Position numbers and translations under genes: made by a program. A stretch of 58,842 nt of DNA from SAR202 cluster bacterium (GTDB taxonomy: Bacteria > Chloroflexota > Dehalococcoidia > Lucifugimonadales > Lucifugimonadaceae): contig RQOU01000059.1 in assembly GCA_008373165.1 (NCBI GenBank), positions 1 to 58,842 of the forward strand, written 5' to 3'. The notes beneath the pieces are model-generated. The model was not told the DNA's origin and did no database searches. It worked only from the letters and a program-made list of their open reading frames with translations. Positions 1 through 58,842 of the stretch are shown here, in pieces; position 1 is the first letter of the stretch, and the number at the start of each line of letters is the position of its first letter.

Positions 1-14
1 TGGAGGAAATTTTT

Positions 15-362
15 ATGGATAACAAAGAATTGATGGGCTGGATGAGTATGCGTACCTGGCACATATTCGCAGTTTTGGTTCCGTTTTTCGCGCTTTTTGC
101 TCCACTAGTGATCTATGTTGGGTCAGTAAACAGCGATTTTGACGTTCCATTGATGATTATGTCTGTGGCTTTCTCGATTATGACTTTGATGATGACCCTG
201 TCGGGGATTATGGACATGAAAGTGCTTGCAGGAGAAATGACTCCTGAAATGGCTGAATCTAAATGGGGTCAAACGTTCAAGGGTTTCGGTGCATTTGCAG
301 CAGTTTTCACTGTTCTGATATTGTCGGTTCCTGTTGCTCATTGGATTGCTTTGATGGGATAG
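15..362 (+). CDS. Small integral membrane protein, unknown function
   Basis: A 115-residue protein with three likely membrane segments (about residues 14-37, 43-65 and 90-113) and a short charged loop between the second and third. I do not recognise the family. The ATG is preceded at 2-7 by GGAGGA, a good ribosome binding site at normal spacing, so the start is well supported even though the gene lies at the window edge. It is followed by thiolase on the same strand after about 80 bp. The last ~50 bp of the gene are repeated imperfectly just after the stop (see repeat 361-412). Function unknown; that it is a real gene is likely. Confidence 0.7.
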   Translation: MDNKELMGWMSMRTWHIFAVLVPFFALFAPLVIYVGSVNSDFDVPLMIMSVAFSIMTLMMTLSGIMDMKVLAGEMTPEMAESKWGQTFKGFGAFAAVFTVLILSVPVAHWIALMG

Positions 363-412
363 TTCTTACTGTTCTGATACTGTCGGTCCCTGTAGCTCAT
401 TCGATTACTTTG
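302..412 (+). repeat. Imperfect tandem repeat of a gene 3' end (2 x 52 bp)
   Basis: Positions 302-353 (the last codons of the membrane protein) and 361-412 (after its stop) match at about 45 of 52 bases with a period of 59 bp. The second copy lies outside the reading frame and has diverged, so it looks like a decayed local duplication. Confidence 0.75.
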
Positions 413-441
413 GCTGATTAACAAATCTGAGAATTGGAAAT

Positions 442-1626
442 ATGAAATCCGAAGTATTAATCGCCAGCGCCGCTCGTACGCCACTCGGTAAGTTCAGCGG
501 TAGCCTTTCGAGCACATCAGCCACGGATCTCGGCGGGATTGCTCTCGCCGCGTCCGTGGAACGGTCCGGAATCGCTGCAGAAGATATCGAATACACGATC
601 ATGGGCAACATGCTTTCTGCCGGACTTGGAATGACACCGGCCAGACAGGCAGCTATCACAGCCGGGATTCCCGAATCCTCCTCAGCACTCACAGTCAACA
701 AGGCCTGTGCATCTGGTATGCAGTCGGTAATCCTCGCTGCGCAGTCTATTCAACTTGGTGAGGCAGACGTGGTTGCGGCCGGAGGAATGGAGAACATGAG
801 CCAAGCTCCACACTTGTTACTTGATAGCAGGACGGGGCAGAGGCTTGGTGACGCGAACCTGACGGATTCGATGATTCATGATGGCTTGTGGTGTCCCTTC
901 GAAAACCACCACATGGGTAGTTCCGCTGAGGCGATTAACGAGAAATACGACATTGGGCGAAGGCGGCAGGATGAGTTCGCTGAACGCAGTAACGTGCTTG
1001 CATCCTCTTCGACCGCCGAGGGATGGTTCTCGGATGAGATCACACCAGTGAATGTAAAAGGTCCTCGTGGAGATGTAACGGTTGTAGACACCGACGAAGC
1101 GCCAAGAGCTGATACGACGGCCGAGATTCTTGCCAAGCTACGGCCTGCTTTTCCTCCGGGGGAGACTATTACGGCAGGGAACGCTTCCAAGATTAGTGAT
1201 GGTGCAGCGGCCACGATCGTTATTTCCGATAGAAAGGCTGGTGAATCTGGCGTTAACGTGCTTGGTCGAATTTCGGGCTATGCCCATGCTGCCAATGACC
1301 CAGGAATGTTGTTTGATGCTCCTAAACTGGCAGTTGCCAACCTGCTGAAAAGAACCGGAGAGACGCTTGAAGAATTCGACATGATAGAGGTTAACGAGGC
1401 TTATGCAGCGCAGGTGCTTGCCAACGGTGATGCGCTTGGCTGGGACGAAGAACGTGTTAACACTCGCGGGGGTGCCGTAGCGTTAGGACATCCGATCGGT
1501 GCGAGCGGAGCACGAATTCTTGTGACGTTGTTGCATGGACTGAGGCGTACAGCAGGGCGCAAAGGCCTTGCTGTGATATGTCATGGTGGAGGCGGTGCGG
1601 TTGCAATGAGCCTTGAGGCTGCGTGA
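442..1626 (+). CDS. Thiolase family protein (acetyl-CoA acetyltransferase type)
   Basis: 394 residues, the usual length for a thiolase. The acylated cysteine is visible in NKACASGM (C89), the catalytic histidine in GHPIGASG (H350) and the second cysteine in CHGGGG (C380). The last motif is CIGGG in most biosynthetic thiolases, so I to H is a small deviation. It would condense or cleave acetoacetyl-CoA or longer 3-oxoacyl-CoA in the cytoplasm. A CoA-transferase pair lies 1.2 kb away on the opposite strand, so together they could activate and cleave a 3-oxoacid. Substrate chain length cannot be read from the sequence. Confidence 0.93.
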   Translation: MKSEVLIASAARTPLGKFSGSLSSTSATDLGGIALAASVERSGIAAEDIEYTIMGNMLSAGLGMTPARQAAITAGIPESSSALTVNKACASGMQSVILAAQSIQLGEADVVAAGGMENMSQAPHLLLDSRTGQRLGDANLTDSMIHDGLWCPFENHHMGSSAEAINEKYDIGRRRQDEFAERSNVLASSSTAEGWFSDEITPVNVKGPRGDVTVVDTDEAPRADTTAEILAKLRPAFPPGETITAGNASKISDGAAATIVISDRKAGESGVNVLGRISGYAHAANDPGMLFDAPKLAVANLLKRTGETLEEFDMIEVNEAYAAQVLANGDALGWDEERVNTRGGAVALGHPIGASGARILVTLLHGLRRTAGRKGLAVICHGGGGAVAMSLEAA

Positions 1627-1716
1627 GTTAAAAGCCTCTTAAATAAACAGGTGATTCGTGGCGTAGGAAAGCATCGAAAAAATTAACGGGGTTGGCTTTC
1701 TAGGATCTCTCTCAGT

Positions 1717-2655
1717 TCACACCTTGGCGAATGAGCTCAATATCCTCTCAGCAGACTGATCCATCGCTTCTTTAGCAGCGTCAATGACTCCGGTCCGATT
1801 ATTGAAGCCATGGGTCATACCATCGTAGACAACACTCAATGTGTCCACGCCTGCGGCCTTGAGAGCATCTCCGTACGCGACTGCTTCGTCCACCAATGGG
1901 TCATATTGGGCAGCAATGATTGTTGCATCGGGAAGCCCTGACAGGTCGGAGGCTTTGATTAGGGCAGCATAGGGATTTGAGCGGTCCTCACCCGTGCCAG
2001 TGTACTGATTCCAGTACCAGATCATGGCTTCGCGTGTGAGCCCATATCCTTCGGCACATTCAATGTATGACTGTCTATTGAAGTCGAAGTCGATAACAGG
2101 GCAAAAGAGGACTTGGTGAGATATGGCTGGGCCATTTAAATCGCGTGCCATCATCGAAACAGCACCTGAAAGGTTTCCACCGGCAGAGGTCCCGGTCGTG
2201 GCAACCCGGCTGCCGTCGATACCGAGTGAATCTGAATTCTCGACAGCCCACTTTGTTGCCTCGTAGCAGTCTTCTACGGCTCCAGGAAATCTTGTCTCTG
2301 GTGCCAACCTATAATCGACGGAGACAACAACTGCGTTGACACGCGAACATGTTCCTCTCGCTGTAGTGTCCTCGGCATCAAGATCTCCGATGACCCATCC
2401 TCCACCATGAAACAACATCACCAGAGGATGGCCTTCGTCGTCATCCGGTCTATAGATCCTGATTGGAATTTCACTTTTCGGTCCAGGGAAGGAGCTATCT
2501 TCGACGGAACCGACTGGCTCCACCTCTGCTTCAATGGCAGATCGCCCGATGCGAGCGTTATCTCTCGCCTCTTCGGGAGTGACATCCGTCACTGGCGGGA
2601 ATCCCATTGCTGCTGCCTTCTCGAGGGCATCGGCTGACTGAGGGTGTAGTGGCAT
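1717..2655 (-). CDS. Alpha/beta hydrolase (hormone-sensitive-lipase-type esterase)
   Basis: 312 residues. The HSL-family oxyanion motif HGGGW is at 83-87, the nucleophile elbow GTSAGG has S157, the acid is D252 (in QYDPLVDE) and the histidine is H282 (in THGF). These are all the catalytic residues of the bacterial HSL/esterase IV family. No signal peptide is seen, so it is probably cytoplasmic and acts on short or medium acyl esters. It follows the CoA-transferase pair on the same strand after 143 bp and may be cotranscribed with it. The true substrate is unknown. Confidence 0.9.
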   Translation of the reverse strand: MPLHPQSADALEKAAAMGFPPVTDVTPEEARDNARIGRSAIEAEVEPVGSVEDSSFPGPKSEIPIRIYRPDDDEGHPLVMLFHGGGWVIGDLDAEDTTARGTCSRVNAVVVSVDYRLAPETRFPGAVEDCYEATKWAVENSDSLGIDGSRVATTGTSAGGNLSGAVSMMARDLNGPAISHQVLFCPVIDFDFNRQSYIECAEGYGLTREAMIWYWNQYTGTGEDRSNPYAALIKASDLSGLPDATIIAAQYDPLVDEAVAYGDALKAAGVDTLSVVYDGMTHGFNNRTGVIDAAKEAMDQSAERILSSFAKV

Positions 2656-2798
2656 GGGTAGACCTCTCGTACTTTTGGATTTGCTAACTCATGGCACTTT
2701 ACCCGAAAGCACTGATCGGTGAGCAACAGATTGAGGCTGATTTCAACAAGGGTTGATCTTGGGCTTGAATTTTTCGAGGTTTATCAGAGCGATGGTAG

Positions 2799-3476
2799 TT
2801 ACGCGGTTTGGAAGGGCTTGAAGTTATCGCTCACATTCAACTCAGGTTCTGTGATTGCCTGGACATCTTCCGGTGACCAGCCTTGTGCTGCTTCCATCAA
2901 AAAGAGCCCCTGGGTTTTGACTTTGATGACAGCTATATCGGTGATGATATCGTCAACGCAGTTTGGAGCGGTGAGTGGAAAGCTGCACTGGTTAACTATC
3001 TTGGGCTTATTGTCACGGGTTGTGTGCTCCATCGCCACGATCACCCGTTTTGCATTGGTCGCAAGGTCCATTCCTCCACCGATACTGCCAATGCCTCGTT
3101 TCGGGATCATCCAGTTGGCGAGATCACCTTTACCGGAGACCTGTAGTCCGCCGAGGACGGTAACATCGATGTGTCCGCCTCGAATTAAGCCGAACGACTC
3201 TACGGAGTCAAAGAATGCCATGCCGGGAACAAGCTTAGGAAAGTTGCCACCAGCATCCATAATGTTCGGGTCACCGTCGAGTTTTGTGTCCATTTCTGAA
3301 AAGCCTAGAATCCCGTTTTCGGCGTGATATCGAAGCTCAACACCTTCTGGCAGGAGGTTAGAGCAGAGCGCCGGAATTCCTATGCCGAGGTTTACGATTC
3401 CACCATCTGGTAGATCAAGTGCAGCTCTGCGAGCTATATCTGTACGTGAAAGGCGCGGGGCAGGATCGGTTGTCAT
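2799..3476 (-). CDS. 3-oxoacid CoA-transferase, subunit B
   Basis: 225 residues, typical of the beta subunit of family I CoA-transferases (acetoacetate, 3-oxoadipate or succinyl-CoA type). The catalytic glutamate is E53 in the ENGILG motif, and GIGIP near residue 32 and GGGMDLA are also family signatures. The start ATG overlaps the stop of subunit A by four bases (ATGA), so the two are translationally coupled. It would move CoA between a carboxylic acid and an acyl-CoA. The acid cannot be told from motifs; the thiolase nearby fits a 3-oxoacid. Confidence 0.92.
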   Translation of the reverse strand: MTTDPAPRLSRTDIARRAALDLPDGGIVNLGIGIPALCSNLLPEGVELRYHAENGILGFSEMDTKLDGDPNIMDAGGNFPKLVPGMAFFDSVESFGLIRGGHIDVTVLGGLQVSGKGDLANWMIPKRGIGSIGGGMDLATNAKRVIVAMEHTTRDNKPKIVNQCSFPLTAPNCVDDIITDIAVIKVKTQGLFLMEAAQGWSPEDVQAITEPELNVSDNFKPFQTA

Positions 3477-4213
3477 GGATACGGATCTCCTGCTTTTCGC
3501 TGCACGATCCGATCTACATACGCTCCCAAGGTGCCAACGCGTTCTGCATCGATACCACCCGGCTCTACGATCTCGTCAACTTCGGCGATTGTAATTTTTG
3601 CTGCTGTCGCCATGGCCGGCCCGAACGCCCGGCTCGTCCCGACGTACTGTAGATTGCCGTGAGTATCGGCTTTTTGGGCACGAATAAATGCATAGTCACC
3701 GGGTAACGCTTGTTCGAGCAGATATGTGCGACCTTGGAATTCTCGAATCTCCTTACCCTCTGCCACAGAAGTGCCAACTCCAGTGGGCGTGTAGAACGCC
3801 GGAATACCAGCCCCGGCGGCACGAATCTGTTCGATCAAAGTGCCCTGAGGGACTATTTCGACCTCCGCTTTACCGTCACGCCATGCTTTTTCAATCTCAC
3901 TTAGGGGATTGGTCGTGCCGGGAACGGGGAAGGAGCAGATGATCTTACTGGCCTGATTACTGGCGAAGAACATTCCTTGATCGACGGGTTTCGGATCATC
4001 AGGACCTTCTCGCCAGCCATAGTGTGTTGTTGCTGAAATGCCCGCAACGTTGCCGATGATGGTTAGATCGTTCACACCCAGATCACGTAAGGCGAGCATG
4101 AGTCTGGTTGGCTGACCGCCCGCACCCCCAAAACCGCCAATCATAATCGATGCGCCGTTGGGGATGTCAGCAACGGCATCTTTGAAGTTATCGATTGTCT
4201 TGTTATCAGGCAT
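3473..4213 (-). CDS. 3-oxoacid CoA-transferase, subunit A
   Basis: 246 residues with the alpha-subunit glycine-rich motif GGFGGAGGQP near residue 27. It is the partner of subunit B directly downstream (4-bp overlap), and an active enzyme needs both. It appears to open an operon that may include the esterase gene downstream. Upstream is a 188-bp gap holding a TATAGA-ttc-TCTATA palindrome about 32 bp before the start, which could be an operator. Confidence 0.92.
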   Translation of the reverse strand: MPDNKTIDNFKDAVADIPNGASIMIGGFGGAGGQPTRLMLALRDLGVNDLTIIGNVAGISATTHYGWREGPDDPKPVDQGMFFASNQASKIICSFPVPGTTNPLSEIEKAWRDGKAEVEIVPQGTLIEQIRAAGAGIPAFYTPTGVGTSVAEGKEIREFQGRTYLLEQALPGDYAFIRAQKADTHGNLQYVGTSRAFGPAMATAAKITIAEVDEIVEPGGIDAERVGTLGAYVDRIVQRKAGDPYP

Positions 4214-4244
4214 CGCCTGATGATACCCGAGCGTGGTGTGCCGA

Positions 4245-4259
4245 TATAGATTCTCTATA
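4245..4259. promoter_or_regulatory. Palindrome upstream of the CoA-transferase operon
   Basis: TATAGA-ttc-TCTATA is a perfect 6-bp inverted repeat with a 3-bp centre, about 32 bp upstream of the CoA-transferase A start. Read on the minus strand, TATAGA could also serve as a -10 element, so a repressor site overlapping the promoter is possible. No regulator gene is adjacent. Confidence 0.3.
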
Positions 4260-4401
4260 AGGGTTTTTGGTAGGTGTCGTTATTGGAGTGAGGCTGTATC
4301 GTACGGAGTGCAGAGGCATCAAAAGAACGAGTGCTCATCGGAATTATCAATGACCGCGTTGACCATCGCTTGACACAGTTACACGTAACCTTACTTTTGT
4401 T

Positions 4402-4791
4402 CTAGAACGGTAAGACCACATCAGCGGAACCACTTAGAGCTATTACGCCTGGAGGTCCACTCCACTGCAAGTCATAACCGCCTATTAGCAAATCCTGTGC
4501 GTTGTCAGGAGTCACACCATTTGCAGCCTGTGACATTGTCGAACAGTAGACACTGGCTTGTTCTGTTAATTTGTCAAACATTTCTCTGCAAAACCCTGCC
4601 GACTGAGATACTCGATCATCAAGTGCTTTTAGATAATCAGCCTGAAGTAATTTGACTGCATTGGCGGCAAAAAAAGCATTAACGTTATGTCCATCCGATG
4701 TCGCCTGTGTAGCGCAGGCAAGTGCAACTAAAGACTTCACCGGATCCACGTCTGGATCAGTTGAGATCATTACAAAAAACGTTTTACTCAA
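4402..4791 (-). CDS. DsrE/DsrF-like family protein
   Basis: 129 residues with the DsrE-like Rossmann-type fold pattern: an N-terminal strand (FFVMISTDP), then helix ALACATQATSDGHNVNAFFAANAVKLL. Members act in sulfur relay or as small soluble proteins of unknown role. The start codon is TTG, supported by AGGAG seven bases upstream. The cysteine at about residue 67 (FCREMF) sits near where some DsrE proteins carry a sulfur-binding cysteine, but I cannot confirm that. It stands alone between the MATE exporter and the CoA-transferase operon. Confidence 0.7.
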   Translation of the reverse strand: MSKTFFVMISTDPDVDPVKSLVALACATQATSDGHNVNAFFAANAVKLLQADYLKALDDRVSQSAGFCREMFDKLTEQASVYCSTMSQAANGVTPDNAQDLLIGGYDLQWSGPPGVIALSGSADVVLPF

Positions 4792-4991
4792 AATTTATCT
4801 CCTACGTAACAGAAATCAGCTTTGCGGGGCAGAGTATGCCTGGCTTATCACTGATAAGCCATATTCAATTTATTATGAGGGCACATCTAATCGATAGATA
4901 GTTGCAATCATGCTTATGCTTTCTCCTTACATGTGGCACACATACTTTTTTAGATTACGGTGTTGTGAGATTGGCAAATAATCAGCAACAA

Positions 4992-5017
4992 AAGACCCCT
5001 CGTTTACAAGGGGTCTT
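4992..5017 (-). terminator. Rho-independent-like terminator of the MATE gene
   Basis: AAGACCCCT (4992-5000) pairs perfectly with AGGGGTCTT (5009-5017) around an 8-nt loop. It lies 18 bp past the MATE stop codon, and on the minus strand it runs into TTTTGTTG. The stem is 9 bp with five G-C pairs and the T tract is short. Confidence 0.7.
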
Positions 5018-5034
5018 CCGTTTCTACGTGGTTA

Positions 5035-6414
5035 TTAGGACCGATCGTAGTTCCATGCGGATCCACGCAGTACATTCAACACTTGACCTATACCGACTAC
5101 GCTCAACCCTAAACCAACCCCTACAAAAATTGTTGTGAGACTCCAATCGAGGATTGCTCCCGCGAGACCGAAGCCTGCTACCACAAAAAACCGGGTATAC
5201 GTGATGATGACCGGCAAAATCATGTGTCCCGTGCCTTGGCTTGCGAAATAAAGGGTTTGGCCGCCCCCAAATATTCCGTATACGGGTGCAGCGATGACCA
5301 GATAGGAAACACCGATTGCGTAAACCTCTGGATCTGCCGTGAAGTGATCGAGCCAAATCCCTGGGAATAGCGCTACGGATACGCCGATGATGGAGGTAGC
5401 AACGAAGGTGATCCCTGCTCCTGTCCATGCGATATGTCTTGCTCTAGCGAACTGGCCGGCGCCGAAATTTCCACCTACCGCAGTGGTTAAGGCTGCACCT
5501 ACTCCGAATGCCAGCGGTACGAGTGTCAACTCCAGTCGGCTGCCCAGCCCATAACCAGCGAGTGCTTCTGCGCCAAATCTACCTACGAAAGCGGTGACAG
5601 CGATAACCGTGAGGATGAGACCAGTGCTGTTTATCAGACCTAGCCCACCTACCTTCATGATGTCCTTGACCGATATCCATGAGAATTTATGCGGACGTAG
5701 ATTTATCCGTGCTTTTCCACCCAGTACCTGGGTCAATAGATACATCGCTACGAGCCCGTGGGATACGATCATTGCTGTGGCAGGACCCGTGATTCCGAGA
5801 ACGGGGAATGGACCCCATCCCAAGGTTAGAGCTCCTGACAGGGCAATATGAAAAATACTGGCGAGGATGATTGCATTCGCTGCTATTGCCATTTCGCCTG
5901 TCCCACGCAATATGGCGGAGAGCATAAAGGCGAGCCATACGATCGCTGCCCCGTTGAAAACGATTTGTGCGTAATCTACAGCACCTTCCAGCACGTCTCC
6001 CGGTCCGATTATTAATGAAAATATAGGCCTGCTGAACACGCCTAATACGATCATGTACAGCAATGACATGAAGATGCCGATAACTATTGCATGCCAGGCG
6101 GAGTTCTCGGCCTTAAGGATGCTGTTACCGCCAAGAGCCCTGACAATCGAGGAGGCGACACCTCCACCTATCGCACCGTTGGACATCATGCCCATTAATG
6201 TTTGGAAAGGGAAAACTATTGCCAAACTTGCCAGAGCTGTCGTGCCGATTTGACCTACGAAATAAACGTCTGCGAAGGTAACCGCGGTGGTCGCGGCAAC
6301 TGCGGCTACATTCGGTACGGCGAGTCGAGCCAGCATCTTCGGGATTGATCCTCGGAGGATCAGTTGCATACGCGGTGTTAGCGCAATCGGATTAGACTCT
6401 GAGTTGCTACTCAC
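5035..6414 (-). CDS. MATE family multidrug/metabolite exporter
   Basis: 459 residues with about 12 membrane segments in two similar halves, as usual for MATE (MatE x2) transporters. The N-terminal half begins PKMLARLAVPNVAAVAATTAV, and FVGQIGTTALASLAIVFPFQ is the family's first-helix region. Such proteins export cationic drugs or metabolites using Na+ or H+ gradients. The first codon is GTG with AGGA directly against it, so the real start may be the ATG at about residue 16. A clear terminator follows. The cargo is unknown. Confidence 0.9.
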   Translation of the reverse strand: MSSNSESNPIALTPRMQLILRGSIPKMLARLAVPNVAAVAATTAVTFADVYFVGQIGTTALASLAIVFPFQTLMGMMSNGAIGGGVASSIVRALGGNSILKAENSAWHAIVIGIFMSLLYMIVLGVFSRPIFSLIIGPGDVLEGAVDYAQIVFNGAAIVWLAFMLSAILRGTGEMAIAANAIILASIFHIALSGALTLGWGPFPVLGITGPATAMIVSHGLVAMYLLTQVLGGKARINLRPHKFSWISVKDIMKVGGLGLINSTGLILTVIAVTAFVGRFGAEALAGYGLGSRLELTLVPLAFGVGAALTTAVGGNFGAGQFARARHIAWTGAGITFVATSIIGVSVALFPGIWLDHFTADPEVYAIGVSYLVIAAPVYGIFGGGQTLYFASQGTGHMILPVIITYTRFFVVAGFGLAGAILDWSLTTIFVGVGLGLSVVGIGQVLNVLRGSAWNYDRS

Positions 6415-6440
6415 TCCTGTTCACGCGCCGATTATGTTGT

Positions 6441-6778
6441 GATGACGATATTACCACCTGGGTTTTTTGTAATTTGGGAAATTGATTATCCTATCGTTTT
6501 TGGGTCCGGATGATTTTGCATCGGGATCTATAGAAAGAATCAGGTCTTGCCTATTGGATAGTGTGTCTGTTTTAAACTGTTCATGGCGCTGCGATAATGC
6601 TTCTTCATGCGATGGCGATATTACCACCTGGGTTTTTGGTAATTTGGGAAATTGATTATCCTATCGTTTTTGGGTCCGGATGATTTTGCATTGGGATCTA
6701 TGGAAAGAACCAGTTCTTGCCTATTGGATAGTGTGTCTGTTTTAAACTGTTCATGGCGCTGAGATAATGCTTCTTCAT
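6441..6778 (-). repeat. Tandem duplication of the enolase-gene 3' end (2 x 168 bp)
   Basis: Positions 6611-6778 (last ~158 bp of the enolase-superfamily gene plus its stop) are repeated at 6441-6608 with a period of 170 bp and only a handful of mismatches. The outer copy lies between the enolase stop and the MATE start and has no start of its own, so it is a gene-end remnant. Confidence 0.9.
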
Positions 6779-7859
6779 CTATCTCTACTCCCAGACCGGG
6801 CACGTCAGGAACATCCATAAAACCGTCCTTGAACTGAAGTTTGCCTCCCTTGATGACATCTTCATCAGTATCAGTCCATGGGTAATGGCTGTCAGCGGGG
6901 AAATTCAGTTCAGGAGTTGCGGCGCAGGCATGCAACATTGCTGCCTGGGATACGCCAAGTGCATTATTGGAGTGTCCTGATAAACCCCAACCCATGACAC
7001 GACAAAGAACACCGGTTTCTTTGTATGCCAATATGCCACCCCAGTGGTGGTGATCACCCAGAATCACATCGATACCGTCAAGCTTTGCATTTGGTTTGAC
7101 ATGCGCAAAGGCAGAGACGCACATATTTGATGCCGTTGGTATGTCGGTGTGCTTTTTCAATTCCGCATGATCTGCAATCGAATCGGTGGGGTCTTCAAGA
7201 TATTGTGGTTCGTACTCTTCGATTGCCTTTGCTACACGAATTGATGTTTCAACGGTCCAGACGGCGTTAGGGTCTATACGGATTTCATATCCGTCTTTTT
7301 TAGGAAAACGTTTTCTCAATAGCCGGAAAGTTTCGATATCCGTTTCAGGGTCAAAAAATCCACCCTTTATTTTGAGAGCCTTAAAACCATATTTGGTCAC
7401 GAATTCTTCTGCCTGGCGGACAAAACCTTCGGGATCTAGGGCTTCTCCTGTAGCGACTTCTCCTTTCCCGTTTTCATCTGCAAACTTGTAAAAAAGATAC
7501 GCCGCCCACTCCACTCGATCACGCGCCCTGCCTCCGATGTAGTCACATACTGGGAGTTCTGCATGTTTGGCTGCAGCATCAAGCATTGCTGTTTCCACGG
7601 CGGCCCATGCTCTTGGCGACCCGCTCCAATTAAGTCTTGCGAGTGTCATTTGACGGGGATCATGTCCTTCGATCCAAGAACGATTATTTTCTATTTCTGT
7701 ACTGATATCTCCGCTGGTTTCACCCGCCCCTGTATAACCGTCAGTTGTTTCAATTTGGACTATCGTTCGTATTCTGTATGATTCATGGACCCCAGTGCTG
7801 TTCAGTAGCGGCTGGTCGTGCATAGCAACGGGCGTGGCTTTGAATTTTGAAATCTTCAT
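6621..7859 (-). CDS. Enolase superfamily dehydratase, glucarate-dehydratase-like
   Basis: 412 residues. The residues of the glucarate dehydratase group can be followed through the sequence: K163-x-K165 (LKIKGG), D196 and N198 (DPNAVW), E222 (YLEDPT), N245 (SNMC), D269 (GDHHHW) and H296 (SGHSNN). The N terminus, with HDQPLLNSTGVH, also resembles that group (known enzymes have HDSMLLN-type sequence). It should abstract a proton next to a carboxylate and eliminate water from an acid sugar, with Mg2+. Its ATG overlaps the stop of the monooxygenase gene (ATGA), placing it third in an operon with a monooxygenase and an acylase. That is an odd setting for a sugar-acid enzyme, so its substrate may differ. 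Its 3' end is duplicated downstream. Confidence 0.88.
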   Translation of the reverse strand: MKISKFKATPVAMHDQPLLNSTGVHESYRIRTIVQIETTDGYTGAGETSGDISTEIENNRSWIEGHDPRQMTLARLNWSGSPRAWAAVETAMLDAAAKHAELPVCDYIGGRARDRVEWAAYLFYKFADENGKGEVATGEALDPEGFVRQAEEFVTKYGFKALKIKGGFFDPETDIETFRLLRKRFPKKDGYEIRIDPNAVWTVETSIRVAKAIEEYEPQYLEDPTDSIADHAELKKHTDIPTASNMCVSAFAHVKPNAKLDGIDVILGDHHHWGGILAYKETGVLCRVMGWGLSGHSNNALGVSQAAMLHACAATPELNFPADSHYPWTDTDEDVIKGGKLQFKDGFMDVPDVPGLGVEIDEEALSQRHEQFKTDTLSNRQELVLSIDPNAKSSGPKNDRIINFPNYQKPRW

Positions 7860-8914
7860 TTTGTTCCCTGTGGTTCAACTTTCTTCATTGTATTTTCGGT
7901 TCGACCTTCTCCATTTAAGTTGAATTCCTTTGCGAGAAGTTCGTACGAACGTTGGCGTTCAGCATAGTCGTGTGTGATGGTAAGGACGATCACATCGTCG
8001 GTTTCATATTGATCAGCTAAATTCCTTATCTTCTCCTTGACCGTCTTCGGGTCGCCTTCGATTGACTTAGTTCGCTGGTGTTCAATGAATTCTTCATCTG
8101 TCTTGTTGAAGTTCATTGACTTGATCTCTTCGACCGATGGTACACCTTTCATTTCTTGGCCTTTATCTCGCATCAGGCGCATGACATGTCGACATGTTGC
8201 AAGATCATGCGCGCGTTCTGATGTGTCAGCCGTTATCGCAGATATTCCGATATTGACTCGCGGCTTATCGAACCATTTTGACGGTTCGAAGTTGTCGCGA
8301 TACCACTTCACGTATTCGGGTCCCCCATCCTGAGAGATGAAATGGGCGAATGAGAGTGGTAGCCCGAGCTTCGCAGCAATGCCTACGCTACCCATTGACG
8401 AACTTAGAAGCCACGGGACTGGCCAATTTGGAGCAACTGGCATTGCGCGAAGGTGACTGAATGGGTGGTCATCTGGGAATGTTTCGTTAAGGTATCGCAT
8501 CAGGTCGTGGACCTGCTGTGGGTATTTTTCAATTGGATAGGTGTTTGGTCCTGGCTGCAATGCAAAGCTGGCTATCTGGTCAGAGCCAGGTGCCCGTCCA
8601 AGACCCATGTCTACCCGATTCGGAGCCAGCGCTTCGAGCATCCGGAAAATCTCCGCTACTTTCAGAGGACTGTAGTGTGAAAGCATTACGCCTCCAGAGC
8701 CAATGCGGATGTTTTTTGTTCGTGAGCTTATCGCTGCGAGCAGGATTTCTGGGCTGGCATCCGCTAGCGTGCGGGAACTGTGATGTTCCGCCAGCCAATA
8801 GCGAGTGTATCCCCACTTATCTGCCACAACTGCGAGATCCATTGTTGCTTGGATTGCTTCGTGTGCTGTTTTACCGACGCTGATTGGGGATTGATCGAGG
8901 ATGGAGAGTTTCAT
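7856..8914 (-). CDS. Luciferase-like flavin-dependent monooxygenase (LLM class)
   Basis: 352 residues of the bacterial-luciferase TIM-barrel family, closest in feel to the YhbW/MsnO8 branch: N terminus KLSILDQSPI, then YWLAEHHSS and the conserved RIGSGGVMLSHYSPLKVAE segment. These enzymes use reduced FMN and O2 to hydroxylate or cleave substrates, often C-S, C-N or C-C bonds. It lies between a penicillin-acylase-type gene (6-bp gap) and a glucarate-dehydratase-like gene (4-bp overlap), so all three are probably cotranscribed. No flavin reductase is seen nearby, so FMNH2 must come from elsewhere. Confidence 0.92.
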   Translation of the reverse strand: MKLSILDQSPISVGKTAHEAIQATMDLAVVADKWGYTRYWLAEHHSSRTLADASPEILLAAISSRTKNIRIGSGGVMLSHYSPLKVAEIFRMLEALAPNRVDMGLGRAPGSDQIASFALQPGPNTYPIEKYPQQVHDLMRYLNETFPDDHPFSHLRAMPVAPNWPVPWLLSSSMGSVGIAAKLGLPLSFAHFISQDGGPEYVKWYRDNFEPSKWFDKPRVNIGISAITADTSERAHDLATCRHVMRLMRDKGQEMKGVPSVEEIKSMNFNKTDEEFIEHQRTKSIEGDPKTVKEKIRNLADQYETDDVIVLTITHDYAERQRSYELLAKEFNLNGEGRTENTMKKVEPQGTK

Positions 8915-8920
8915 CTGTTG

Positions 8921-11293
8921 TTAGGTTGAGCGTCGAATTATCAATTTGTCGGTGGTATTTTCATCAACATGTTTCCGATCGAGTGGAATGAAATGTTGAG
9001 AGTTTTGCATCCAAGAGTCTAGTTGATCACAGTAGTTAACACTTCCTGGGTTTCCTGATTGACCGGCTGCGTCTACTGCCCAAAGCCCAGGCGGGTCATC
9101 AGAGAGGTCGGCGATTAGCCTGTAGTTTGCACCCATCACGGCCAAATAATTGGGGTCAAACCCCGTGTTTGAAACGGTGATCCCACTACCGCTGACTCCT
9201 TGTCCCCCGCGACTTAGTCGGCTGAAAATTGGTCCCATCTGTGCGAGGGGATGGTAGAGGTGTACTTTATGTATAGTGCCCCAATTCCACTTAGATTTAT
9301 CTTGACCTACATCTTTGGAGAGATTATCGATCGTTTTATCCATTGCTCGACGAGCTGATTTGGCCCGTTCGCCTGAGGGGAACCAATTACTGGTGTCCTT
9401 CGTCAGAAGTTCCGTCGACAATCCACTTGAGGCTCCAGCCATAAGCGGCACCAAGTTTGCAGGAAATCGGGCAGCTGCTACTTCTTCTGTCCAGTTAGCA
9501 AAAAATACTTCGAAAAGAGATGCTCCTACACTATCGGTAGACATTCTTCCATCCCAGTTTTTAAGAATGTTAATTTCTTCATCCAGGTTGTTGGCATTTG
9601 TACCTGTTAGTAGCTGTAACAAGCCAGGGATGGTATCGACTGCTCGTTGTGCAACGACATCCATTTGCATTTCATTTACAGTTTCCCGAGTGTGTGTTGC
9701 TTCCGATTCGATCATCTCCCGTATCCGTTGCGCCCTGTATCCGCTGCTCCATACTCCCGATAATGGATATGGGAAGTCTTCAGGGGCTGTTCGATTATTT
9801 GCAGACCTGATCCATCCGTTTGACGGATCTGTAATCGATGGCATTTCTTCGAATCGGATAGTTTCGTTCCATTGATGTTCCGGATCCCATCCTGGTCTGT
9901 ATCCGCGATCCCAGTCTTTTTTAATCGGTAATCGTCCACTCGCCTGATATCCGATATGTCCTTCGGAATCGGCGAATACGAAGCTAAATGTTGGGACGAT
10001 CCAGGGGCGTAGTGCTTTTCGAAATTCGTTAGCAGTGTTGGCGCGGTTCATATCCAGCATGCTTGATATTTCATCACAGGGGTCTTCACCCATCCATCGC
10101 AGTGAAACAGGTCCAGTATGAGAAGCAGCTTCGGGAATAATCTCATCAACGATGGGGCCATTTCTCGTTCGGCGAATTGTTCGTGTGACCGGGCTTTGGC
10201 CTTTGACAGTAATTGTTGCCGTGGTCTTAACGGCTTGTTCCCATTGTCCGTCGTAGAGGTAGTAACCAGGTTTTTCGGGGTTTTCTTTTTCCTTGTATAG
10301 ATCCCTTTGAGCACATATGTTGTTGGTTAATCCCCATGCAACTTTTTCGTTACGACCGAACAGCAATCCCGGCACTCCAGCGTAACCCGTTCCTGCCACG
10401 TTGAATCCTGCTCCCGAGAGGTGAGCTTCGTACCAGCAGGATATGCTTCCAAAGGCTATATGAGGATCACTGGCGACTAAAGGCAGGCCAGAGGCGGTCA
10501 GTTGCCCAGCGATTGTCCAGTTGTTGCTTCCCTGTCCTTCGGATGAGTCGCTGACTGTTTGGCCCACACTACCAATGTTTGAGTGTCGCGCTGGGTACAT
10601 TCCTTTTGCAACGATGCTTTCATTTTCTGCCTCGCCGGTTAGAAAAGCTTTATAGAGTTCGTCGTTATCGAGAGTTTGCTTTGCCAGTTCTGGAATCACG
10701 ATTATTGGGAGCCGTCCGGTTAGATACCAACGAAGTTCTGCCCAGATAGCGACCGAATCCGCAGAGGTCCATGATTCTGGGCTGTAATCCAGTAGGTCGA
10801 ATTCGATCGGCAACAGATCACCAGATTCGATCATAAATTCGTTTATTCCACTGGAAAATGCGTCAAGCCGCGTGCGCGTGCGAACCGACATTCTGCGTAC
10901 TTCTGCTTCGGCTAATTGAGTCAATCCTAGTGTGTGTGAAATCGTATCCGTCTCGAGAGATGATGGTCCTAGAACTTCAGATAGTTGTCCCATTGCCTTT
11001 CGTCGCAGGTAGTCGAGTTGCCACAACCGATCCTGAGCCATTGCGTATCCATATCCAAAGAAGAGATCTTCGTCTCGTTCGGCATAAATGTGTGGGATCC
11101 CCCACTTGTCCCTAAGGATTTCGGCGTTGGCTGATGACGTTCGGGATCCTTGTGACGACGGCACTCGTGAAGCCAACTGTGTCGACCACCATTTTTCGAA
11201 TTGTTCATTGGATAAACCTGCAGCAGAACAGACTTCTTCTATCGAATCACCAGCGCCGAGTTTTTTGAGTAGTGACTTGTCGTTTATTTTCAC
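8921..11293 (-). CDS. Penicillin acylase family (Ntn-hydrolase) amidase
   Basis: 790 residues. The autoproteolytic site is GSNNW, with the new N-terminal nucleophile S256 following GQG, and SDPH lies about 20 residues later. The alpha region (about 56-250) starts with the family's LRDKWGIPHIYA. The family hydrolyses amide bonds of acyl side chains, including penicillins, N-acyl-homoserine lactones and N-acyl amino acids. Most members are exported, but no signal peptide is visible here. Instead the first ~45 residues form a charged helical segment resembling a small helical domain (IEEVCSAAGLSNEQFEKWW). The start is GTG with GGAG six bases upstream. First gene of the acylase-monooxygenase-enolase operon. 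Substrate unknown. Confidence 0.9.
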   Translation of the reverse strand: MKINDKSLLKKLGAGDSIEEVCSAAGLSNEQFEKWWSTQLASRVPSSQGSRTSSANAEILRDKWGIPHIYAERDEDLFFGYGYAMAQDRLWQLDYLRRKAMGQLSEVLGPSSLETDTISHTLGLTQLAEAEVRRMSVRTRTRLDAFSSGINEFMIESGDLLPIEFDLLDYSPESWTSADSVAIWAELRWYLTGRLPIIVIPELAKQTLDNDELYKAFLTGEAENESIVAKGMYPARHSNIGSVGQTVSDSSEGQGSNNWTIAGQLTASGLPLVASDPHIAFGSISCWYEAHLSGAGFNVAGTGYAGVPGLLFGRNEKVAWGLTNNICAQRDLYKEKENPEKPGYYLYDGQWEQAVKTTATITVKGQSPVTRTIRRTRNGPIVDEIIPEAASHTGPVSLRWMGEDPCDEISSMLDMNRANTANEFRKALRPWIVPTFSFVFADSEGHIGYQASGRLPIKKDWDRGYRPGWDPEHQWNETIRFEEMPSITDPSNGWIRSANNRTAPEDFPYPLSGVWSSGYRAQRIREMIESEATHTRETVNEMQMDVVAQRAVDTIPGLLQLLTGTNANNLDEEINILKNWDGRMSTDSVGASLFEVFFANWTEEVAAARFPANLVPLMAGASSGLSTELLTKDTSNWFPSGERAKSARRAMDKTIDNLSKDVGQDKSKWNWGTIHKVHLYHPLAQMGPIFSRLSRGGQGVSGSGITVSNTGFDPNYLAVMGANYRLIADLSDDPPGLWAVDAAGQSGNPGSVNYCDQLDSWMQNSQHFIPLDRKHVDENTTDKLIIRRST

Positions 11294-11644
11294 TTCAATC
11301 TCCGGATTGGGCTTGATGCCGTGTCATTTACTTGCCAATATGTTTCGGTTTTTCATATCAGGCGGATTTGCTTATGTATCTGCTGCGAGAGCGCTATATT
11401 CGCATAAAGCGCTACTGTTTGTATATTGGTGGTCGAAAGAGAAAATCTGAATACACTTATTGCAATTTCACTCAGAGGTTTAAATGTCTGAGTGTTTGAC
11501 TAATTGAGAAATTTGGTCGAACCTCATTCTGTAACACTTACTTATCTAGTTTTATATGTTGTCTACATTTATCAAGTAGTGCTTGAATATTCAGTGAGTT
11601 TCCGATCGAAAATACCTGTGCAAGAGGGATAGTGAGATCAATTT
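11294..11644. other. 351-bp divergent intergenic region
   Basis: It separates the divergent acylase operon and a galactonate-dehydratase-like gene. No coding potential is seen. It holds two AGCGCT palindromes 12 bp apart (11390-11395 and 11408-11413) and an 8-bp inverted repeat, CACTCAGA/TCTGAGTG (11469-11476 and 11487-11494, 10-nt spacer). These are candidate operators or hairpins. No convincing -35/-10 pair was found. Confidence 0.5.
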
Positions 11645-12829
11645 ATGAAAATTACCGCAATAGAAACATTTGTAGTGGATGCCGGATGGCGTCCCTGGCA
11701 ATACGTGGCTGTCAGGACTGACGAAGGCATAACGGGCTATGGCGAAATGTCGGATGGAAGAAACCCGTATGGGATAGTAGGAGCAGTTACTGATTTTTTT
11801 CCAATTCTCAAGGGACAAGATCCACTGGCAGTTGAAAAACGTTATTGGGATATGTATCGCTTGGCCAGACAGTCAACCGGGGGAATCGCTGCAAAAGCTA
11901 TCGCAGGGATTGAATTGGCATTATGGGATATCAAGGGCAAGGCACTTGGGGTTCCTGTTTACGCTTTATTTGGTGGACCGACCCGGCAGAGCCAGCAGGT
12001 TTACTGGTCACACTGCGGCACCTCGCGTGTTCGAGCACATGAATTAATAGGTGTTCCACCGCTCGACTCATTTGAGGCTGTTGCCGAACTAGGCGCAGAG
12101 GTTCGGGAGAAGGGGTTTAAAGCGCTTAAGACCAACATCAATTATCCTGGACCAAAAGCTCATCCTTATGATGGTGGATTTGGTACTGGTGCAACTGATC
12201 AGAACGTTACCTGGCAGACACTTGAGCATGTGGAAAAATACATCACTGCTTTTGAACGAGGTACAAAGGGTCAGGTTCAGATTGCCCTTGATCTTAATTT
12301 TCACTTTAAGCCACTCGCAGCGCGCCAGATTTGCAATGTTATGGAGCAATTCAACACCATGTGGGTCGAGGTTGATATGTATGAGCCCGAAGGACTTGCG
12401 GAAGTGAAGGCTGGAACAATGGTTCCTGTCACATCAGGCGAAAATTTGTTTGGAATACGTGAGTACCGACCCTATTTTGAGAATCGTTCAATGGATAACG
12501 TGATGATAGATGTACCGTGGAATGGTTTTGCACGTTCTCGCGATATTGCGATGCTCGCCGAAAGTTACGAACTGAACATTGCTCCGCATAACTATTACTC
12601 TCACCTTTCTACCATGCATTCGATTAATTTGTGCGCATCCGTTCCAAATGTACGAATTATGGAAGCTGATATTGACGATGTACCCTGGAAGGATGAAATC
12701 ACCGGTGGGCCCCTCGATTACACCGGTGGTGAGCTGCAGATTCCCACCAAGCCCGGTTGGGGTGTGGATCTGGATGAAGACGTAGCTCGAGCACATGTGT
12801 GGGAATCAGGCAGGGGTCCTGGGTTTTAA
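11645..12829 (+). CDS. Enolase superfamily protein, galactonate-dehydratase-like
   Basis: 394 residues with the mandelate racemase/muconate lactonizing N-domain (capping) and C-terminal barrel. Seen are ALWDIKGKALGVP in the capping/linker region, ALKTNIN at the second-strand position (KxN instead of KxK), the metal ligands D in ALDLNFHF and E in WVEVDMYEP, a third acid in TSGEN, and the catalytic histidine region APHNYYSH. The KxN and histidine pattern is that of the galactonate/mannonate dehydratase side of the superfamily and not of racemases. It is monocistronic and divergent from the acylase operon. The acid-sugar substrate is unknown. Confidence 0.85.
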   Translation: MKITAIETFVVDAGWRPWQYVAVRTDEGITGYGEMSDGRNPYGIVGAVTDFFPILKGQDPLAVEKRYWDMYRLARQSTGGIAAKAIAGIELALWDIKGKALGVPVYALFGGPTRQSQQVYWSHCGTSRVRAHELIGVPPLDSFEAVAELGAEVREKGFKALKTNINYPGPKAHPYDGGFGTGATDQNVTWQTLEHVEKYITAFERGTKGQVQIALDLNFHFKPLAARQICNVMEQFNTMWVEVDMYEPEGLAEVKAGTMVPVTSGENLFGIREYRPYFENRSMDNVMIDVPWNGFARSRDIAMLAESYELNIAPHNYYSHLSTMHSINLCASVPNVRIMEADIDDVPWKDEITGGPLDYTGGELQIPTKPGWGVDLDEDVARAHVWESGRGPGF

Positions 12830-12974
12830 GCATTGAGGATATTGAGAAACTGAACGAAAAACGGGGGGACATGTTACGATCTCTCGTCGGTGATTGTTTC
12901 TTTGCTGCAGAGATATAGTAGTGATGGGCAGTCTAGTTTTAAATAAATAAAGCATGGGCACGAAACCATTTGGT

Positions 12975-13019
12975 GAAAATCACCTCAATATGACTTACAC
13001 AGTCATCCTGGTGATTTTC
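12975..13019 (+). promoter_or_regulatory. Two-tier inverted repeat ahead of a lipoprotein gene
   Basis: GAAAATCACC (12975-12984) pairs with GGTGATTTTC (13010-13019). Nested inside is ATGACT-tacac-AGTCAT, giving a long hairpin with a small internal loop. It ends 18 bp before the lipoprotein ATG. It could be a terminator for the upstream enolase gene, although its T run is inside the stem, or a leader structure or operator for the lipoprotein gene. Confidence 0.45.
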
Positions 13020-13037
13020 TGATGAAGAGACACTTAT

Positions 13038-13547
13038 ATGTATTTACCCATTAACCCGTTACTTGTTCGTCCTCGGGCACAAATTTTTGTTTTCATTGTC
13101 TTGATAATTGCCTTAATTGGAATTTCTTGCGGAGGATCTGATGAATCGGCCGATGATCCAGATCTTGACGCTGTACAAATCACGCTTCCAGACGGGGTTT
13201 TTACTGCTGACGATGTAGCTGCTGTGGGATGGAAAAAATCCAAAGAACTTTCCCCTGAAACGTTGCCTGGCGCAACTAGTGTTTGGTATGGGTTCTATCA
13301 GCAACGCGACGTCGAAGTGCGCGTGTATGAATCCCAGGAAAAAGCTATCAGCATGGGGCAGGATCTAGCGGATACAGCGACTGGGCGACGCAAGCCAAGC
13401 TCAATGATTGACTCAGGTGCAATCACTAATGCACAAACCAACACACGCACTAGTTACTTGTCCTACGCAATTGTCGGTAATTTGATTTTGCTGTGCGAGA
13501 TAAAAATCGAAGACTGCCAGCCTTTGCTGGACGGTATCGGACAATAG
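13038..13547 (+). CDS. Putative lipoprotein, unknown function
   Basis: 169 residues. A hydrophobic signal (about 16-30) ends in a lipobox-like GIS-C31-GG, so the mature protein is probably lipid-anchored outside the membrane. The mature part contains FTADDVAAVGWKKSKELSPE and PGATSVWYGFY. The same pattern (FTEDDVKSIGWK, PGATTAKWGF) occurs in the lipoprotein at 28700-29338, so the two are paralogues. No known family recognised. Both end with a segment of the type VGNLxxxCE plus cysteines, which may form a disulfide. Confidence 0.75.
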   Translation: MYLPINPLLVRPRAQIFVFIVLIIALIGISCGGSDESADDPDLDAVQITLPDGVFTADDVAAVGWKKSKELSPETLPGATSVWYGFYQQRDVEVRVYESQEKAISMGQDLADTATGRRKPSSMIDSGAITNAQTNTRTSYLSYAIVGNLILLCEIKIEDCQPLLDGIGQ

Positions 13548-13701
13548 AATTTAGATTGCTTGTACACGTTGGACGGCAATACTCTGACGCTTTGTCCAAG
13601 CGATTTATAAAGTCGCTTGAGCCTTCAAAAGTGTCTTGATCTAGAGGGCTGAATGACTAATCAATGCGTGGGGTTACGTAGCCTATGCGATGAGGATTTT
13701 T

Positions 13702-14319
13702 ATGATCTATGAATTCCGGACATATGACCTTAAACCCAGGACTCTTGGACAGTACGATGCCACATTAAAGAAGTCACTGTCCGCAGGGAGGTTGGAGCAC
13801 TCAAGGCTTTTCGGGTATTGGTACTCTGAATTCGGCCTTTTGAATCAAGCCCTTCATATCTGGCCTTACGACGATCTCCAGCAGCGGACAGAAGTTCGTG
13901 AGGAGGTCAACGGCATAGATTTTTGGCCACCTGCTACAGCAGATTTATTGACTGCTCAAAATACAGAGATTTATTTTCCGGCACCGTTTAACGATGAGGC
14001 CATAACAGGCGATCATGGTCCTTATTATGAGTTGCGCACATATACCTATGCGACAGGTGATACACCAAAAGTGATCGATGCTTGGTCAAAGGCGATCCAA
14101 GAGCGTCGGAAGCATTCGGCTTTTATTGGAGCATGGTTTTCAGAGTTGGGGGATCTTAATAAATGGGCTCACATGTGGGCTTATCAATCACTTGATGAGC
14201 GAACTAAGGTACGCTCGGACATGATAGCTCGAAAGATTTGGCCACCAGCAGATAATCCCGTTCCGATTACGCAGGCGAATAAATTATTTATGCCTTTTTC
14301 TTTTAGTCCCCTGTCATGA
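13702..14319 (+). CDS. NIPSNAP family protein (two-domain)
   Basis: 205 residues from the ATG at 13702, chosen because GAGGA lies six bases upstream and NIPSNAP proteins start MIYE(F/L)RTY. An in-frame ATG at 13690 has no such site. Two tandem NIPSNAP ferredoxin-like repeats are seen, the first starting at IYEFRTYDLKP and the second at YYELRTYTYATGD, each ending in a KIWPP/DFWPPA-type motif. Bacterial members are small dimeric alpha/beta-barrel proteins of poorly defined role, often beside oxidative catabolism genes. It is convergent with the membrane protein gene at 14350. Confidence 0.88.
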   Translation: MIYEFRTYDLKPRTLGQYDATLKKSLSAGRLEHSRLFGYWYSEFGLLNQALHIWPYDDLQQRTEVREEVNGIDFWPPATADLLTAQNTEIYFPAPFNDEAITGDHGPYYELRTYTYATGDTPKVIDAWSKAIQERRKHSAFIGAWFSELGDLNKWAHMWAYQSLDERTKVRSDMIARKIWPPADNPVPITQANKLFMPFSFSPLS

Positions 14320-14349
14320 GTCAAACCTAGTCGGTTCTATGATTCGACT

Positions 14350-14901
14350 TCAAGGATTTGGGCGAGTATAACCAGCGGTTGAGTGTGCAGTCCAAAGCTG
14401 GTCGATTACCTTTCGAAGTTCATCTTTGGATTCGTCTGACACATTGCAGGTTGCCGCTATGTAGCAATTTCGTGCGTACCTGCCCTGGATATCGTAAAGC
14501 TCGTTGCAAGCCTGGTCGATCGTTTCTGCATATACAGCATCTGCCATTTTTCCAATTGCTTCTTGAGCACAAACACCAAATCTGTAATTGCCTATCTCCC
14601 ATTCGAGGGGTCCAGTTGCATTTAGCATCACCGTGCTTTGCTCTACCAAATAGGGGGCGACATACTTATCTTCCAAATTGTCTATATCTTCATATACCGA
14701 ACTCATATTGGTCGTTAAATCGTGTTCTGCCGTGATGCTACCAATGCCTTCTTGAGCAGTGTAGAAGACCTTGACCATACCGGGTGATAGTGCTATCAGC
14801 CCTATCACTACTGCAATTAATATTGTTCGCTTCGAGGGGTTAGTGATTGCCCTTTTTAAGCGTTCTGATCGTGAGTTATCTTCTTCGTATGATAGGCCCA
14901 T
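14350..14901 (-). CDS. Single-pass membrane protein, unknown function
   Basis: About 183 residues from the ATG at 14901, which has GGGG six bases upstream. The frame stays open to a TTG at 14943 with no ribosome binding site. One membrane helix (TILIAVVIGLIALSPGMV) is followed by a soluble domain of about 130 residues with five cysteines, probably external. The sequence is unlike any family I recognise. It is convergent with the NIPSNAP gene with a 30-bp gap. Confidence 0.6.
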   Translation of the reverse strand: MGLSYEEDNSRSERLKRAITNPSKRTILIAVVIGLIALSPGMVKVFYTAQEGIGSITAEHDLTTNMSSVYEDIDNLEDKYVAPYLVEQSTVMLNATGPLEWEIGNYRFGVCAQEAIGKMADAVYAETIDQACNELYDIQGRYARNCYIAATCNVSDESKDELRKVIDQLWTAHSTAGYTRPNP

Positions 14902-15119
14902 GATGTACCCCGTTCGAAACTGATCTTTGGTTTTAGTTGCCAACTATGGTCAGGCTAATTAATTATTCAGTTGAAAGTTATGGGTGAGTTTATAGGAGAA
15001 TAAATCGGAGATCTCTTTATTTTTTATGCACGGTTTTTAAATTCGACAACCTAAATATTTACGATGGTGAGACGAGAATTGTTTGGTGTGCAAAATGGTG
15101 TTGCTTATATTTTATTAAT

Positions 15120-15125
15120 TTGACA
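15120..15125 (+). promoter_or_regulatory. Candidate -35 box (TTGACA)
   Basis: A perfect TTGACA lies 85 bp ahead of the 89-residue gene. The hexamer at the 17-bp spacing is CATCCT, a poor -10 match (3 of 6), so this is only a candidate promoter for the 15211-17405 genes. Confidence 0.25.
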
Positions 15126-15210
15126 TACCATGTCGTTATGTTCATCCTGCACAGACCTGCCAGCTTGGATGTGAATTTCTAACCTGAAGAATGAGTTGTA
15201 AGTATTTCTG

Positions 15211-15480
15211 ATGACAATACAACGGATTATGTATTTGAATACGACGTCGCGAAGCCTTCGAGCTTCGGTGGTTGGATTTGCGATTCACGAGCCTGTCGAC
15301 TCAGATCCTCCTCAGATTGAAGTCGGTGTTGAAATGCCTTATGAAACGGTTCATAGCGCGATTCTCGATGGTTGGAGGGTGGTTAGCTTTCCTGCCCAGC
15401 GTGGTGGCGAAGATCCTGAGGCCGTGGGAGTGTATGGATACGAGTTTATTCTTGAGCAAATGGTGGAAATTGATGCATAA
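15211..15480 (+). CDS. Small protein (89 aa) coupled to a dioxygenase gene
   Basis: 89 residues, soluble, acidic, no family recognised. Its stop overlaps the ATG of the phytanoyl-CoA dioxygenase gene (shared ATGCATAA, 15473-15480), which argues that it is a real, cotranslated gene. The sequence reads as a compact alpha/beta domain ending in VGVYGYEFILEQMVEIDA. It could be a partner or substrate-handling protein for the dioxygenase. The function is inferred from position only. Confidence 0.55.
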   Translation: MTIQRIMYLNTTSRSLRASVVGFAIHEPVDSDPPQIEVGVEMPYETVHSAILDGWRVVSFPAQRGGEDPEAVGVYGYEFILEQMVEIDA

Positions 15481-16336
15481 CAATTACCACTCCCACTTGC
15501 TGAACGATGACCAGATAACTTCTTTTATCATTAATGGGTATCACATCGTTCATCCAGAACTGCAGACGGGGTTTAATGAAAAAATTTGTGACAGTCTTCG
15601 CTCCATGCCAGAGAACCCCGGCGAACATATAGTTGAGGCCCTACCTGCGATCTCAGTAGTGCTGGAGCATCCGGCGGTAGTTGGAGCTCTTACGAGTCTT
15701 CTGGGTTCGAAATATGTTAGAGACCCCGGCGGACACATTCATATGAATCCTCCTCGCACTCGTGCACAACCTTGGCATCAGGATGAGAGGTTTGGGCGCG
15801 GGCATCAAGATCGAGATATCGACCACGTCAAGCAACTTATGATGATGTACTACCCGCAGGACGTGACCGATGATATGGGCCCTACAGTTTTGTTACCAGG
15901 GAGTCAAAGGCGAATCGCCGCTCCCGAAACCATGGTTACGCTCGTGAATTTGCGCGGTCAGGTATTTTCGACTCTTGAAGCTGGTTCTGTTCTTTTGACC
16001 CATTACGATATCTGGCATGCTGGTACCGGGAATCGAAGTGATCGCGTCAGGTACATGATCAAATTTCCATTTTCAAGAACTGAAGAAAATGTTGAACCTT
16101 CGTGGGATCACGATACCGAAAATATTCCGGAGGTTCGGATGCGCCTAGACAGTGAGCACCCTTCAACGCTTTCACGAAATGAGTATGAAACCGACCACGG
16201 TCTTCGTGTTAGGACTTGGAACAATATGGCAGGAAGTGCGGCTATGCCTCTACGCTCGGAGGCTCACTTGGGAGGTCCATGGCCCGAATCTGGTGGTGCT
16301 ACTACAGCATCGCGTAGACGAAGAGATAACCCATAA
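15473..16336 (+). CDS. Phytanoyl-CoA dioxygenase family protein (PhyH-like)
   Basis: 287 residues from the ATG at 15473. The frame is open further upstream, but there it runs across the 89-residue gene. The Fe(II) ligands H102-x-D104 (PWHQDE) and distal H182 (DIWHAGTGN), and the 2-oxoglutarate-binding arginine (R191 or R193, in SDRVRY), are all present. It would be a non-haem iron, 2-oxoglutarate-dependent hydroxylase, and the substrate need not be phytanoyl-CoA. It is followed by an NHL-repeat gene after 43 bp and probably forms an operon with both neighbours. Confidence 0.87.
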   Translation: MHNNYHSHLLNDDQITSFIINGYHIVHPELQTGFNEKICDSLRSMPENPGEHIVEALPAISVVLEHPAVVGALTSLLGSKYVRDPGGHIHMNPPRTRAQPWHQDERFGRGHQDRDIDHVKQLMMMYYPQDVTDDMGPTVLLPGSQRRIAAPETMVTLVNLRGQVFSTLEAGSVLLTHYDIWHAGTGNRSDRVRYMIKFPFSRTEENVEPSWDHDTENIPEVRMRLDSEHPSTLSRNEYETDHGLRVRTWNNMAGSAAMPLRSEAHLGGPWPESGGATTASRRRRDNP

Positions 16337-16379
16337 TTATTTCGGATACCCAAACGGTAGAAATGTAGAGGCAAAGAAG

Positions 16380-17405
16380 ATGTCAGACGAAATAGAGAAT
16401 CAGGAATATGGATTACCTCGCTCTGGACATGAAACCCGTATTGACGGTCCGGTCGTACTGGGCGAAGGTGAATTTCAATACGAGATATCAGGTGAAAACT
16501 GGGGGCGTCTTCCAGAAGGCTGGAACTATCGAGAAGCCACAGCGGTTGCTGTAGATGAGCAGGACCGGGTCTACGTATTTAATCGAGGCACCTGTCCAAT
16601 TGTCGTCTTTGATCAGAATGGGAACATGTTAGATAGTTGGGGGGAGGGTATTTTCAATAACCCCCATGGAATATCTCTGGATTTGGACGGGAATTTATTT
16701 TGCGTGGACAGTGGGGACAGCACGGTCCGGAAATTCACTCCTGAAGGCGAGTTGTTGATGACCATAGGAGAGGCTAATCAACCTTCTCCACCTATGAGTG
16801 GCAATCCTTTCAATGCGCCTACCCACGTGGCTACTGACCCTATTTCGGGTGAGATCTACGTTGCAGATGGTTATTCGAATGCGCGAGTACATAAATTTTC
16901 GCCTAATGGTGAACTTTTGTTTTCATGGGGTGAGTCCGGGACAGATGAAGGTCAGTTCAATATTGTGCACAATATTGCTACTGACAGTTCTGGACAGGTT
17001 TATGTTGCTGATCGTGAGAATCACCGGATTCAGATATTTGGCCCAGATGGTCAATATAGAAATCAATGGGTAAATTTATCCAGGGCAGCTACGATATACG
17101 TTGACACTCGCCATGACCGTGATCTGGTGTACATAGGGGAGTACTTTGGTGGTATTGGGACTAATCACATAGCGACAGATCTTGGGCCACGTGTAACGAT
17201 AATGGACACCGACGGCAGGATTGTGGGAAGAGTTGGGACCGAGAGTTACGGTTCCCAGCCAGGACGTTTTTTCTCTCCTCATGGGATTGCAGTGGATTCC
17301 GCTGGCAACATCTACGTGGCCGAGGTATCGCATAGCGACTATGGACGGATCTGGGGTGTTTCGGACGAACTGCGTTCAATGCAGAAGATGGTGAGATTGA
17401 CTTGA
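16380..17405 (+). CDS. NHL-repeat beta-propeller protein
   Basis: 341 residues from the ATG at 16380, which has a purine-rich AGGCAAAGAAG ahead of it. The frame opens upstream at 16152, but that part overlaps the dioxygenase gene. Repeated NHL/peptidyl-glycine-lyase-type blades are seen, with motifs such as AVAVDEQDRVYVFNRG, GISLDLDGNLFCVDSG, HVATDPISGEIYVADGY, NIATDSSGQVYVADRENHR and GIAVDSAGNIYVAEV, about six in all, so one propeller. No signal peptide. Such proteins can be lyases, lactonases or binding scaffolds. Being next to a dioxygenase suggests a role with the same substrate, unproven. Confidence 0.85.
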   Translation: MSDEIENQEYGLPRSGHETRIDGPVVLGEGEFQYEISGENWGRLPEGWNYREATAVAVDEQDRVYVFNRGTCPIVVFDQNGNMLDSWGEGIFNNPHGISLDLDGNLFCVDSGDSTVRKFTPEGELLMTIGEANQPSPPMSGNPFNAPTHVATDPISGEIYVADGYSNARVHKFSPNGELLFSWGESGTDEGQFNIVHNIATDSSGQVYVADRENHRIQIFGPDGQYRNQWVNLSRAATIYVDTRHDRDLVYIGEYFGGIGTNHIATDLGPRVTIMDTDGRIVGRVGTESYGSQPGRFFSPHGIAVDSAGNIYVAEVSHSDYGRIWGVSDELRSMQKMVRLT

Positions 17406-17541
17406 TCGTGCCAGATGTCTGCCCGGCTTTTGATCAGATTTTTTGGAATATCTTTTTTGGGCTTGTTTACAACCATGAAGATACCGTTTCGTATTCTTCG
17501 GTGAGTCTCGATTCATGGCGTCGACGAATCTCATGGTGCTT

Positions 17542-18402
17542 TTAATCGTTGGGTTTGCAGTCCCAATTATGAAAAGTTGTTTGATTGACGTCGAATCGCT
17601 TGCACATCACTTCAAGTGCTTGACGGTTGTTGTCTACTAAAATTACCTTACGTCTCTCGGCCAATGCTGCGATGCCAGTTGTACCGCTCCCTGCGAAATA
17701 ATCCAGGATGACGTCTCCCGGATTGGAGTGAACTCGAATTATTCGATTGATGATTCCAAGTGGTTTTTGTGTTGGGTAGCCAGTTTTTTCTTTTCCGTTG
17801 GGACTGACAATTGTGTGCCACCAAGAATCCGTTGGTGTTTTGCCTTTCGCTGCCTTTTCTGCACCGACTAGACCTGGCGCCATATAGGGGATCCTATCGA
17901 TATCGTCATAACGATAGGTGAAGTTTTTGGGATCTTTTGCGTACCACAGGATATTGTCATGCTTGGCTGACCATCTGCTTTTGCTTCGTCCGCCGTAGTC
18001 ATAGGACCAGATAATTTCATTGATGAATGATTCTCGTCCAAATACTTCGTCACACATCACCTTGGCGTAGTGAATTTCTCTGTAATCCAGATGTAGAAAA
18101 AAACTGCCGTCTGAGGTTAGAACTCGTTCTGTCTCTTCTATTCGATCTCGCAGAAACCTGATGTAATCATCATAGATATCGAAGAAACTCTGTTCCCCTA
18201 TGACTTTGGTTTTATATGTGTGACCCTGGAAACCTGTTCGGTCTCCATCTTCAGATCTAACGGTTTCAATTCTCTTCCTGGATTGTATTTTTCCAGTGTT
18301 GAACGGCGGGTCAACGTAAACGAGATTTACCGATCCGGATTCGATTTCTTTCAGGACATCCATATTGTCGCCGAAATAGATATTTGCCTGATTAGAGTCC
18401 AT
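17542..18402 (-). CDS. Beta-class DNA methyltransferase (N6-adenine/N4-cytosine)
   Basis: 286 residues. Motif IV DPPF is at 31-34 near the N terminus, motif X (TGYPTQKP, about 207-214) precedes motif I (DYFAGSGTTG, about 234-243), and the target-recognition region lies between. This IV-TRD-X-I order is that of beta-class enzymes. GGAG four bases before the ATG supports the start. No restriction endonuclease, specificity subunit or mobile element lies beside it, so it is probably an orphan methylase acting in regulation or genome maintenance. It is convergent with the NHL gene. The recognition sequence cannot be read from the protein. Confidence 0.9.
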   Translation of the reverse strand: MDSNQANIYFGDNMDVLKEIESGSVNLVYVDPPFNTGKIQSRKRIETVRSEDGDRTGFQGHTYKTKVIGEQSFFDIYDDYIRFLRDRIEETERVLTSDGSFFLHLDYREIHYAKVMCDEVFGRESFINEIIWSYDYGGRSKSRWSAKHDNILWYAKDPKNFTYRYDDIDRIPYMAPGLVGAEKAAKGKTPTDSWWHTIVSPNGKEKTGYPTQKPLGIINRIIRVHSNPGDVILDYFAGSGTTGIAALAERRKVILVDNNRQALEVMCKRFDVNQTTFHNWDCKPND

Positions 18403-18555
18403 GGTTCTCCAGGAGATGAGGATTATTACTCATAACACCATCAGAAAGGCTATTGCCCTCTCATTCATATTGAGGTCATCAGCGGGTTAATTTTTCCTGA
18501 GTCGCCGTGGTTTGCGATTCATGCCTATGATGGTTAAGTATTAGAGTTCGTGAGA

Positions 18556-20019
18556 TCAACCTCTTTCGCCTTTGTCGTACTCTGCGTATATATATGGGTG
18601 TTCGGGGTCATAGTGTGTCAGCGTATCGGGGTTTTCCACATGTCCCGAGGGGCGCACGTTTTTGCCGGTCACACCTTCTGCTTCGTCTCCAATATCTTCA
18701 CGGCACGCGGCTGCCAGGGCCGAAAGTTCTTCGACTATCTCGGGATGATCATGGTAGACGTTGTTTGTTTCACCGATGTCTGTCTCCAGATTGAATAGTC
18801 CAGGGATTGTGCCGGCTGCTTCGTTAATTGCTTTTTCTGTGACCACACCCGTTCTCTGGTCTGGCCTTAACTCTCGGGTGATATGAAGCTTCCATTTGCC
18901 TTTTCTTATGGCTTCTAGTCGATTCCCCATGTAGTAAACGAACTGGTCACGTGGTGTAGGTATATCGCCATCAGTGAACATGAGTGGTGACATGTCTACT
19001 CCATCGATAATTGTGTTTGGAGGAACTTCGGCCCCAGAAATAGCCGCTATGGTTGGGAAGAAATCTATTGCAGATATGATGTCACTTCTAACTGTCCCTG
19101 CAGGAATCTTACCTGGCCATCGCATGATGCAAGGCACTCGTTGTCCTCCCTCCCAGGTTGTCCCTTTGATGCCTCTTAAATTTCCGTTGCTACCACCTTG
19201 ATTTTGCATACGAGACCCGTTATCGCTCGTGAAGATCACGAGTGTGTCCTCGTCGATGCCTTGTTTTTTGAGTTCGTGCATTAGAACCTTGGAAACCCAG
19301 TCAACTCCGGCTACACATGCGCCATAGTCGCCATTGTTTGAAGCTTTCACCAGATTTTCCGGTGCATAGAGAGGTAAATGCACATACATGTGTGCGAAAT
19401 AAAGAAAGAACGGTCCATCTTTGTTTTCTCGTATGAAATTTACCGCTTCCTCGGCGTATCGTTCGGTTAAAGCTCGGAGGTCCGGTTGTTGTTGAATGAC
19501 TTCATTGTCCCTCAGAAGCGGTAGTGGCGGCCGGTCTTTGAGCTGTTTCATTCGTGCGGGAATGGTCGGGTTATCAACAGGGCCCGGATCATCAACTTGC
19601 CGACCCATGTCGTTGCTGTAGGGCAGACCGTAGTAACTGTCGAATCCGTGCTCAGTTGGCAGAAATTCTGGTTGGTCGCCAACATGCCATTTGCCAATTA
19701 TTTTGGTGCTATAGCCGACTTTTTTTAGTGCGCCTGCGATAGTGGTTTCTTTCGGGTTTAGTCCTACGGACTGGCCTGGCATTAGAACCCAGTTGCCTTC
19801 AAAATCGCCGAAGCTAATCCTTGGGGGATAACAGCCAGTTAGTAGAGCACCACGTGATGGAGAGCACACCGGGGACGCTGTGTAGAAGTCGGTGAATCGC
19901 ATGCCTTCCGCTGCCATGGCATCTATCGTTGGTGTTTTATTGACTTTTGAGCCGTAAATACCGAGATCGCCGTATCCGAGATCATCACAGTTGATTAATA
20001 CGATGTTTGGTCTGTCCAT
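18556..20019 (-). CDS. Sulfatase (formylglycine-type, arylsulfatase family)
   Basis: 487 residues. The activation motif C52-S-P-S-R56 followed by GALLTG is the signature of type I sulfatases, in which the cysteine becomes formylglycine. Metal ligands are seen in CDDLGYGD (D12, D13) and FTSDNGS. The protein starts MDRPNIVLIN with no signal peptide, so it may act in the cytoplasm on an imported sulfate ester. No formylglycine-generating enzyme or sulfatase-maturase is in the window. It stands alone between the methylase and a long AT-rich spacer. Confidence 0.93.
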   Translation of the reverse strand: MDRPNIVLINCDDLGYGDLGIYGSKVNKTPTIDAMAAEGMRFTDFYTASPVCSPSRGALLTGCYPPRISFGDFEGNWVLMPGQSVGLNPKETTIAGALKKVGYSTKIIGKWHVGDQPEFLPTEHGFDSYYGLPYSNDMGRQVDDPGPVDNPTIPARMKQLKDRPPLPLLRDNEVIQQQPDLRALTERYAEEAVNFIRENKDGPFFLYFAHMYVHLPLYAPENLVKASNNGDYGACVAGVDWVSKVLMHELKKQGIDEDTLVIFTSDNGSRMQNQGGSNGNLRGIKGTTWEGGQRVPCIMRWPGKIPAGTVRSDIISAIDFFPTIAAISGAEVPPNTIIDGVDMSPLMFTDGDIPTPRDQFVYYMGNRLEAIRKGKWKLHITRELRPDQRTGVVTEKAINEAAGTIPGLFNLETDIGETNNVYHDHPEIVEELSALAAACREDIGDEAEGVTGKNVRPSGHVENPDTLTHYDPEHPYIYAEYDKGERG

Positions 20020-20257
20020 TAGAATTTTCTATATTGGTTTGATGGTTGTCTTGGGAGATCAACAATATGCTTGAGCCTGGAGCCACATTCTAGCTATAGA
20101 GGTTGATTTAAAAGTGCCAAATATTTAAATAAGTGCTCCATATTAGAAAAATTTATATTTATCTTGGCTATATTGTTTTACATGTGAATCAGGCGATTTT
20201 TTAGCGTGATTGTGGTTCAATTAAGGTTTTAGAAGTTTAGATTCTCAAGACGCTAAT

Positions 20258-20650
20258 TTGATTAGAAGTGTACGTAAATACCTGCTCTATTTTTCGGGAT
20301 TATTTTTTCTTGGTCTTGGTATAGCCGGTTACATACTGCCAGGGCTTCCTGGAACTATATTCCTGATTATTTCCGCTTCGTGCTTTGTAAGATCAAATGA
20401 CCGAATGTATCGCTGGGTAACAGAGCATCGCATATTCGGGAAATTGATTAAAAATTACCTCGAAACAGGAAGCATGCCATTACGAGCAAAGGTTATATCG
20501 GTCTTTTTCATATGGGTTTTCACGGCTGTCTCATTATGGGTTCCCGAATATAATTATTTATTTAAGATTCCCATAGTTTCCCTCGCAATTATTGGCACTT
20601 GGTACATATTGTCCCGAACCTCCTCAACAGGTTCTGGCGGTAATGACTAA
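20258..20650 (+). CDS. DUF454/YbaN family inner membrane protein
   Basis: 130 residues with the DUF454 pattern: a hydrophobic N-terminal hairpin (YFSGLFFLGLGIAGYILPGLPGT), then ASCFVRSNDRMYRW and IFGKLIKNYLETG, then two more membrane segments. The family is widespread and of unknown function. The start is TTG and no ATG is available upstream of the first helix. The ribosome binding site is weak. It precedes the ABC importer cluster, with about 300 bp between them that hold no gene. Confidence 0.85.
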   Translation: MIRSVRKYLLYFSGLFFLGLGIAGYILPGLPGTIFLIISASCFVRSNDRMYRWVTEHRIFGKLIKNYLETGSMPLRAKVISVFFIWVFTAVSLWVPEYNYLFKIPIVSLAIIGTWYILSRTSSTGSGGND

Positions 20651-20838
20651 ATTAGTTTTGTCCGATAATTTTTACGGGACATTCACTGAGTAATACCAAG
20701 ATTTCTCACCCGCAATGGCGCTTTATTTTTTTACAAACGATCGCCCAGACAGTGATTTAAACGCTATTGCATCGAGAGTAGTTTCCCAAATGTTTATTTG
20801 ATCACCTTCATTTGAACGTGCTTTAAAGTCATCATTTG

Positions 20839-20847
20839 TGAGATAAT
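20839..20847 (+). promoter_or_regulatory. Candidate extended -10 promoter for the ABC importer
   Basis: TGAGATAAT resembles an extended -10 element (TGn plus GATAAT) about 100 bp before the binding-protein ATG. No -35 at correct spacing was found (TTGAAC lies too far upstream). Confidence 0.25.
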
Positions 20848-20949
20848 GTAGACATCAGTCATATGTAATGGATTTTCCGTTGCACAGCATGTCGTTGAGG
20901 TCCCCAGGACTAATCAAGTTACTGGGATGTAGCGAAATCGAGAAATATA

Positions 20950-23262
20950 ATGAAAATCACTACTAAATTATTTTTGATTATGGTCGTGCTAATGGTTACC
21001 TCTCTTGTAGTTGCGTGTGGGGGAGGAGACGATTCCGATGCCCCTGCTGCTCCCGCTGCACCGGCAGCCAAAGCAGCTCCCACGGCTACGGCGGAGCCAG
21101 CGAAACCTGAAAAGGAAGAAGAGGCTCCAGCGACAGTGGTTAAGATTGGTCTTTTGAGTCCCCAGACGGGTCCCATAGCTGTATATGCGCCTGGTTTTGA
21201 GGATGCGGCTAACGTCGCTATAACTGCTTTGAACGATTCTCAGAAGAGCCATGAGTTTGAGCTTATAGTTGCGGACTCAGGTTGTGATGGTACGCAGGCT
21301 GCGACCTCCGCCCAGTCGCTGATCGACTCGGGTGTTGTGGGTATAGTTGGAGCTGCGTGTTCTGGTGCAACGCTTGGAGCGATTGCAGTTGCTGCTCCGG
21401 CCGGTGTGCCTATGGTCTCCTATGCGAGCACTTCGCCTGCTGTGACTACGGCGGATGACGATGGTTATCTTTTCCGTGTTGTTCCAAGTGATGCTCAGCA
21501 ATCTGTCGCACTGGTAGATGTAGTCAAGTCAGTAGGAAGCAGTAATCCTGGTGTTCTTTACATGACTAATGATTATGGGGCTGGCCTTGCTGAAAACTTC
21601 AAAGGTGCCTGGGGAAGCGTGTGTACTGAAGTTGGGTACGACCCGACAGAAGGTTCTTACGATGCATCGACTCTGGCGCAGGCTGTAGTAGATGGTGGAT
21701 GTGATTCCGTTGTACTAATGTCTTATGCGACTGACGGTGCAGCTATTATGGAAGAGTTGCTCTCGCAGGGCTTTAGTGGTGATCTTTATGGAGCTGATGG
21801 TGTTGCAGATGCTGCGTTCGTGGAGTCATTCACTGACACTGCTGCGGTAGATGGCTTGGTTGCTACGAAGCCTCGCCCGGGTAAAGACTCAAGCGCAAAG
21901 TCTACTTTTGAAGCTGCTTACGCTGCAGCTGGAGGAAATACAGAAGGTATTTACACTCACGAGACTTACGATGCAGTGAACATTATTGCTCATGCGGGTA
22001 AAGCTGACTCTGATGGTGATCTTCGTGATGATCTTGCTAGCATAGGCTCGAGTTACGATGGTGCCAGCGGATCTCATACGTTTGACGATAACGGTGATGT
22101 GCCTGGTACGGGCTACGAGATCTGTCGTTTCAGTGGCACTAACTTCTCATGTGAGCAGATATGGACCTCCGAAGGTGGTGTGGAAGGTGAAGTCAGTGTG
22201 ACGAAAGTCATGATTGGTCTTTTGAGTCCCCAGACGGGTCCCATAGCTGTATATGCGCCTGGTTTTGAGGATGCGGCTAACGTCGCTATAACTGCTTTGA
22301 ACGATTCTCAGAAGAGCCATGAGTTTGAGCTTATAGTTGCGGACTCAGGTTGTGATGGTACGCAGGCTGCGACCTCCGCCCAGTCGCTGATCGACTCGGG
22401 TGTTGTGGGTATAGTTGGAGCTGCGTGTTCTGGTGCAACGCTTGGAGCGATTGCAGTTGCTGCTCCGGCCGGTGTGCCTATGGTCTCCTATGCGAGCACT
22501 TCGCCTGCTGTGACTACGGCGGATGACGATGGTTATCTTTTCCGTGTTGTTCCAAGTGATGCTCAGCAATCTGTCGCACTGGTAGATGTAGTCAAGTCAG
22601 TAGGAAGCAGTAATCCTGGTGTTCTTTACATGACTAATGATTATGGGGCTGGCCTTGCTGAAAACTTCAAAGGTGCCTGGGGAAGCGTGTGTACTGAAGT
22701 TGGGTACGACCCGACAGAAGGTTCTTACGATGCATCGACTCTGGCGCAGGCTGTAGTAGATGGTGGATGTGATTCCGTTGTACTAATGTCTTATGCGACT
22801 GACGGTGCAGCTATTATGGAAGAGTTGCTCTCGCAGGGCTTTAGTGGTGATCTTTATGGAGCTGATGGTGTTGCAGATGCTGCGTTCGTGGAGTCATTCA
22901 CTGACACTGCTGCGGTAGATGGCTTGGTTGCTACGAAGCCTCGCCCGGGTAAAGACTCAAGCGCAAAGTCTACTTTTGAAGCTGCTTACGCTGCAGCTGG
23001 AGGAAATACAGAAGGTATTTACACTCACGAGACTTACGATGCAGTGAACATTATTGCTCATGCGGGTAAAGCTGACTCTGATGGTGATCTTCGTGATGAT
23101 CTTGCTAGCATAGGCTCGAGTTACGATGGTGCCAGCGGATCTCATACGTTTGACGATAACGGTGATGTGCCTGGTACGGGCTACGAGATCTGTCGTTTCA
23201 GTGGCACTAACTTCTCATGTGAGCAGATATGGACCTCCGAAGGTGGTGTGGAAGGTAAGTAA
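20950..23262 (+). CDS. ABC transporter binding protein, tandem-duplicated (two LivJ-like domains)
   Basis: 770 residues. A lipoprotein signal (MKITTKLFLIMVVLMVTSLVVAC, C23) and an Ala/Pro/Lys/Glu-rich linker (about 28-60) lead into two type I periplasmic-binding domains of the Leu/Ile/Val family. The domains (about 66-413 and 422-769) are identical in amino acids where compared. Both start IGLLSPQTGPIAVYAPGFEDA. At DNA level the repeats are 21144-22188 and 22212-23256, with a period of 1068 bp (356 codons) and the frame kept. The 23-bp joint encodes EVSVTKVM, which differs from the residues before the first domain. It would be anchored outside the membrane and deliver amino acids or similar ligands to the fused permease downstream. 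Usual length is about 400 residues. A recent duplication, gene conversion or an assembly fusion of two paralogues are all possible. Confidence 0.9.
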   Translation: MKITTKLFLIMVVLMVTSLVVACGGGDDSDAPAAPAAPAAKAAPTATAEPAKPEKEEEAPATVVKIGLLSPQTGPIAVYAPGFEDAANVAITALNDSQKSHEFELIVADSGCDGTQAATSAQSLIDSGVVGIVGAACSGATLGAIAVAAPAGVPMVSYASTSPAVTTADDDGYLFRVVPSDAQQSVALVDVVKSVGSSNPGVLYMTNDYGAGLAENFKGAWGSVCTEVGYDPTEGSYDASTLAQAVVDGGCDSVVLMSYATDGAAIMEELLSQGFSGDLYGADGVADAAFVESFTDTAAVDGLVATKPRPGKDSSAKSTFEAAYAAAGGNTEGIYTHETYDAVNIIAHAGKADSDGDLRDDLASIGSSYDGASGSHTFDDNGDVPGTGYEICRFSGTNFSCEQIWTSEGGVEGEVSVTKVMIGLLSPQTGPIAVYAPGFEDAANVAITALNDSQKSHEFELIVADSGCDGTQAATSAQSLIDSGVVGIVGAACSGATLGAIAVAAPAGVPMVSYASTSPAVTTADDDGYLFRVVPSDAQQSVALVDVVKSVGSSNPGVLYMTNDYGAGLAENFKGAWGSVCTEVGYDPTEGSYDASTLAQAVVDGGCDSVVLMSYATDGAAIMEELLSQGFSGDLYGADGVADAAFVESFTDTAAVDGLVATKPRPGKDSSAKSTFEAAYAAAGGNTEGIYTHETYDAVNIIAHAGKADSDGDLRDDLASIGSSYDGASGSHTFDDNGDVPGTGYEICRFSGTNFSCEQIWTSEGGVEGK
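21144..23256 (+). repeat. Two ~1045-bp direct repeats, in frame, apparently identical
   Basis: Copy 1 is 21144-22188 and copy 2 is 22212-23256, separated by 23 bp. I saw no mismatch where I compared them, and identical translations occur in more than one frame. The period of 1068 bp is a multiple of three, so the gene stays open. Confidence 0.93.
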
Positions 23263-23344
23263 TAATCAAATACCTGCCTTTACGCTCGTTTGCCTGCAGT
23301 CGGATACTGATTACATTCGTCTCAGAAAACAAATTAAACATGAG

Positions 23345-23370
23345 GGGCCGCCGGAGTAGTCCGGCGGCCC
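23345..23370 (+). terminator. Strong GC-rich hairpin after the binding-protein gene
   Basis: GGGCCGCCGGA (23345-23355) pairs with TCCGGCGGCCC (23360-23370) around a 4-nt loop, followed by TTTG. It is an 11-bp perfect stem. Placed between the binding-protein gene and the permease gene, it probably lets only part of the transcripts continue, which would give more binding protein than membrane components. Confidence 0.8.
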
Positions 23371-23436
23371 TTTGATAGTGAGGAGTAAACGGATCTGTAC
23401 TTCAAATGGATTCTTTTACAGGCTGGATAATTTATT

Positions 23437-26373
23437 TTGTCTTTAAAAGACCTACGGTTCACCAGACTTGATGTGACAGGCGGGCAGCGCAAGATATTAC
23501 TTGCATTGCTTCTGATGTTCGATGCATCAATTGGATTGAGTTATGACGCTGGTCTTGTGGTGTGGTCAGGACTTTTCAATGGTGATTTAGTTTGGATGTT
23601 GCAATCGCTTGAAATGATGACCGGTGGATTGCTTGGGCTACATCTTCTACTGGGTTCAATGAGGCAACGTTGGGGTTGGGTGGCGGTTGTTGTTTCATTG
23701 GTATTGCTCATTGTTCTTATTTTAGGAACGCTTGAGCTACTGCTGTCAGGTTTAGGTAGATCAGCGATGGTGAACTACAACCTTTCTGCTGTTGGATTAA
23801 GCGGCTTGTATTGGACTGCAGCGTATCTGTGCGTAGCCGCAGGTTTGACCCTTACATATAAGGTCCAAAGATTCGGGAATTTCGCGCAAGCTAACACAAT
23901 GCTTGTCGGTTCTTATGTAGCCATTACATTGATGTGGTCTGATCGGTTTTTCCCGATATCTAATGCGCCGAAAGACGACGCTCTGAACTGGAGTCTTCTT
24001 ATTACCGCAGCCGTGACAGCTTTCTTCGTCACTGGTTTCGTGGGAGTCATCCTAGACAGTTTGGTTTACAGGAGATTCAGAAAAAAGGCGGCATCGCCAG
24101 TGGTGATGATGATAGCTTCGTTAGGAATAGCGATGCTTATCAGAGCGGTTCTTTACATGCGATTCTCAGCCGCAACGTTCCGCTTTGTTCCAGATAAGGA
24201 TTGGCGATTGGCCAGTTCCAAGTTTTCTGTTGCTACAGAACGTCTACAACTGCACCTCGGTGATCGCACAGATGTTCCTTTGATGGAATGGGCTAGTAAT
24301 GTCAACCCATATGCGTTCACGTACACCAAATCGATTCTTGTTATCGGTGTGCTTGCTTCGGTCTTTTTACTTTTATTTCTTCTTCATCGAACCAGACTTG
24401 GTAGGCGAATGCGGGCAGTGGCAGATAACCCAGAACTCGCTGCATCTAGCGGAATTAATGTAGAAAATGTTCACCTGATGAGTGCATTTCTTTCCTCTGG
24501 AATTTCGGGTTTAGGTGGCGCTCTGCTCGCCGGTGTATTACCTATAAACCCTGAGTTGGGTATAGCTCTGCTATTACCGGCATTCGCAATAATTGTTTTA
24601 GGAACTATAGGATCAATTCCCGGTGTGATTATTGCATCTATATTTATAGGGTTGGTGCGGGCGGGCTCTGAACCACTTTTGATCGGTGTAGGACAGGCAC
24701 TAGACCGACCGACTATGACGGGCTTTGCCGAGGTAATGCCCTTCATATTGTTGGTTGCTGTATTACTTGTTATGCCAAAAGGGGTCGGCGACGTCTTGAC
24801 CCGTTGGCATATTGATCGCATGCGCAAGCGATATGAAAAAGGTTATGGCAGTACTACTCGTTCCGTGTCCGATAGGGTTTTAGAGCGTCCCACTGTCCTT
24901 TTGTACAACGCACTGCGGACACCCATCACCCATGTTCAGGATATTGCGATCTTGATCATTGATACATTGAGGCGAGGGAGTGCAGGCTTAGTAGTTTTAA
25001 TCCGACCATTACGAACCCTGTTGTTACTCGGCCTCGACCGTACTTTTGGCTTTGTATTTCGTGCATCGACTGTAATAAGAGAATTATTATCGACAAATTC
25101 CCCGAAGATCTTTTCGAGGCAACGGTCTTATTCTTTGAATCTCGATCGTTATACCGAACGAGGATCCTGGATTGTTTTTTTGATTCTTTTTTTAATAATT
25201 TTGTTGATCACATCAGTGTTGCCCAGCGCGAGTGAGCTTACGAAAGTAATGCAAGTTGGGCGTATTTTTGCGTTGCTTGGAATTTTTGGGCTGATGGCAT
25301 TTTCATTGAACCTTCATACAGGTATAACCGGTATGAATAACTTTGGGGTTATTTTCTTCGTTGGCATTGGAGCCGTGACCGTTGGGCTCCTGTCTGCTCC
25401 TGTTGAGACGAATGGGTATGGATGGAATCCGTGGCTTGCGACTTTGGTTGCCGTCTTTGTATCAGGTATAGCTGGGTGGTTGCTGGCGTATCCAACTGCA
25501 AGATTGCGAATGGATTACTTTGCCATTGTGACGATTTCCTTAGGAGAAATGCTGCGTATCGCACTTCAATCTGAGCCTTTACTAAGAGCAGGAACGGTGA
25601 CATCAGCGATTGGTATATCTCAGTATGCTCGACCATTTGAAGGTTGGTGGGACTCGGGAATGTCTGAAACCGTTGGACGCTGGATTGGGTTGGAAGTGGC
25701 AGCACCGTACGTCGTTTTACTTGCATTTATGTGTGTTTTGTTTGCATTAGCGATATGGTGGCTGCTTGACACGGTTCTTTCTTCGCCATGGGGTCGCATC
25801 CTGAGATCAATCAGAGAAGATCAAGACGTGAGTCAACATCACGGACATGACATTTTGAGACACAAAGCAGCAAGTCTTGCACTTGGAGCTGCAGTTGCTG
25901 CGTTGGCGGGTGCTTTGTGGGCCTGGTTGAATACTGGCATATTCCCTGAATTTATGAGCCCTGTTCGGTCTACTTTTTTGGTTTGGGCTGCATTTATAGT
26001 TGGCGGTCGCGGGAATAATCGCGGCATGATAGTTGGAGCGTTTTTGATAGTGATCGTTGAGTTCTTTTTCAACGTCATGGTTGTTGCTCGTGGAAGCGAA
26101 AGTTTGCCATTGCATGGGATTGTGACTCATCTAGATAATGCCTTCCGATGGGTGGTGGTAGATTTTGGCGGGTACCTGTGGTCCGATCTCTCCATAGAAG
26201 AGGTCTTCCTCAGGGGTAAAGTGATCGTGAACCTGTCATATCTCAAGCTTGCCCTAATCGGTTTGGTCATTATTGTTGCACTACAGGTAGCACCAAAGGG
26301 CTTAATTCCAGAAATTCCAAGCCGCCCTATACCTTCGGTTGATTTGCGGAGACGCGATAAGGAGGTGGAGTAG
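23437..26373 (+). CDS. Fused LivH-LivM-type ABC transporter permease
   Basis: 978 residues, about the sum of the two branched-chain amino acid permeases. The N-terminal half (to about 480) carries the LivH-like segment GLTLTYKVQRFGNFAQANTM and ends GVGDVLTRW. The C-terminal half (about 585-978) carries the LivM-like NLHTGITGMNNFGVIFFVGIGA. A ~100-residue charged linker joins them (DRVLERPTVLLYNALRTP onward). The start is TTG (MSLKDLRF). The family normally works as a LivH-LivM heterodimer, so here both subunits would be one chain. The next gene, livG, starts within its stop codon (TAGTG). The substrate is probably an amino acid or a related organic acid or amide. Confidence 0.9.
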   Translation: MSLKDLRFTRLDVTGGQRKILLALLLMFDASIGLSYDAGLVVWSGLFNGDLVWMLQSLEMMTGGLLGLHLLLGSMRQRWGWVAVVVSLVLLIVLILGTLELLLSGLGRSAMVNYNLSAVGLSGLYWTAAYLCVAAGLTLTYKVQRFGNFAQANTMLVGSYVAITLMWSDRFFPISNAPKDDALNWSLLITAAVTAFFVTGFVGVILDSLVYRRFRKKAASPVVMMIASLGIAMLIRAVLYMRFSAATFRFVPDKDWRLASSKFSVATERLQLHLGDRTDVPLMEWASNVNPYAFTYTKSILVIGVLASVFLLLFLLHRTRLGRRMRAVADNPELAASSGINVENVHLMSAFLSSGISGLGGALLAGVLPINPELGIALLLPAFAIIVLGTIGSIPGVIIASIFIGLVRAGSEPLLIGVGQALDRPTMTGFAEVMPFILLVAVLLVMPKGVGDVLTRWHIDRMRKRYEKGYGSTTRSVSDRVLERPTVLLYNALRTPITHVQDIAILIIDTLRRGSAGLVVLIRPLRTLLLLGLDRTFGFVFRASTVIRELLSTNSPKIFSRQRSYSLNLDRYTERGSWIVFLILFLIILLITSVLPSASELTKVMQVGRIFALLGIFGLMAFSLNLHTGITGMNNFGVIFFVGIGAVTVGLLSAPVETNGYGWNPWLATLVAVFVSGIAGWLLAYPTARLRMDYFAIVTISLGEMLRIALQSEPLLRAGTVTSAIGISQYARPFEGWWDSGMSETVGRWIGLEVAAPYVVLLAFMCVLFALAIWWLLDTVLSSPWGRILRSIREDQDVSQHHGHDILRHKAASLALGAAVAALAGALWAWLNTGIFPEFMSPVRSTFLVWAAFIVGGRGNNRGMIVGAFLIVIVEFFFNVMVVARGSESLPLHGIVTHLDNAFRWVVVDFGGYLWSDLSIEEVFLRGKVIVNLSYLKLALIGLVIIVALQVAPKGLIPEIPSRPIPSVDLRRRDKEVE
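26359..26368 (+). promoter_or_regulatory. Very strong Shine-Dalgarno for livG
   Basis: AAGGAGGTGG lies within the end of the permease gene, four bases before the GTG at 26373. It is nearly fully complementary to the 16S 3' end and settles the GTG start of livG. Confidence 0.8.
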
Positions 26374-27155
26374 TGTTGAAAGTTCCGTTGAAGGTGTCGG
26401 GTCTCATCAAGGATTTCAGTGGGCTTCGTGCTGTTGACGGGATATCTTTTGAAATTGGGGCAGGAGAGTTTGTTGGGCTGATTGGTCCAAATGGTTGCGG
26501 AAAATCTACGGCGTTTAATTGCATTTCTGGACTTCTTGCGCCAAGTGATGGCCGTATAGAAGTATTTGGTGGTGATGCAACAGATTTACGTCCGGATCAA
26601 ATCCAGTCAATGGGAGTGACGAGAACCTTTCAGCACACTCGCCTATGGAGAGAGATGACGGTTATTGAAAATTTGCTTGTTCCACCGAGGCAACAGTTCG
26701 CGCCAAATCCACTACTTTCAGTTTTAAGGCCCAAATCTCGTCCGGCTGAAAGAGAGCGGGTCGACAAGGCATATGAGATATTGGATTCTCTTGAGGTCTC
26801 ACACATGGCTCACAATATGTCCAGTGAATTGTCTGGTGGTCAGAGTAAATTAGTCGACATCGGTCGAGCCCTTATGGGAGAGCCTCGGTGTCTCTTATTA
26901 GACGAACCAGTTGCAGGTGTTGCAGGGCCGTTGGCAGAAAAAATATTCCTCAACCTAAGGAATCTTGTGTCTGAACGGGGCATGAGTGTGCTTGTTATAG
27001 AACATAATATGGACTTCATCCTTCGAACTGGGGTGGACAAAATTATAGTGATGGATCATGGCAAAATTCTTATGCAAGGGACTCCGGGAGAAGTGATGGC
27101 GAGTAGTGACGTAACGCAAGCATATCTTGGTGTTTCAGAGGTAGAAGTAGAATGA
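26373..27155 (+). CDS. livG: Branched-chain amino acid ABC transporter ATPase, LivG-type
   Basis: 260 residues. Walker A is GPNGCGKST (38-46), the ABC signature is LSGGQSKLVDIGRAL, and Walker B is CLLLDEP followed by VAGV. The family-typical C-terminal IEHNMDFI and VMDHGKI are present. GTG start overlapping the permease stop. It energises uptake together with LivF. The switch region reads VIEHNM with an intact histidine. Confidence 0.95.
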   Translation: MLKVPLKVSGLIKDFSGLRAVDGISFEIGAGEFVGLIGPNGCGKSTAFNCISGLLAPSDGRIEVFGGDATDLRPDQIQSMGVTRTFQHTRLWREMTVIENLLVPPRQQFAPNPLLSVLRPKSRPAERERVDKAYEILDSLEVSHMAHNMSSELSGGQSKLVDIGRALMGEPRCLLLDEPVAGVAGPLAEKIFLNLRNLVSERGMSVLVIEHNMDFILRTGVDKIIVMDHGKILMQGTPGEVMASSDVTQAYLGVSEVEVE

Positions 27156-27865
27156 GCCGGGTTCTTGATGTAAATGGTGTAACGGGTGGTTATGGGTCGG
27201 TACAGATTCTAAACGGGGTTGACCTGTATGTTGACGAAGGCGAGTTAGTCACCGTCATAGGTCCCAATGGATGCGGGAAATCCACGTTTATGAAAGTTCT
27301 TTTTGGTATCGCCGATCGATACGAAGGTACGTTTATCCATAGGGGTGTTGATGTTTCATCCTGGCGTACTGACAAATTAGTAAAACGCGGTATTGCATAT
27401 GTCCCACAGGTCGACAACGTATTTCCGTCGTTAACCGTTTACGAGAACTTGCAGATGGGAGGGTTGAATATGAGTTCAGGGGTTCTTAAAAAGCGAATTG
27501 ATCAGGCTTGTGAAATGTTCCCGGAAATGCAATTGCGCATGAGTGATCTGGCTGCTTCACTTTCAGGTGGAGAAAGGCAAATGTTGGCCATTTCGCGGGC
27601 TTTGATATCTGATCCGACATTCCTTTTGTTGGATGAGCCCACTGCCGCACTTTCACCAAAATATCAACAGGATATTATTGGGCGTATCAATGAACTGAGG
27701 AAACAAGGAATTACGGTATTAATTATTGAGCAAAATGCTAAATTATCGCTGGCTCGATCAGATCGTGGATACATATTTGTGGGTGGTAAAGTGGCTCACG
27801 CTGCCCCTGCAACTGATCTTTTGAATGACCCTGATATCGGAGCTTATTTTCTCGGGACGCGCTAA
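27152..27865 (+). CDS. livF: Branched-chain amino acid ABC transporter ATPase, LivF-type
   Basis: 237 residues. Walker A GPNGCGKST (37-45), signature SLSGGERQMLAISRAL, Walker B FLLLDEPTAAL, and switch IIEQNA as in LivF proteins. The ATG overlaps the livG stop (ATGA). It is the last gene of the importer operon and is convergent with the LysE-type gene; a 13-bp inverted repeat between them probably terminates both. Confidence 0.95.
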   Translation: MSRVLDVNGVTGGYGSVQILNGVDLYVDEGELVTVIGPNGCGKSTFMKVLFGIADRYEGTFIHRGVDVSSWRTDKLVKRGIAYVPQVDNVFPSLTVYENLQMGGLNMSSGVLKKRIDQACEMFPEMQLRMSDLAASLSGGERQMLAISRALISDPTFLLLDEPTAALSPKYQQDIIGRINELRKQGITVLIIEQNAKLSLARSDRGYIFVGGKVAHAAPATDLLNDPDIGAYFLGTR

Positions 27866-27897
27866 TCGTCGAATCGGTTTGCGATCAGTTTATGTTT

Positions 27898-27936
27898 ATA
27901 GTTCAATATTAGTTTGAATAATCAATATTGAACTAT
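27898..27936. terminator. Bidirectional inverted repeat between convergent livF and lysE-type genes
   Basis: ATAGTTCAATATT (27898-27910) pairs perfectly with AATATTGAACTAT (27924-27936) over 13 bp with a 13-nt loop. The right arm overlaps the stop codon of the LysE-type gene. The stem is AT-rich with no long T tract, so its strength as a terminator is uncertain. Confidence 0.55.
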
Positions 27937-28562
27937 CGGAATATATATTCGGCAAAAATTATTGCTGCAAACACGAACATCAGTAACGCCATTGCTGCGC
28001 TGAATTTATTTGATGCTTTACCCAGCTTAGCCGCTCGGTTACCTCCGGTCATGAAGATAGCTACACCCACGTACCAAGAGGCATCTATACAAACCCCCAT
28101 TAGTGCCATCGCGAGCAGAATCTGCATGCCAAGATCGGCATTAATAAACGGTGCATATATTGCCAACATCCAGGCAAATATTTTCGGGTTCAGCAGTGCT
28201 ATTAAAAAGCCTTGAGCAAAACTGGAGTGAACAGAAAATTGATTCTTATTGGGATCGCTTGGTTTTATTGAGCCTGATAGTGATTGTTTGGCAAAAATAT
28301 ACCCTAGTACTACAAGCACAATTGCACCTGTCAATCGTAAAACATCAACCGTACCTGAGTGAATAGATATGGCAGTGATCATTCCTGAAGCAGCCAAGAA
28401 TGAATAGATTCCAAATCCGAGGCCATGCCCAAGTCCGGTCAATACTCCGTGCCTACGTCCATTTACAACGCTATTGCGCAGTACCGTAGCTAAGGATGGG
28501 CCCGGGCTCATTGCTCCTAAAATAAACACCCCTGCTAGGGCCAACCAGGCTTCTAAAGGCAT
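27933..28562 (-). CDS. LysE/RhtB family amino-acid exporter
   Basis: 209 residues with five to six membrane segments. The N-terminal family motif is GAMSPGPSLATVLRNSVVNGRRHGVLTGLGHGLG (residues about 16-49). These proteins export amino acids or their analogues. Sitting head-to-tail with the end of an amino-acid-type importer cluster is suggestive but convergent, so they do not share a promoter. ATG start clear. Confidence 0.92.
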   Translation of the reverse strand: MPLEAWLALAGVFILGAMSPGPSLATVLRNSVVNGRRHGVLTGLGHGLGFGIYSFLAASGMITAISIHSGTVDVLRLTGAIVLVVLGYIFAKQSLSGSIKPSDPNKNQFSVHSSFAQGFLIALLNPKIFAWMLAIYAPFINADLGMQILLAMALMGVCIDASWYVGVAIFMTGGNRAAKLGKASNKFSAAMALLMFVFAAIIFAEYIFR

Positions 28563-28655
28563 TTGTCATTTCTCGTTTCGAGTAAATGCACATAGCCGTC
28601 CTCTTTTAAGCAAGATGGTCTTGGCAATTAAGTCACATTTAAATTTGTAATTGAC

Positions 28656-28685
28656 CGTCATTGATGGTTGTGGTCATGAATGACG
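28656..28685. terminator. Weak inverted repeat 3' of a lipoprotein gene
   Basis: CGTCATT (28656-28662) pairs with AATGACG (28679-28685), 16-nt spacer, about 15 bp past the stop of the lipoprotein gene on the minus strand. It has no T tract, so it may be a terminator or chance. Confidence 0.3.
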
Positions 28686-28699
28686 CATATGACGTTTTC

Positions 28700-29338
28700 T
28701 TATTTGGTCAACCATTTTTCAAGTTCTTTACAGTTGGTTGATGGTTCGAGTGGTTTGCCATCGTCACCTTCGCACATCATCACGAGATTTCCGATGACAG
28801 TGTAATCATTGTAAGTGGGCACCCGGACCGGGCATGGCATTTTTTGACTGGGTGGAATATCACCACCTTTTTCAGGCTCTAGATATGACGCTGATACTTT
28901 CGAGGAGCCGTTGCTGATTTCCTGTACCGCAGATTGCCAGCCTGCACTTTGGCATGAAGTCCGGTCCATAGTCCCGTCTCCTGGCGCTTCTCCGAGTTCG
29001 TTGTGAAATGTCTGTGCTTCGGCTGCAGCAACGCCGAGGGTTTTAGCATCGTCAGCGCTTGGGTAAATTAGTACTCCTACTTCAGCGGCGTTCAGGAATC
29101 CCCACTTAGCAGTTGTAGCTCCTGGATAATCAAGCAAAAAATCCTTTTGCGCTTTCCAGCCGATCGATTTGACATCGTCTTCTGTGAAGTTCGTTGTCGA
29201 TTCAATCATTCTTATCACTTTTGGGAAATCCGGATTTCCGCCTTCTGTATCAGTTACTACAGATCCATCGCCTCCACAGGAGACAGTGAATAGGGCAATA
29301 ATCAGGAGTGAAGTAGCAAGTGCGCGTACTCTAAACAT
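28700..29338 (-). CDS. Putative lipoprotein, paralogue of the 13038 gene
   Basis: 212 residues. The signal peptide ends LFTVS-C21-GGDG, a lipobox. The mature part shares FTEDDVKSIGWK, PGATTAKWGF and the closing VIGNLVMMCE with the protein at 13038-13547, with about 40 extra residues containing a CPVRVP segment. It has several cysteines (in TSCQSAG, MPCPV, MCEGD and TNCKE), which would fit an exported disulfide protein. Function unknown. Two copies in one window point to a lineage-specific family. Confidence 0.75.
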   Translation of the reverse strand: MFRVRALATSLLIIALFTVSCGGDGSVVTDTEGGNPDFPKVIRMIESTTNFTEDDVKSIGWKAQKDFLLDYPGATTAKWGFLNAAEVGVLIYPSADDAKTLGVAAAEAQTFHNELGEAPGDGTMDRTSCQSAGWQSAVQEISNGSSKVSASYLEPEKGGDIPPSQKMPCPVRVPTYNDYTVIGNLVMMCEGDDGKPLEPSTNCKELEKWLTK

Positions 29339-29551
29339 AGATAACCATCACTTTACGTATGAAGTTTATTTTGAGGTTTATTTGCTGTGACCATATGATC
29401 TGTTATTCATATGCGTCAAGGCATGATTTTTCATGTATGGACTATTTTTGAGAATTTTAATTCGTGTGATTGGGTCGAATTGCGGATCGTTTCAATAATC
29501 CATAATTTATCTATCACTTATCAATATTGGATTGTTACTTTCGATGTGAAC

Positions 29552-31018
29552 TCACAACTTTGCTTCAGTGTGAATTTGGATTCGGTCTACCATTCGATTG
29601 TGTATACGATCAAACACCAACGTATGAATGGGTAACAATCCGAACCAGTACGCGTAACCTATTAGTCCTCTGGGGTTAAAAGTTACTGTTTGCGTGAGTT
29701 CTATATTTTTTTGTGTGTTTGGTGAATTCGAGCACGCGACTTTGAGGTCGAACAAAGCATCTCCTGGCAATCGCATTTCTGCCCGCAGCGTTAGTCGTTT
29801 TTCAGATGATCTTTCGACTACCCAGAAATCTACCTTGTCTCCGACTTCCAATTTGCCCAGTGGTCTGCCCATTCGGTAACCGACGCCACCAACCATTCTG
29901 TCCAGTGCTCCTCTAACACGCCATAACCATGTCGCCCAAAACCAACCGTACGATCCGCCCACCGATTTAATCGTGCTCGACGCATACTCAATATCACCTT
30001 TTATGCTGGTCACACGTTTTTCGATGAATCTAGTGCCTAATTGCCAGTGGCTTCTGTTACTGCGATTGTTATTACGCAACGGTGGATTTGCGTCTATGAA
30101 TTCGAGTCGTTTTTCTTCGTTGGATAAAGCTGAAGCGACTGCTTCTCTTGTCGACATTACCTTTACGTTGAAAATTTTGGCTGAATCATTTGAAATTACT
30201 GATTTATGAAGGGCGCTATCTACGATGCGCCGGCCAATTCTGAAGTGTGCAGGGGTGAAAATTCTTAGCCAATGGCTTGAAAGCGATGGAGAAATGAAAG
30301 GTATGTTGATCATGAACCGCTTAAGGCCTCTTGATCTTGCATAAATTTTTATCAAGTCGAGGTAGGTGATCACGTCAGCACCGCCGATTTCGAAAATGCT
30401 GCTTTTGCGATTATTGTATGAAGCAGCTGCAATAAGATATTTTGACAAATCTTCCGCTGAGATTGGTTGTAAGGGTTGGCGAACCCAGCGCGGTATTATC
30501 ATCGCTGGAAGTCGTTCAACTAGTGCTCTGACCGCTTCAAATGGCATAGAACCCGTTCCGATCACTATTGATGCTCGGAATTCTGTAACTGGGACTCCAG
30601 AATTTCTTAGAATTTCTCCGACCTTCCACCGACTACTCATATGGGCCGAATTGCTTTTAGAGTTTTGTGCTAAAGCACTCAGATAAATAATTTTTGATAA
30701 TTGGGCGTTTGATGCAGCGTTGGCGAAATTGGCAGCAGTTTGTGCTTCGATTTCTTCGAAGTCATCAGTTTCTCCTAGAGAATGGACGAAATAATAGGCA
30801 ATATCAGCGTTTTTAAACGCGCTTGTTATTGCCTTTTTCTTCGACAAGTCTGCCTTTATAGCTACTGCATTTTTTGGCAAATTAGTTAATTTGCTAGGAT
30901 CTCGTGTGATGCACCTGACTTCTTTGAAAAGTTGGGATAACTGTTTCAAGATCAGATTTCCGACATACCCAGTCGCGCCAGTCAGTATTACCGTTTGCTG
31001 ATTTATCGGTGGATTCAA
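29552..31018 (-). CDS. SDR-family NAD(P)-binding protein with C-terminal DUF2867
   Basis: 488 residues. The N-terminal atypical SDR domain has the nucleotide motif TGATGYVG (about 13-20) and YYFVHSLG. The C-terminal third reads like DUF2867 (MGRPLGKLEVGDKVDFWVVE, LRAEMRLPGDALFDLKV), ending in a hydrophobic segment. This YbjT-like fusion is widespread and biochemically unclear. The start is TTG and overlaps the stop of the SRPBCC gene (TTGA), so it is cotranslated. As third gene of the B12-regulator operon, it is a likely target of that regulator. Confidence 0.85.
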   Translation of the reverse strand: MNPPINQQTVILTGATGYVGNLILKQLSQLFKEVRCITRDPSKLTNLPKNAVAIKADLSKKKAITSAFKNADIAYYFVHSLGETDDFEEIEAQTAANFANAASNAQLSKIIYLSALAQNSKSNSAHMSSRWKVGEILRNSGVPVTEFRASIVIGTGSMPFEAVRALVERLPAMIIPRWVRQPLQPISAEDLSKYLIAAASYNNRKSSIFEIGGADVITYLDLIKIYARSRGLKRFMINIPFISPSLSSHWLRIFTPAHFRIGRRIVDSALHKSVISNDSAKIFNVKVMSTREAVASALSNEEKRLEFIDANPPLRNNNRSNRSHWQLGTRFIEKRVTSIKGDIEYASSTIKSVGGSYGWFWATWLWRVRGALDRMVGGVGYRMGRPLGKLEVGDKVDFWVVERSSEKRLTLRAEMRLPGDALFDLKVACSNSPNTQKNIELTQTVTFNPRGLIGYAYWFGLLPIHTLVFDRIHNRMVDRIQIHTEAKL

Positions 31019-31500
31019 TACAAGAGATCTCGCAAAGAGTGTTGGCGATATTTAAAGATTTTCTTTAGGTCACGTTTGACGAAAAGCGCATGCGTAAAAC
31101 GACTAAATGGAACTTTGTAGGTAACGACGTCTTTCACCTGGGTCGAGTCTTTATCGTGTTTCTGTAATAAGTGTTCATGATGCCAATATCGGTATGGTCC
31201 GCTTTTTTGTTGGTCAACGAATCGATACGGAGGTTGCCAAATAGGTATTTCAGATACCCATTTCATTGGAAAGCCTCTGATCTTCAGGCGGTACTCGATA
31301 GTGGTGCCGACCCCCATTCGAATGGGGGTATCTGAAACGATATTAAAGTGCAGCCACGGAGGGGTGATTTTATTGAGATTTTCTGCCCTTGCAAAGAATT
31401 CAAACGTTTCTTCTAAAGAGCGATTCACAATAGTTTGAGTTGTCAGTTGGTAAACGTTGCCGTTGAGACGTTCAATGATAGGTGGTGAAAATGTTGTCAT
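31015..31500 (-). CDS. SRPBCC family protein (cyclase/dehydrase-like ligand-binding fold)
   Basis: 161 residues. An N-terminal strand (VYQLTTQTIVNRSLEETFEFFARAENLNKITPPWL) is the helix-grip opening of SRPBCC proteins, and RYWHHEHLL and VKDVVTYKVPF lie further on, as in the YfjH/polyketide-cyclase-like subgroup. It binds a hydrophobic ligand in a deep pocket; the ligand is unknown. It lies 31 bp after the B12 regulator gene and overlaps the SDR gene by four bases. The pair SRPBCC plus SDR-DUF2867 is a recurrent partnership as far as I recall. Confidence 0.85.
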   Translation of the reverse strand: MTTFSPPIIERLNGNVYQLTTQTIVNRSLEETFEFFARAENLNKITPPWLHFNIVSDTPIRMGVGTTIEYRLKIRGFPMKWVSEIPIWQPPYRFVDQQKSGPYRYWHHEHLLQKHDKDSTQVKDVVTYKVPFSRFTHALFVKRDLKKIFKYRQHSLRDLLY

Positions 31501-31531
31501 CCGTCTGGGAGGCCGAGATTGACGATATCTT

Positions 31532-32431
31532 CTAATCGTCTATCAGCTCAACTATGTTCACATCAAGCGCGTCGGATAGATTTTTCAAGGTTGCAAAACT
31601 GACGTTCTGTTTGCCATGCTCTACTGCACTTACGTAACTACGATCTAACTTGGAGGCCGTGGCAAGTTGCTGTTGGCTGAGGCCTTTCTCTTTCCTGAAA
31701 TGTTGGATTCTTCCCCCCAGATCGGTGAGCATTGCCTGTATCGTCTTAGCAGAAATACCCAGATCAAATCTTTCGGTTGTCCATTTGAGTGCGGTGACAG
31801 GATCTGACGCTACATAATCTGCAGTTTCCAGGGAATTCTGCGAGCCATTATTGTTGATTGCTCCTCCGCCGACAATGATTGTGGTAGAGGGGGCGGCGCT
31901 TTTCACGATTTTTATGGTTTCTGCAGCTGCAGAAACCTGTTCTGATAGCGTTACCGACAGGCATAGAAGATCTGGTTCGTTTGATTTTACGATCTCGAGA
32001 ATTGCATCGTTCGGAGTATCTGTTCCAAGGAAATCCACATTCCAACCATCGAAACGTAATAAGTCGGCGAATATGAGCGCCCCTCCCAAATGGGTGTCTC
32101 CCGCCACCCCAGATACAATCGCATGTAATCCAGTTTTAGATCCGTCGGGGTAAGAATGCTTGACAAGTGCAAGCAGACGAAACGCAATCTGTGTGGCCCG
32201 GTGTTCAGTCGAAATATTCAGCTCACCACGGTGCCATAAAGCACCAATTTCAGCCATTGAGTGAGATACCAAGTCTATGTATATTGTTGTTGGTGCCCAT
32301 CTCTTGGAAATTGAATCTTCAATCACTTCGCTGGCACGTGTTTGATCTCCTGCTATTAACGCATCGAGAAGTGCTGTTTGATGTTTTCTGAGCTCAGGAG
32401 CACGAGGTTTTGTACGAAATTTATGATTCAT
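31532..32431 (-). CDS. B12-binding CarH/LitR-like photoreceptor domain fused to a C-terminal XRE HTH
   Basis: 299 residues. Residues ~15-92 form the four-helix B12-cap domain, with W66-H67 and E76-H77, matching the W-x9-EH motif plus the His next to Trp that becomes a ligand after photolysis in CarH. Residues ~100-220 form the Rossmann-like cobalamin domain with D112-T-H114-L-G-G117 (DxHxxG, lower axial ligand H114) and GGGAI. Residues ~236-299 form an XRE/Cro HTH (LGGRIQHFRKEKGLSQQQLA through LDVNIVELIDD). Known CarH/LitR proteins instead have an N-terminal MerR HTH. It is probably a cytoplasmic, adenosylcobalamin-dependent repressor whose DNA binding changes with light. It heads an operon with SRPBCC and SDR genes, so autoregulation is likely. 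No obvious ribosome binding site precedes the ATG. Confidence 0.85.
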   Translation of the reverse strand: MNHKFRTKPRAPELRKHQTALLDALIAGDQTRASEVIEDSISKRWAPTTIYIDLVSHSMAEIGALWHRGELNISTEHRATQIAFRLLALVKHSYPDGSKTGLHAIVSGVAGDTHLGGALIFADLLRFDGWNVDFLGTDTPNDAILEIVKSNEPDLLCLSVTLSEQVSAAAETIKIVKSAAPSTTIIVGGGAINNNGSQNSLETADYVASDPVTALKWTTERFDLGISAKTIQAMLTDLGGRIQHFRKEKGLSQQQLATASKLDRSYVSAVEHGKQNVSFATLKNLSDALDVNIVELIDD

Positions 32432-32987
32432 AGATCGGTCACGCGCCCAAGCACTTACTAATTGAAAGGTTTAACTTAAAAACCATATGTTTCCTAAATG
32501 TTGCGAGCAAATGACGTAGTTGTTACACATGTGGGTCGCCTGTGTTGTATATTTTCAACCACCAGAGATTTCTCAACGTTATGCGATCGAAGTTGTTATC
32601 GACCATTCAACTGGATTGCAGCGTGTTATTGGTTTGACCCGTTGACGTCCTTTCGGACTCTTCTAAATCAAGTTTCTGCCCAAGATATATCTGTTTTGCA
32701 TTCCTTCTTTAAACCTAATTGGTCTAAACCTTTAGATGATGAAACCGTATCTATACAACATTATCGCATAAATGGTGACTTTACACCACAGGGACTGTAA
32801 AGTAGGATATATTCAACAAATAATAATAAATGAAACTTTAATTCAAATTTTCAAACTGGGATCTATCCGATTACGTATGTTCGAATCACAGTCAGAATGT
32901 TCTCAAAATGAAAATCGATTAGAATTTCTTGTTTTTCATGACCCTTAGCCGATAACTACTCTGTAGCCTGAATTGACCTAACAAACA
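32432..32987. other. 556-bp divergent control region
   Basis: It lies between the B12-regulator operon and the MMPL gene. I see no believable gene (a 100-codon frame at 32498-32800 looks random). It includes the 8-bp palindrome CACATGTG (32526-32533), flanked by ACACA (32525-32529) and TGTGT (32541-32545), and a small GGTTT/AAACC repeat near 32467-32483. The right half is AT-rich. It is the natural place for operators of the B12-XRE protein. Confidence 0.45.
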
Positions 32988-35213
32988 ATGTTTTTTTCTT
33001 CTTCGTCCACTCCGAAAAGAGCCGTCGCTGGCTTATTTATCTGGCTTCTAGCTGTAGGGATGGTGTTCTCCTTAGCTCCCAAACTTGATGATGTCACTAC
33101 AAACGAGACTGAGGAGTTTCTGCCTGCCGGAGCGGAATCGGTTCAGGCTCTCGAATTAAGAGCTGAAAAATTTCCATCAGGGGATGGTATTCCAGCATTG
33201 GTGGTGTTCAGTTCGCGAGATGATATTGCTAGTAAGAATGAAGCTGTTGAGTCATTTACCAAAATCGCTAGATCGGCTGCAGCCCCAGAAGCGATTCAAT
33301 CGGTTCTCTCTCCAGGCGATTCTCTAGCTGCAAACGCTACTTTGAATTCTGAAGATGGTTCCACGTCTATGGTGGTGGTTACGATTAATGGCTTACCTTC
33401 TAACCCCCCGTTTCAGTCGGCCGTAGAGTGGCTATCAGACCGAGCAGCGGAAACTGGTGGTGAATTGAAAGATCCCGAAGGCCAAGTGGTAGACACAGCG
33501 GTAACAGGACCGGCGGGTATCATCATTGATGCTGTTAAAGTTTTTGGAAAAATTGATGTAGCAATAACTGCAGCTACTGGGTTACTTGTCCTTGTCCTAC
33601 TTTTGCTGATTTATCGATCTCCTGTTACGGCAATTATCCCGCTATTAGTAATTGGATCTGCTTTATCACTAGCACAGGCGATTGCTGCATTGTTGGCTGA
33701 CAATTTTGATTTGCCTTTGAATGGTCAAGTAACCGGAATCATGTCTGTCTTGGTCTTTGGGGCAGGCACCAATTACGCTCTTTTCATAGTCTCCAGATAT
33801 AGAGAGGAGCTAGTCAGTCAAAGTGATAAGTGGTTGGCTATGCGATCTACTATGTCCCGTGTTGGACCCTCAATTGCAGGGTCTGCTGGGACCACAATGG
33901 TTGCGATGTTAGCTTTGACTTTTTCTTCTTATGGCTCCTTCAGGTCTCTGGGCCCCATGCTTGCCATGGCTATCTTTGTTGTTTTATTGAGTGGTATTTT
34001 TGTCATGCCAGCCGTCATAGCTCTGTGTGGGCGGTGGGTCTTCTGGCCACGGCCTTTGATTCAAAGTCATTCATTTTCGGATTCTGGTGTTTGGAGCAGG
34101 GTTGGCCAACTTGTTGTGCGCCGGCCATTGCTCATTTTCTCCATAACGATGATTGGGATTGTTATAGCGACCATACCTGCATGGTCGATTAAGCCTAGCC
34201 ATAATTTTTTGGCTGGTTTTCCTGACGATATGGAATCGAAAGTGGGCTATGAAATGCTTGCTGAATCATTTCCCCCAGGGCGTCTTGCACCTACCGAAAT
34301 TTATATTGTCGCTTCTGAGCCTAATATCTTGACTGCAGCTGTAGAAATTGATGATTTGACAGCACGGCTTGCAAACATGGAGGACATTGTGAGCGTGACG
34401 GGTCCCACCCGCCCGGCTGGACGTCCGGTGAACTCCGGGGGGTATCTAGAGCAGGGAGGCGGAAGATTTATTTCGCTTGATGGGTCTACAGCGCGAATCG
34501 ATGTAGTTTTGAAAGGCGATCCGTATTCCACTGAATCACTGGCTACGATAGTAACAATTCGTGAAATCCTCTCAAGTACTGAATTTCCAACGCTGCTAGC
34601 CCCTTACACGCTCGTAGGAGGTGATACTGCCATAGAGTCAGATACCAAGGCTGCTATAGATGCCGACGTTAGCTGGCTGGCGCCTGTATCTCTCATTGCG
34701 ATTTTACTGATTCTCATTTTATTGTTGAAATCTGTAGTTGCGCCACTGTATTTAGTTTTCAGTGTCATAGTGAGTTTCGGAGCCACTTTCGGTCTGTCAG
34801 TATTTGCGTTTCAGGAGATTTTTGGACATTCAGGTGTTGCGTATCAGAACGGGGTTTGGATGTTCATTTTCCTGGTTGCTCTAGGGGCCGATTACAACAT
34901 TTTTGTGATGTCCCGTATCCGTGAATCGGTGGGGCAGCATGGAATTAGGCAGGGTATAGCAATAGCAGTTGGTCGGACTGGTGGTGTCGTTACATCCGCT
35001 GGAATAATTCTCGCAGGCACATTTGCTGTTTTGACTACACTTCCATTGAGGGATTTATTCCAGCTTGGCTTTGCTGTCAGCTTGGGCGTTCTCATAGATA
35101 CATTTATCGTAAGAGCTCTTCTGGTCCCGAGCATGGCTGCCATTTTAGGAGAGTGGAGTTGGTGGCCTCGCAAAACAGGACGCACAACAGATATACCAGT
35201 TAACTCCTCGTAG
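32988..35213 (+). CDS. MMPL/RND-superfamily transporter
   Basis: 741 residues with about 12 membrane segments: one N-terminal helix, an external domain (about 35-170), a five-helix bundle (about 185-365), a second external domain (about 400-550) and a second bundle (555-725). Signature segments are GAGTNYALFIVSRYREEL in the first bundle and GADYNIFVMSRIRES in the second, as in MmpL proteins. It would export lipids or other amphiphiles using the proton gradient. It is divergent from the B12-regulator operon. The cargo is unknown. Confidence 0.93.
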   Translation: MFFSSSSTPKRAVAGLFIWLLAVGMVFSLAPKLDDVTTNETEEFLPAGAESVQALELRAEKFPSGDGIPALVVFSSRDDIASKNEAVESFTKIARSAAAPEAIQSVLSPGDSLAANATLNSEDGSTSMVVVTINGLPSNPPFQSAVEWLSDRAAETGGELKDPEGQVVDTAVTGPAGIIIDAVKVFGKIDVAITAATGLLVLVLLLLIYRSPVTAIIPLLVIGSALSLAQAIAALLADNFDLPLNGQVTGIMSVLVFGAGTNYALFIVSRYREELVSQSDKWLAMRSTMSRVGPSIAGSAGTTMVAMLALTFSSYGSFRSLGPMLAMAIFVVLLSGIFVMPAVIALCGRWVFWPRPLIQSHSFSDSGVWSRVGQLVVRRPLLIFSITMIGIVIATIPAWSIKPSHNFLAGFPDDMESKVGYEMLAESFPPGRLAPTEIYIVASEPNILTAAVEIDDLTARLANMEDIVSVTGPTRPAGRPVNSGGYLEQGGGRFISLDGSTARIDVVLKGDPYSTESLATIVTIREILSSTEFPTLLAPYTLVGGDTAIESDTKAAIDADVSWLAPVSLIAILLILILLLKSVVAPLYLVFSVIVSFGATFGLSVFAFQEIFGHSGVAYQNGVWMFIFLVALGADYNIFVMSRIRESVGQHGIRQGIAIAVGRTGGVVTSAGIILAGTFAVLTTLPLRDLFQLGFAVSLGVLIDTFIVRALLVPSMAAILGEWSWWPRKTGRTTDIPVNSS

Positions 35214-35219
35214 ATTTGT

Positions 35220-35279
35220 CGGTATGAGGATCCGACGTTTTTATACGTAGTTCTATTACTTACGGTGATCCTCATATCG
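35220..35279 (+). terminator. Long-loop inverted repeat after the MMPL gene
   Basis: CGGTATGAGGATC (35220-35232) pairs with GATCCTCATATCG (35267-35279) over 13 positions with one G-U pair; the loop is 34 nt. It starts 7 bp after the MMPL stop. It could end transcription or protect the mRNA; there is no T tract. Confidence 0.4.
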
Positions 35280-35438
35280 AATCGGATTGTCGTCTAGACT
35301 CTGTGTTCACGTGATCATGAGCAAAATAATGATCCGTCATGGGTTAATTATGTTAGTGAAACTTTTGAATGTTAGAGATTCTAAAATTCGACGTTTGTAC
35401 TAACGCATATATTCCAAACACTTCGTATACTCATAAGG

Positions 35439-36428
35439 ATGTTTATTGGAAATGTGGAAGTAAAAGGTTTGGCACGCCTAGCCCCAATGGCAGGAATTTC
35501 TAATGCTGCCTACCGAATTATCGCGCGAGAGTGCGGTAGTGCTTTGACTACCAGCGAAGAAATCGATGCAACTGGACTCACTCGTAAGAATTCGAAAACC
35601 CGATACGATATCGCTAAGTACTTACCAGAAGAAAAGCCAATTGCCCTCCAAATATTAGGGTCTAACGCTGAGACACTCGTTCCAGGTGCCCAATGGTTGC
35701 AAGATCGAGGGGCGGATATCATCGACTTAAACATGGGTTGTCCTGTTCCGAAAATTACTAAAACAGGCCGTGGGTCTGCGATGATGAGGGATGTGAAAAA
35801 AACGTCCGAAATTTTAAAAGCTATGCGTAAGGTGATCACTGTTCCTTTCACCATTAAAATTCGCAGTGGATGGGATCAAGAGCACCTAAATGCAGTTGAA
35901 GTTTCGAAAATGGCAGAAGACATCGGGGTTGACGCGATCACGGTTCATCCAAGAACCCGAGCCCAGCGATTCACCGGTCTTTCGACTTGGGACATGATTG
36001 CGCAGGTTGTCGACGCTGTGAGCATTCCCATTACTGGAAATGGTGATGTTAAATCCATGTCTGATGCCCGCAAGATGCAGATGGCAACCGGGTGTCAGTC
36101 GGTCATGATTGGTAGAGCCGCTATTGGTAAGCCATGGATATTTGATGAAACCTTTGAGGATCTTTCACCTGAAGATAAATACGATTACCAAACGCGGGTT
36201 ATTGATCGCCACATGCCACTAATCATGGAACATTTCCCTGAAAAAGTAGGGCTTATACAGATGCAACGACATCTATCCTGGTATGCAGGCGGTCGTGATC
36301 GTGTCAGGTCATTCAGGGTCGAGTTATTTGCGACACGGACTTACGATGAAGCTCGTAGCGTATTCGATCGTTATTGGGAATCGGTTAATCCCGCTGTAAG
36401 CAAACAGCCTCATTTAGTTGCTGTTTAA
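35439..36428 (+). CDS. dusB: tRNA-dihydrouridine synthase (DusB-type)
   Basis: 329 residues. FMN-binding TIM barrel starting LAPMAGISNAAYR. The catalytic cysteine is C101 in LNMGCPVPKI, and ITVHPRTRAQRFTG and GNGDVKS are typical Dus motifs. It reduces uridine in the D-loop of tRNA with FMN and NADPH. ATG start with AAGG just before it. Its stop overlaps tail-to-tail with the second sulfatase gene by four bases, so the two share no terminator region. Confidence 0.95.
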   Translation: MFIGNVEVKGLARLAPMAGISNAAYRIIARECGSALTTSEEIDATGLTRKNSKTRYDIAKYLPEEKPIALQILGSNAETLVPGAQWLQDRGADIIDLNMGCPVPKITKTGRGSAMMRDVKKTSEILKAMRKVITVPFTIKIRSGWDQEHLNAVEVSKMAEDIGVDAITVHPRTRAQRFTGLSTWDMIAQVVDAVSIPITGNGDVKSMSDARKMQMATGCQSVMIGRAAIGKPWIFDETFEDLSPEDKYDYQTRVIDRHMPLIMEHFPEKVGLIQMQRHLSWYAGGRDRVRSFRVELFATRTYDEARSVFDRYWESVNPAVSKQPHLVAV

Positions 36429-37906
36429 ACTGCCGGCAGGGGCATGTCGTCCCCTGTTTCGTCCTGCCATACCCTGATACGTGCACTCATTTCCCGGATT
36501 CGATCTCGATGTTCCTGAATATTGAACAGGTTATTTAATTCATAAGGATCACTATTTAGATCATAAAGTTCACATTGGTCGCCTGGAGATAAATTTAGCT
36601 TCCAGCGGTCTCCAGTGACCACACCTCGCCATGGAACGGACACCATGCGGTTTATTTCGGGTGAACCGAGATTTCGATCTCCCATCCCGTTCCACTGTAT
36701 GAATACATCGTTGTGCGATAAATCTTTATCACCTTCTAAAACCGACACTAAGGATTTGCCTTCCAAATGTTCAGGGATATCACTGCCCGACAAATCCAAC
36801 AAGGTTGGAACTAGATCTACCTGTCCGACTGACCCATCTATCCTCTGTTGCCCATCGTAATTTAGCCATGGCACATAAATGAGAAGTGGCACGTTTGATG
36901 CTTCTTCGTAAAGCGATCGCTTTTCGAGCATTCCATGGTCGCCTGCCATCTCACCATGCTCACTAGTGAACACAATGATGGTGTTTTCAGCCTGTCCGCT
37001 TTTCTCAAGTGAGTTGAAAATCTTTCCTATTTGATTGTCCACAACTGTGACGTTTGCGAAGTACTGAGCTCGAAGTTTTCTAAAACCTTCTTCGGTACTG
37101 GTGTCATGGTGATCACCACCAGCTGCTCCTAGTGGATTATTGCCACCATTCATGTAGAAATCAGACCTGAGTCGATTTACCAGTGAACCGGAATCTGGCC
37201 GTTTTCTGAATCCAGGACCTACTTCAATGTCTTTTGGATCGTAAAGATGGTTTAAAGGACCGGTATATGGTGGATGCGGTTCAAAGAAATTTACAAATAG
37301 CATCCATGGTTGATCCGCGTGGTTTCCTTTTGGATAATCCGATATGAAATTAGATGCAGTATGCCCTAGGAAACCTGCCTGTGTTTGTTCTTCGGTCAAT
37401 TCAGCCCCACCAACCCAACCTTCGTAGGAGACTTGCATCGATGGAGGATCAACGCCGTGATCGCGTAACCACTGGTTGTATGGAGCTTCTTGGTACCGAT
37501 ATTCTTTTCGAGTAATCCTCACTCGTTGGAAGTCTTCGACTGCTTCCCATTTGTCAAAACCGTGTTGTGCTGTCATATCATCACCGAGATGCCACTTACC
37601 CATGTGGGCGTTGTAGTACTCGCTTGCGATCATGTCTCCAATAGTCGGGATGTCACGGCTAAGCGGGATATTGTTGCGTTGTAGCCCGGTTGCATATGGG
37701 TAAAGGCCTGTCATGATCGAAGCCCGTGCTGGCGTACAGACGGGTTGGGTCACATAGGCGTTTTCGAATACAAAACTTTTCTTTGCAAGTTTGTCGAGAT
37801 TAGGAGTTTTGATCCAGTTGTTGCCATATGCTCTCATCGAGTCTCGGCGCTGTTGGTCGGTCAGGATAAAAAGTATGTTTGGTTTACGATTTTCCATGGG
37901 TGTCAT
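36425..37906 (-). CDS. Sulfatase (formylglycine-type)
   Basis: 493 residues. The activation motif is C57-T-P-A-R61 followed by ASIMTGLYP; metal ligands are in TDQQRRDS and in the FTSEHGEMAGDHG block. It has the look of the choline-sulfatase or N-acetylglucosamine-sulfatase side of the family. No signal peptide is visible, so it may act inside the cell. The start is the ATG at 37906 or a second ATG three codons later. Upstream is a promoter region with repeated CAATGAT elements shared with the divergent cupin gene. Confidence 0.93.
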   Translation of the reverse strand: MTPMENRKPNILFILTDQQRRDSMRAYGNNWIKTPNLDKLAKKSFVFENAYVTQPVCTPARASIMTGLYPYATGLQRNNIPLSRDIPTIGDMIASEYYNAHMGKWHLGDDMTAQHGFDKWEAVEDFQRVRITRKEYRYQEAPYNQWLRDHGVDPPSMQVSYEGWVGGAELTEEQTQAGFLGHTASNFISDYPKGNHADQPWMLFVNFFEPHPPYTGPLNHLYDPKDIEVGPGFRKRPDSGSLVNRLRSDFYMNGGNNPLGAAGGDHHDTSTEEGFRKLRAQYFANVTVVDNQIGKIFNSLEKSGQAENTIIVFTSEHGEMAGDHGMLEKRSLYEEASNVPLLIYVPWLNYDGQQRIDGSVGQVDLVPTLLDLSGSDIPEHLEGKSLVSVLEGDKDLSHNDVFIQWNGMGDRNLGSPEINRMVSVPWRGVVTGDRWKLNLSPGDQCELYDLNSDPYELNNLFNIQEHRDRIREMSARIRVWQDETGDDMPLPAV

Positions 37907-37960
37907 CCGCTGATAGGTTGTTTTAATTTTATGATTCCCATAAATATCTGAAACGGGAAA

Positions 37961-38073
37961 TTACAATCATTGGTTATATTCAAACTACTAGATTTCATCG
38001 AAGGTTTTTGTCAGAAAATGGTACCGCACACCTTGCATGATAATTGCCAATGATTGTAAAAAAATGATCATTG
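37961..38073. promoter_or_regulatory. CAATGAT inverted-repeat cluster between a sulfatase and a cupin gene
   Basis: TTACAATCATTGG (37961-37973) and CCAATGATTGTAA (38047-38059) are perfect 13-bp inverted copies 73 bp apart. A third ATCATTG (38067-38073), inside the palindrome AATGATCATT (38063-38072), pairs with the second as CAATGAT-12 nt-ATCATTG. This looks like a multi-site operator serving both divergent genes. Confidence 0.5.
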
Positions 38074-38158
38074 CGTTTGCAGTTTTACCATCAATTTGAT
38101 GTTAGGAGTTAGAATTTCACTTAGACGGGTTATAAACATTCATACTCCGGAGATTCAT

Positions 38159-38545
38159 TTGACCAGTCAGTCTGAAATTACGTTCGAACCTTCCAATAAG
38201 AAACGCGAGTCTCGTCCGTGGGGATCGTATGAAATTTTGGTTAGTGGTTCTGGGTTCCAGACAAAGCGTTTAACGGTAAAAACAGAATCTCGTCTTTCAT
38301 TGCAGTGGCACCGCCATCGTGACGAAACTTGGGTCGTAGCGCGTGGCACGGCAAAAGTCATACTCGGAGAGGAAGAGCACACTCTTGGTCGAGGGCAATC
38401 AATGTTTGTACCACGCAATACTCACCATAGGATTGAAAATATTTCTTCAGTCGAACCATTGGAGATCATTGAAGTGCAGACTGGAGATTATCTTGGTGAG
38501 GACGACATTGTTCGTTTAGAAGACGATTTTGGACGCGCTGATTAA
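38159..38545 (+). CDS. Cupin, mannose-6-phosphate isomerase type II-like
   Basis: About 128 residues from a TTG at 38159, chosen because GGAG lies six bases upstream; the frame also opens at 38096 with no ribosome binding site. RPWGSYEIL, SLQWHRHRDETWVVARG, GQSMFVPRNTHHRIEN and EIIEVQTGDYLGEDDIVRLEDDFGR are the conserved blocks of the C-terminal isomerase domain of mannose-1-phosphate guanylyltransferase/phosphomannose isomerase proteins, with metal-binding histidines. Here it stands alone without the guanylyltransferase. It is a sugar-phosphate isomerase or sugar-binding cupin. It is convergent with the enolase gene (10-bp gap). Confidence 0.85.
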   Translation: MTSQSEITFEPSNKKRESRPWGSYEILVSGSGFQTKRLTVKTESRLSLQWHRHRDETWVVARGTAKVILGEEEHTLGRGQSMFVPRNTHHRIENISSVEPLEIIEVQTGDYLGEDDIVRLEDDFGRAD

Positions 38546-38555
38546 CCGGCTGACT

Positions 38556-39695
38556 CTATTTCAGTGCGACACTACCGTCCTCACGGATTGGGGCTGGCGC
38601 ATTAGCGGGGTTAAATGGATGCATGGCGGGTGCTTTTTCGTTAAATAACACTCCTAGTCCTGGTTTTTCGGAAGGTGTATACCAGCCTCGTTCGAGTTTC
38701 ATGATCTCGTCGGTCATATCGCGTCTAGGTGGCACTTCTTCCTCGACGGATTCTTGAACGTCCCACGATGGCGACGCGGTTCCAATAGCGATACATGCGG
38801 CTGTTGCGATAGGCCCTTGGAAATTGTGTGGGCAAATTTTAATGTGATGAGCTTCAGCAATCGTTGCGATTTTTTTGACGCCAGTGATTCCACCAGCCAC
38901 AGCGATATCGGGTTTGAAGAATGCAGGTTTTGCCAGTTGAGCGTATTCACGGAACTCCCATATGCCGATGTTTCGTTCGCCTATCGCAAGTGGAAGTCGC
39001 ATCTTTGCAGCTACTTCTCCCATTGCAACTACCGAGTCGGGGACGATGGGATCTTCTATGAAGTAAGGCCTCAGTTTTGCGACTTCTTCGCAAAAGGCGA
39101 TTGCTTCGTGTGGTTGCATGTTTCTGTGGATCTCGATTCCGACGTCGAAATCCCATCCAACGGTTTCCCGTACGGCTGAGACCATGTCGACTGCGAGTCC
39201 GATCATTTTTGTGTAGGTCAGTTCCGCCCAGTTTTTGGGCATTGGAGTGAACTTTAGTGCAGAGAAACCTTGGTCTAGTGCCTTTTTGGCTCCAATAGCG
39301 CATTCTTCCGGAGTGTCGCCACCGATTCCCTGAGCAATACCCCGAATTTTCTGGCGAAACTTTCCACCAAGTAAGTCCCAAATAGGAGCCTGAAGTCGCT
39401 TGCCCTTAATGTCCCAAAGTGCCATATCGATAGCACTAATCGCACCACCAATGCTGTTACCTCTAAACGCTGAGTTATAGCGCCAGAGATAGCTCCAAAT
39501 ATGTTCTATATCTCCGGCATCCATACCGATTAGCGCATCGGCAAATGCGTGGATTGTTTGTTCAGCAGCTTTTGGATACGACCAGTAACACGATTCTCCA
39601 ATACCTTCGGTTCCGTCTTCAGTAGTGATTTTTACCACAAGGTATCGGTCCACAAAAAAAGTTTCGATCTTTGCAATATTCAAAATTCTTCTCAC
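38556..39695 (-). CDS. Enolase superfamily dehydratase (galactonate-dehydratase-like)
   Basis: 379 residues. Capping-domain tail ALWDIKGKRLQAPIWDLLGGK. Barrel motifs are ALKFTPMP (K-x-T), VGIEIHRNMQPHEA (EIH), YFIEDPIVPDS (E), AIGERN (E) and ICPHNFQGP (H). EIHR plus PHN is the pattern of galactonate/arabinonate-type dehydratases. The start is GTG with AGG six bases upstream. A close relative lies two genes away (41064), with a Gfo/Idh/MocA gene between, all on the minus strand, so this looks like a sugar oxidation and acid dehydration operon. Confidence 0.87.
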   Translation of the reverse strand: MRRILNIAKIETFFVDRYLVVKITTEDGTEGIGESCYWSYPKAAEQTIHAFADALIGMDAGDIEHIWSYLWRYNSAFRGNSIGGAISAIDMALWDIKGKRLQAPIWDLLGGKFRQKIRGIAQGIGGDTPEECAIGAKKALDQGFSALKFTPMPKNWAELTYTKMIGLAVDMVSAVRETVGWDFDVGIEIHRNMQPHEAIAFCEEVAKLRPYFIEDPIVPDSVVAMGEVAAKMRLPLAIGERNIGIWEFREYAQLAKPAFFKPDIAVAGGITGVKKIATIAEAHHIKICPHNFQGPIATAACIAIGTASPSWDVQESVEEEVPPRRDMTDEIMKLERGWYTPSEKPGLGVLFNEKAPAMHPFNPANAPAPIREDGSVALK

Positions 39696-39741
39696 ATATG
39701 CCTGATGTGTTTGTAACTAATTTTGGAGGTAATAAAAAAAT

Positions 39742-40992
39742 TTAAATGTTCCAATGGGCGTTAATGCTCGCTTCGTATTGGGCTGTCTCTTCGTTTTCGA
39801 TTTCTTCAATGGTCACTGGGCGACCGAGTACTGATGATTCTAAAGCTGCGTTACATACAGCTAGGTCCTTTCGACCGGTATATGCATCTACTTCAGGCAC
39901 GGTGCCATCGGCTATACATTGACCTAGTTCATAGTATTCCAGAGCTACAAGAAATCGATCCGAATCTCCAGTGGGCCTGTTGTACGATCCAAGTCTGTCA
40001 CTACCAAAAAGCCGGGCGGGTAGTTCATCCAGGTGAAAATCCGGAACGAGTTCCAGAACTTCATCACCGGATATCGTGCCGACACCATCTATAGTCACCG
40101 TTAACTCGTCACCCCTGCGGTTTTTTGCAGGAGTTATTGAACCCTTACTGCCGTAAATCATCCCGTATTGTGTTGCCTGGCCGTGTGCGGCATAAAACGA
40201 AGTCCATTGACCAACAGCACCGCTCTTAAATTTGAGAGTAGAAATGACCATGTCTTCCGCATCTGCGTCGATCTCGTTGGGTACTTCATCTTTCCAGTGA
40301 TCGTAGAAATCATGGACCCCTATGCGTTCACCCCGATATCGCTTAGGTTCCCATATTTTTGAAACTGCAAATACTTCTTCTATATCGCCTAGGTAGTACA
40401 TCATCTGGTCAACGGTATGCACTCCGGCATCAACAAAAATTCCACCAATATTTTTATAGTGTCGCCAAGGCAATATGATGATTTCTTTACCGCCTCCAGC
40501 TGATCCCAATAACATGCTATACGGGTTACCGATTACGCCTGAATCTAAAACGGCTTTGTTGAGACGACACATTGGGTCACGTCGTTCCTGCTCAGCCACG
40601 CTGAGTATCTTGCCGCTGCGTTTCCACGCATCGATCACACGGTTACATCCTCGGATTGTTAGTGAAAGCGGTTTTTCACATAGGACGTTGTATCCGAGAT
40701 CGAATGCCATCTCGGCGACCATATGATGGGATCCGGAATCGGTGGTGATATCTACTGCTTCAATATCTGGTCGTTTTTTTCGCATATCTTCCATTGAGGT
40801 GAAGACTTCGGGACGACTTCCGAGCATTTCTTCTGCTTTGTCGGCAAGATGAAGGGCGTTTTCTTTCCGGGTGTCACAAACGGCTACTAATTCAACGTTG
40901 GCCATACCACTTTCGTAAAGTGAACCTAAGGCACGCAGGTGTCTGCCACCCATTCCTCCGGCACCTACTATTGCAATTGGAATAACAGTCAT
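39742..40992 (-). CDS. Gfo/Idh/MocA family oxidoreductase
   Basis: 416 residues. N-terminal NAD(P) fold with GAGGMGGRH (10-18) and AVCD, the family's EKPLS motif (CEKPLSLTIRGC), and the histidine-bearing segment FVDAGVHTVDQMMYYLG, as in GVHxxDxxxY of sugar dehydrogenases. AGGAG precedes the ATG. It would oxidise a sugar or inositol-like polyol to a keto compound or lactone. The two flanking enolase-type dehydratases suggest that the acid products are then dehydrated. Confidence 0.92.
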   Translation of the reverse strand: MTVIPIAIVGAGGMGGRHLRALGSLYESGMANVELVAVCDTRKENALHLADKAEEMLGSRPEVFTSMEDMRKKRPDIEAVDITTDSGSHHMVAEMAFDLGYNVLCEKPLSLTIRGCNRVIDAWKRSGKILSVAEQERRDPMCRLNKAVLDSGVIGNPYSMLLGSAGGGKEIIILPWRHYKNIGGIFVDAGVHTVDQMMYYLGDIEEVFAVSKIWEPKRYRGERIGVHDFYDHWKDEVPNEIDADAEDMVISTLKFKSGAVGQWTSFYAAHGQATQYGMIYGSKGSITPAKNRRGDELTVTIDGVGTISGDEVLELVPDFHLDELPARLFGSDRLGSYNRPTGDSDRFLVALEYYELGQCIADGTVPEVDAYTGRKDLAVCNAALESSVLGRPVTIEEIENEETAQYEASINAHWNI

Positions 40993-41063
40993 TCGTTTAC
41001 TCCTGTCTTTTTTTGATTAGTTGTCCATTGAAATTTACAAAACTTGGTAATTAGCTTCATGGT

Positions 41064-42197
41064 TTACCTGTCTTGGACACTGCCATCGAATCCAATAGGA
41101 GTATCGAGTACTTTTGGGTTCTCCGGTCCTGACAGAGCGACTTCATTCAGTTCGATTCCGAGTCCCGGACCTTCTGGAACCATGAGATATCCGTCTACTA
41201 GTTTCAAAGGAGTTATTAACAGATCACTTTTTGGTGGCTCGGACTCACCGGTATACTCCTGTAGCGCAAAGTTAGGGATACAGGCATCGAGTTGGACACA
41301 AGCGGCTGTACTGACCGGTGAAAGTGGGTTGTGCGGTATTACTTTTACATGTTTTGCTTCTGCCATGGCGGAAACTTTTTTCGAGCCCGAGAGTCCTCCG
41401 CACAGGCAGAGATCAGGTCGAATATATGACGTCGCATTTGCCTCTAAAAGCTGTTCATACTCAAAAATTGTTGTAAAACGCTCACCAGTGGCGATCGGGA
41501 TATTGCACTGGTCGGCTACTTGAGCCATACGGGCGGGACTGTCCGGAAGCATTGGGTCTTCGTAGAAAAATGGATTGAACTGCTCAAGTCTACGACCGAG
41601 CCATATACTTTCCGCGGGAGCCATTTGCCGATGGATTTCGACGCAGATATCTGCGTCGCCCCCAACTGCTTCTTTGACGGCTCCAACTCGGTCTACCGCT
41701 TCATCTGCCCATTCCGTATACGATTTGTGAAGGTAATAATCAGGTGGGAATGGGGTGAATCGGACTGCGGTGAAGCCTTCTGCTACTGCACCTTTAGCAC
41801 TCTCCACGAGCTCGTTTTTGGTTGTGCCACCGACGTGCATGTAACAACGGACTTTGTCGCGTGTTTTACCACCCATTAGATCGTAGATCGGTACGCCTAA
41901 TCGTTTGCCTTTGATGTCCCATAAAGCAATGTCAATTGCTGAAAGGGCGCCTTGAACGACTGATCCCATAAAGTGAGAAGAACGATACAACCACTGATAG
42001 TGGTGCTCGATGTAATCAGGGTTTTTGCCTTTTAGATATTCTGCCATCGTGTCGACCATCGTTTTGGTTGGTCTTTGCCAGCCGTGGACTCCACCCTCAC
42101 CGATACCGACAGTACCGTCTTCGCAGTAGATGCGGATCAGTAACCACCGGTCCCAAAGTATTGTTTCGACTCGTTCAATCTTGGTTGAATCTGGCAT
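41064..42197 (-). CDS. Enolase superfamily dehydratase (galactonate-dehydratase-like), second copy
   Basis: About 377 residues from the ATG at 42197, where similarity with the 38556 enolase begins (KIERVETILWDRWLLIRI against AKIETFFVDRYLVVKI). The frame opens 18 codons earlier at a TTG, and neither start has a clear ribosome binding site. Motifs: AVRFTPFP (R-x-T in place of K-x-T), VEIHRQMAPAES, FFYEDPMLPDS, ATGERF and VIPHNPLSPV. It is first in the minus-strand set of three; its substrate probably differs from that of its paralogue. Confidence 0.86.
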   Translation of the reverse strand: MPDSTKIERVETILWDRWLLIRIYCEDGTVGIGEGGVHGWQRPTKTMVDTMAEYLKGKNPDYIEHHYQWLYRSSHFMGSVVQGALSAIDIALWDIKGKRLGVPIYDLMGGKTRDKVRCYMHVGGTTKNELVESAKGAVAEGFTAVRFTPFPPDYYLHKSYTEWADEAVDRVGAVKEAVGGDADICVEIHRQMAPAESIWLGRRLEQFNPFFYEDPMLPDSPARMAQVADQCNIPIATGERFTTIFEYEQLLEANATSYIRPDLCLCGGLSGSKKVSAMAEAKHVKVIPHNPLSPVSTAACVQLDACIPNFALQEYTGESEPPKSDLLITPLKLVDGYLMVPEGPGLGIELNEVALSGPENPKVLDTPIGFDGSVQDR

Positions 42198-42375
42198 GTA
42201 GAGATAATCCGTTTTTTTAAATATGTGCCCCGAAAATTCAGGCACATTCAAGCTGAAATGATTTGTTAGTCGAGAAGGTATCCTCGAATCGAACCAGTTT
42301 CAACATCAATTTGGTTTGTGCTGAGCTTACAGAGGAGTTATAACCACGTAACGGTTCTAAGTGTCGTAAGTTTGG

Positions 42376-42397
42376 CGTTTCACTGCCTCAAGAAACG
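42376..42397. promoter_or_regulatory. Inverted repeat in the divergent enolase/deacylase promoter region
   Basis: CGTTTC (42376-42381) and GAAACG (42392-42397) form a 6-bp inverted repeat with a 10-nt centre, about 30 bp before the deacylase start. Candidate operator; short, so chance is possible. Confidence 0.25.
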
Positions 42398-42428
42398 ACA
42401 ATATTTGATAACGAGAGAGAAGTATTAA

Positions 42429-43928
42429 TTGCTTGATCTAATAATAAAAGGCGCAACGGTAATAGATGGATCTGGTTCTCAAGGAGCTGTACTTGATGTT
42501 GGAATTGAGGGTGATCGTATTGTCTCGATCGTTTCTAGTATCGATGTTGAATCAACTGAGATTCTTGATGCGCGGGGTCTAACTTTAGTCCCAGGATTTA
42601 TCGATGTTCATTCTCATGACGATTTTCATGTCTTGATTGAGCCCGAAGTTCGCCACAATATCTTGCAGGGCATTACAACGGCAATTGTAGGTAACTGTGG
42701 ATTTGGTGCAGCTGGTTCAGCTTCCGGGAAGATCCAGATGAAGGCGATCAACGAGCCGAGCATCGAACTTCCAGATTGGACTGGCTATGCTGGTTACCTC
42801 GAGCAGGTCGATAAGACGTCACCTGTTTTGAACATTGCAGCGTTGATCGGGCATCACACGGCTCGACGAGAGGCGATGGGGGGTGTGGCAGATCGACCAC
42901 CAACAGAAACGGAACTCGCAGCGATGCTGGCTAACGTGACTGAGGGCATGGAAGCTGGCGCTGTTGGGATTTCTACTGGATTGGTATACGAGCCGGGCCG
43001 ATACGCTAGGACAGAGGAGGTTGTTTCATTATCTAAAGTGGTTGGCCGGTACGGCGGACTTTACGTTTCACATATGCGTGATGAGGGTGGAGGATTACTC
43101 GATTCTGTAAGAGAAACTCTTCATATTGGAGAAGCAAGCGATACTGGTGTTCAGATCTCACACCATAAATCTGTGGGTAAAACGAACTGGGGGATGGTCA
43201 CTCATTCACTTGAAATGATTGAGGATGCTGTTGCCAGAGGTTTGGATGTAACTGCCGACCAGTATCCGTATACCGCCCGTAGCACAATGTTGTTTGCACT
43301 TGTACAAAACGGAACATTCAATGATGGTGCAGATGGGCCTATGGGTAAGTCTGAGCCTTCGGAGGTGCTTCTGTGTTCGGTCCCTGGGTATGCGGATTTT
43401 GAGGGTCGAACACTTCAAAGTTTTGTTGAGGAATTCGATTTACCAGGCGAAGAAACTGCTAACAAGCTGTTGAGTGATTACTCTGATTCCATTCTAGTAG
43501 CGGCATTCGGTATGGATGAAGGCGATGTTCGTATGGTAATGGCTCATGATTCAACGATGATCGGTACGGATGGGCTCGATCGTGGTTCGAAGCCCCACCC
43601 GCGTGCTTGGGGGACATATCCGAGAATACTAGGAAAGTATGTGAGAGAAGAGGGTGTGATCTCTCTTGAGAACGCAATATATAAGATGACGTACATGCCT
43701 GCATCCAAGTTTGGAATTGTAAACAGAGGATTAATAAAAGAAGGTTATTTTGCCGATCTAGTCATATTCGATCCTGACACGGTTTCTGATCTTGCGACCT
43801 ATCAGAATTCCCGTGTCGGCCCTGCAGGAATGCCCCATGTAATCGTGAATGGTAAGCTTGCCGTCCGTAATGGTAAGCATTTAGGAACCAGGTCAGGACG
43901 TGCCCTAAGGCGAGGCGAAATTTATTGA
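42429..43928 (+). CDS. N-acyl-D-amino-acid deacylase-like amidohydrolase
   Basis: 499 residues. D-aminoacylase-type metal site: DVHSHDD with H61 and H63, then GNCGFG with C90, the cysteine that bridges metal in this branch. YVSHMRDEG, QISHHKSVGKTNWG and the C-terminal D in GTDG complete the site. The branch hydrolyses N-acyl-D-amino acids, and some members act on other cyclic or acyl amides. The start is TTG with a purine-rich GAGAGAAG ahead. It opens a plus-strand run with two enolases and an epimerase. Confidence 0.9.
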   Translation: MLDLIIKGATVIDGSGSQGAVLDVGIEGDRIVSIVSSIDVESTEILDARGLTLVPGFIDVHSHDDFHVLIEPEVRHNILQGITTAIVGNCGFGAAGSASGKIQMKAINEPSIELPDWTGYAGYLEQVDKTSPVLNIAALIGHHTARREAMGGVADRPPTETELAAMLANVTEGMEAGAVGISTGLVYEPGRYARTEEVVSLSKVVGRYGGLYVSHMRDEGGGLLDSVRETLHIGEASDTGVQISHHKSVGKTNWGMVTHSLEMIEDAVARGLDVTADQYPYTARSTMLFALVQNGTFNDGADGPMGKSEPSEVLLCSVPGYADFEGRTLQSFVEEFDLPGEETANKLLSDYSDSILVAAFGMDEGDVRMVMAHDSTMIGTDGLDRGSKPHPRAWGTYPRILGKYVREEGVISLENAIYKMTYMPASKFGIVNRGLIKEGYFADLVIFDPDTVSDLATYQNSRVGPAGMPHVIVNGKLAVRNGKHLGTRSGRALRRGEIY

Positions 43929-43998
43929 TCCAGATGAGTAAGCACGGAGTAGGTTATATAAGGGCAATTAATGGACTTTCCACGGATATAAGGAAATT

Positions 43999-45189
43999 AT
44001 GTCGTCAGAAATAATTGAGTCGGTTTTTTTAACCCCGATCCCGTCGAGCTACCGAAAAGAGCTAGGCAAGAATGCATATATTGACAATATTGGCATGCAA
44101 CGTTTGGAATGGGTAGTTTGTGCGCGTAGTTCCAGTGGAGCCGAAGGTATATCGATTGCCAATCGGTTAATGCGAGAAGGCACCGTTGAAAGTACGCTTG
44201 CTTACCTTAAAAGCGCTTTATTAGGTCGCGAAGTAGAACAGTTGCTCGAAATTTCTGAAGGGGTTGTAACCGGAGCCGGCCCAGGTATGGATCGCTGGTA
44301 CCGGCGCAACGGCTGGATGACTATATTGGCTTTCGACTTGGTAGGTAAGGTTCAAGGGGTGTCGGCTATAGACCTTCTGGGCGGCCCAAAACACGATTCA
44401 GTTCCGGCCTATGACACGACTCTCTACTTTCAGGATTTTCTGAATCCATCCAGAGGCGCGCAGCAGGTTGCGGATGAGGCATATCAGGCGCTAACCGATG
44501 GCTGGCGGGCGGTCAAACTGAAAATAGGAAGAGGTGGGCGGTGGATGTTACCCGAGGCAGGAATGGAGCGAGATATTGACGTTGTGCTTGGCGTACGTGA
44601 AGCAGTCGGCTCAGACGTGAAAATTTATGTTGATGCTAACTTCGGATATGACAACCAATTCGATTTGCTTGATCGATTTATAAAGGAAGTCACTCCGGCA
44701 GATATTTTCTGGTTTGAGGAGATGATTACTCACAGCGTCGACGGTTACAAGCAAATGCGCGAAATTCTCGCCAAGTATGGCTCGGGGGCATTACTAACTT
44801 GCGGAGAAGTGGATAGAGATCCCATCTCAGAAATTTTCCAAGATTTGATTGATGGAGGTTTGATTGACGGCTATCAACCGGATATTGTCGGGCACGGCTA
44901 TCTGGGTTGGATGGATATAGAACGTCAGCTCGCAGGCACTGGTGTCAGAACGATTCCACATAACTTCGGAAATGGATCTTTTGGCACTTATGCCAGCATC
45001 ATCTGGGGTGCCGCTTCAGAGACGTATGTTTCGTTAGAGGATGAACGTGCGATTCCTTGTTATCTGACTGCGTTGCCTGAATTTATCAAAGGAGCCTACA
45101 CTCTTCCGACCGGTCCGGGGTTGGGGGTGGATATCGATTATTCTGGCTATGCTCCACATTCTAAGCACGAAAACAGGATTACGGTGTAA
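43999..45189 (+). CDS. Enolase superfamily protein (KxK type), tandem copy 1
   Basis: 396 residues. VKLKIGRGGRW carries the KxK at the second strand, followed by the metal ligands D in YVDANFGYD, E in WFEEMI and the third acid in CGEVDRD, and TIPHNFGN near the end. KxK is the racemase/dipeptide-epimerase/muconate-lactonizing style of catalytic pair. The PHN segment is also present, so either a dehydratase or a racemase is possible. It is clearly paralogous to the next gene (both have YDxTLYFQD and GWRAxKLKxGR), with only 2 bp between them. The neighbouring D-aminoacylase makes an N-acyl-amino-acid racemase role conceivable but unproven. Confidence 0.86.
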   Translation: MSSEIIESVFLTPIPSSYRKELGKNAYIDNIGMQRLEWVVCARSSSGAEGISIANRLMREGTVESTLAYLKSALLGREVEQLLEISEGVVTGAGPGMDRWYRRNGWMTILAFDLVGKVQGVSAIDLLGGPKHDSVPAYDTTLYFQDFLNPSRGAQQVADEAYQALTDGWRAVKLKIGRGGRWMLPEAGMERDIDVVLGVREAVGSDVKIYVDANFGYDNQFDLLDRFIKEVTPADIFWFEEMITHSVDGYKQMREILAKYGSGALLTCGEVDRDPISEIFQDLIDGGLIDGYQPDIVGHGYLGWMDIERQLAGTGVRTIPHNFGNGSFGTYASIIWGAASETYVSLEDERAIPCYLTALPEFIKGAYTLPTGPGLGVDIDYSGYAPHSKHENRITV

Positions 45190-45191
45190 TC

Positions 45192-46415
45192 ATGTCGAAT
45201 CGAACTCTCGATAGCCACGTTATAAGTAAGGTGACTGTTACACCTGTTGAAACCTATTTTGGCTCACCGGGTAAGGGGAGGATCGTTGGTCGGAATGCTA
45301 AGAGCGAGAATTATGGACACAATCAGCGCGAATGGTTACTTCAAGTAACGACCAATTCAGGTTTGACTGGGTTGAGTAATGCTCGGCCTGGAATGAACGC
45401 AGGTGGAATAGTTGATCTATATAACGATTTTCAGGATTTGATTGGACAACCATTATCTACATTCTTTACGGTCTCGGATGGTCGAGTGACAAGCATTAAC
45501 CCTAGGTGGTCGGATCTGATAGATCGTTACGGTTTTCTGGATGTTGCCCTCTTCGATTTGATTGGACGGGCTCTGGAAAAACCTGCCTATAGTCTGCTCG
45601 GTGACAAAGTACGCAGCAAAATTGAAAGCTATGATTCCACTTTATATTTTCAAGATTTAGTAACCCCATCGAAAGGTGCCAATGCTGTAGCGATTGAGGC
45701 TATGGAAGCTGTCGCTAAAGGTTGGCGCGCTTTGAAGCTCAAGCTGGGCCGGCCTGGAAAATGGTTTGAGCCACATGCTGGCACCTATCGAGACATTGAA
45801 GTGGTTGAAACTGTTCGTAGGGCTGTAGGTGATGACATAAAAATTCTCGTCGATGCAAATAATGGTTACGATGGCCGCCTTGATCTTCTTCAAGAATTTG
45901 TACGAGGAATTAGCGGACTCAGTGTCATGTGGATGGAAGAGATGGTCACTGAGAATGTTGCAGATTATCGAAAGCTAAGGGACTGGCGGGATAAATACAC
46001 TCCTGAGACGATGATCGTCGATGGTGAAGGCCATAAGGGACGCCAGACGATTTATTGGCAATTGATGGAACAAGGGCTACTCGATGCCATCCAGCCAGAC
46101 ATGCTTCACATGGGGTTCTGGCATTATCATATGCTCGCTCGAGATATTGAGGAGTCGGGCAACGATACGCTTGTAGCTCCACATAACTACAACGCTGCTT
46201 ACCTCGGTTTGAGAGCCGATATTCAATTCGGTGCAGCGACAACGAGATTCGTAATAGCGGAAGACTCGACGTTGGATTTCGAGTTGTACCAAGGGCCAGA
46301 ATACGTCTTTAAAGACGGTGCATATGATGTACCTGATTCACCAGGATTAGCAGTGAGTATTGATCAGGAACTGTATGAGCGTGTTTATAAAAAACATGAA
46401 ACGGCAATTATTTAA
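45192..46415 (+). CDS. Enolase superfamily protein (KxK type), tandem copy 2
   Basis: 407 residues. LKLKLGRPGKW (KxK), VDANNGYD (D), WMEEMV (E), VDGEGHKGR (third acid) and VAPHNYNAAYL (H). It shares order and spacing with the preceding gene, so the pair arose by duplication and then diverged. They may form a hetero-oligomer or act on two related compounds. The start is the ATG two bases after the stop of copy 1. It is followed by an epimerase gene after 30 bp. Confidence 0.86.
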   Translation: MSNRTLDSHVISKVTVTPVETYFGSPGKGRIVGRNAKSENYGHNQREWLLQVTTNSGLTGLSNARPGMNAGGIVDLYNDFQDLIGQPLSTFFTVSDGRVTSINPRWSDLIDRYGFLDVALFDLIGRALEKPAYSLLGDKVRSKIESYDSTLYFQDLVTPSKGANAVAIEAMEAVAKGWRALKLKLGRPGKWFEPHAGTYRDIEVVETVRRAVGDDIKILVDANNGYDGRLDLLQEFVRGISGLSVMWMEEMVTENVADYRKLRDWRDKYTPETMIVDGEGHKGRQTIYWQLMEQGLLDAIQPDMLHMGFWHYHMLARDIEESGNDTLVAPHNYNAAYLGLRADIQFGAATTRFVIAEDSTLDFELYQGPEYVFKDGAYDVPDSPGLAVSIDQELYERVYKKHETAII

Positions 46416-46445
46416 AACGGGCTAATTAATCTAGGAAATTCACTT

Positions 46446-47480
46446 ATGCTCAAAGTACTCATAACAGGTATTACAGGTCGAGTGGGCGCAAATATAGCCC
46501 AGAACTTTTTGAGCCGTGGACATGCTGTCACAGGGCTGGTTTGGCCAGGGGACAGGCAAATAGAGAAAATGAAAGCTATAGGAGCTGAAGTTGTAGAAGG
46601 TGACCTCGCTAGTTCTGCCGACGTGAATGCCGCTGTGGATGGGCACGAGGTTATTATTCACCTTGGTGCTGCTTTTCAGGCTGGCGGGCCGTTCACTCCT
46701 GAACAATATTTTGACACTAACGTCAAGGGTACGTTCAATGTGCTCGAGGCTTCTAAGAATCTTGGTGATCATTTAAAGCATGTTTTGATTACGAGTACTG
46801 ATGCCACGATGTTCAAATATCCTGAAGGTGGGATATCCAAACCCATTTCGGAGAATTCGCTGCCCCTATCTACCACAGATTGGTACGGCTACTCCAAAGT
46901 ATTGTGTGAGAGTTTATTAAATCGATATCACGCGCAAGACAATCTTCGAGGCACGATTATTAGGTTTGCTAATGTTTGGGGTGCGGGTGAAATTTTAAAG
47001 TTTGGGCAGTTCCACTTAAGTACTTTTCTCAAGCAGTTTGAAACTCGTACCGATGATGCAGGCAAAGCGACTTTCAAATTGCTTCAAGACGAGGATCAAA
47101 GTAATGGTGGTGGGCCAAGGCTTATTGTTGCGAGGGACATAAACGGTCGACCATGGAAAAAGCATCAAATCGAGGTTCGCGACATTGTTCATGGATATGA
47201 GCGAGCAGTGTGTAGCCCTGCGACTTTTGGAAACGTTTACCAACTTGGCTCAATGGAACCGTTTACGTGGGACGTATTGGTTCCTTATATTTCTGAGAAG
47301 ACCGGGATTCCCTACTCCACTTTCGATCTTCCGATGAATCCTACCTTCTACGAGTACGACTTATCGGCGGCCCAAAGAGATTTTGGGTACGCTCCGAGTT
47401 TGTCGGTGTTTGAAATGGTTGATGAGGCGATTAGGTATAACGAAGAGGGTGGCGGAGCAATTGTTCCGACCCAAGTTTGA
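46446..47480 (+). CDS. NAD-dependent epimerase/dehydratase (extended SDR)
   Basis: 344 residues. Nucleotide motif GITGRVGAN (7-15, the GxxGxxG form), IHLGAAF, the active-site threonine region ITSTDA, and Y-x-x-x-K in YGYSKVLCE. It could act on a sugar nucleotide or a free sugar or acid. As the last gene of the deacylase/enolase run it probably modifies the same compound. It is convergent with the zinc-ribbon membrane protein (30-bp gap). Confidence 0.88.
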   Translation: MLKVLITGITGRVGANIAQNFLSRGHAVTGLVWPGDRQIEKMKAIGAEVVEGDLASSADVNAAVDGHEVIIHLGAAFQAGGPFTPEQYFDTNVKGTFNVLEASKNLGDHLKHVLITSTDATMFKYPEGGISKPISENSLPLSTTDWYGYSKVLCESLLNRYHAQDNLRGTIIRFANVWGAGEILKFGQFHLSTFLKQFETRTDDAGKATFKLLQDEDQSNGGGPRLIVARDINGRPWKKHQIEVRDIVHGYERAVCSPATFGNVYQLGSMEPFTWDVLVPYISEKTGIPYSTFDLPMNPTFYEYDLSAAQRDFGYAPSLSVFEMVDEAIRYNEEGGGAIVPTQV

Positions 47481-47510
47481 GAAGCTCAAGTGTAAAGTGA
47501 ACTCGAGCGG

Positions 47511-48050
47511 TTATGGCCTGACGCGGTTCATGGCGATATAAACTCCGATCGCCAAACCGATCAAGGCGATAATGTTAGTAAATAGGCCACCCGGTAAACC
47601 AAGCAATGTCGCTATATTTATTCCGATTAGCCACGCTAAAAACATAGTGAATGCTGCAATATATCTGAGTCGATGGTCTAACTTATATTTTCCGGCTCTT
47701 CGTACGAAATCCCCAACTGGAGCTCCTGCTAATCCAACGATAAGTGAAGCCACGACATTTCCGATTTGAAAATTGAATGGGAGGTTCCAAAGAAGCCAGA
47801 CTATAAGTGCGTAGGCCGTGCCAAAGACTAGAGCTGATACGGCAGACAAAATTATTGTAGTGGTCAGTTCACGGGAATTTGCGCGGAATATTGGTGCCTG
47901 GCCTATTATGGCGCAATCTGGGCAGCGCGCTCCTACTGGCGATTGAATCATGCATTGTGGGCATATGAGGTCACCGCACCTGCCGCACCGAAGGTTTGAC
48001 GGGACGTTTGGATGGCGAAGACAGTTGTTGTTGAAAGTTTCGTCGGTCAT
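47511..48050 (-). CDS. Zinc-finger (B-box-like) membrane protein, unknown function
   Basis: 179 residues. The N-terminal ~45 residues hold a cysteine/histidine cluster (CLRHP, RCGRCGDLICPQCM, RCPDC) like the B-box-type zinc finger seen ahead of some bacterial rhomboid and DUF proteins. About four membrane helices follow (TTTIILSAVSALVFGTAYALIVWLLW onward). The function is unknown. It precedes the convergent epimerase end and follows plsY on the same strand after a gap. Confidence 0.72.
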   Translation of the reverse strand: MTDETFNNNCLRHPNVPSNLRCGRCGDLICPQCMIQSPVGARCPDCAIIGQAPIFRANSRELTTTIILSAVSALVFGTAYALIVWLLWNLPFNFQIGNVVASLIVGLAGAPVGDFVRRAGKYKLDHRLRYIAAFTMFLAWLIGINIATLLGLPGGLFTNIIALIGLAIGVYIAMNRVRP

Positions 48051-48104
48051 TTGCGAAGGAGAATATTTAAAAACCAGTTTAAGTTTGGGAATTGCTTATA
48101 AATG

Positions 48105-48782
48105 TTATTGGTCAATCCAGTTCTGACGCGCTGCAATATCGCGGTCGAATACCAATCGTGTTCGTATTAATCTTAGTGATATTTGTTTGTTGTCGTCTCT
48201 CAGGGAGTTTGATGTGATTCTTTTGGTAATGGTTATCAGGGCAAACACCAATGCGAACCATACAATTTCTACAGGTAAGTTTAATAATGCTACCCAGACC
48301 GGCAAGAGAATTACTGCAATCAGCCACCATGCAGCCGAATCTTTCCAGGGAGTGAAGTGGACCCCGAGTGTTGGGATTGATGCATAGACTATGAGTAGCG
48401 GGAAGTTGATAGCTAAAGTGGCGCCGAAAGCGGTTGCCATACCACGCCCTCCCTTGAATCCTGAGAATATGGACCAGTTATGTCCGGCTATACCAGCAAG
48501 TCCTGAAGCCGCTTCGATCCCAATGCCCAGCCCAAGGATTTTTTCGGAGGCAAGGATTACTGGTAATGTCCCTTTGATAAAAACGTCGAAAGGGGCAACT
48601 GGTACCACCCACCATGCTCCTACCTGTGACGCTAGGTTAGAGGCTCCGATGTTTTTTGATCCAAGTTCTCTGATATCGACGTTTTTGGCAAGCCGTCCAA
48701 TTAGATATGAGGTTGGAATGGAACCTACCAGATAAGCGCCTACTATCACCGCAAGCGCCAAATATACGTCCATTCCGTTCAA
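48105..48782 (-). CDS. plsY: Glycerol-3-phosphate acyltransferase PlsY
   Basis: 225 residues with five to six membrane helices. The PlsY signature segments are GSIPTSYLIGRL, DIRELGSKNIGASNL and GHNWSIFSGFKGGRGMATAFG. It transfers acyl from acyl-phosphate to glycerol-3-phosphate, the first step of phospholipid synthesis. The first codon is TTG, overlapping the PHP gene stop (TTGA); an ATG three codons later is an alternative. It lies last in the ymdB-PHP-plsY run. Confidence 0.93.
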   Translation of the reverse strand: MNGMDVYLALAVIVGAYLVGSIPTSYLIGRLAKNVDIRELGSKNIGASNLASQVGAWWVVPVAPFDVFIKGTLPVILASEKILGLGIGIEAASGLAGIAGHNWSIFSGFKGGRGMATAFGATLAINFPLLIVYASIPTLGVHFTPWKDSAAWWLIAVILLPVWVALLNLPVEIVWFALVFALITITKRITSNSLRDDNKQISLRLIRTRLVFDRDIAARQNWIDQ

Positions 48783-49720
48783 CCTATTCCTACGGGGATA
48801 TTACCGACATTGGAACCGTGTATGTCGATCGCCCGGGTCAGTAACTTTAACGCTGTATCTGATGGTGGCCCATTAGTGCCGGGCAGAGATTCATTTTTTG
48901 TTCCAAGAGCGTGATAATCAGTCCCACCGCATGGTACAAGGTTATATTTGGTGGCCATATCTAAATATCCATTAAGTCGATCACTTTGGTATTTTTCAGC
49001 GTACACCTCGATACCTGCTAGTCCGGCCTTTACTAGCTTTTTTATGATATTGCTCAGGTGATTTACGGTGCGGGGATGTGCAATTGCTGCTACCCCGCCT
49101 GCAGAATGAATAATTTCAAGTGCGTCAATAGGATGGAGCTTGGGACGGGGGACACGGGCAATTCCTTTTTCGCCAATGAATCGCTCGAATGCTTCAGCGA
49201 TTGTTTTTACGTGACCTGCTTCGATCATTGCCCGAGCGATATGTGGTCGTCCTATCGATCCCCCTGCTAATTCCACAACTCGTCGCCAAGAGACGGGTCG
49301 GTTAATAGAATTGAGCCTATCGACTGTTGCACGCGCACTTTGGATTCGTTCGGATCTGAATTGTTTTAATCGTGACTGTAACTTCATATCGCTGGTATCA
49401 ATGAAGTACCCGAGCATATGTAGTTCAGAATCGTCGGTTGCTGTCCCTAATTCGATTCCGGGAATGACTGTGAGGTTTTTGTGAGTTGATGCTGCTTGGA
49501 TAGCTTGATCAGATCCGATAGTTGCGTCATGATCAGTGATTGCGATGATTCGTAGTGAGGTTTTGGATATTTGTTCAATTAATTGGTTTGGGGTGAGGGT
49601 GCCATCGGATGCGGTGGTGTGTAGATGGAGATCGATTTCCACTGGCCATTCGGGTGAAACCGTTGGAGATGTGGGATTATATCGGCTGCTTTGGGATCGG
49701 GCGTTTGAAGAAGGATTCAA
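48779..49720 (-). CDS. PHP-domain phosphoesterase (RNase AM/TrpH-like)
   Basis: 313 residues. The PHP metal site is IDLHLHTTASDGT, with DHD (ITDHDAT) and later VAAIAHP and GGTDYHA. This is the YciV-type family, which removes nucleotides from 5' ends of short RNA or dephosphorylates 3',5'-nucleoside bisphosphates. The start is TTG, overlapping the ymdB stop (TTGA). Together with ymdB and rny it makes an RNA-turnover block. Confidence 0.88.
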   Translation of the reverse strand: MNPSSNARSQSSRYNPTSPTVSPEWPVEIDLHLHTTASDGTLTPNQLIEQISKTSLRIIAITDHDATIGSDQAIQAASTHKNLTVIPGIELGTATDDSELHMLGYFIDTSDMKLQSRLKQFRSERIQSARATVDRLNSINRPVSWRRVVELAGGSIGRPHIARAMIEAGHVKTIAEAFERFIGEKGIARVPRPKLHPIDALEIIHSAGGVAAIAHPRTVNHLSNIIKKLVKAGLAGIEVYAEKYQSDRLNGYLDMATKYNLVPCGGTDYHALGTKNESLPGTNGPPSDTALKLLTRAIDIHGSNVGNIPVGIG

Positions 49721-50496
49721 ATTTCGATCTGCCGATCCACTCGTTCAATCGAATTTGCCAGACCGGAGGAGACATCGATATCAATTAAGACTGAATTGAA
49801 ATTCATAGTGCCACTTCTAACCGGTTCCATACGCTGACGGTATCCGGTGAGAAAACGGTTGAGGGATCCTTCAACGTTGACTCCAAGGATAGAATCCACG
49901 GCGCCAACCATCCCTAGATCACTTACGAAGGCAGTGCCTTCAGGCAGAATTTTCGAGTCGGCGGTTGGGACATGTGTATGCGTTCCAACAAGAGCTGCAA
50001 CCCTGCCGTCTAAGTGCCAGGCTAAGGCAGCCTTTTCAGATGTTGCCTCTGCATGAAAGTCAACCACTATTGGCTTACCCTGTCCGAAACCACCCGCAAG
50101 CAGATCATCAACGACAGCAAAAGGGGAGTCGAACTCACCGACCCAAACGCGCCCGATTAAATTGATTACAGCGACTGGACCTGTGTCATCAGCTGCTCCT
50201 CTTCCGGGGGTGTTTGGAGGATAATTCAGTGGTCGTAGCACAGGTAGATAAGGATCGTCGAGGTGGTCAATGAACTCTCGTTTATCCCAAACGTGGTTGC
50301 CGGTAGTGATGACATTGGCTCCAGCTTCTACCATCTCTACGACGGTATCTACAGTGAGGCCTATACCTGCGGCGAGGTTTTCACCTTGAAGAGTGACAAA
50401 ATCTACGGAAAATTCCGATTTTAGATCTGTCAACAAGCTGCTAACTGCGCGGCGTCCTCCCTTACCGACCACATCACCGATCATTAGAACCCGCAT
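49717..50496 (-). CDS. ymdB: YmdB-family metallophosphoesterase
   Basis: 259 residues. Opens MRVLMIGDVVGKGGRRAV. The dinuclear metal site is visible in GDVVG, QGEN, TGNHVWDK, VDFHAEATSEK and VGTHTHVPTAD. The family has 2',3'-cyclic-nucleotide phosphodiesterase activity and is known in Bacillus to lie beside RNase Y and affect mRNA levels and development. Here too it is next to rny on the same strand. GAGAGG precedes the ATG. Confidence 0.94.
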   Translation of the reverse strand: MRVLMIGDVVGKGGRRAVSSLLTDLKSEFSVDFVTLQGENLAAGIGLTVDTVVEMVEAGANVITTGNHVWDKREFIDHLDDPYLPVLRPLNYPPNTPGRGAADDTGPVAVINLIGRVWVGEFDSPFAVVDDLLAGGFGQGKPIVVDFHAEATSEKAALAWHLDGRVAALVGTHTHVPTADSKILPEGTAFVSDLGMVGAVDSILGVNVEGSLNRFLTGYRQRMEPVRSGTMNFNSVLIDIDVSSGLANSIERVDRQIEI

Positions 50497-50618
50497 GAGA
50501 GCCTCTCAAGATTTGTGATTATCATAGTCTTATTGCAACTATTCTTACGATTGTCCGTACGCAAAAAGTTCAAACAGATTCTCGTAGGATGAAACCTAGA
50601 AGAATTTTGGCTGAGTAT

Positions 50619-50642
50619 TCATTCGGTTTAAGACCTGAATGA
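50619..50642 (-). terminator. Hairpin after rny
   Basis: TCATTC-GGT pairs with ACC-T-GAATGA around TTAAG (one bulged base), about 20 bp past the rny stop. No T tract follows on the minus strand, so it may be a weak terminator or a processing end. Confidence 0.35.
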
Positions 50643-50662
50643 TACGATTTTAGTTGTATATC

Positions 50663-52192
50663 CTACTGTGCGATTTCGACTGTTCTTGACTCTCTTATTA
50701 CTACAACTCGAATCTGACCCGGATAAGCAAGAGTCTCCTCGATTTTCTCAACGATGTTTCGCGCAAGAGTAGCGGCCGATACATCATCTGTGTTTTCAGG
50801 ATTTACCAGAACTCGTACTTCACGACCAGCCTGAATTGCGTAGACTCGTTCCACTCCTTCAAAACCTTGGGCAACTTCTTCAAGAGCTTCCAGTCTTTGG
50901 ATGTAATTCTCGATCGTGTCCTGTCTGGCCCCGGGTCTAGCGGCACTGATCGCGTCGGCGGCGGCTACTAAGAATGATTCAACCGTTGTCATTTCTCGGT
51001 CATGGTGCTCTCTGATTCCCTTAACGACAGGCTCTTTCTGACCGTATCGTTTTGCCAGATCAGCTCCGATTTCTGCGTGAGGACCATCTACTTCATGTGT
51101 GAGCGCCTTTCCGATGTCATGCAGGAAGCCCGCCGTTTTAGCCGTCTGAGGGTTGGCGCCGATTTGCGCAGCGAGTATTCCAGCGATCAGGCCAACTTCA
51201 ACGGAATGTTGAAGGACATTTTCGCCGTAACTGTATCGGAATTTCAACCGACCAATAAGTTTAACGAGTTCGGGGTGTAAGCCTTTTACATCGGCGTCGA
51301 ATGTTGCTTTCTGTCCGGCTTTGCGAACTACCTCATCCACCTCCGAGCGAGCTTTGTTGACTGATTCTTCAATGCGCGCAGGGTGGATACGTCCATCTTT
51401 GATTAGACTCGAAATGGCAACACGTGCAATTTCACGTCTAATAGGGTCAAAGCAAGATATGGTGATTGCTTCGGGTACATCGTCGATTATCAAGTCGACT
51501 CCTGTTGTGCCCTCGATTGCCCTGATATTCCTGCCTTCTCTACCTATGAGCCGTCCTTTCATATCATCATTTGGTAATGGAATACTTGTCACGGTAGCCT
51601 CCGAAACGACTTCGGACGCGAGCCTCTGCATACTTTCAGCGAGAATCAACCGAGCTTTATCATCAGCCTCATCTTGTGCTACTAGTTCGGCATCCCTGTA
51701 TCGGCGCGCTAACTCGAATTCAATATCTTCTTGAGCTTGATCTATAAGTTGTTGCCTGGCATCTGACATGGAAAGACCGGAAATCGCTTCCAGTTTTTCA
51801 CCAGCTTGCTGTCTGAGATCATCGAGTTTAGATTTTTCATCGATTAACTCGTTACGTTGATCCTGCAACTGTGATTCATGTTTGTCTGCTGCATCGGCCT
51901 TGCCTCGAAGTATCTCTTCCCTGGCCTCAAGACGACTTTGTTGGCGCTGTAACGTTAACTTCTGATCGTTGACTTGAGCTTGCGCATCACTACGTAATTG
52001 AAGCGCTTGCTCCTTTGCTTCAAGAAGAATCTCCTTGCTGCGAGCGTTGGATCTGCGCATTTGTTGCGCAGATGCCTCTTCTACGGCTCGCTGTGATTTT
52101 GCCGAAAGGATGTTGTGGAGTTGAAAGCCTAATCCGCTCCCAACTACAACCGCAACTAGGGCTACAAGAACGGCTGTAAGGATGATTTCCAT
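50663..52192 (-). CDS. rny: Ribonuclease Y
   Basis: 509 residues in the standard order: an N-terminal membrane helix (about 5-25), a long coiled coil rich in Glu, Gln and Arg (about 30-170), a KH domain (LIGREGRNIRAIEGTTGVDLIIDD), then an HD domain (LQHSVEVGLIAGILA, FLHDIGKALTHE, EHHD). It is an endoribonuclease that starts mRNA decay at the membrane. AGGAGG six bases before the ATG supports the start. Confidence 0.97.
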   Translation of the reverse strand: MEIILTAVLVALVAVVVGSGLGFQLHNILSAKSQRAVEEASAQQMRRSNARSKEILLEAKEQALQLRSDAQAQVNDQKLTLQRQQSRLEAREEILRGKADAADKHESQLQDQRNELIDEKSKLDDLRQQAGEKLEAISGLSMSDARQQLIDQAQEDIEFELARRYRDAELVAQDEADDKARLILAESMQRLASEVVSEATVTSIPLPNDDMKGRLIGREGRNIRAIEGTTGVDLIIDDVPEAITISCFDPIRREIARVAISSLIKDGRIHPARIEESVNKARSEVDEVVRKAGQKATFDADVKGLHPELVKLIGRLKFRYSYGENVLQHSVEVGLIAGILAAQIGANPQTAKTAGFLHDIGKALTHEVDGPHAEIGADLAKRYGQKEPVVKGIREHHDREMTTVESFLVAAADAISAARPGARQDTIENYIQRLEALEEVAQGFEGVERVYAIQAGREVRVLVNPENTDDVSAATLARNIVEKIEETLAYPGQIRVVVIRESRTVEIAQ

Positions 52193-52338
52193 CCTGGACC
52201 TCCTGAGCCAATAGGTTATTTTGTTGTAATTTCTAGTGCGACATGGGTGATTTAAATTTCACATTGACTGAAGCACTAGGTTGAATAGTAAGATCGAATC
52301 GAAACTGAGGCAAGGATTTATACTGGGAATTAACAGTG

Positions 52339-52359
52339 AGTCTTAATTTTTCTAAGACT
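52339..52359. terminator. Hairpin between L25 and rny
   Basis: AGTCTTA (52339-52345) pairs with TAAGACT (52353-52359), 7-nt loop. It lies 23 bp past the L25 stop on the minus strand. The sequence after it is not T-rich, so terminator strength is uncertain. Confidence 0.4.
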
Positions 52360-52381
52360 AAAACCCGTCGAAAAAGATTTG

Positions 52382-53074
52382 CTAGCTTTCTTCAGGTTCT
52401 GCATCACTAGAGGTATCTTCCTCGCCTTCAACGGCTTCTTCGCCCTCAGCATCTTCGAGGATTTCACCTTCTTCACCTTCAACCACCGGTGCAAGATCTT
52501 CTTCAGCCGTAACACGTGGGGGTTGTACCCAAGCAATTCGTTCGTCTTCAGGACCTGCGAGTTCAACCCCGGTAGGGAACTTCACCTCATTTGCGAGAAT
52601 TGCAGCATCAATTGTGTCGAGAATTGAACAGTCGACTACGATTTCACTTGGAACATCGAATGGCTTGGCGCGGACTAATATTTCGAACGAGCCCTGAGTA
52701 ACTACACCTGCTCCACCAGCTGTTCCTGGTGCTTCTTCTTGTCCTGTCAAAACGATCGGCACAGGGACTTCCACTAGTTGTTCCACATCGACGCGTTGAA
52801 AATCTACATGCTGAATATCACCAGTCACAGCGTGCCGGGCAATCTCGCGAACTATAGTTACTGTGTCTTTACCGTCAGAAGACTTCAGTGTGATAGGAGT
52901 AGTACGCCCTGCAGTACGGAGCGCGACACGCAGATCGTTTTCTTTGGTCTGGAGAGACTCCGAATCTTCGTTGAGGCCGTACATGTGTACGGGAGTAATC
53001 CCTTGCCTTCTTAGAGCACGATTCTTTTTACCAAAAGTTGTGCGAACTTCGACTTCCAGCGTAACCGCGTCCAT
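52382..53074 (-). CDS. rplY: Ribosomal protein L25 (TL5/CTC form)
   Basis: About 230 residues from the ATG at 53074, which has GGGAG nine bases upstream; an ATG three codons earlier sits directly against that site and is less likely. The N-terminal 5S-rRNA-binding domain opens LEVEVRTTFGKKNRALRRQG, followed by the CTC-type beta domain (VDFQRVDVEQLVEVPVPI) and a very acidic tail of about 45 residues (EEDLAPVVEGEEGEILEDA onward). It binds 5S rRNA in the large ribosomal subunit. Confidence 0.95.
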   Translation of the reverse strand: MDAVTLEVEVRTTFGKKNRALRRQGITPVHMYGLNEDSESLQTKENDLRVALRTAGRTTPITLKSSDGKDTVTIVREIARHAVTGDIQHVDFQRVDVEQLVEVPVPIVLTGQEEAPGTAGGAGVVTQGSFEILVRAKPFDVPSEIVVDCSILDTIDAAILANEVKFPTGVELAGPEDERIAWVQPPRVTAEEDLAPVVEGEEGEILEDAEGEEAVEGEEDTSSDAEPEES

Positions 53075-53083
53075 CGCGATCAT

Positions 53084-53423
53084 CTCCCATAAAACTGTAA
53101 ATTGGCGACTGTACCTTGTTACGACGACGCAAAGGAATCAGTCTTATCGATACTGTGATAATGCATAAAAGGTATCCGAAATCGGGTTTTTATATTTATG
53201 CACGACCGTCGATTCTATCACGGAGACGGCAGTGCGGTTGAGGGCATTCTCAGACATTATGTTAATACTTGATCCATCTCTGGCGAACGGATGGTCGAAC
53301 TATAATCTTGATGGAGAAATGGGTTGCAATGGTATGATTGGGTATGCTTGGTCCTAGTTCAACCCATTTCGATGTTGAGTTAGGTACTTTTTTCTATTGC
53401 ATACTGGGCTAGGGGATTCAGCT
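53084..53423. other. Divergent region between L25 and the Rrf2 gene (340 bp)
   Basis: No gene seen. It contains TATAAT at 53301-53306 and, ten bases later, an 11-bp perfect inverted repeat, then a run of six T (53388-53393) before the Rrf2 ribosome binding site. The left part shows nothing I can name. Confidence 0.45.
53316..53370 (+). promoter_or_regulatory. 11-bp inverted repeat in the Rrf2 leader
   Basis: GAAATGGGTTG (53316-53326) and CAACCCATTTC (53360-53370) are perfectly complementary with a 33-nt spacer, just after a TATAAT (53301-53306). If transcription starts near 53313, the mRNA would begin with this stem. Alternatively, these are two half-sites for Rrf2 autoregulation. Confidence 0.45.
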
Positions 53424-53867
53424 ATGTTAGTGCCAATGAAAGTGGACTACGGGGTTAGGGCCCTGGTTTACCTTGCACAGCGTAATAGTGATGAGTTCAT
53501 ATCCACCTCTGCAATTGCCCGCGCTCAACACATTCCAGAACCATATTTGCTCAGAATATGCTCTGAATTGCAGAAATCGGGTTTGATTGACTCAAGGAGA
53601 GGTCCGCAAGGCGGGCATAGGTTGGCAAAATCAGCGGATGATATATCGGTAAGTGATGTCGTGAATTCTGTTGAATATTCTCTTGCGCCTGTAGATTGTG
53701 TTGAAGAGCCAGAAGGATGTCGACTTTCGGGAGCTTGCTCACAGCGTGATCTGTGGAGTGACGTTGAGAAAATGTTGTTGGATCATTTGAGCAAGGTTAG
53801 GATCGGTGAATTGCTCAGCCAGCAGATGGCTATGGCAAGTGGGGCTTCCTTGCGGGTAAATTTCTAG
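53424..53867 (+). CDS. Rrf2-family transcriptional regulator with Fe-S-type cysteines
   Basis: About 147 residues from the ATG at 53424 (AGGGG eight bases upstream); the frame also opens at a TTG at 53397. Winged helix: VDYGVRALVYLAQ, IARAQHIPEPYLLRICSELQKSGLI and SRRGPQGGHRLA. The three cysteines in DCVEEPEGCRLSGAC match the cluster ligands of IscR/RsrR/NsrR-like members, so it probably senses iron-sulfur, sulfur or nitrosative status. MoeB-like and cysteine-synthase-like genes follow on the same strand, so these are likely targets. Confidence 0.92.
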   Translation: MLVPMKVDYGVRALVYLAQRNSDEFISTSAIARAQHIPEPYLLRICSELQKSGLIDSRRGPQGGHRLAKSADDISVSDVVNSVEYSLAPVDCVEEPEGCRLSGACSQRDLWSDVEKMLLDHLSKVRIGELLSQQMAMASGASLRVNF

Positions 53868-54116
53868 CGTTACTTACTTAGAATATTCTTGTCACTTGAT
53901 TGTTGATCAACAACTGTTCCAGAGGGCCGCTTCCGGTCTAGATGACTGTTGTCGGAGAATCAATTCTTCTGCTTCTATTGGTCTTGTATCCGTAAATGGG
54001 GCGATATGAGTTGTACTACGTAGTAGAATTCAGTGCGAGTACTATTGATGGACTCGCAATTATTGACAGGTTTACGAATTTATCCGTCGGATTGGATGAG
54101 AGGTAAATTTAGGGAC

Positions 54117-54974
54117 ATGGCACAAACCAACGGTTTTACGCCGCTCACACCAGCACAGGTGCAGCGATACAGTCGCCACCTGATCATGAACGGTGTCGGT
54201 AGTGCGGGTCAGAGAAAACTGATAGATGCAAAGGTTCTCATCATTGGAGCTGGCGGACTTGGTTCACCGGTCGCACTTTATCTGGCACTTGCAGGTGTGG
54301 GTACCATAGGTGTTGTTGATTTCGATACGGTTGACGTATCAAATCTTCAGCGTCAGATTTTGCATACAGATGCAGATGTTGGACGACCTAAAGTGATTTC
54401 AGCTAAGGAAACACTTAATGCTCATAATCCAGATGTAAATGTGGTGTTGCACGAGGAACCTATTAATTCTGAAAATGCTATGGATATCATCCCTGATTAC
54501 GACATTATCGTGAACGGGGCTGATAACTTTGCAACCCGGTATCTGGTAAATGACGCTTCGTTCCTGGCCGGTAAGCCTCTTGTTGATGGTGCTATTTTAG
54601 TTTTTGATGGTCAGGCCACGACCTATCAACCCGGTGAAGGTTGCTATCGTTGTATGTTTCCGGATCCTCCGCCTCCGGGTGAAGTTCCTAATTGCGCAGA
54701 GGCAGGCGTGATTGGGGCACTTCCTGGTCTCGTGGGTTCGATTCAGGCACTTGAGGTTGTAAAGTTGGCTATGGGTGTGGGAGAGACACTTACAAGCCGC
54801 ATGTTGTTGATTGATGCGCTGACCATGGATTTCCGAGAGATCAAGATTCGGCGCAATCCTGAATGCAAACTCTGTGGAGATAATCCAGAGGTTACGGAAT
54901 TAATCGATTATGAGATTTTCTGTGGCATCTTGCCGCCTGCTCCGATAGAAGAGCAAATTGTGTCGGCTGATTAA
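54117..54974 (+). CDS. moeB: MoeB/ThiF-family sulfur-carrier adenylyltransferase
   Basis: About 285 residues from the ATG at 54117, where the family usually begins (LTPAQVQRYSRHLI); the frame extends to a GTG at 54033. ATP-binding GAGGLGSPVALYLA, DFDTVDVSNLQRQ, the zinc cysteines CYRCMFP and CKLCGD, and the conserved NCAEAGVIG cysteine are present. There is no rhodanese domain. It would activate the C-terminal glycine of a small ubiquitin-like sulfur carrier (MoaD, ThiS or CysO type). No carrier gene is in the window. It lies upstream of a cysteine-synthase-like gene (60-bp gap), as in CysO-dependent cysteine synthesis loci. Confidence 0.93.
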   Translation: MAQTNGFTPLTPAQVQRYSRHLIMNGVGSAGQRKLIDAKVLIIGAGGLGSPVALYLALAGVGTIGVVDFDTVDVSNLQRQILHTDADVGRPKVISAKETLNAHNPDVNVVLHEEPINSENAMDIIPDYDIIVNGADNFATRYLVNDASFLAGKPLVDGAILVFDGQATTYQPGEGCYRCMFPDPPPPGEVPNCAEAGVIGALPGLVGSIQALEVVKLAMGVGETLTSRMLLIDALTMDFREIKIRRNPECKLCGDNPEVTELIDYEIFCGILPPAPIEEQIVSAD

Positions 54975-55034
54975 TTTGGCCGATACTTACGATGTTTCTG
55001 TTGATTACTCATATTTGATTCGCTGGTCTATTCA

Positions 55035-56021
55035 ATGCAAGAAAACTTTTCGTCTGTCACTGCACCGACGTATGCAATAAAAAAAGATCCGTTATCAGCC
55101 ATTGGCAATACGCCACTGGTGGATGTGTCTGTTCTGAGTCCGAATCCGAAGGTTCGGATTTTCGGCAAACTTGAATCTGTTAATCCGACTGGTTCTGTGA
55201 AAGATCGAGCTGCTAAATCACTCATTCAGTCAGCAGAACAAAACGGGTTACTTAAACCAGGCGACACAATACTAGAACCTACCTCTGGAAACACTGGTCT
55301 TGGGCTGGCAATGATTGGGCGCATTCGAGGTTATAAGGTCAAAGTTGTGATGCCTGCCAGTGTCCCTCCGGAGCGCGTGAATTTACTTGAGGCTTTCGGA
55401 GCCGAAGTAATTTTGTCCCATGCTGACAAGGGAACAAATGAATCCATTCTTCTGGCTAAGCAAATTTCCGAAGAGAATCCCTCTTACTACATGCCATATC
55501 AATACGGGAATCAAGCTAATCCTGATGCTCACTATCAGACAACAGGACCAGAAATCGTGCGTGATCTGCCCACCGTAGATGCCTTTGTGGCAGGGCTTGG
55601 TACAGGTGGAACATTAATGGGTGTCGGCAGAGCACTTAAAGAACACAATCCGGACGTAAAAATTATTGCTACTGCACCTCATCCTGATGACAAGGTCCAA
55701 GGCTTGCGTTCGATTGAGCATGGATTTATCCCGCCTATTTTAGATTTGAATAAACTGGATGGCAGGATCCTTGTCGATGGGGAAGAGGCGTTTTATTGGA
55801 CCCGTCGCTTGCTGACGGATTCTGGAGTCTTTGTTGGTGTATCCTCGGGGGCCACTTTTGCTACAGCTAGAAAAATAGCAAAGAAGATGTCGGATGAAGA
55901 TCGTGAAGGCACTATCGTTGCCATGTTTGCCGATGGCGGTTGGAAATACCTTTCGACGGGAATTTATGGTGAAGATTTTAAATTTGATCAATCCGAGATC
56001 GAAGGCAAGACTTGGTGGTAA
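55035..56021 (+). CDS. Cysteine synthase family PLP enzyme (CysK/CysM-like)
   Basis: 328 residues. IGNTPLVDVSVL, the PLP lysine K56 in PTGSVKDRAAKS, the phosphate/substrate loop EPTSGNTGLGLAMIG, the GTGGTLMGVGR loop and a VSSGA serine near the C terminus. It makes cysteine from O-acetyl- or O-phosphoserine and sulfide or a thiocarboxylate donor, or a related amino acid. Being next to a MoeB-like gene and an Fe-S-type Rrf2 regulator supports sulfur assimilation. Chain length is like CysK. Ribosome binding site weak. Confidence 0.92.
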   Translation: MQENFSSVTAPTYAIKKDPLSAIGNTPLVDVSVLSPNPKVRIFGKLESVNPTGSVKDRAAKSLIQSAEQNGLLKPGDTILEPTSGNTGLGLAMIGRIRGYKVKVVMPASVPPERVNLLEAFGAEVILSHADKGTNESILLAKQISEENPSYYMPYQYGNQANPDAHYQTTGPEIVRDLPTVDAFVAGLGTGGTLMGVGRALKEHNPDVKIIATAPHPDDKVQGLRSIEHGFIPPILDLNKLDGRILVDGEEAFYWTRRLLTDSGVFVGVSSGATFATARKIAKKMSDEDREGTIVAMFADGGWKYLSTGIYGEDFKFDQSEIEGKTWW

Positions 56022-56078
56022 TTAACCATTTTCAATAGGGCTCTGCTGTTTTTGAGGATCAATAAATAATTTAAGATC

Positions 56079-56098
56079 ACTTTTCGCTTGCGAAAGGT
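56079..56098 (+). promoter_or_regulatory. Hairpin covering the amidase Shine-Dalgarno
   Basis: ACTTTTCGC (56079-56087) can pair with GCGAAAGGT (56090-56098) over nine positions with one G-U pair. The right arm contains AAAGG, the only ribosome binding site before the amidase TTG starts (56101 or 56107), so folding would block translation. Confidence 0.4.
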
Positions 56099-56100
56099 AT

Positions 56101-57543
56101 TTGTCATTGTCAGATAATTCTTCATCTTCCGAATTTTCACTCGTATTCAAAACAGTTCGTGAGCAGGCTAAATTTTTAGCTGATGGTCAAATTTCTTCTC
56201 AAGAATTAGTAACTGCTCATCTGAATCAGATAGAGCGCGTCAATCCTTCTGTTAATGCGATCGTCACTTTGGTGGCGGACTCCGCTCTCGATCAGGCCAA
56301 AGCTGCAGATGAATCACGTATTGCTGGAATCGAAGCAGGGCCATTCCATGGGATGCCTGTTTTGATTAAAGATCTCCAGGACACCAAAGGCATACTTACA
56401 ACTCAAGGCTCTCCGATCTACAAGGACCATATCCCCAAGAGTGATGCTCTTATAGTGGATCGTCTGAAGAAGGCTGGGGCAATTGTTATCGGCAAATCAA
56501 ATACACCAGAATTTGGTGCTGGATCTCAGACATTCAACTCGGTATTTGGCGCGACCTGCAATCCATATGACGTCACCAAGACCTGCGGAGGTAGTTCTGG
56601 TGGCGCAGGTGTCGCATTAGCCACGGGCATGGTTTCGATTGCGACCGGATCTGATCTGGGTGGATCCCTTAGGAATCCTGCCGCATGGTCAAACGTAGTT
56701 GGGATACGACCTACCCCCGGACGAGTTCCTTCAGTTGGCGTTGATCTTGGCTGGTCAAATCTTTCGACTGATGGCCCTATGGGGCGGACAGTTGGTGATG
56801 TGGCAATGCAATTAAGCGTTATTGCCGGGCATGATGCTCGATCGCCTTTGTCAATTCAGGAAAGTGCAGCAATGTTTGCTGGTTCACTTGAACGTGATTT
56901 CAAGGGTAGTCACGTCGCATGGAGTAAGGATCTTGGCGGTCGGCCGATTGATTCTGAAAACAGCAGGGTTACAGAATCGCAGAGACACGTATTTGAAAAT
57001 TTGGGTTGTATTGTCGAAGACGCTGAACCTGACTTGGTGACTACCGACGAGATATTTCAATCGTTAAGGGCTTATAGTTTTGCGATTAAGCACGAAGCCC
57101 ATTTGCGTGAGCATCGGGACAAAATGAAAGAAACAGTTATCTGGAACACAGAGCAGGGGCTGAACATGCCTTCAATTGATTTAGCGCGAGCAGAGCGCTT
57201 AAGAACCCGGCTCTGGGAGCAGTTAATGGTGTTCTTTGAAAAGTATGAATTTTTAGCGATGCCAGTGACTTCAGTCCCACCGTTTTCGATTGAAGATGAG
57301 TATGTTTCTGAGATCAACGGCGCGCAACTTGAAACATACCTTGATTGGATGTGGCCATGTTACGCGATATCTGTGACGGGGCTTCCGGCAATGTCCGTGC
57401 CCGCCGGCTTTACGGAAGATGGATTACCGGTAGGATTGCAATTAGTAGGTCGACCACGTGATGAAATCGGCTTGCTTCAATTGGGCAACGCCTTTGAACA
57501 GGAAACCAATTTCTGGAAACAAAGACCTCCTGTGGTTATCTGA
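56101..57543 (+). CDS. Amidase signature family hydrolase
   Basis: 480 residues. The Ser-cisSer-Lys triad is visible: K90 (VLIKD), the GGSSGG loop (S165/S166) and nucleophile S189 in GSDLGGSLRNPA. The family hydrolyses amides, including amino-acid amides and aryl amides. It starts with TTG; a second TTG two codons on has better spacing to the AAAGG. It is followed by an SDR gene after 24 bp, so both are likely cotranscribed. The C-terminal VPAGFTEDGLPVGLQLVGRP is typical of the family. Confidence 0.93.
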   Translation: MSLSDNSSSSEFSLVFKTVREQAKFLADGQISSQELVTAHLNQIERVNPSVNAIVTLVADSALDQAKAADESRIAGIEAGPFHGMPVLIKDLQDTKGILTTQGSPIYKDHIPKSDALIVDRLKKAGAIVIGKSNTPEFGAGSQTFNSVFGATCNPYDVTKTCGGSSGGAGVALATGMVSIATGSDLGGSLRNPAAWSNVVGIRPTPGRVPSVGVDLGWSNLSTDGPMGRTVGDVAMQLSVIAGHDARSPLSIQESAAMFAGSLERDFKGSHVAWSKDLGGRPIDSENSRVTESQRHVFENLGCIVEDAEPDLVTTDEIFQSLRAYSFAIKHEAHLREHRDKMKETVIWNTEQGLNMPSIDLARAERLRTRLWEQLMVFFEKYEFLAMPVTSVPPFSIEDEYVSEINGAQLETYLDWMWPCYAISVTGLPAMSVPAGFTEDGLPVGLQLVGRPRDEIGLLQLGNAFEQETNFWKQRPPVVI

Positions 57544-57567
57544 ATTCTTCAGGAGTTAGGAGTCACA

Positions 57568-58368
57568 ATGGATTTGAAATTAGCAGGTAAACGAGCTGTA
57601 GTTACTGGTGGAAGCCGGGGTATAGGTAAGGCCATTGCTCGCACTCTGGCGGAAGAGGGTGTCACAGTCGTGATCGCTGCTCGCGGGAAAGGTCCTCTAC
57701 TCGAGACTGCTTCTGAACTCACGGCACAAACGGGTTCTGAAGTTAAAGGATTGACGGTTGATACCGGCTCAGATGAGAGTGTTCGTGAGCTTATAGCCGC
57801 AGCAGTTCATGCACTTGGTGGGGTTGATATTCTGGTGAACTGTGCTGCTCGACCCGGAGGACAAAGTACAGTTCCGACTCTTTCTGGTGTTACCACCGAA
57901 GAGTTTAATGATCATATGAATGTGAAGGTAATGGGTTATTTAAGATGTGCGCGGGAGGTTTCTCCTGTGATGGCTAAGCAGGGTTGGGGTCGAATCATAA
58001 ATATTTCAGGTTTAGCCTCCAGAAGCACTGGGACTGTTGTTGGTTCGATGCGCAATGTAGCGGTTTCTGCCATGACAAAAAATCTAGCGGATGAACTGGG
58101 GCCAAGTGGTATAAACGTTACGGTTGTGCACCCTGGTTTGACTCGGACCGAAGCCACAGCTAGTGTGATCGCTCGTCGGGCTGCAGAAACCGATCAAAGT
58201 GAGTCTGAGGTAGAGCAACAGATGGCTGAGGGGAATTCTGCAAGGACCATAATTGATTCCTCGGACATTGCGTATGTAGTGGCAATGCTGGCGTCACCTC
58301 TGTCGATTGCCATTAATGGTGATGGCATTGCTGCGGGTGGTGGAGTTGGAACCGCTATTTACTATTGA
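57568..58368 (+). CDS. SDR-family protein with a non-canonical active site
   Basis: 266 residues. A classical SDR nucleotide fold (GGSRGIGK at 14-21, NCAA at 91-94) and the serine S147 in INISGLAS. Where the catalytic Y-x-x-x-K should be, the alignment gives G159-S-M-R-N163 (GSMRNVAVSAMTKNLADELG), so both Tyr and Lys are missing. The C-terminal INVTVVHPGLTRTE and AAGG are normal. It may be a non-catalytic binding protein or use a different mechanism. AGGAG-type ribosome binding sites precede the ATG. Second gene after the amidase. Confidence 0.88.
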   Translation: MDLKLAGKRAVVTGGSRGIGKAIARTLAEEGVTVVIAARGKGPLLETASELTAQTGSEVKGLTVDTGSDESVRELIAAAVHALGGVDILVNCAARPGGQSTVPTLSGVTTEEFNDHMNVKVMGYLRCAREVSPVMAKQGWGRIINISGLASRSTGTVVGSMRNVAVSAMTKNLADELGPSGINVTVVHPGLTRTEATASVIARRAAETDQSESEVEQQMAEGNSARTIIDSSDIAYVVAMLASPLSIAINGDGIAAGGGVGTAIYY

Positions 58369-58498
58369 TCGTCTTCAAGAGATTTCCAGGGTGTTTGAAT
58401 CGTTTTCCACAAGTATGATTCTTTTGAATATTTCTCCTTGAATACGTTATGCGTTTAACACGAGTACTCAGGCTCTGCCTGATTAGGAACTATGCCAT

Positions 58499-58842
58499 AT
58501 GACCAAGCTTGCAGCCAACATTTCTATGATGTTTACTGAAGTTGATTTTCTCGACAGGTTTGAGGTCGCTGCGAAGGCTGGCTTCAAGGGAGTTGAATAT
58601 CTCTTCCCATACGATTACCCGGCTGATCAGATTAAAGAAAAACTTGATCAAAACGGTCTCACACAGGTGCTCTTCGACTTTCCAGCAGGTGATTGGGATG
58701 CGGGTGAGCGAGGTATTGGAGCACTGCCTGATCGTACAGGAGAATTTCAAGATGGAGTTGGAATGGCTGTAGAGTACGCACGTGTACTCGAATGTGAGCG
58801 TCTGACTGTTCTTGCTGGTAAAGCAAATGCAAATAAAACCGA
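58499..58842 (+). CDS. Hydroxypyruvate isomerase-like TIM-barrel protein (partial)
   Basis: The frame opens at the ATG 58499 and runs off the window end, so only about 114 residues are seen. MTKLAANISMMFTEVDFLDRF, AAKAGFKGVEYLFPYDYPADQI and the FDFPAGDWDAGERGI segment are typical of the hydroxypyruvate isomerase/2-oxo-tetronate isomerase (Hyi/OtnI) family, which interconverts hydroxypyruvate and tartronate semialdehyde or related four-carbon acids. The metal and catalytic residues further on lie outside the window. It would fit sugar-acid breakdown together with the enolase-type dehydratases. Confidence 0.88.
   Translation, partial: MTKLAANISMMFTEVDFLDRFEVAAKAGFKGVEYLFPYDYPADQIKEKLDQNGLTQVLFDFPAGDWDAGERGIGALPDRTGEFQDGVGMAVEYARVLECERLTVLAGKANANKT

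Follow-up and report, generated by a model that had tools for sequence, protein, structure and literature searches.

Within the window, i.e., the whole stretch of 58,842 nucleotides analyzed here (contig RQOU01000059.1 of a SAR202 cluster bacterium), one gene combines a cobalamin sensor resembling that of CarH photoreceptors with a DNA-binding domain of another family, located at the opposite end of the protein. The locus raises the question whether this protein is a light-responsive, B12-dependent regulator and, if so, which genes it controls. An initial annotation had proposed a light- and B12-controlled switch of independent origin, acting on its own operon and perhaps on the divergent MMPL transporter gene. 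The features discussed are collected in Table 1.

Table 1. Genes, protein domains and predicted operator sites at the B12-XRE locus (positions refer to the window).
Feature	Position	Strand	Description and basis
B12-XRE regulator gene	31532..32431	-	299 aa, ATG start; AlphaFold2 model, mean pLDDT 88.4
B12-binding_2 four-helix bundle	32171..32374	-	residues 20-87, GxxW(H) 63-67 and EH 76-77; Pfam, homologues, model
B12-binding Rossmann domain	31838..32125	-	residues 103-198, GDTHLGG 111-117 (lower-ligand motif), GxxxP 136-140; Pfam, homologues, model
XRE HTH_3 DNA-binding domain	31544..31702	-	residues 244-296; Pfam, model; nearest solved sequences include C.AhdI
SRPBCC (Polyketide_cyc) gene, operon position 2	31015..31500	-	ORF, Pfam; homologues near the regulator at other loci
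SDR/NmrA-DUF2867 gene, operon position 3	29552..31018	-	ORF, Pfam; homologues near the regulator at other loci
MMPL-family transporter gene, divergent, possibly also an operator target	32988..35213	+	ORF, Pfam
Predicted operator site A, TGTTGAATATATCCTACT	32801..32818	-	18.7-18.8 bits; motif
Predicted operator site B, TGTGGTGTAAAGTCACCA	32773..32790	-	9.7 bits, 28 bp from A; motif; paired pattern specific in 31 genomes
Weaker operator-like third site, GGTTGAAAATATACAACA	32543..32560	-	13.9 bits, in degenerate second promoter-block copy; motif

Domain structure, family and ancestry of the regulator

ORF translation gave a single uninterrupted open frame for the regulator gene. All three Pfam domains scored above their curated cut-offs (B12-binding_2, 1.6e-11; B12-binding, 2.5e-16; HTH_3, 1.6e-13) and, with 50.9 bits compared to a Pfam gathering score of 23, the HTH_3 domain belongs to the XRE/Cro HTH_3 superfamily. 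A MerR domain was absent in the Pfam scan, and the sole HTH is the C-terminal XRE domain. In sequence comparisons, its nearest solved relatives are C.AhdI, C.Esp1396I and other XRE regulators. W66-H67, E76-H77 and DTHLGG, as well as the C-terminal XRE HTH, had been reported in the initial annotation, and all of them were found again in the ORF and by Pfam (G63-A-L-W66-H67, E76-H77, and G111-D-T-H114-L-G-G117). The segment G136-T-D-T-P140, overlooked at that time, completes the pattern GxxW/EH/GxxH/GxxxP (G63-W66, E76-H77, G111-H114, G136-P140), which the SignatureFinder study gives as the signature of light-responsive cobalamin-binding domains (CBD; PMC11796333). Of the NCBIfam models, CarH covers the sensor part alone (62.5 bits, cut-off 400), and the MtgC, MtbC and MtaC models match weakly (MtgC 51.9 bits, cut-off 370).

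Searching 100 related genomes and a genome contig database, we detected 49 homologues with the same architecture in SAR202, Planctomycetota (Candidatus Uabimicrobium), Fraseribacteriota (Candidatus Fraserbacteria) and MAGs that carry the label Deltaproteobacteria. Other Chloroflexota families contributed a further three proteins of this layout. The closest contig outside the own genome belongs to a SAR202 cluster MAG, whose regulator is 83% identical. A single-genome oddity was therefore rejected. In the relatives, too, sensor and HTH are encoded in a single frame. This excludes a mis-joined gene as well as a frameshift, the latter named beforehand as a result that would speak against the fusion, and the proposed attachment of a CarH-type B12 sensor to a non-MerR HTH is borne out by Pfam domains, residues and homologues alike. 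G63, E76 and H114 are invariant (49/49); W66, H77 and P140 are each present in 47/49. H67, whose CarH counterpart ligates cobalt after photolysis (PMC10442372), is kept in 40 and replaced in nine, and the key light-CBD residues are complete in 45 of the 49 proteins. Further, the HTH motif at approximately residues 263-276, typically DRxYISxVExGKQN, is conserved throughout the family, which suggests a shared operator. The own genome (85% complete) encodes a CobA/BtuR-type adenosyltransferase (PF02572); neither a PF01923 adenosyltransferase nor a MerR-B12 fusion (MerR-CarH) was found in it.

In a tree of 103 cobalamin domains, obtained by a quick search and containing several long branches, the B12-XRE sensors group with CarH (including TtCarH, from T. 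thermophilus) and photocobilin-like domains (SH-aLRT 100, branch length 1.34). CarH forms its own clade (99). Corrinoid proteins and MetH fall outside this branch, and so the kinship with corrinoid methyltransferases, which the initial annotation had listed as a point that could overturn it, was not found. On the other hand, the independent origin claimed for the whole switch does not hold, as the sensor half has its ancestry in common with the CBDs of CarH and photocobilins. Judged from sequence, what is separate is the fusion with an XRE domain at the opposite end and not the sensor itself; this fusion could still have arisen once. The AlphaFold model consists of the four-helix bundle, the Rossmann domain and a five-helix HTH at residues 231-297. 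A structure search with this model returned photocobilin 8j2w as the best match (Z 24.6, rmsd 1.8, 207 aligned), followed by CtMerR 8jbs (Z 22.4) and TtCarH (Z 18), all matches spanning residues 12-225 only, i.e., the sensor part, with the HTH outside. A biliverdin-binding globin-like domain was absent in both Pfam scan and model.

Predicted operator

Palindromic motif discovery in 47 upstream regions yielded an 18-bp, TATA-centred palindrome, TGTnGaaTATAttCnACA, as the family-wide operator motif, with a log-likelihood of 189 compared to 24-26 in three shuffles and an estimated presence in approx. 94% of the regions. The sites often occur as pairs, and in 19 of these the two starts are 28-33 bp apart. 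When the motif was run over the loci, 29 pairs were recovered, compared to none in shuffled sequence, and 21 of them precede the regulator. Among the rest are pairs upstream of genes that had no part in motif training, namely fasciclin (L065, and L103 in the own genome), RudS (L035) and SDR-DUF2867 (L048). In the own genome, which was searched with patterns alone, the loose single-site pattern did not outperform its reversed control (52 matches compared to 75 per strand), while the stricter paired pattern proved specific, with 13 matches over 31 genomes and two in the reversed control. A paired pattern derived from the genus matches 9 of the 31 genomes and, within the genus, its matches lie upstream of the regulator, of decayed regulator copies, or of one fasciclin gene of the own genome.

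The operator pair of the window is situated approx. 340-390 bp upstream of the regulator start codon, while in its congeners the gene begins shortly behind the pair. Autoregulation is probable given this predicted pair in the regulator's own promoter region, in line with the self-control of the operon suggested in the initial annotation. The interval between pair and start codon (32440-32770) contains the promoter block a second time, in degenerate form, and is also long in the 83% identical sibling (L087). Scans of 32380-33010 with consensus promoter and terminator patterns performed no better than in shuffles.

Several further observations concern the motif. Two decayed regulator copies with stop codons (L086, G014:C1 near 2024604-2024829; L085, G001:C64 near 9350-10084) are still preceded by a well-matched operator pair. 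In the own genome, four operator-like sites are arrayed upstream of a fasciclin-domain lipoprotein gene (L103:3845-3950, contig C123), which adjoins GT2, CrtI-like and Caroten_synth genes. On contig C74 of the same genome, FolE and photolyase genes stand in tandem (L115:4558-6521); a weaker pair (7.3 and 13.0 bits at 30 bp) is found approx. 390-420 bp upstream of FolE, with a short open frame between. In the delta-labelled clade (L036-L043), motif discovery returned no clear operator copy; by eye, a variant operator resembling GGTG-N9-CACC is perhaps present.

Neighboring genes

The three-gene operon outlined in the initial annotation was confirmed: the SRPBCC gene follows 31 bp downstream of the regulator, and the TTG start of the SDR-DUF2867 gene overlaps the TGA stop of the gene before it. 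The operator pair is located 170-215 bp upstream of the MMPL gene, and an MMPL gene is likewise divergent from the regulator at L055, L056, L075 and L087, so that control of this transporter gene by the regulator is possible. Elsewhere in the window, many genes resemble the enolase superfamily, which fits SAR202 (PMC10444878). A substrate-binding protein gene of a branched-chain amino-acid-type ABC operon at 20950-23262 (+) consists of two nearly identical tandem halves, either a recent duplication or an assembly artefact.

Neighbors in the family include SRPBCC, SDR-DUF2867, photolyase, FolE, fasciclin, MMPL, RudS (TudS-DUF1722), CMAS and amine-oxidase genes, a set which resembles both the class II LitR regulon (PMC9758184) and RudS operons (PMC11417400). 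In the same genus, one complete genome of 3.09 Mb has two full regulator copies. Each of them is divergent from a photolyase operon with heliorhodopsin (HeR) one gene further on, an arrangement reported for strain JH545. The divergent operon at both G014 loci reads fasciclin-FolE-SRPBCC-photolyase-SDR-heliorhodopsin; in G001 it is FolE-heliorhodopsin. Photolyase, FolE, HeR or RudS genes adjoin the regulator in SAR202 and at L035, L048, L065, L070, L072 and L082. Within the fetched flanks, only 10 of 49 loci have any of these four genes. The delta-labelled clade shows no recognizable light-type neighbors; a DnaJ-domain protein, Methyltransf_9 and ApaG recur there instead. At the genome level, photolyase turns up in 17 of the 34 genomes that encode the regulator, compared to 5 of the 66 in which it was not found (Fisher p 3e-6). 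Taking one genome per family, the numbers are 6/8 and 0/31 (p 9e-6). This association may come in part from a common sunlit habitat.

MerR-type CarH loci of the same phylum have a related surrounding. Among 20 such loci, six carry an SDR related to the SDR-DUF2867 protein, two an SRPBCC gene, two a photolyase and one a heliorhodopsin. At L207, MerR-CarH, SDR and SRPBCC lie on one strand, and at L203, MerR-CarH is divergent from an SRPBCC-SDR fusion and heliorhodopsin; the SDRs checked at these two loci gave no DUF2867 match. The impression is of a single type of gene set placed under two different heads, XRE and MerR. The relatives' neighbors, the co-occurrence with photolyase and the neighbors common to MerR-CarH loci thus support a light-regulon context more strongly than the initial annotation could see.

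Proposed light-responsive regulation, rival readings and known systems

We consider it likely that the gene encodes an AdoCbl-based, light-responsive transcription regulator, with a CarH/photocobilin-type sensor N-terminal to an HTH resembling that of controller proteins, and that it probably acts as a dark repressor. For this regulator we infer AdoCbl binding, a light effect, a change of oligomer, binding of the HTH to the predicted sites, and repression rather than activation. In the dark, AdoCbl would be capped by W66 and E76/H77, with H114 serving as its lower ligand, and would promote the formation of oligomers. Two HTH dimers within such an oligomer could grip a pair of TATA-centred palindromes spaced 28-33 bp apart, in the promoter of the regulator's own operon and in those of related ones (fasciclin, FolE-photolyase, SDR, RudS, heliorhodopsin). 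On exposure to blue-green light, the Co-C bond would break, whereupon H67 could become the new upper ligand. The oligomer would fall apart and release the DNA, and light-protection genes would be expressed. Points against this reading are the replacement of H67 in nine homologues, the four loci with B12-assembly genes, the delta-labelled clade, the small number of loci with light-type genes in the flanks and, in the window, the long distance from operator pair to start codon and neighbors of no established light role.

Alternatively, the protein could sense the supply of AdoCbl instead of light, with the holo-protein binding DNA and loss of AdoCbl releasing it, in the service of B12 homeostasis or of metabolism tied to B12. 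Every regulator gated by AdoCbl reports on its level as well, and in one subclade of the regulator the B12-assembly genes for CobT (DBI_PRT), CobS and CobU stand beside it at L067, L068 and L077, and those for CobT and CobU at L078. Because of this pairing, supply sensing is a live rival at least at these four loci. For the family, however, it is unlikely in view of the light-type neighbors in SAR202 and at the six other loci named above, the photolyase co-occurrence, the operators at light-type genes, and a sensor which keeps the Trp/Glu-His cap and mostly H67. Still less probable is a cofactor-free descendant, in the manner of CarA-type proteins, which need no B12; its cobalamin domain would then serve only as a scaffold for oligomerization or for the docking of a different light sensor. 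B12-independent paralogues do exist in the MerR family (PMC9304148), and class II LitR is LOV-controlled with short-LOV proteins (PMC9758184), but cofactor loss should let H114, E76, W66 and H77 drift, and these are invariant or nearly so. It is hardly credible that the protein is of the corrinoid methyltransferase type, with an HTH by chance, and senses methylated corrinoid or C1 metabolism. Despite the common fold and the weak MtgC/MtbC/MtaC matches, the tree rejects this identity, as the long and fully supported branch of the sensor is separate from the clade of corrinoid proteins, the light-CBD cap residues are present, and no methyltransferase partner occurs among the recurring neighbors.

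Returning to the light-responsive regulator, its widespread family, its own paired DNA sites and its frequent position near UV-repair or light-protection genes suggest that it probably tells light-sensitive SAR202 ocean bacteria when to turn on sun protection. With somewhat less confidence, we lean towards another class of B12 light switch, put together separately from the sensor and a C-terminal XRE head and acting on paired TATA-centred palindromes, which governs a photoprotection regulon like that of MerR-CarH in several phyla and, in SAR202, times heliorhodopsin, photolyase and FolE. SAR202 isolates are inhibited by light, the cause being unexplained (PMC10444878); if true, a second switch class may bear on the light sensitivity of the cultured strains. 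Similar genes apparently governed in one phylum by a B12 light sensor attached to two unrelated DNA-binding heads would mean that the sensor is a portable module, needing neither a MerR head nor an 11-bp direct-repeat operator. In addition, the predicted operator is defined and can be tested at once, and the protein may offer a compact switch for green light that works on palindromic sites.

Literature searches covering the main texts of largely open-access papers found no description of an XRE-B12 photoreceptor. The kind of protein was already known, since SignatureFinder noted light-type CBD-HTH fusions at either end, the C-terminal side included (PMC11796333), and the regulator carries the signature of its set of putative light-responsive CBDs. 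The main text of that study contains no XRE class, operator, regulon or experiment for HTH-CBD proteins (PMC11796333). To this the present analysis adds the XRE family as such, with its distribution, operator and regulon context.

Compared to CarH/LitR of the MerR family, such as T. thermophilus CarH, the sensor is homologous in sequence and fold and has the same capping and ligand residues: for the W-x9-EH cap, the lower His and the upper His after photolysis, the candidate positions are W66, E76, H77, H114 and H67. The neighborhood of TtCarH is of the light-protection type as well (phr, phytoene synthase, NDUFA9-like SDR), and Chloroflexota MerR-CarH share related SDR, SRPBCC and heliorhodopsin neighbors with the regulator. 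In contrast, the head of CarH is MerR and N-terminal rather than XRE and C-terminal, and its operator consists of tandem 11-bp direct repeats, nnnnTnnACAn (PMC9304148), instead of the paired 18-bp TATA-centred palindromes predicted here. Photocobilins (SasPcob, AbDPcob) provide the closest solved structures to the sensor (8j2w), and in SasPcob the sensor also precedes the rest of the protein; they carry a biliverdin-binding globin-like domain where the regulator has a DNA-binding domain. Controller proteins of restriction-modification systems (C.AhdI, C.Esp1396I, C.Csp231I), two of which, C.AhdI and C.Esp1396I, are among the closest solved sequences to the HTH, differ in being small stand-alone regulators of restriction genes without a sensor domain. 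Regarding DNA sites, two dimers of C.Esp1396I bind two TATA-centred palindromes that lie next to each other (PMC4041747), and C.Csp231I has widely spaced sites, for which the spacing matters (PMC4321490).
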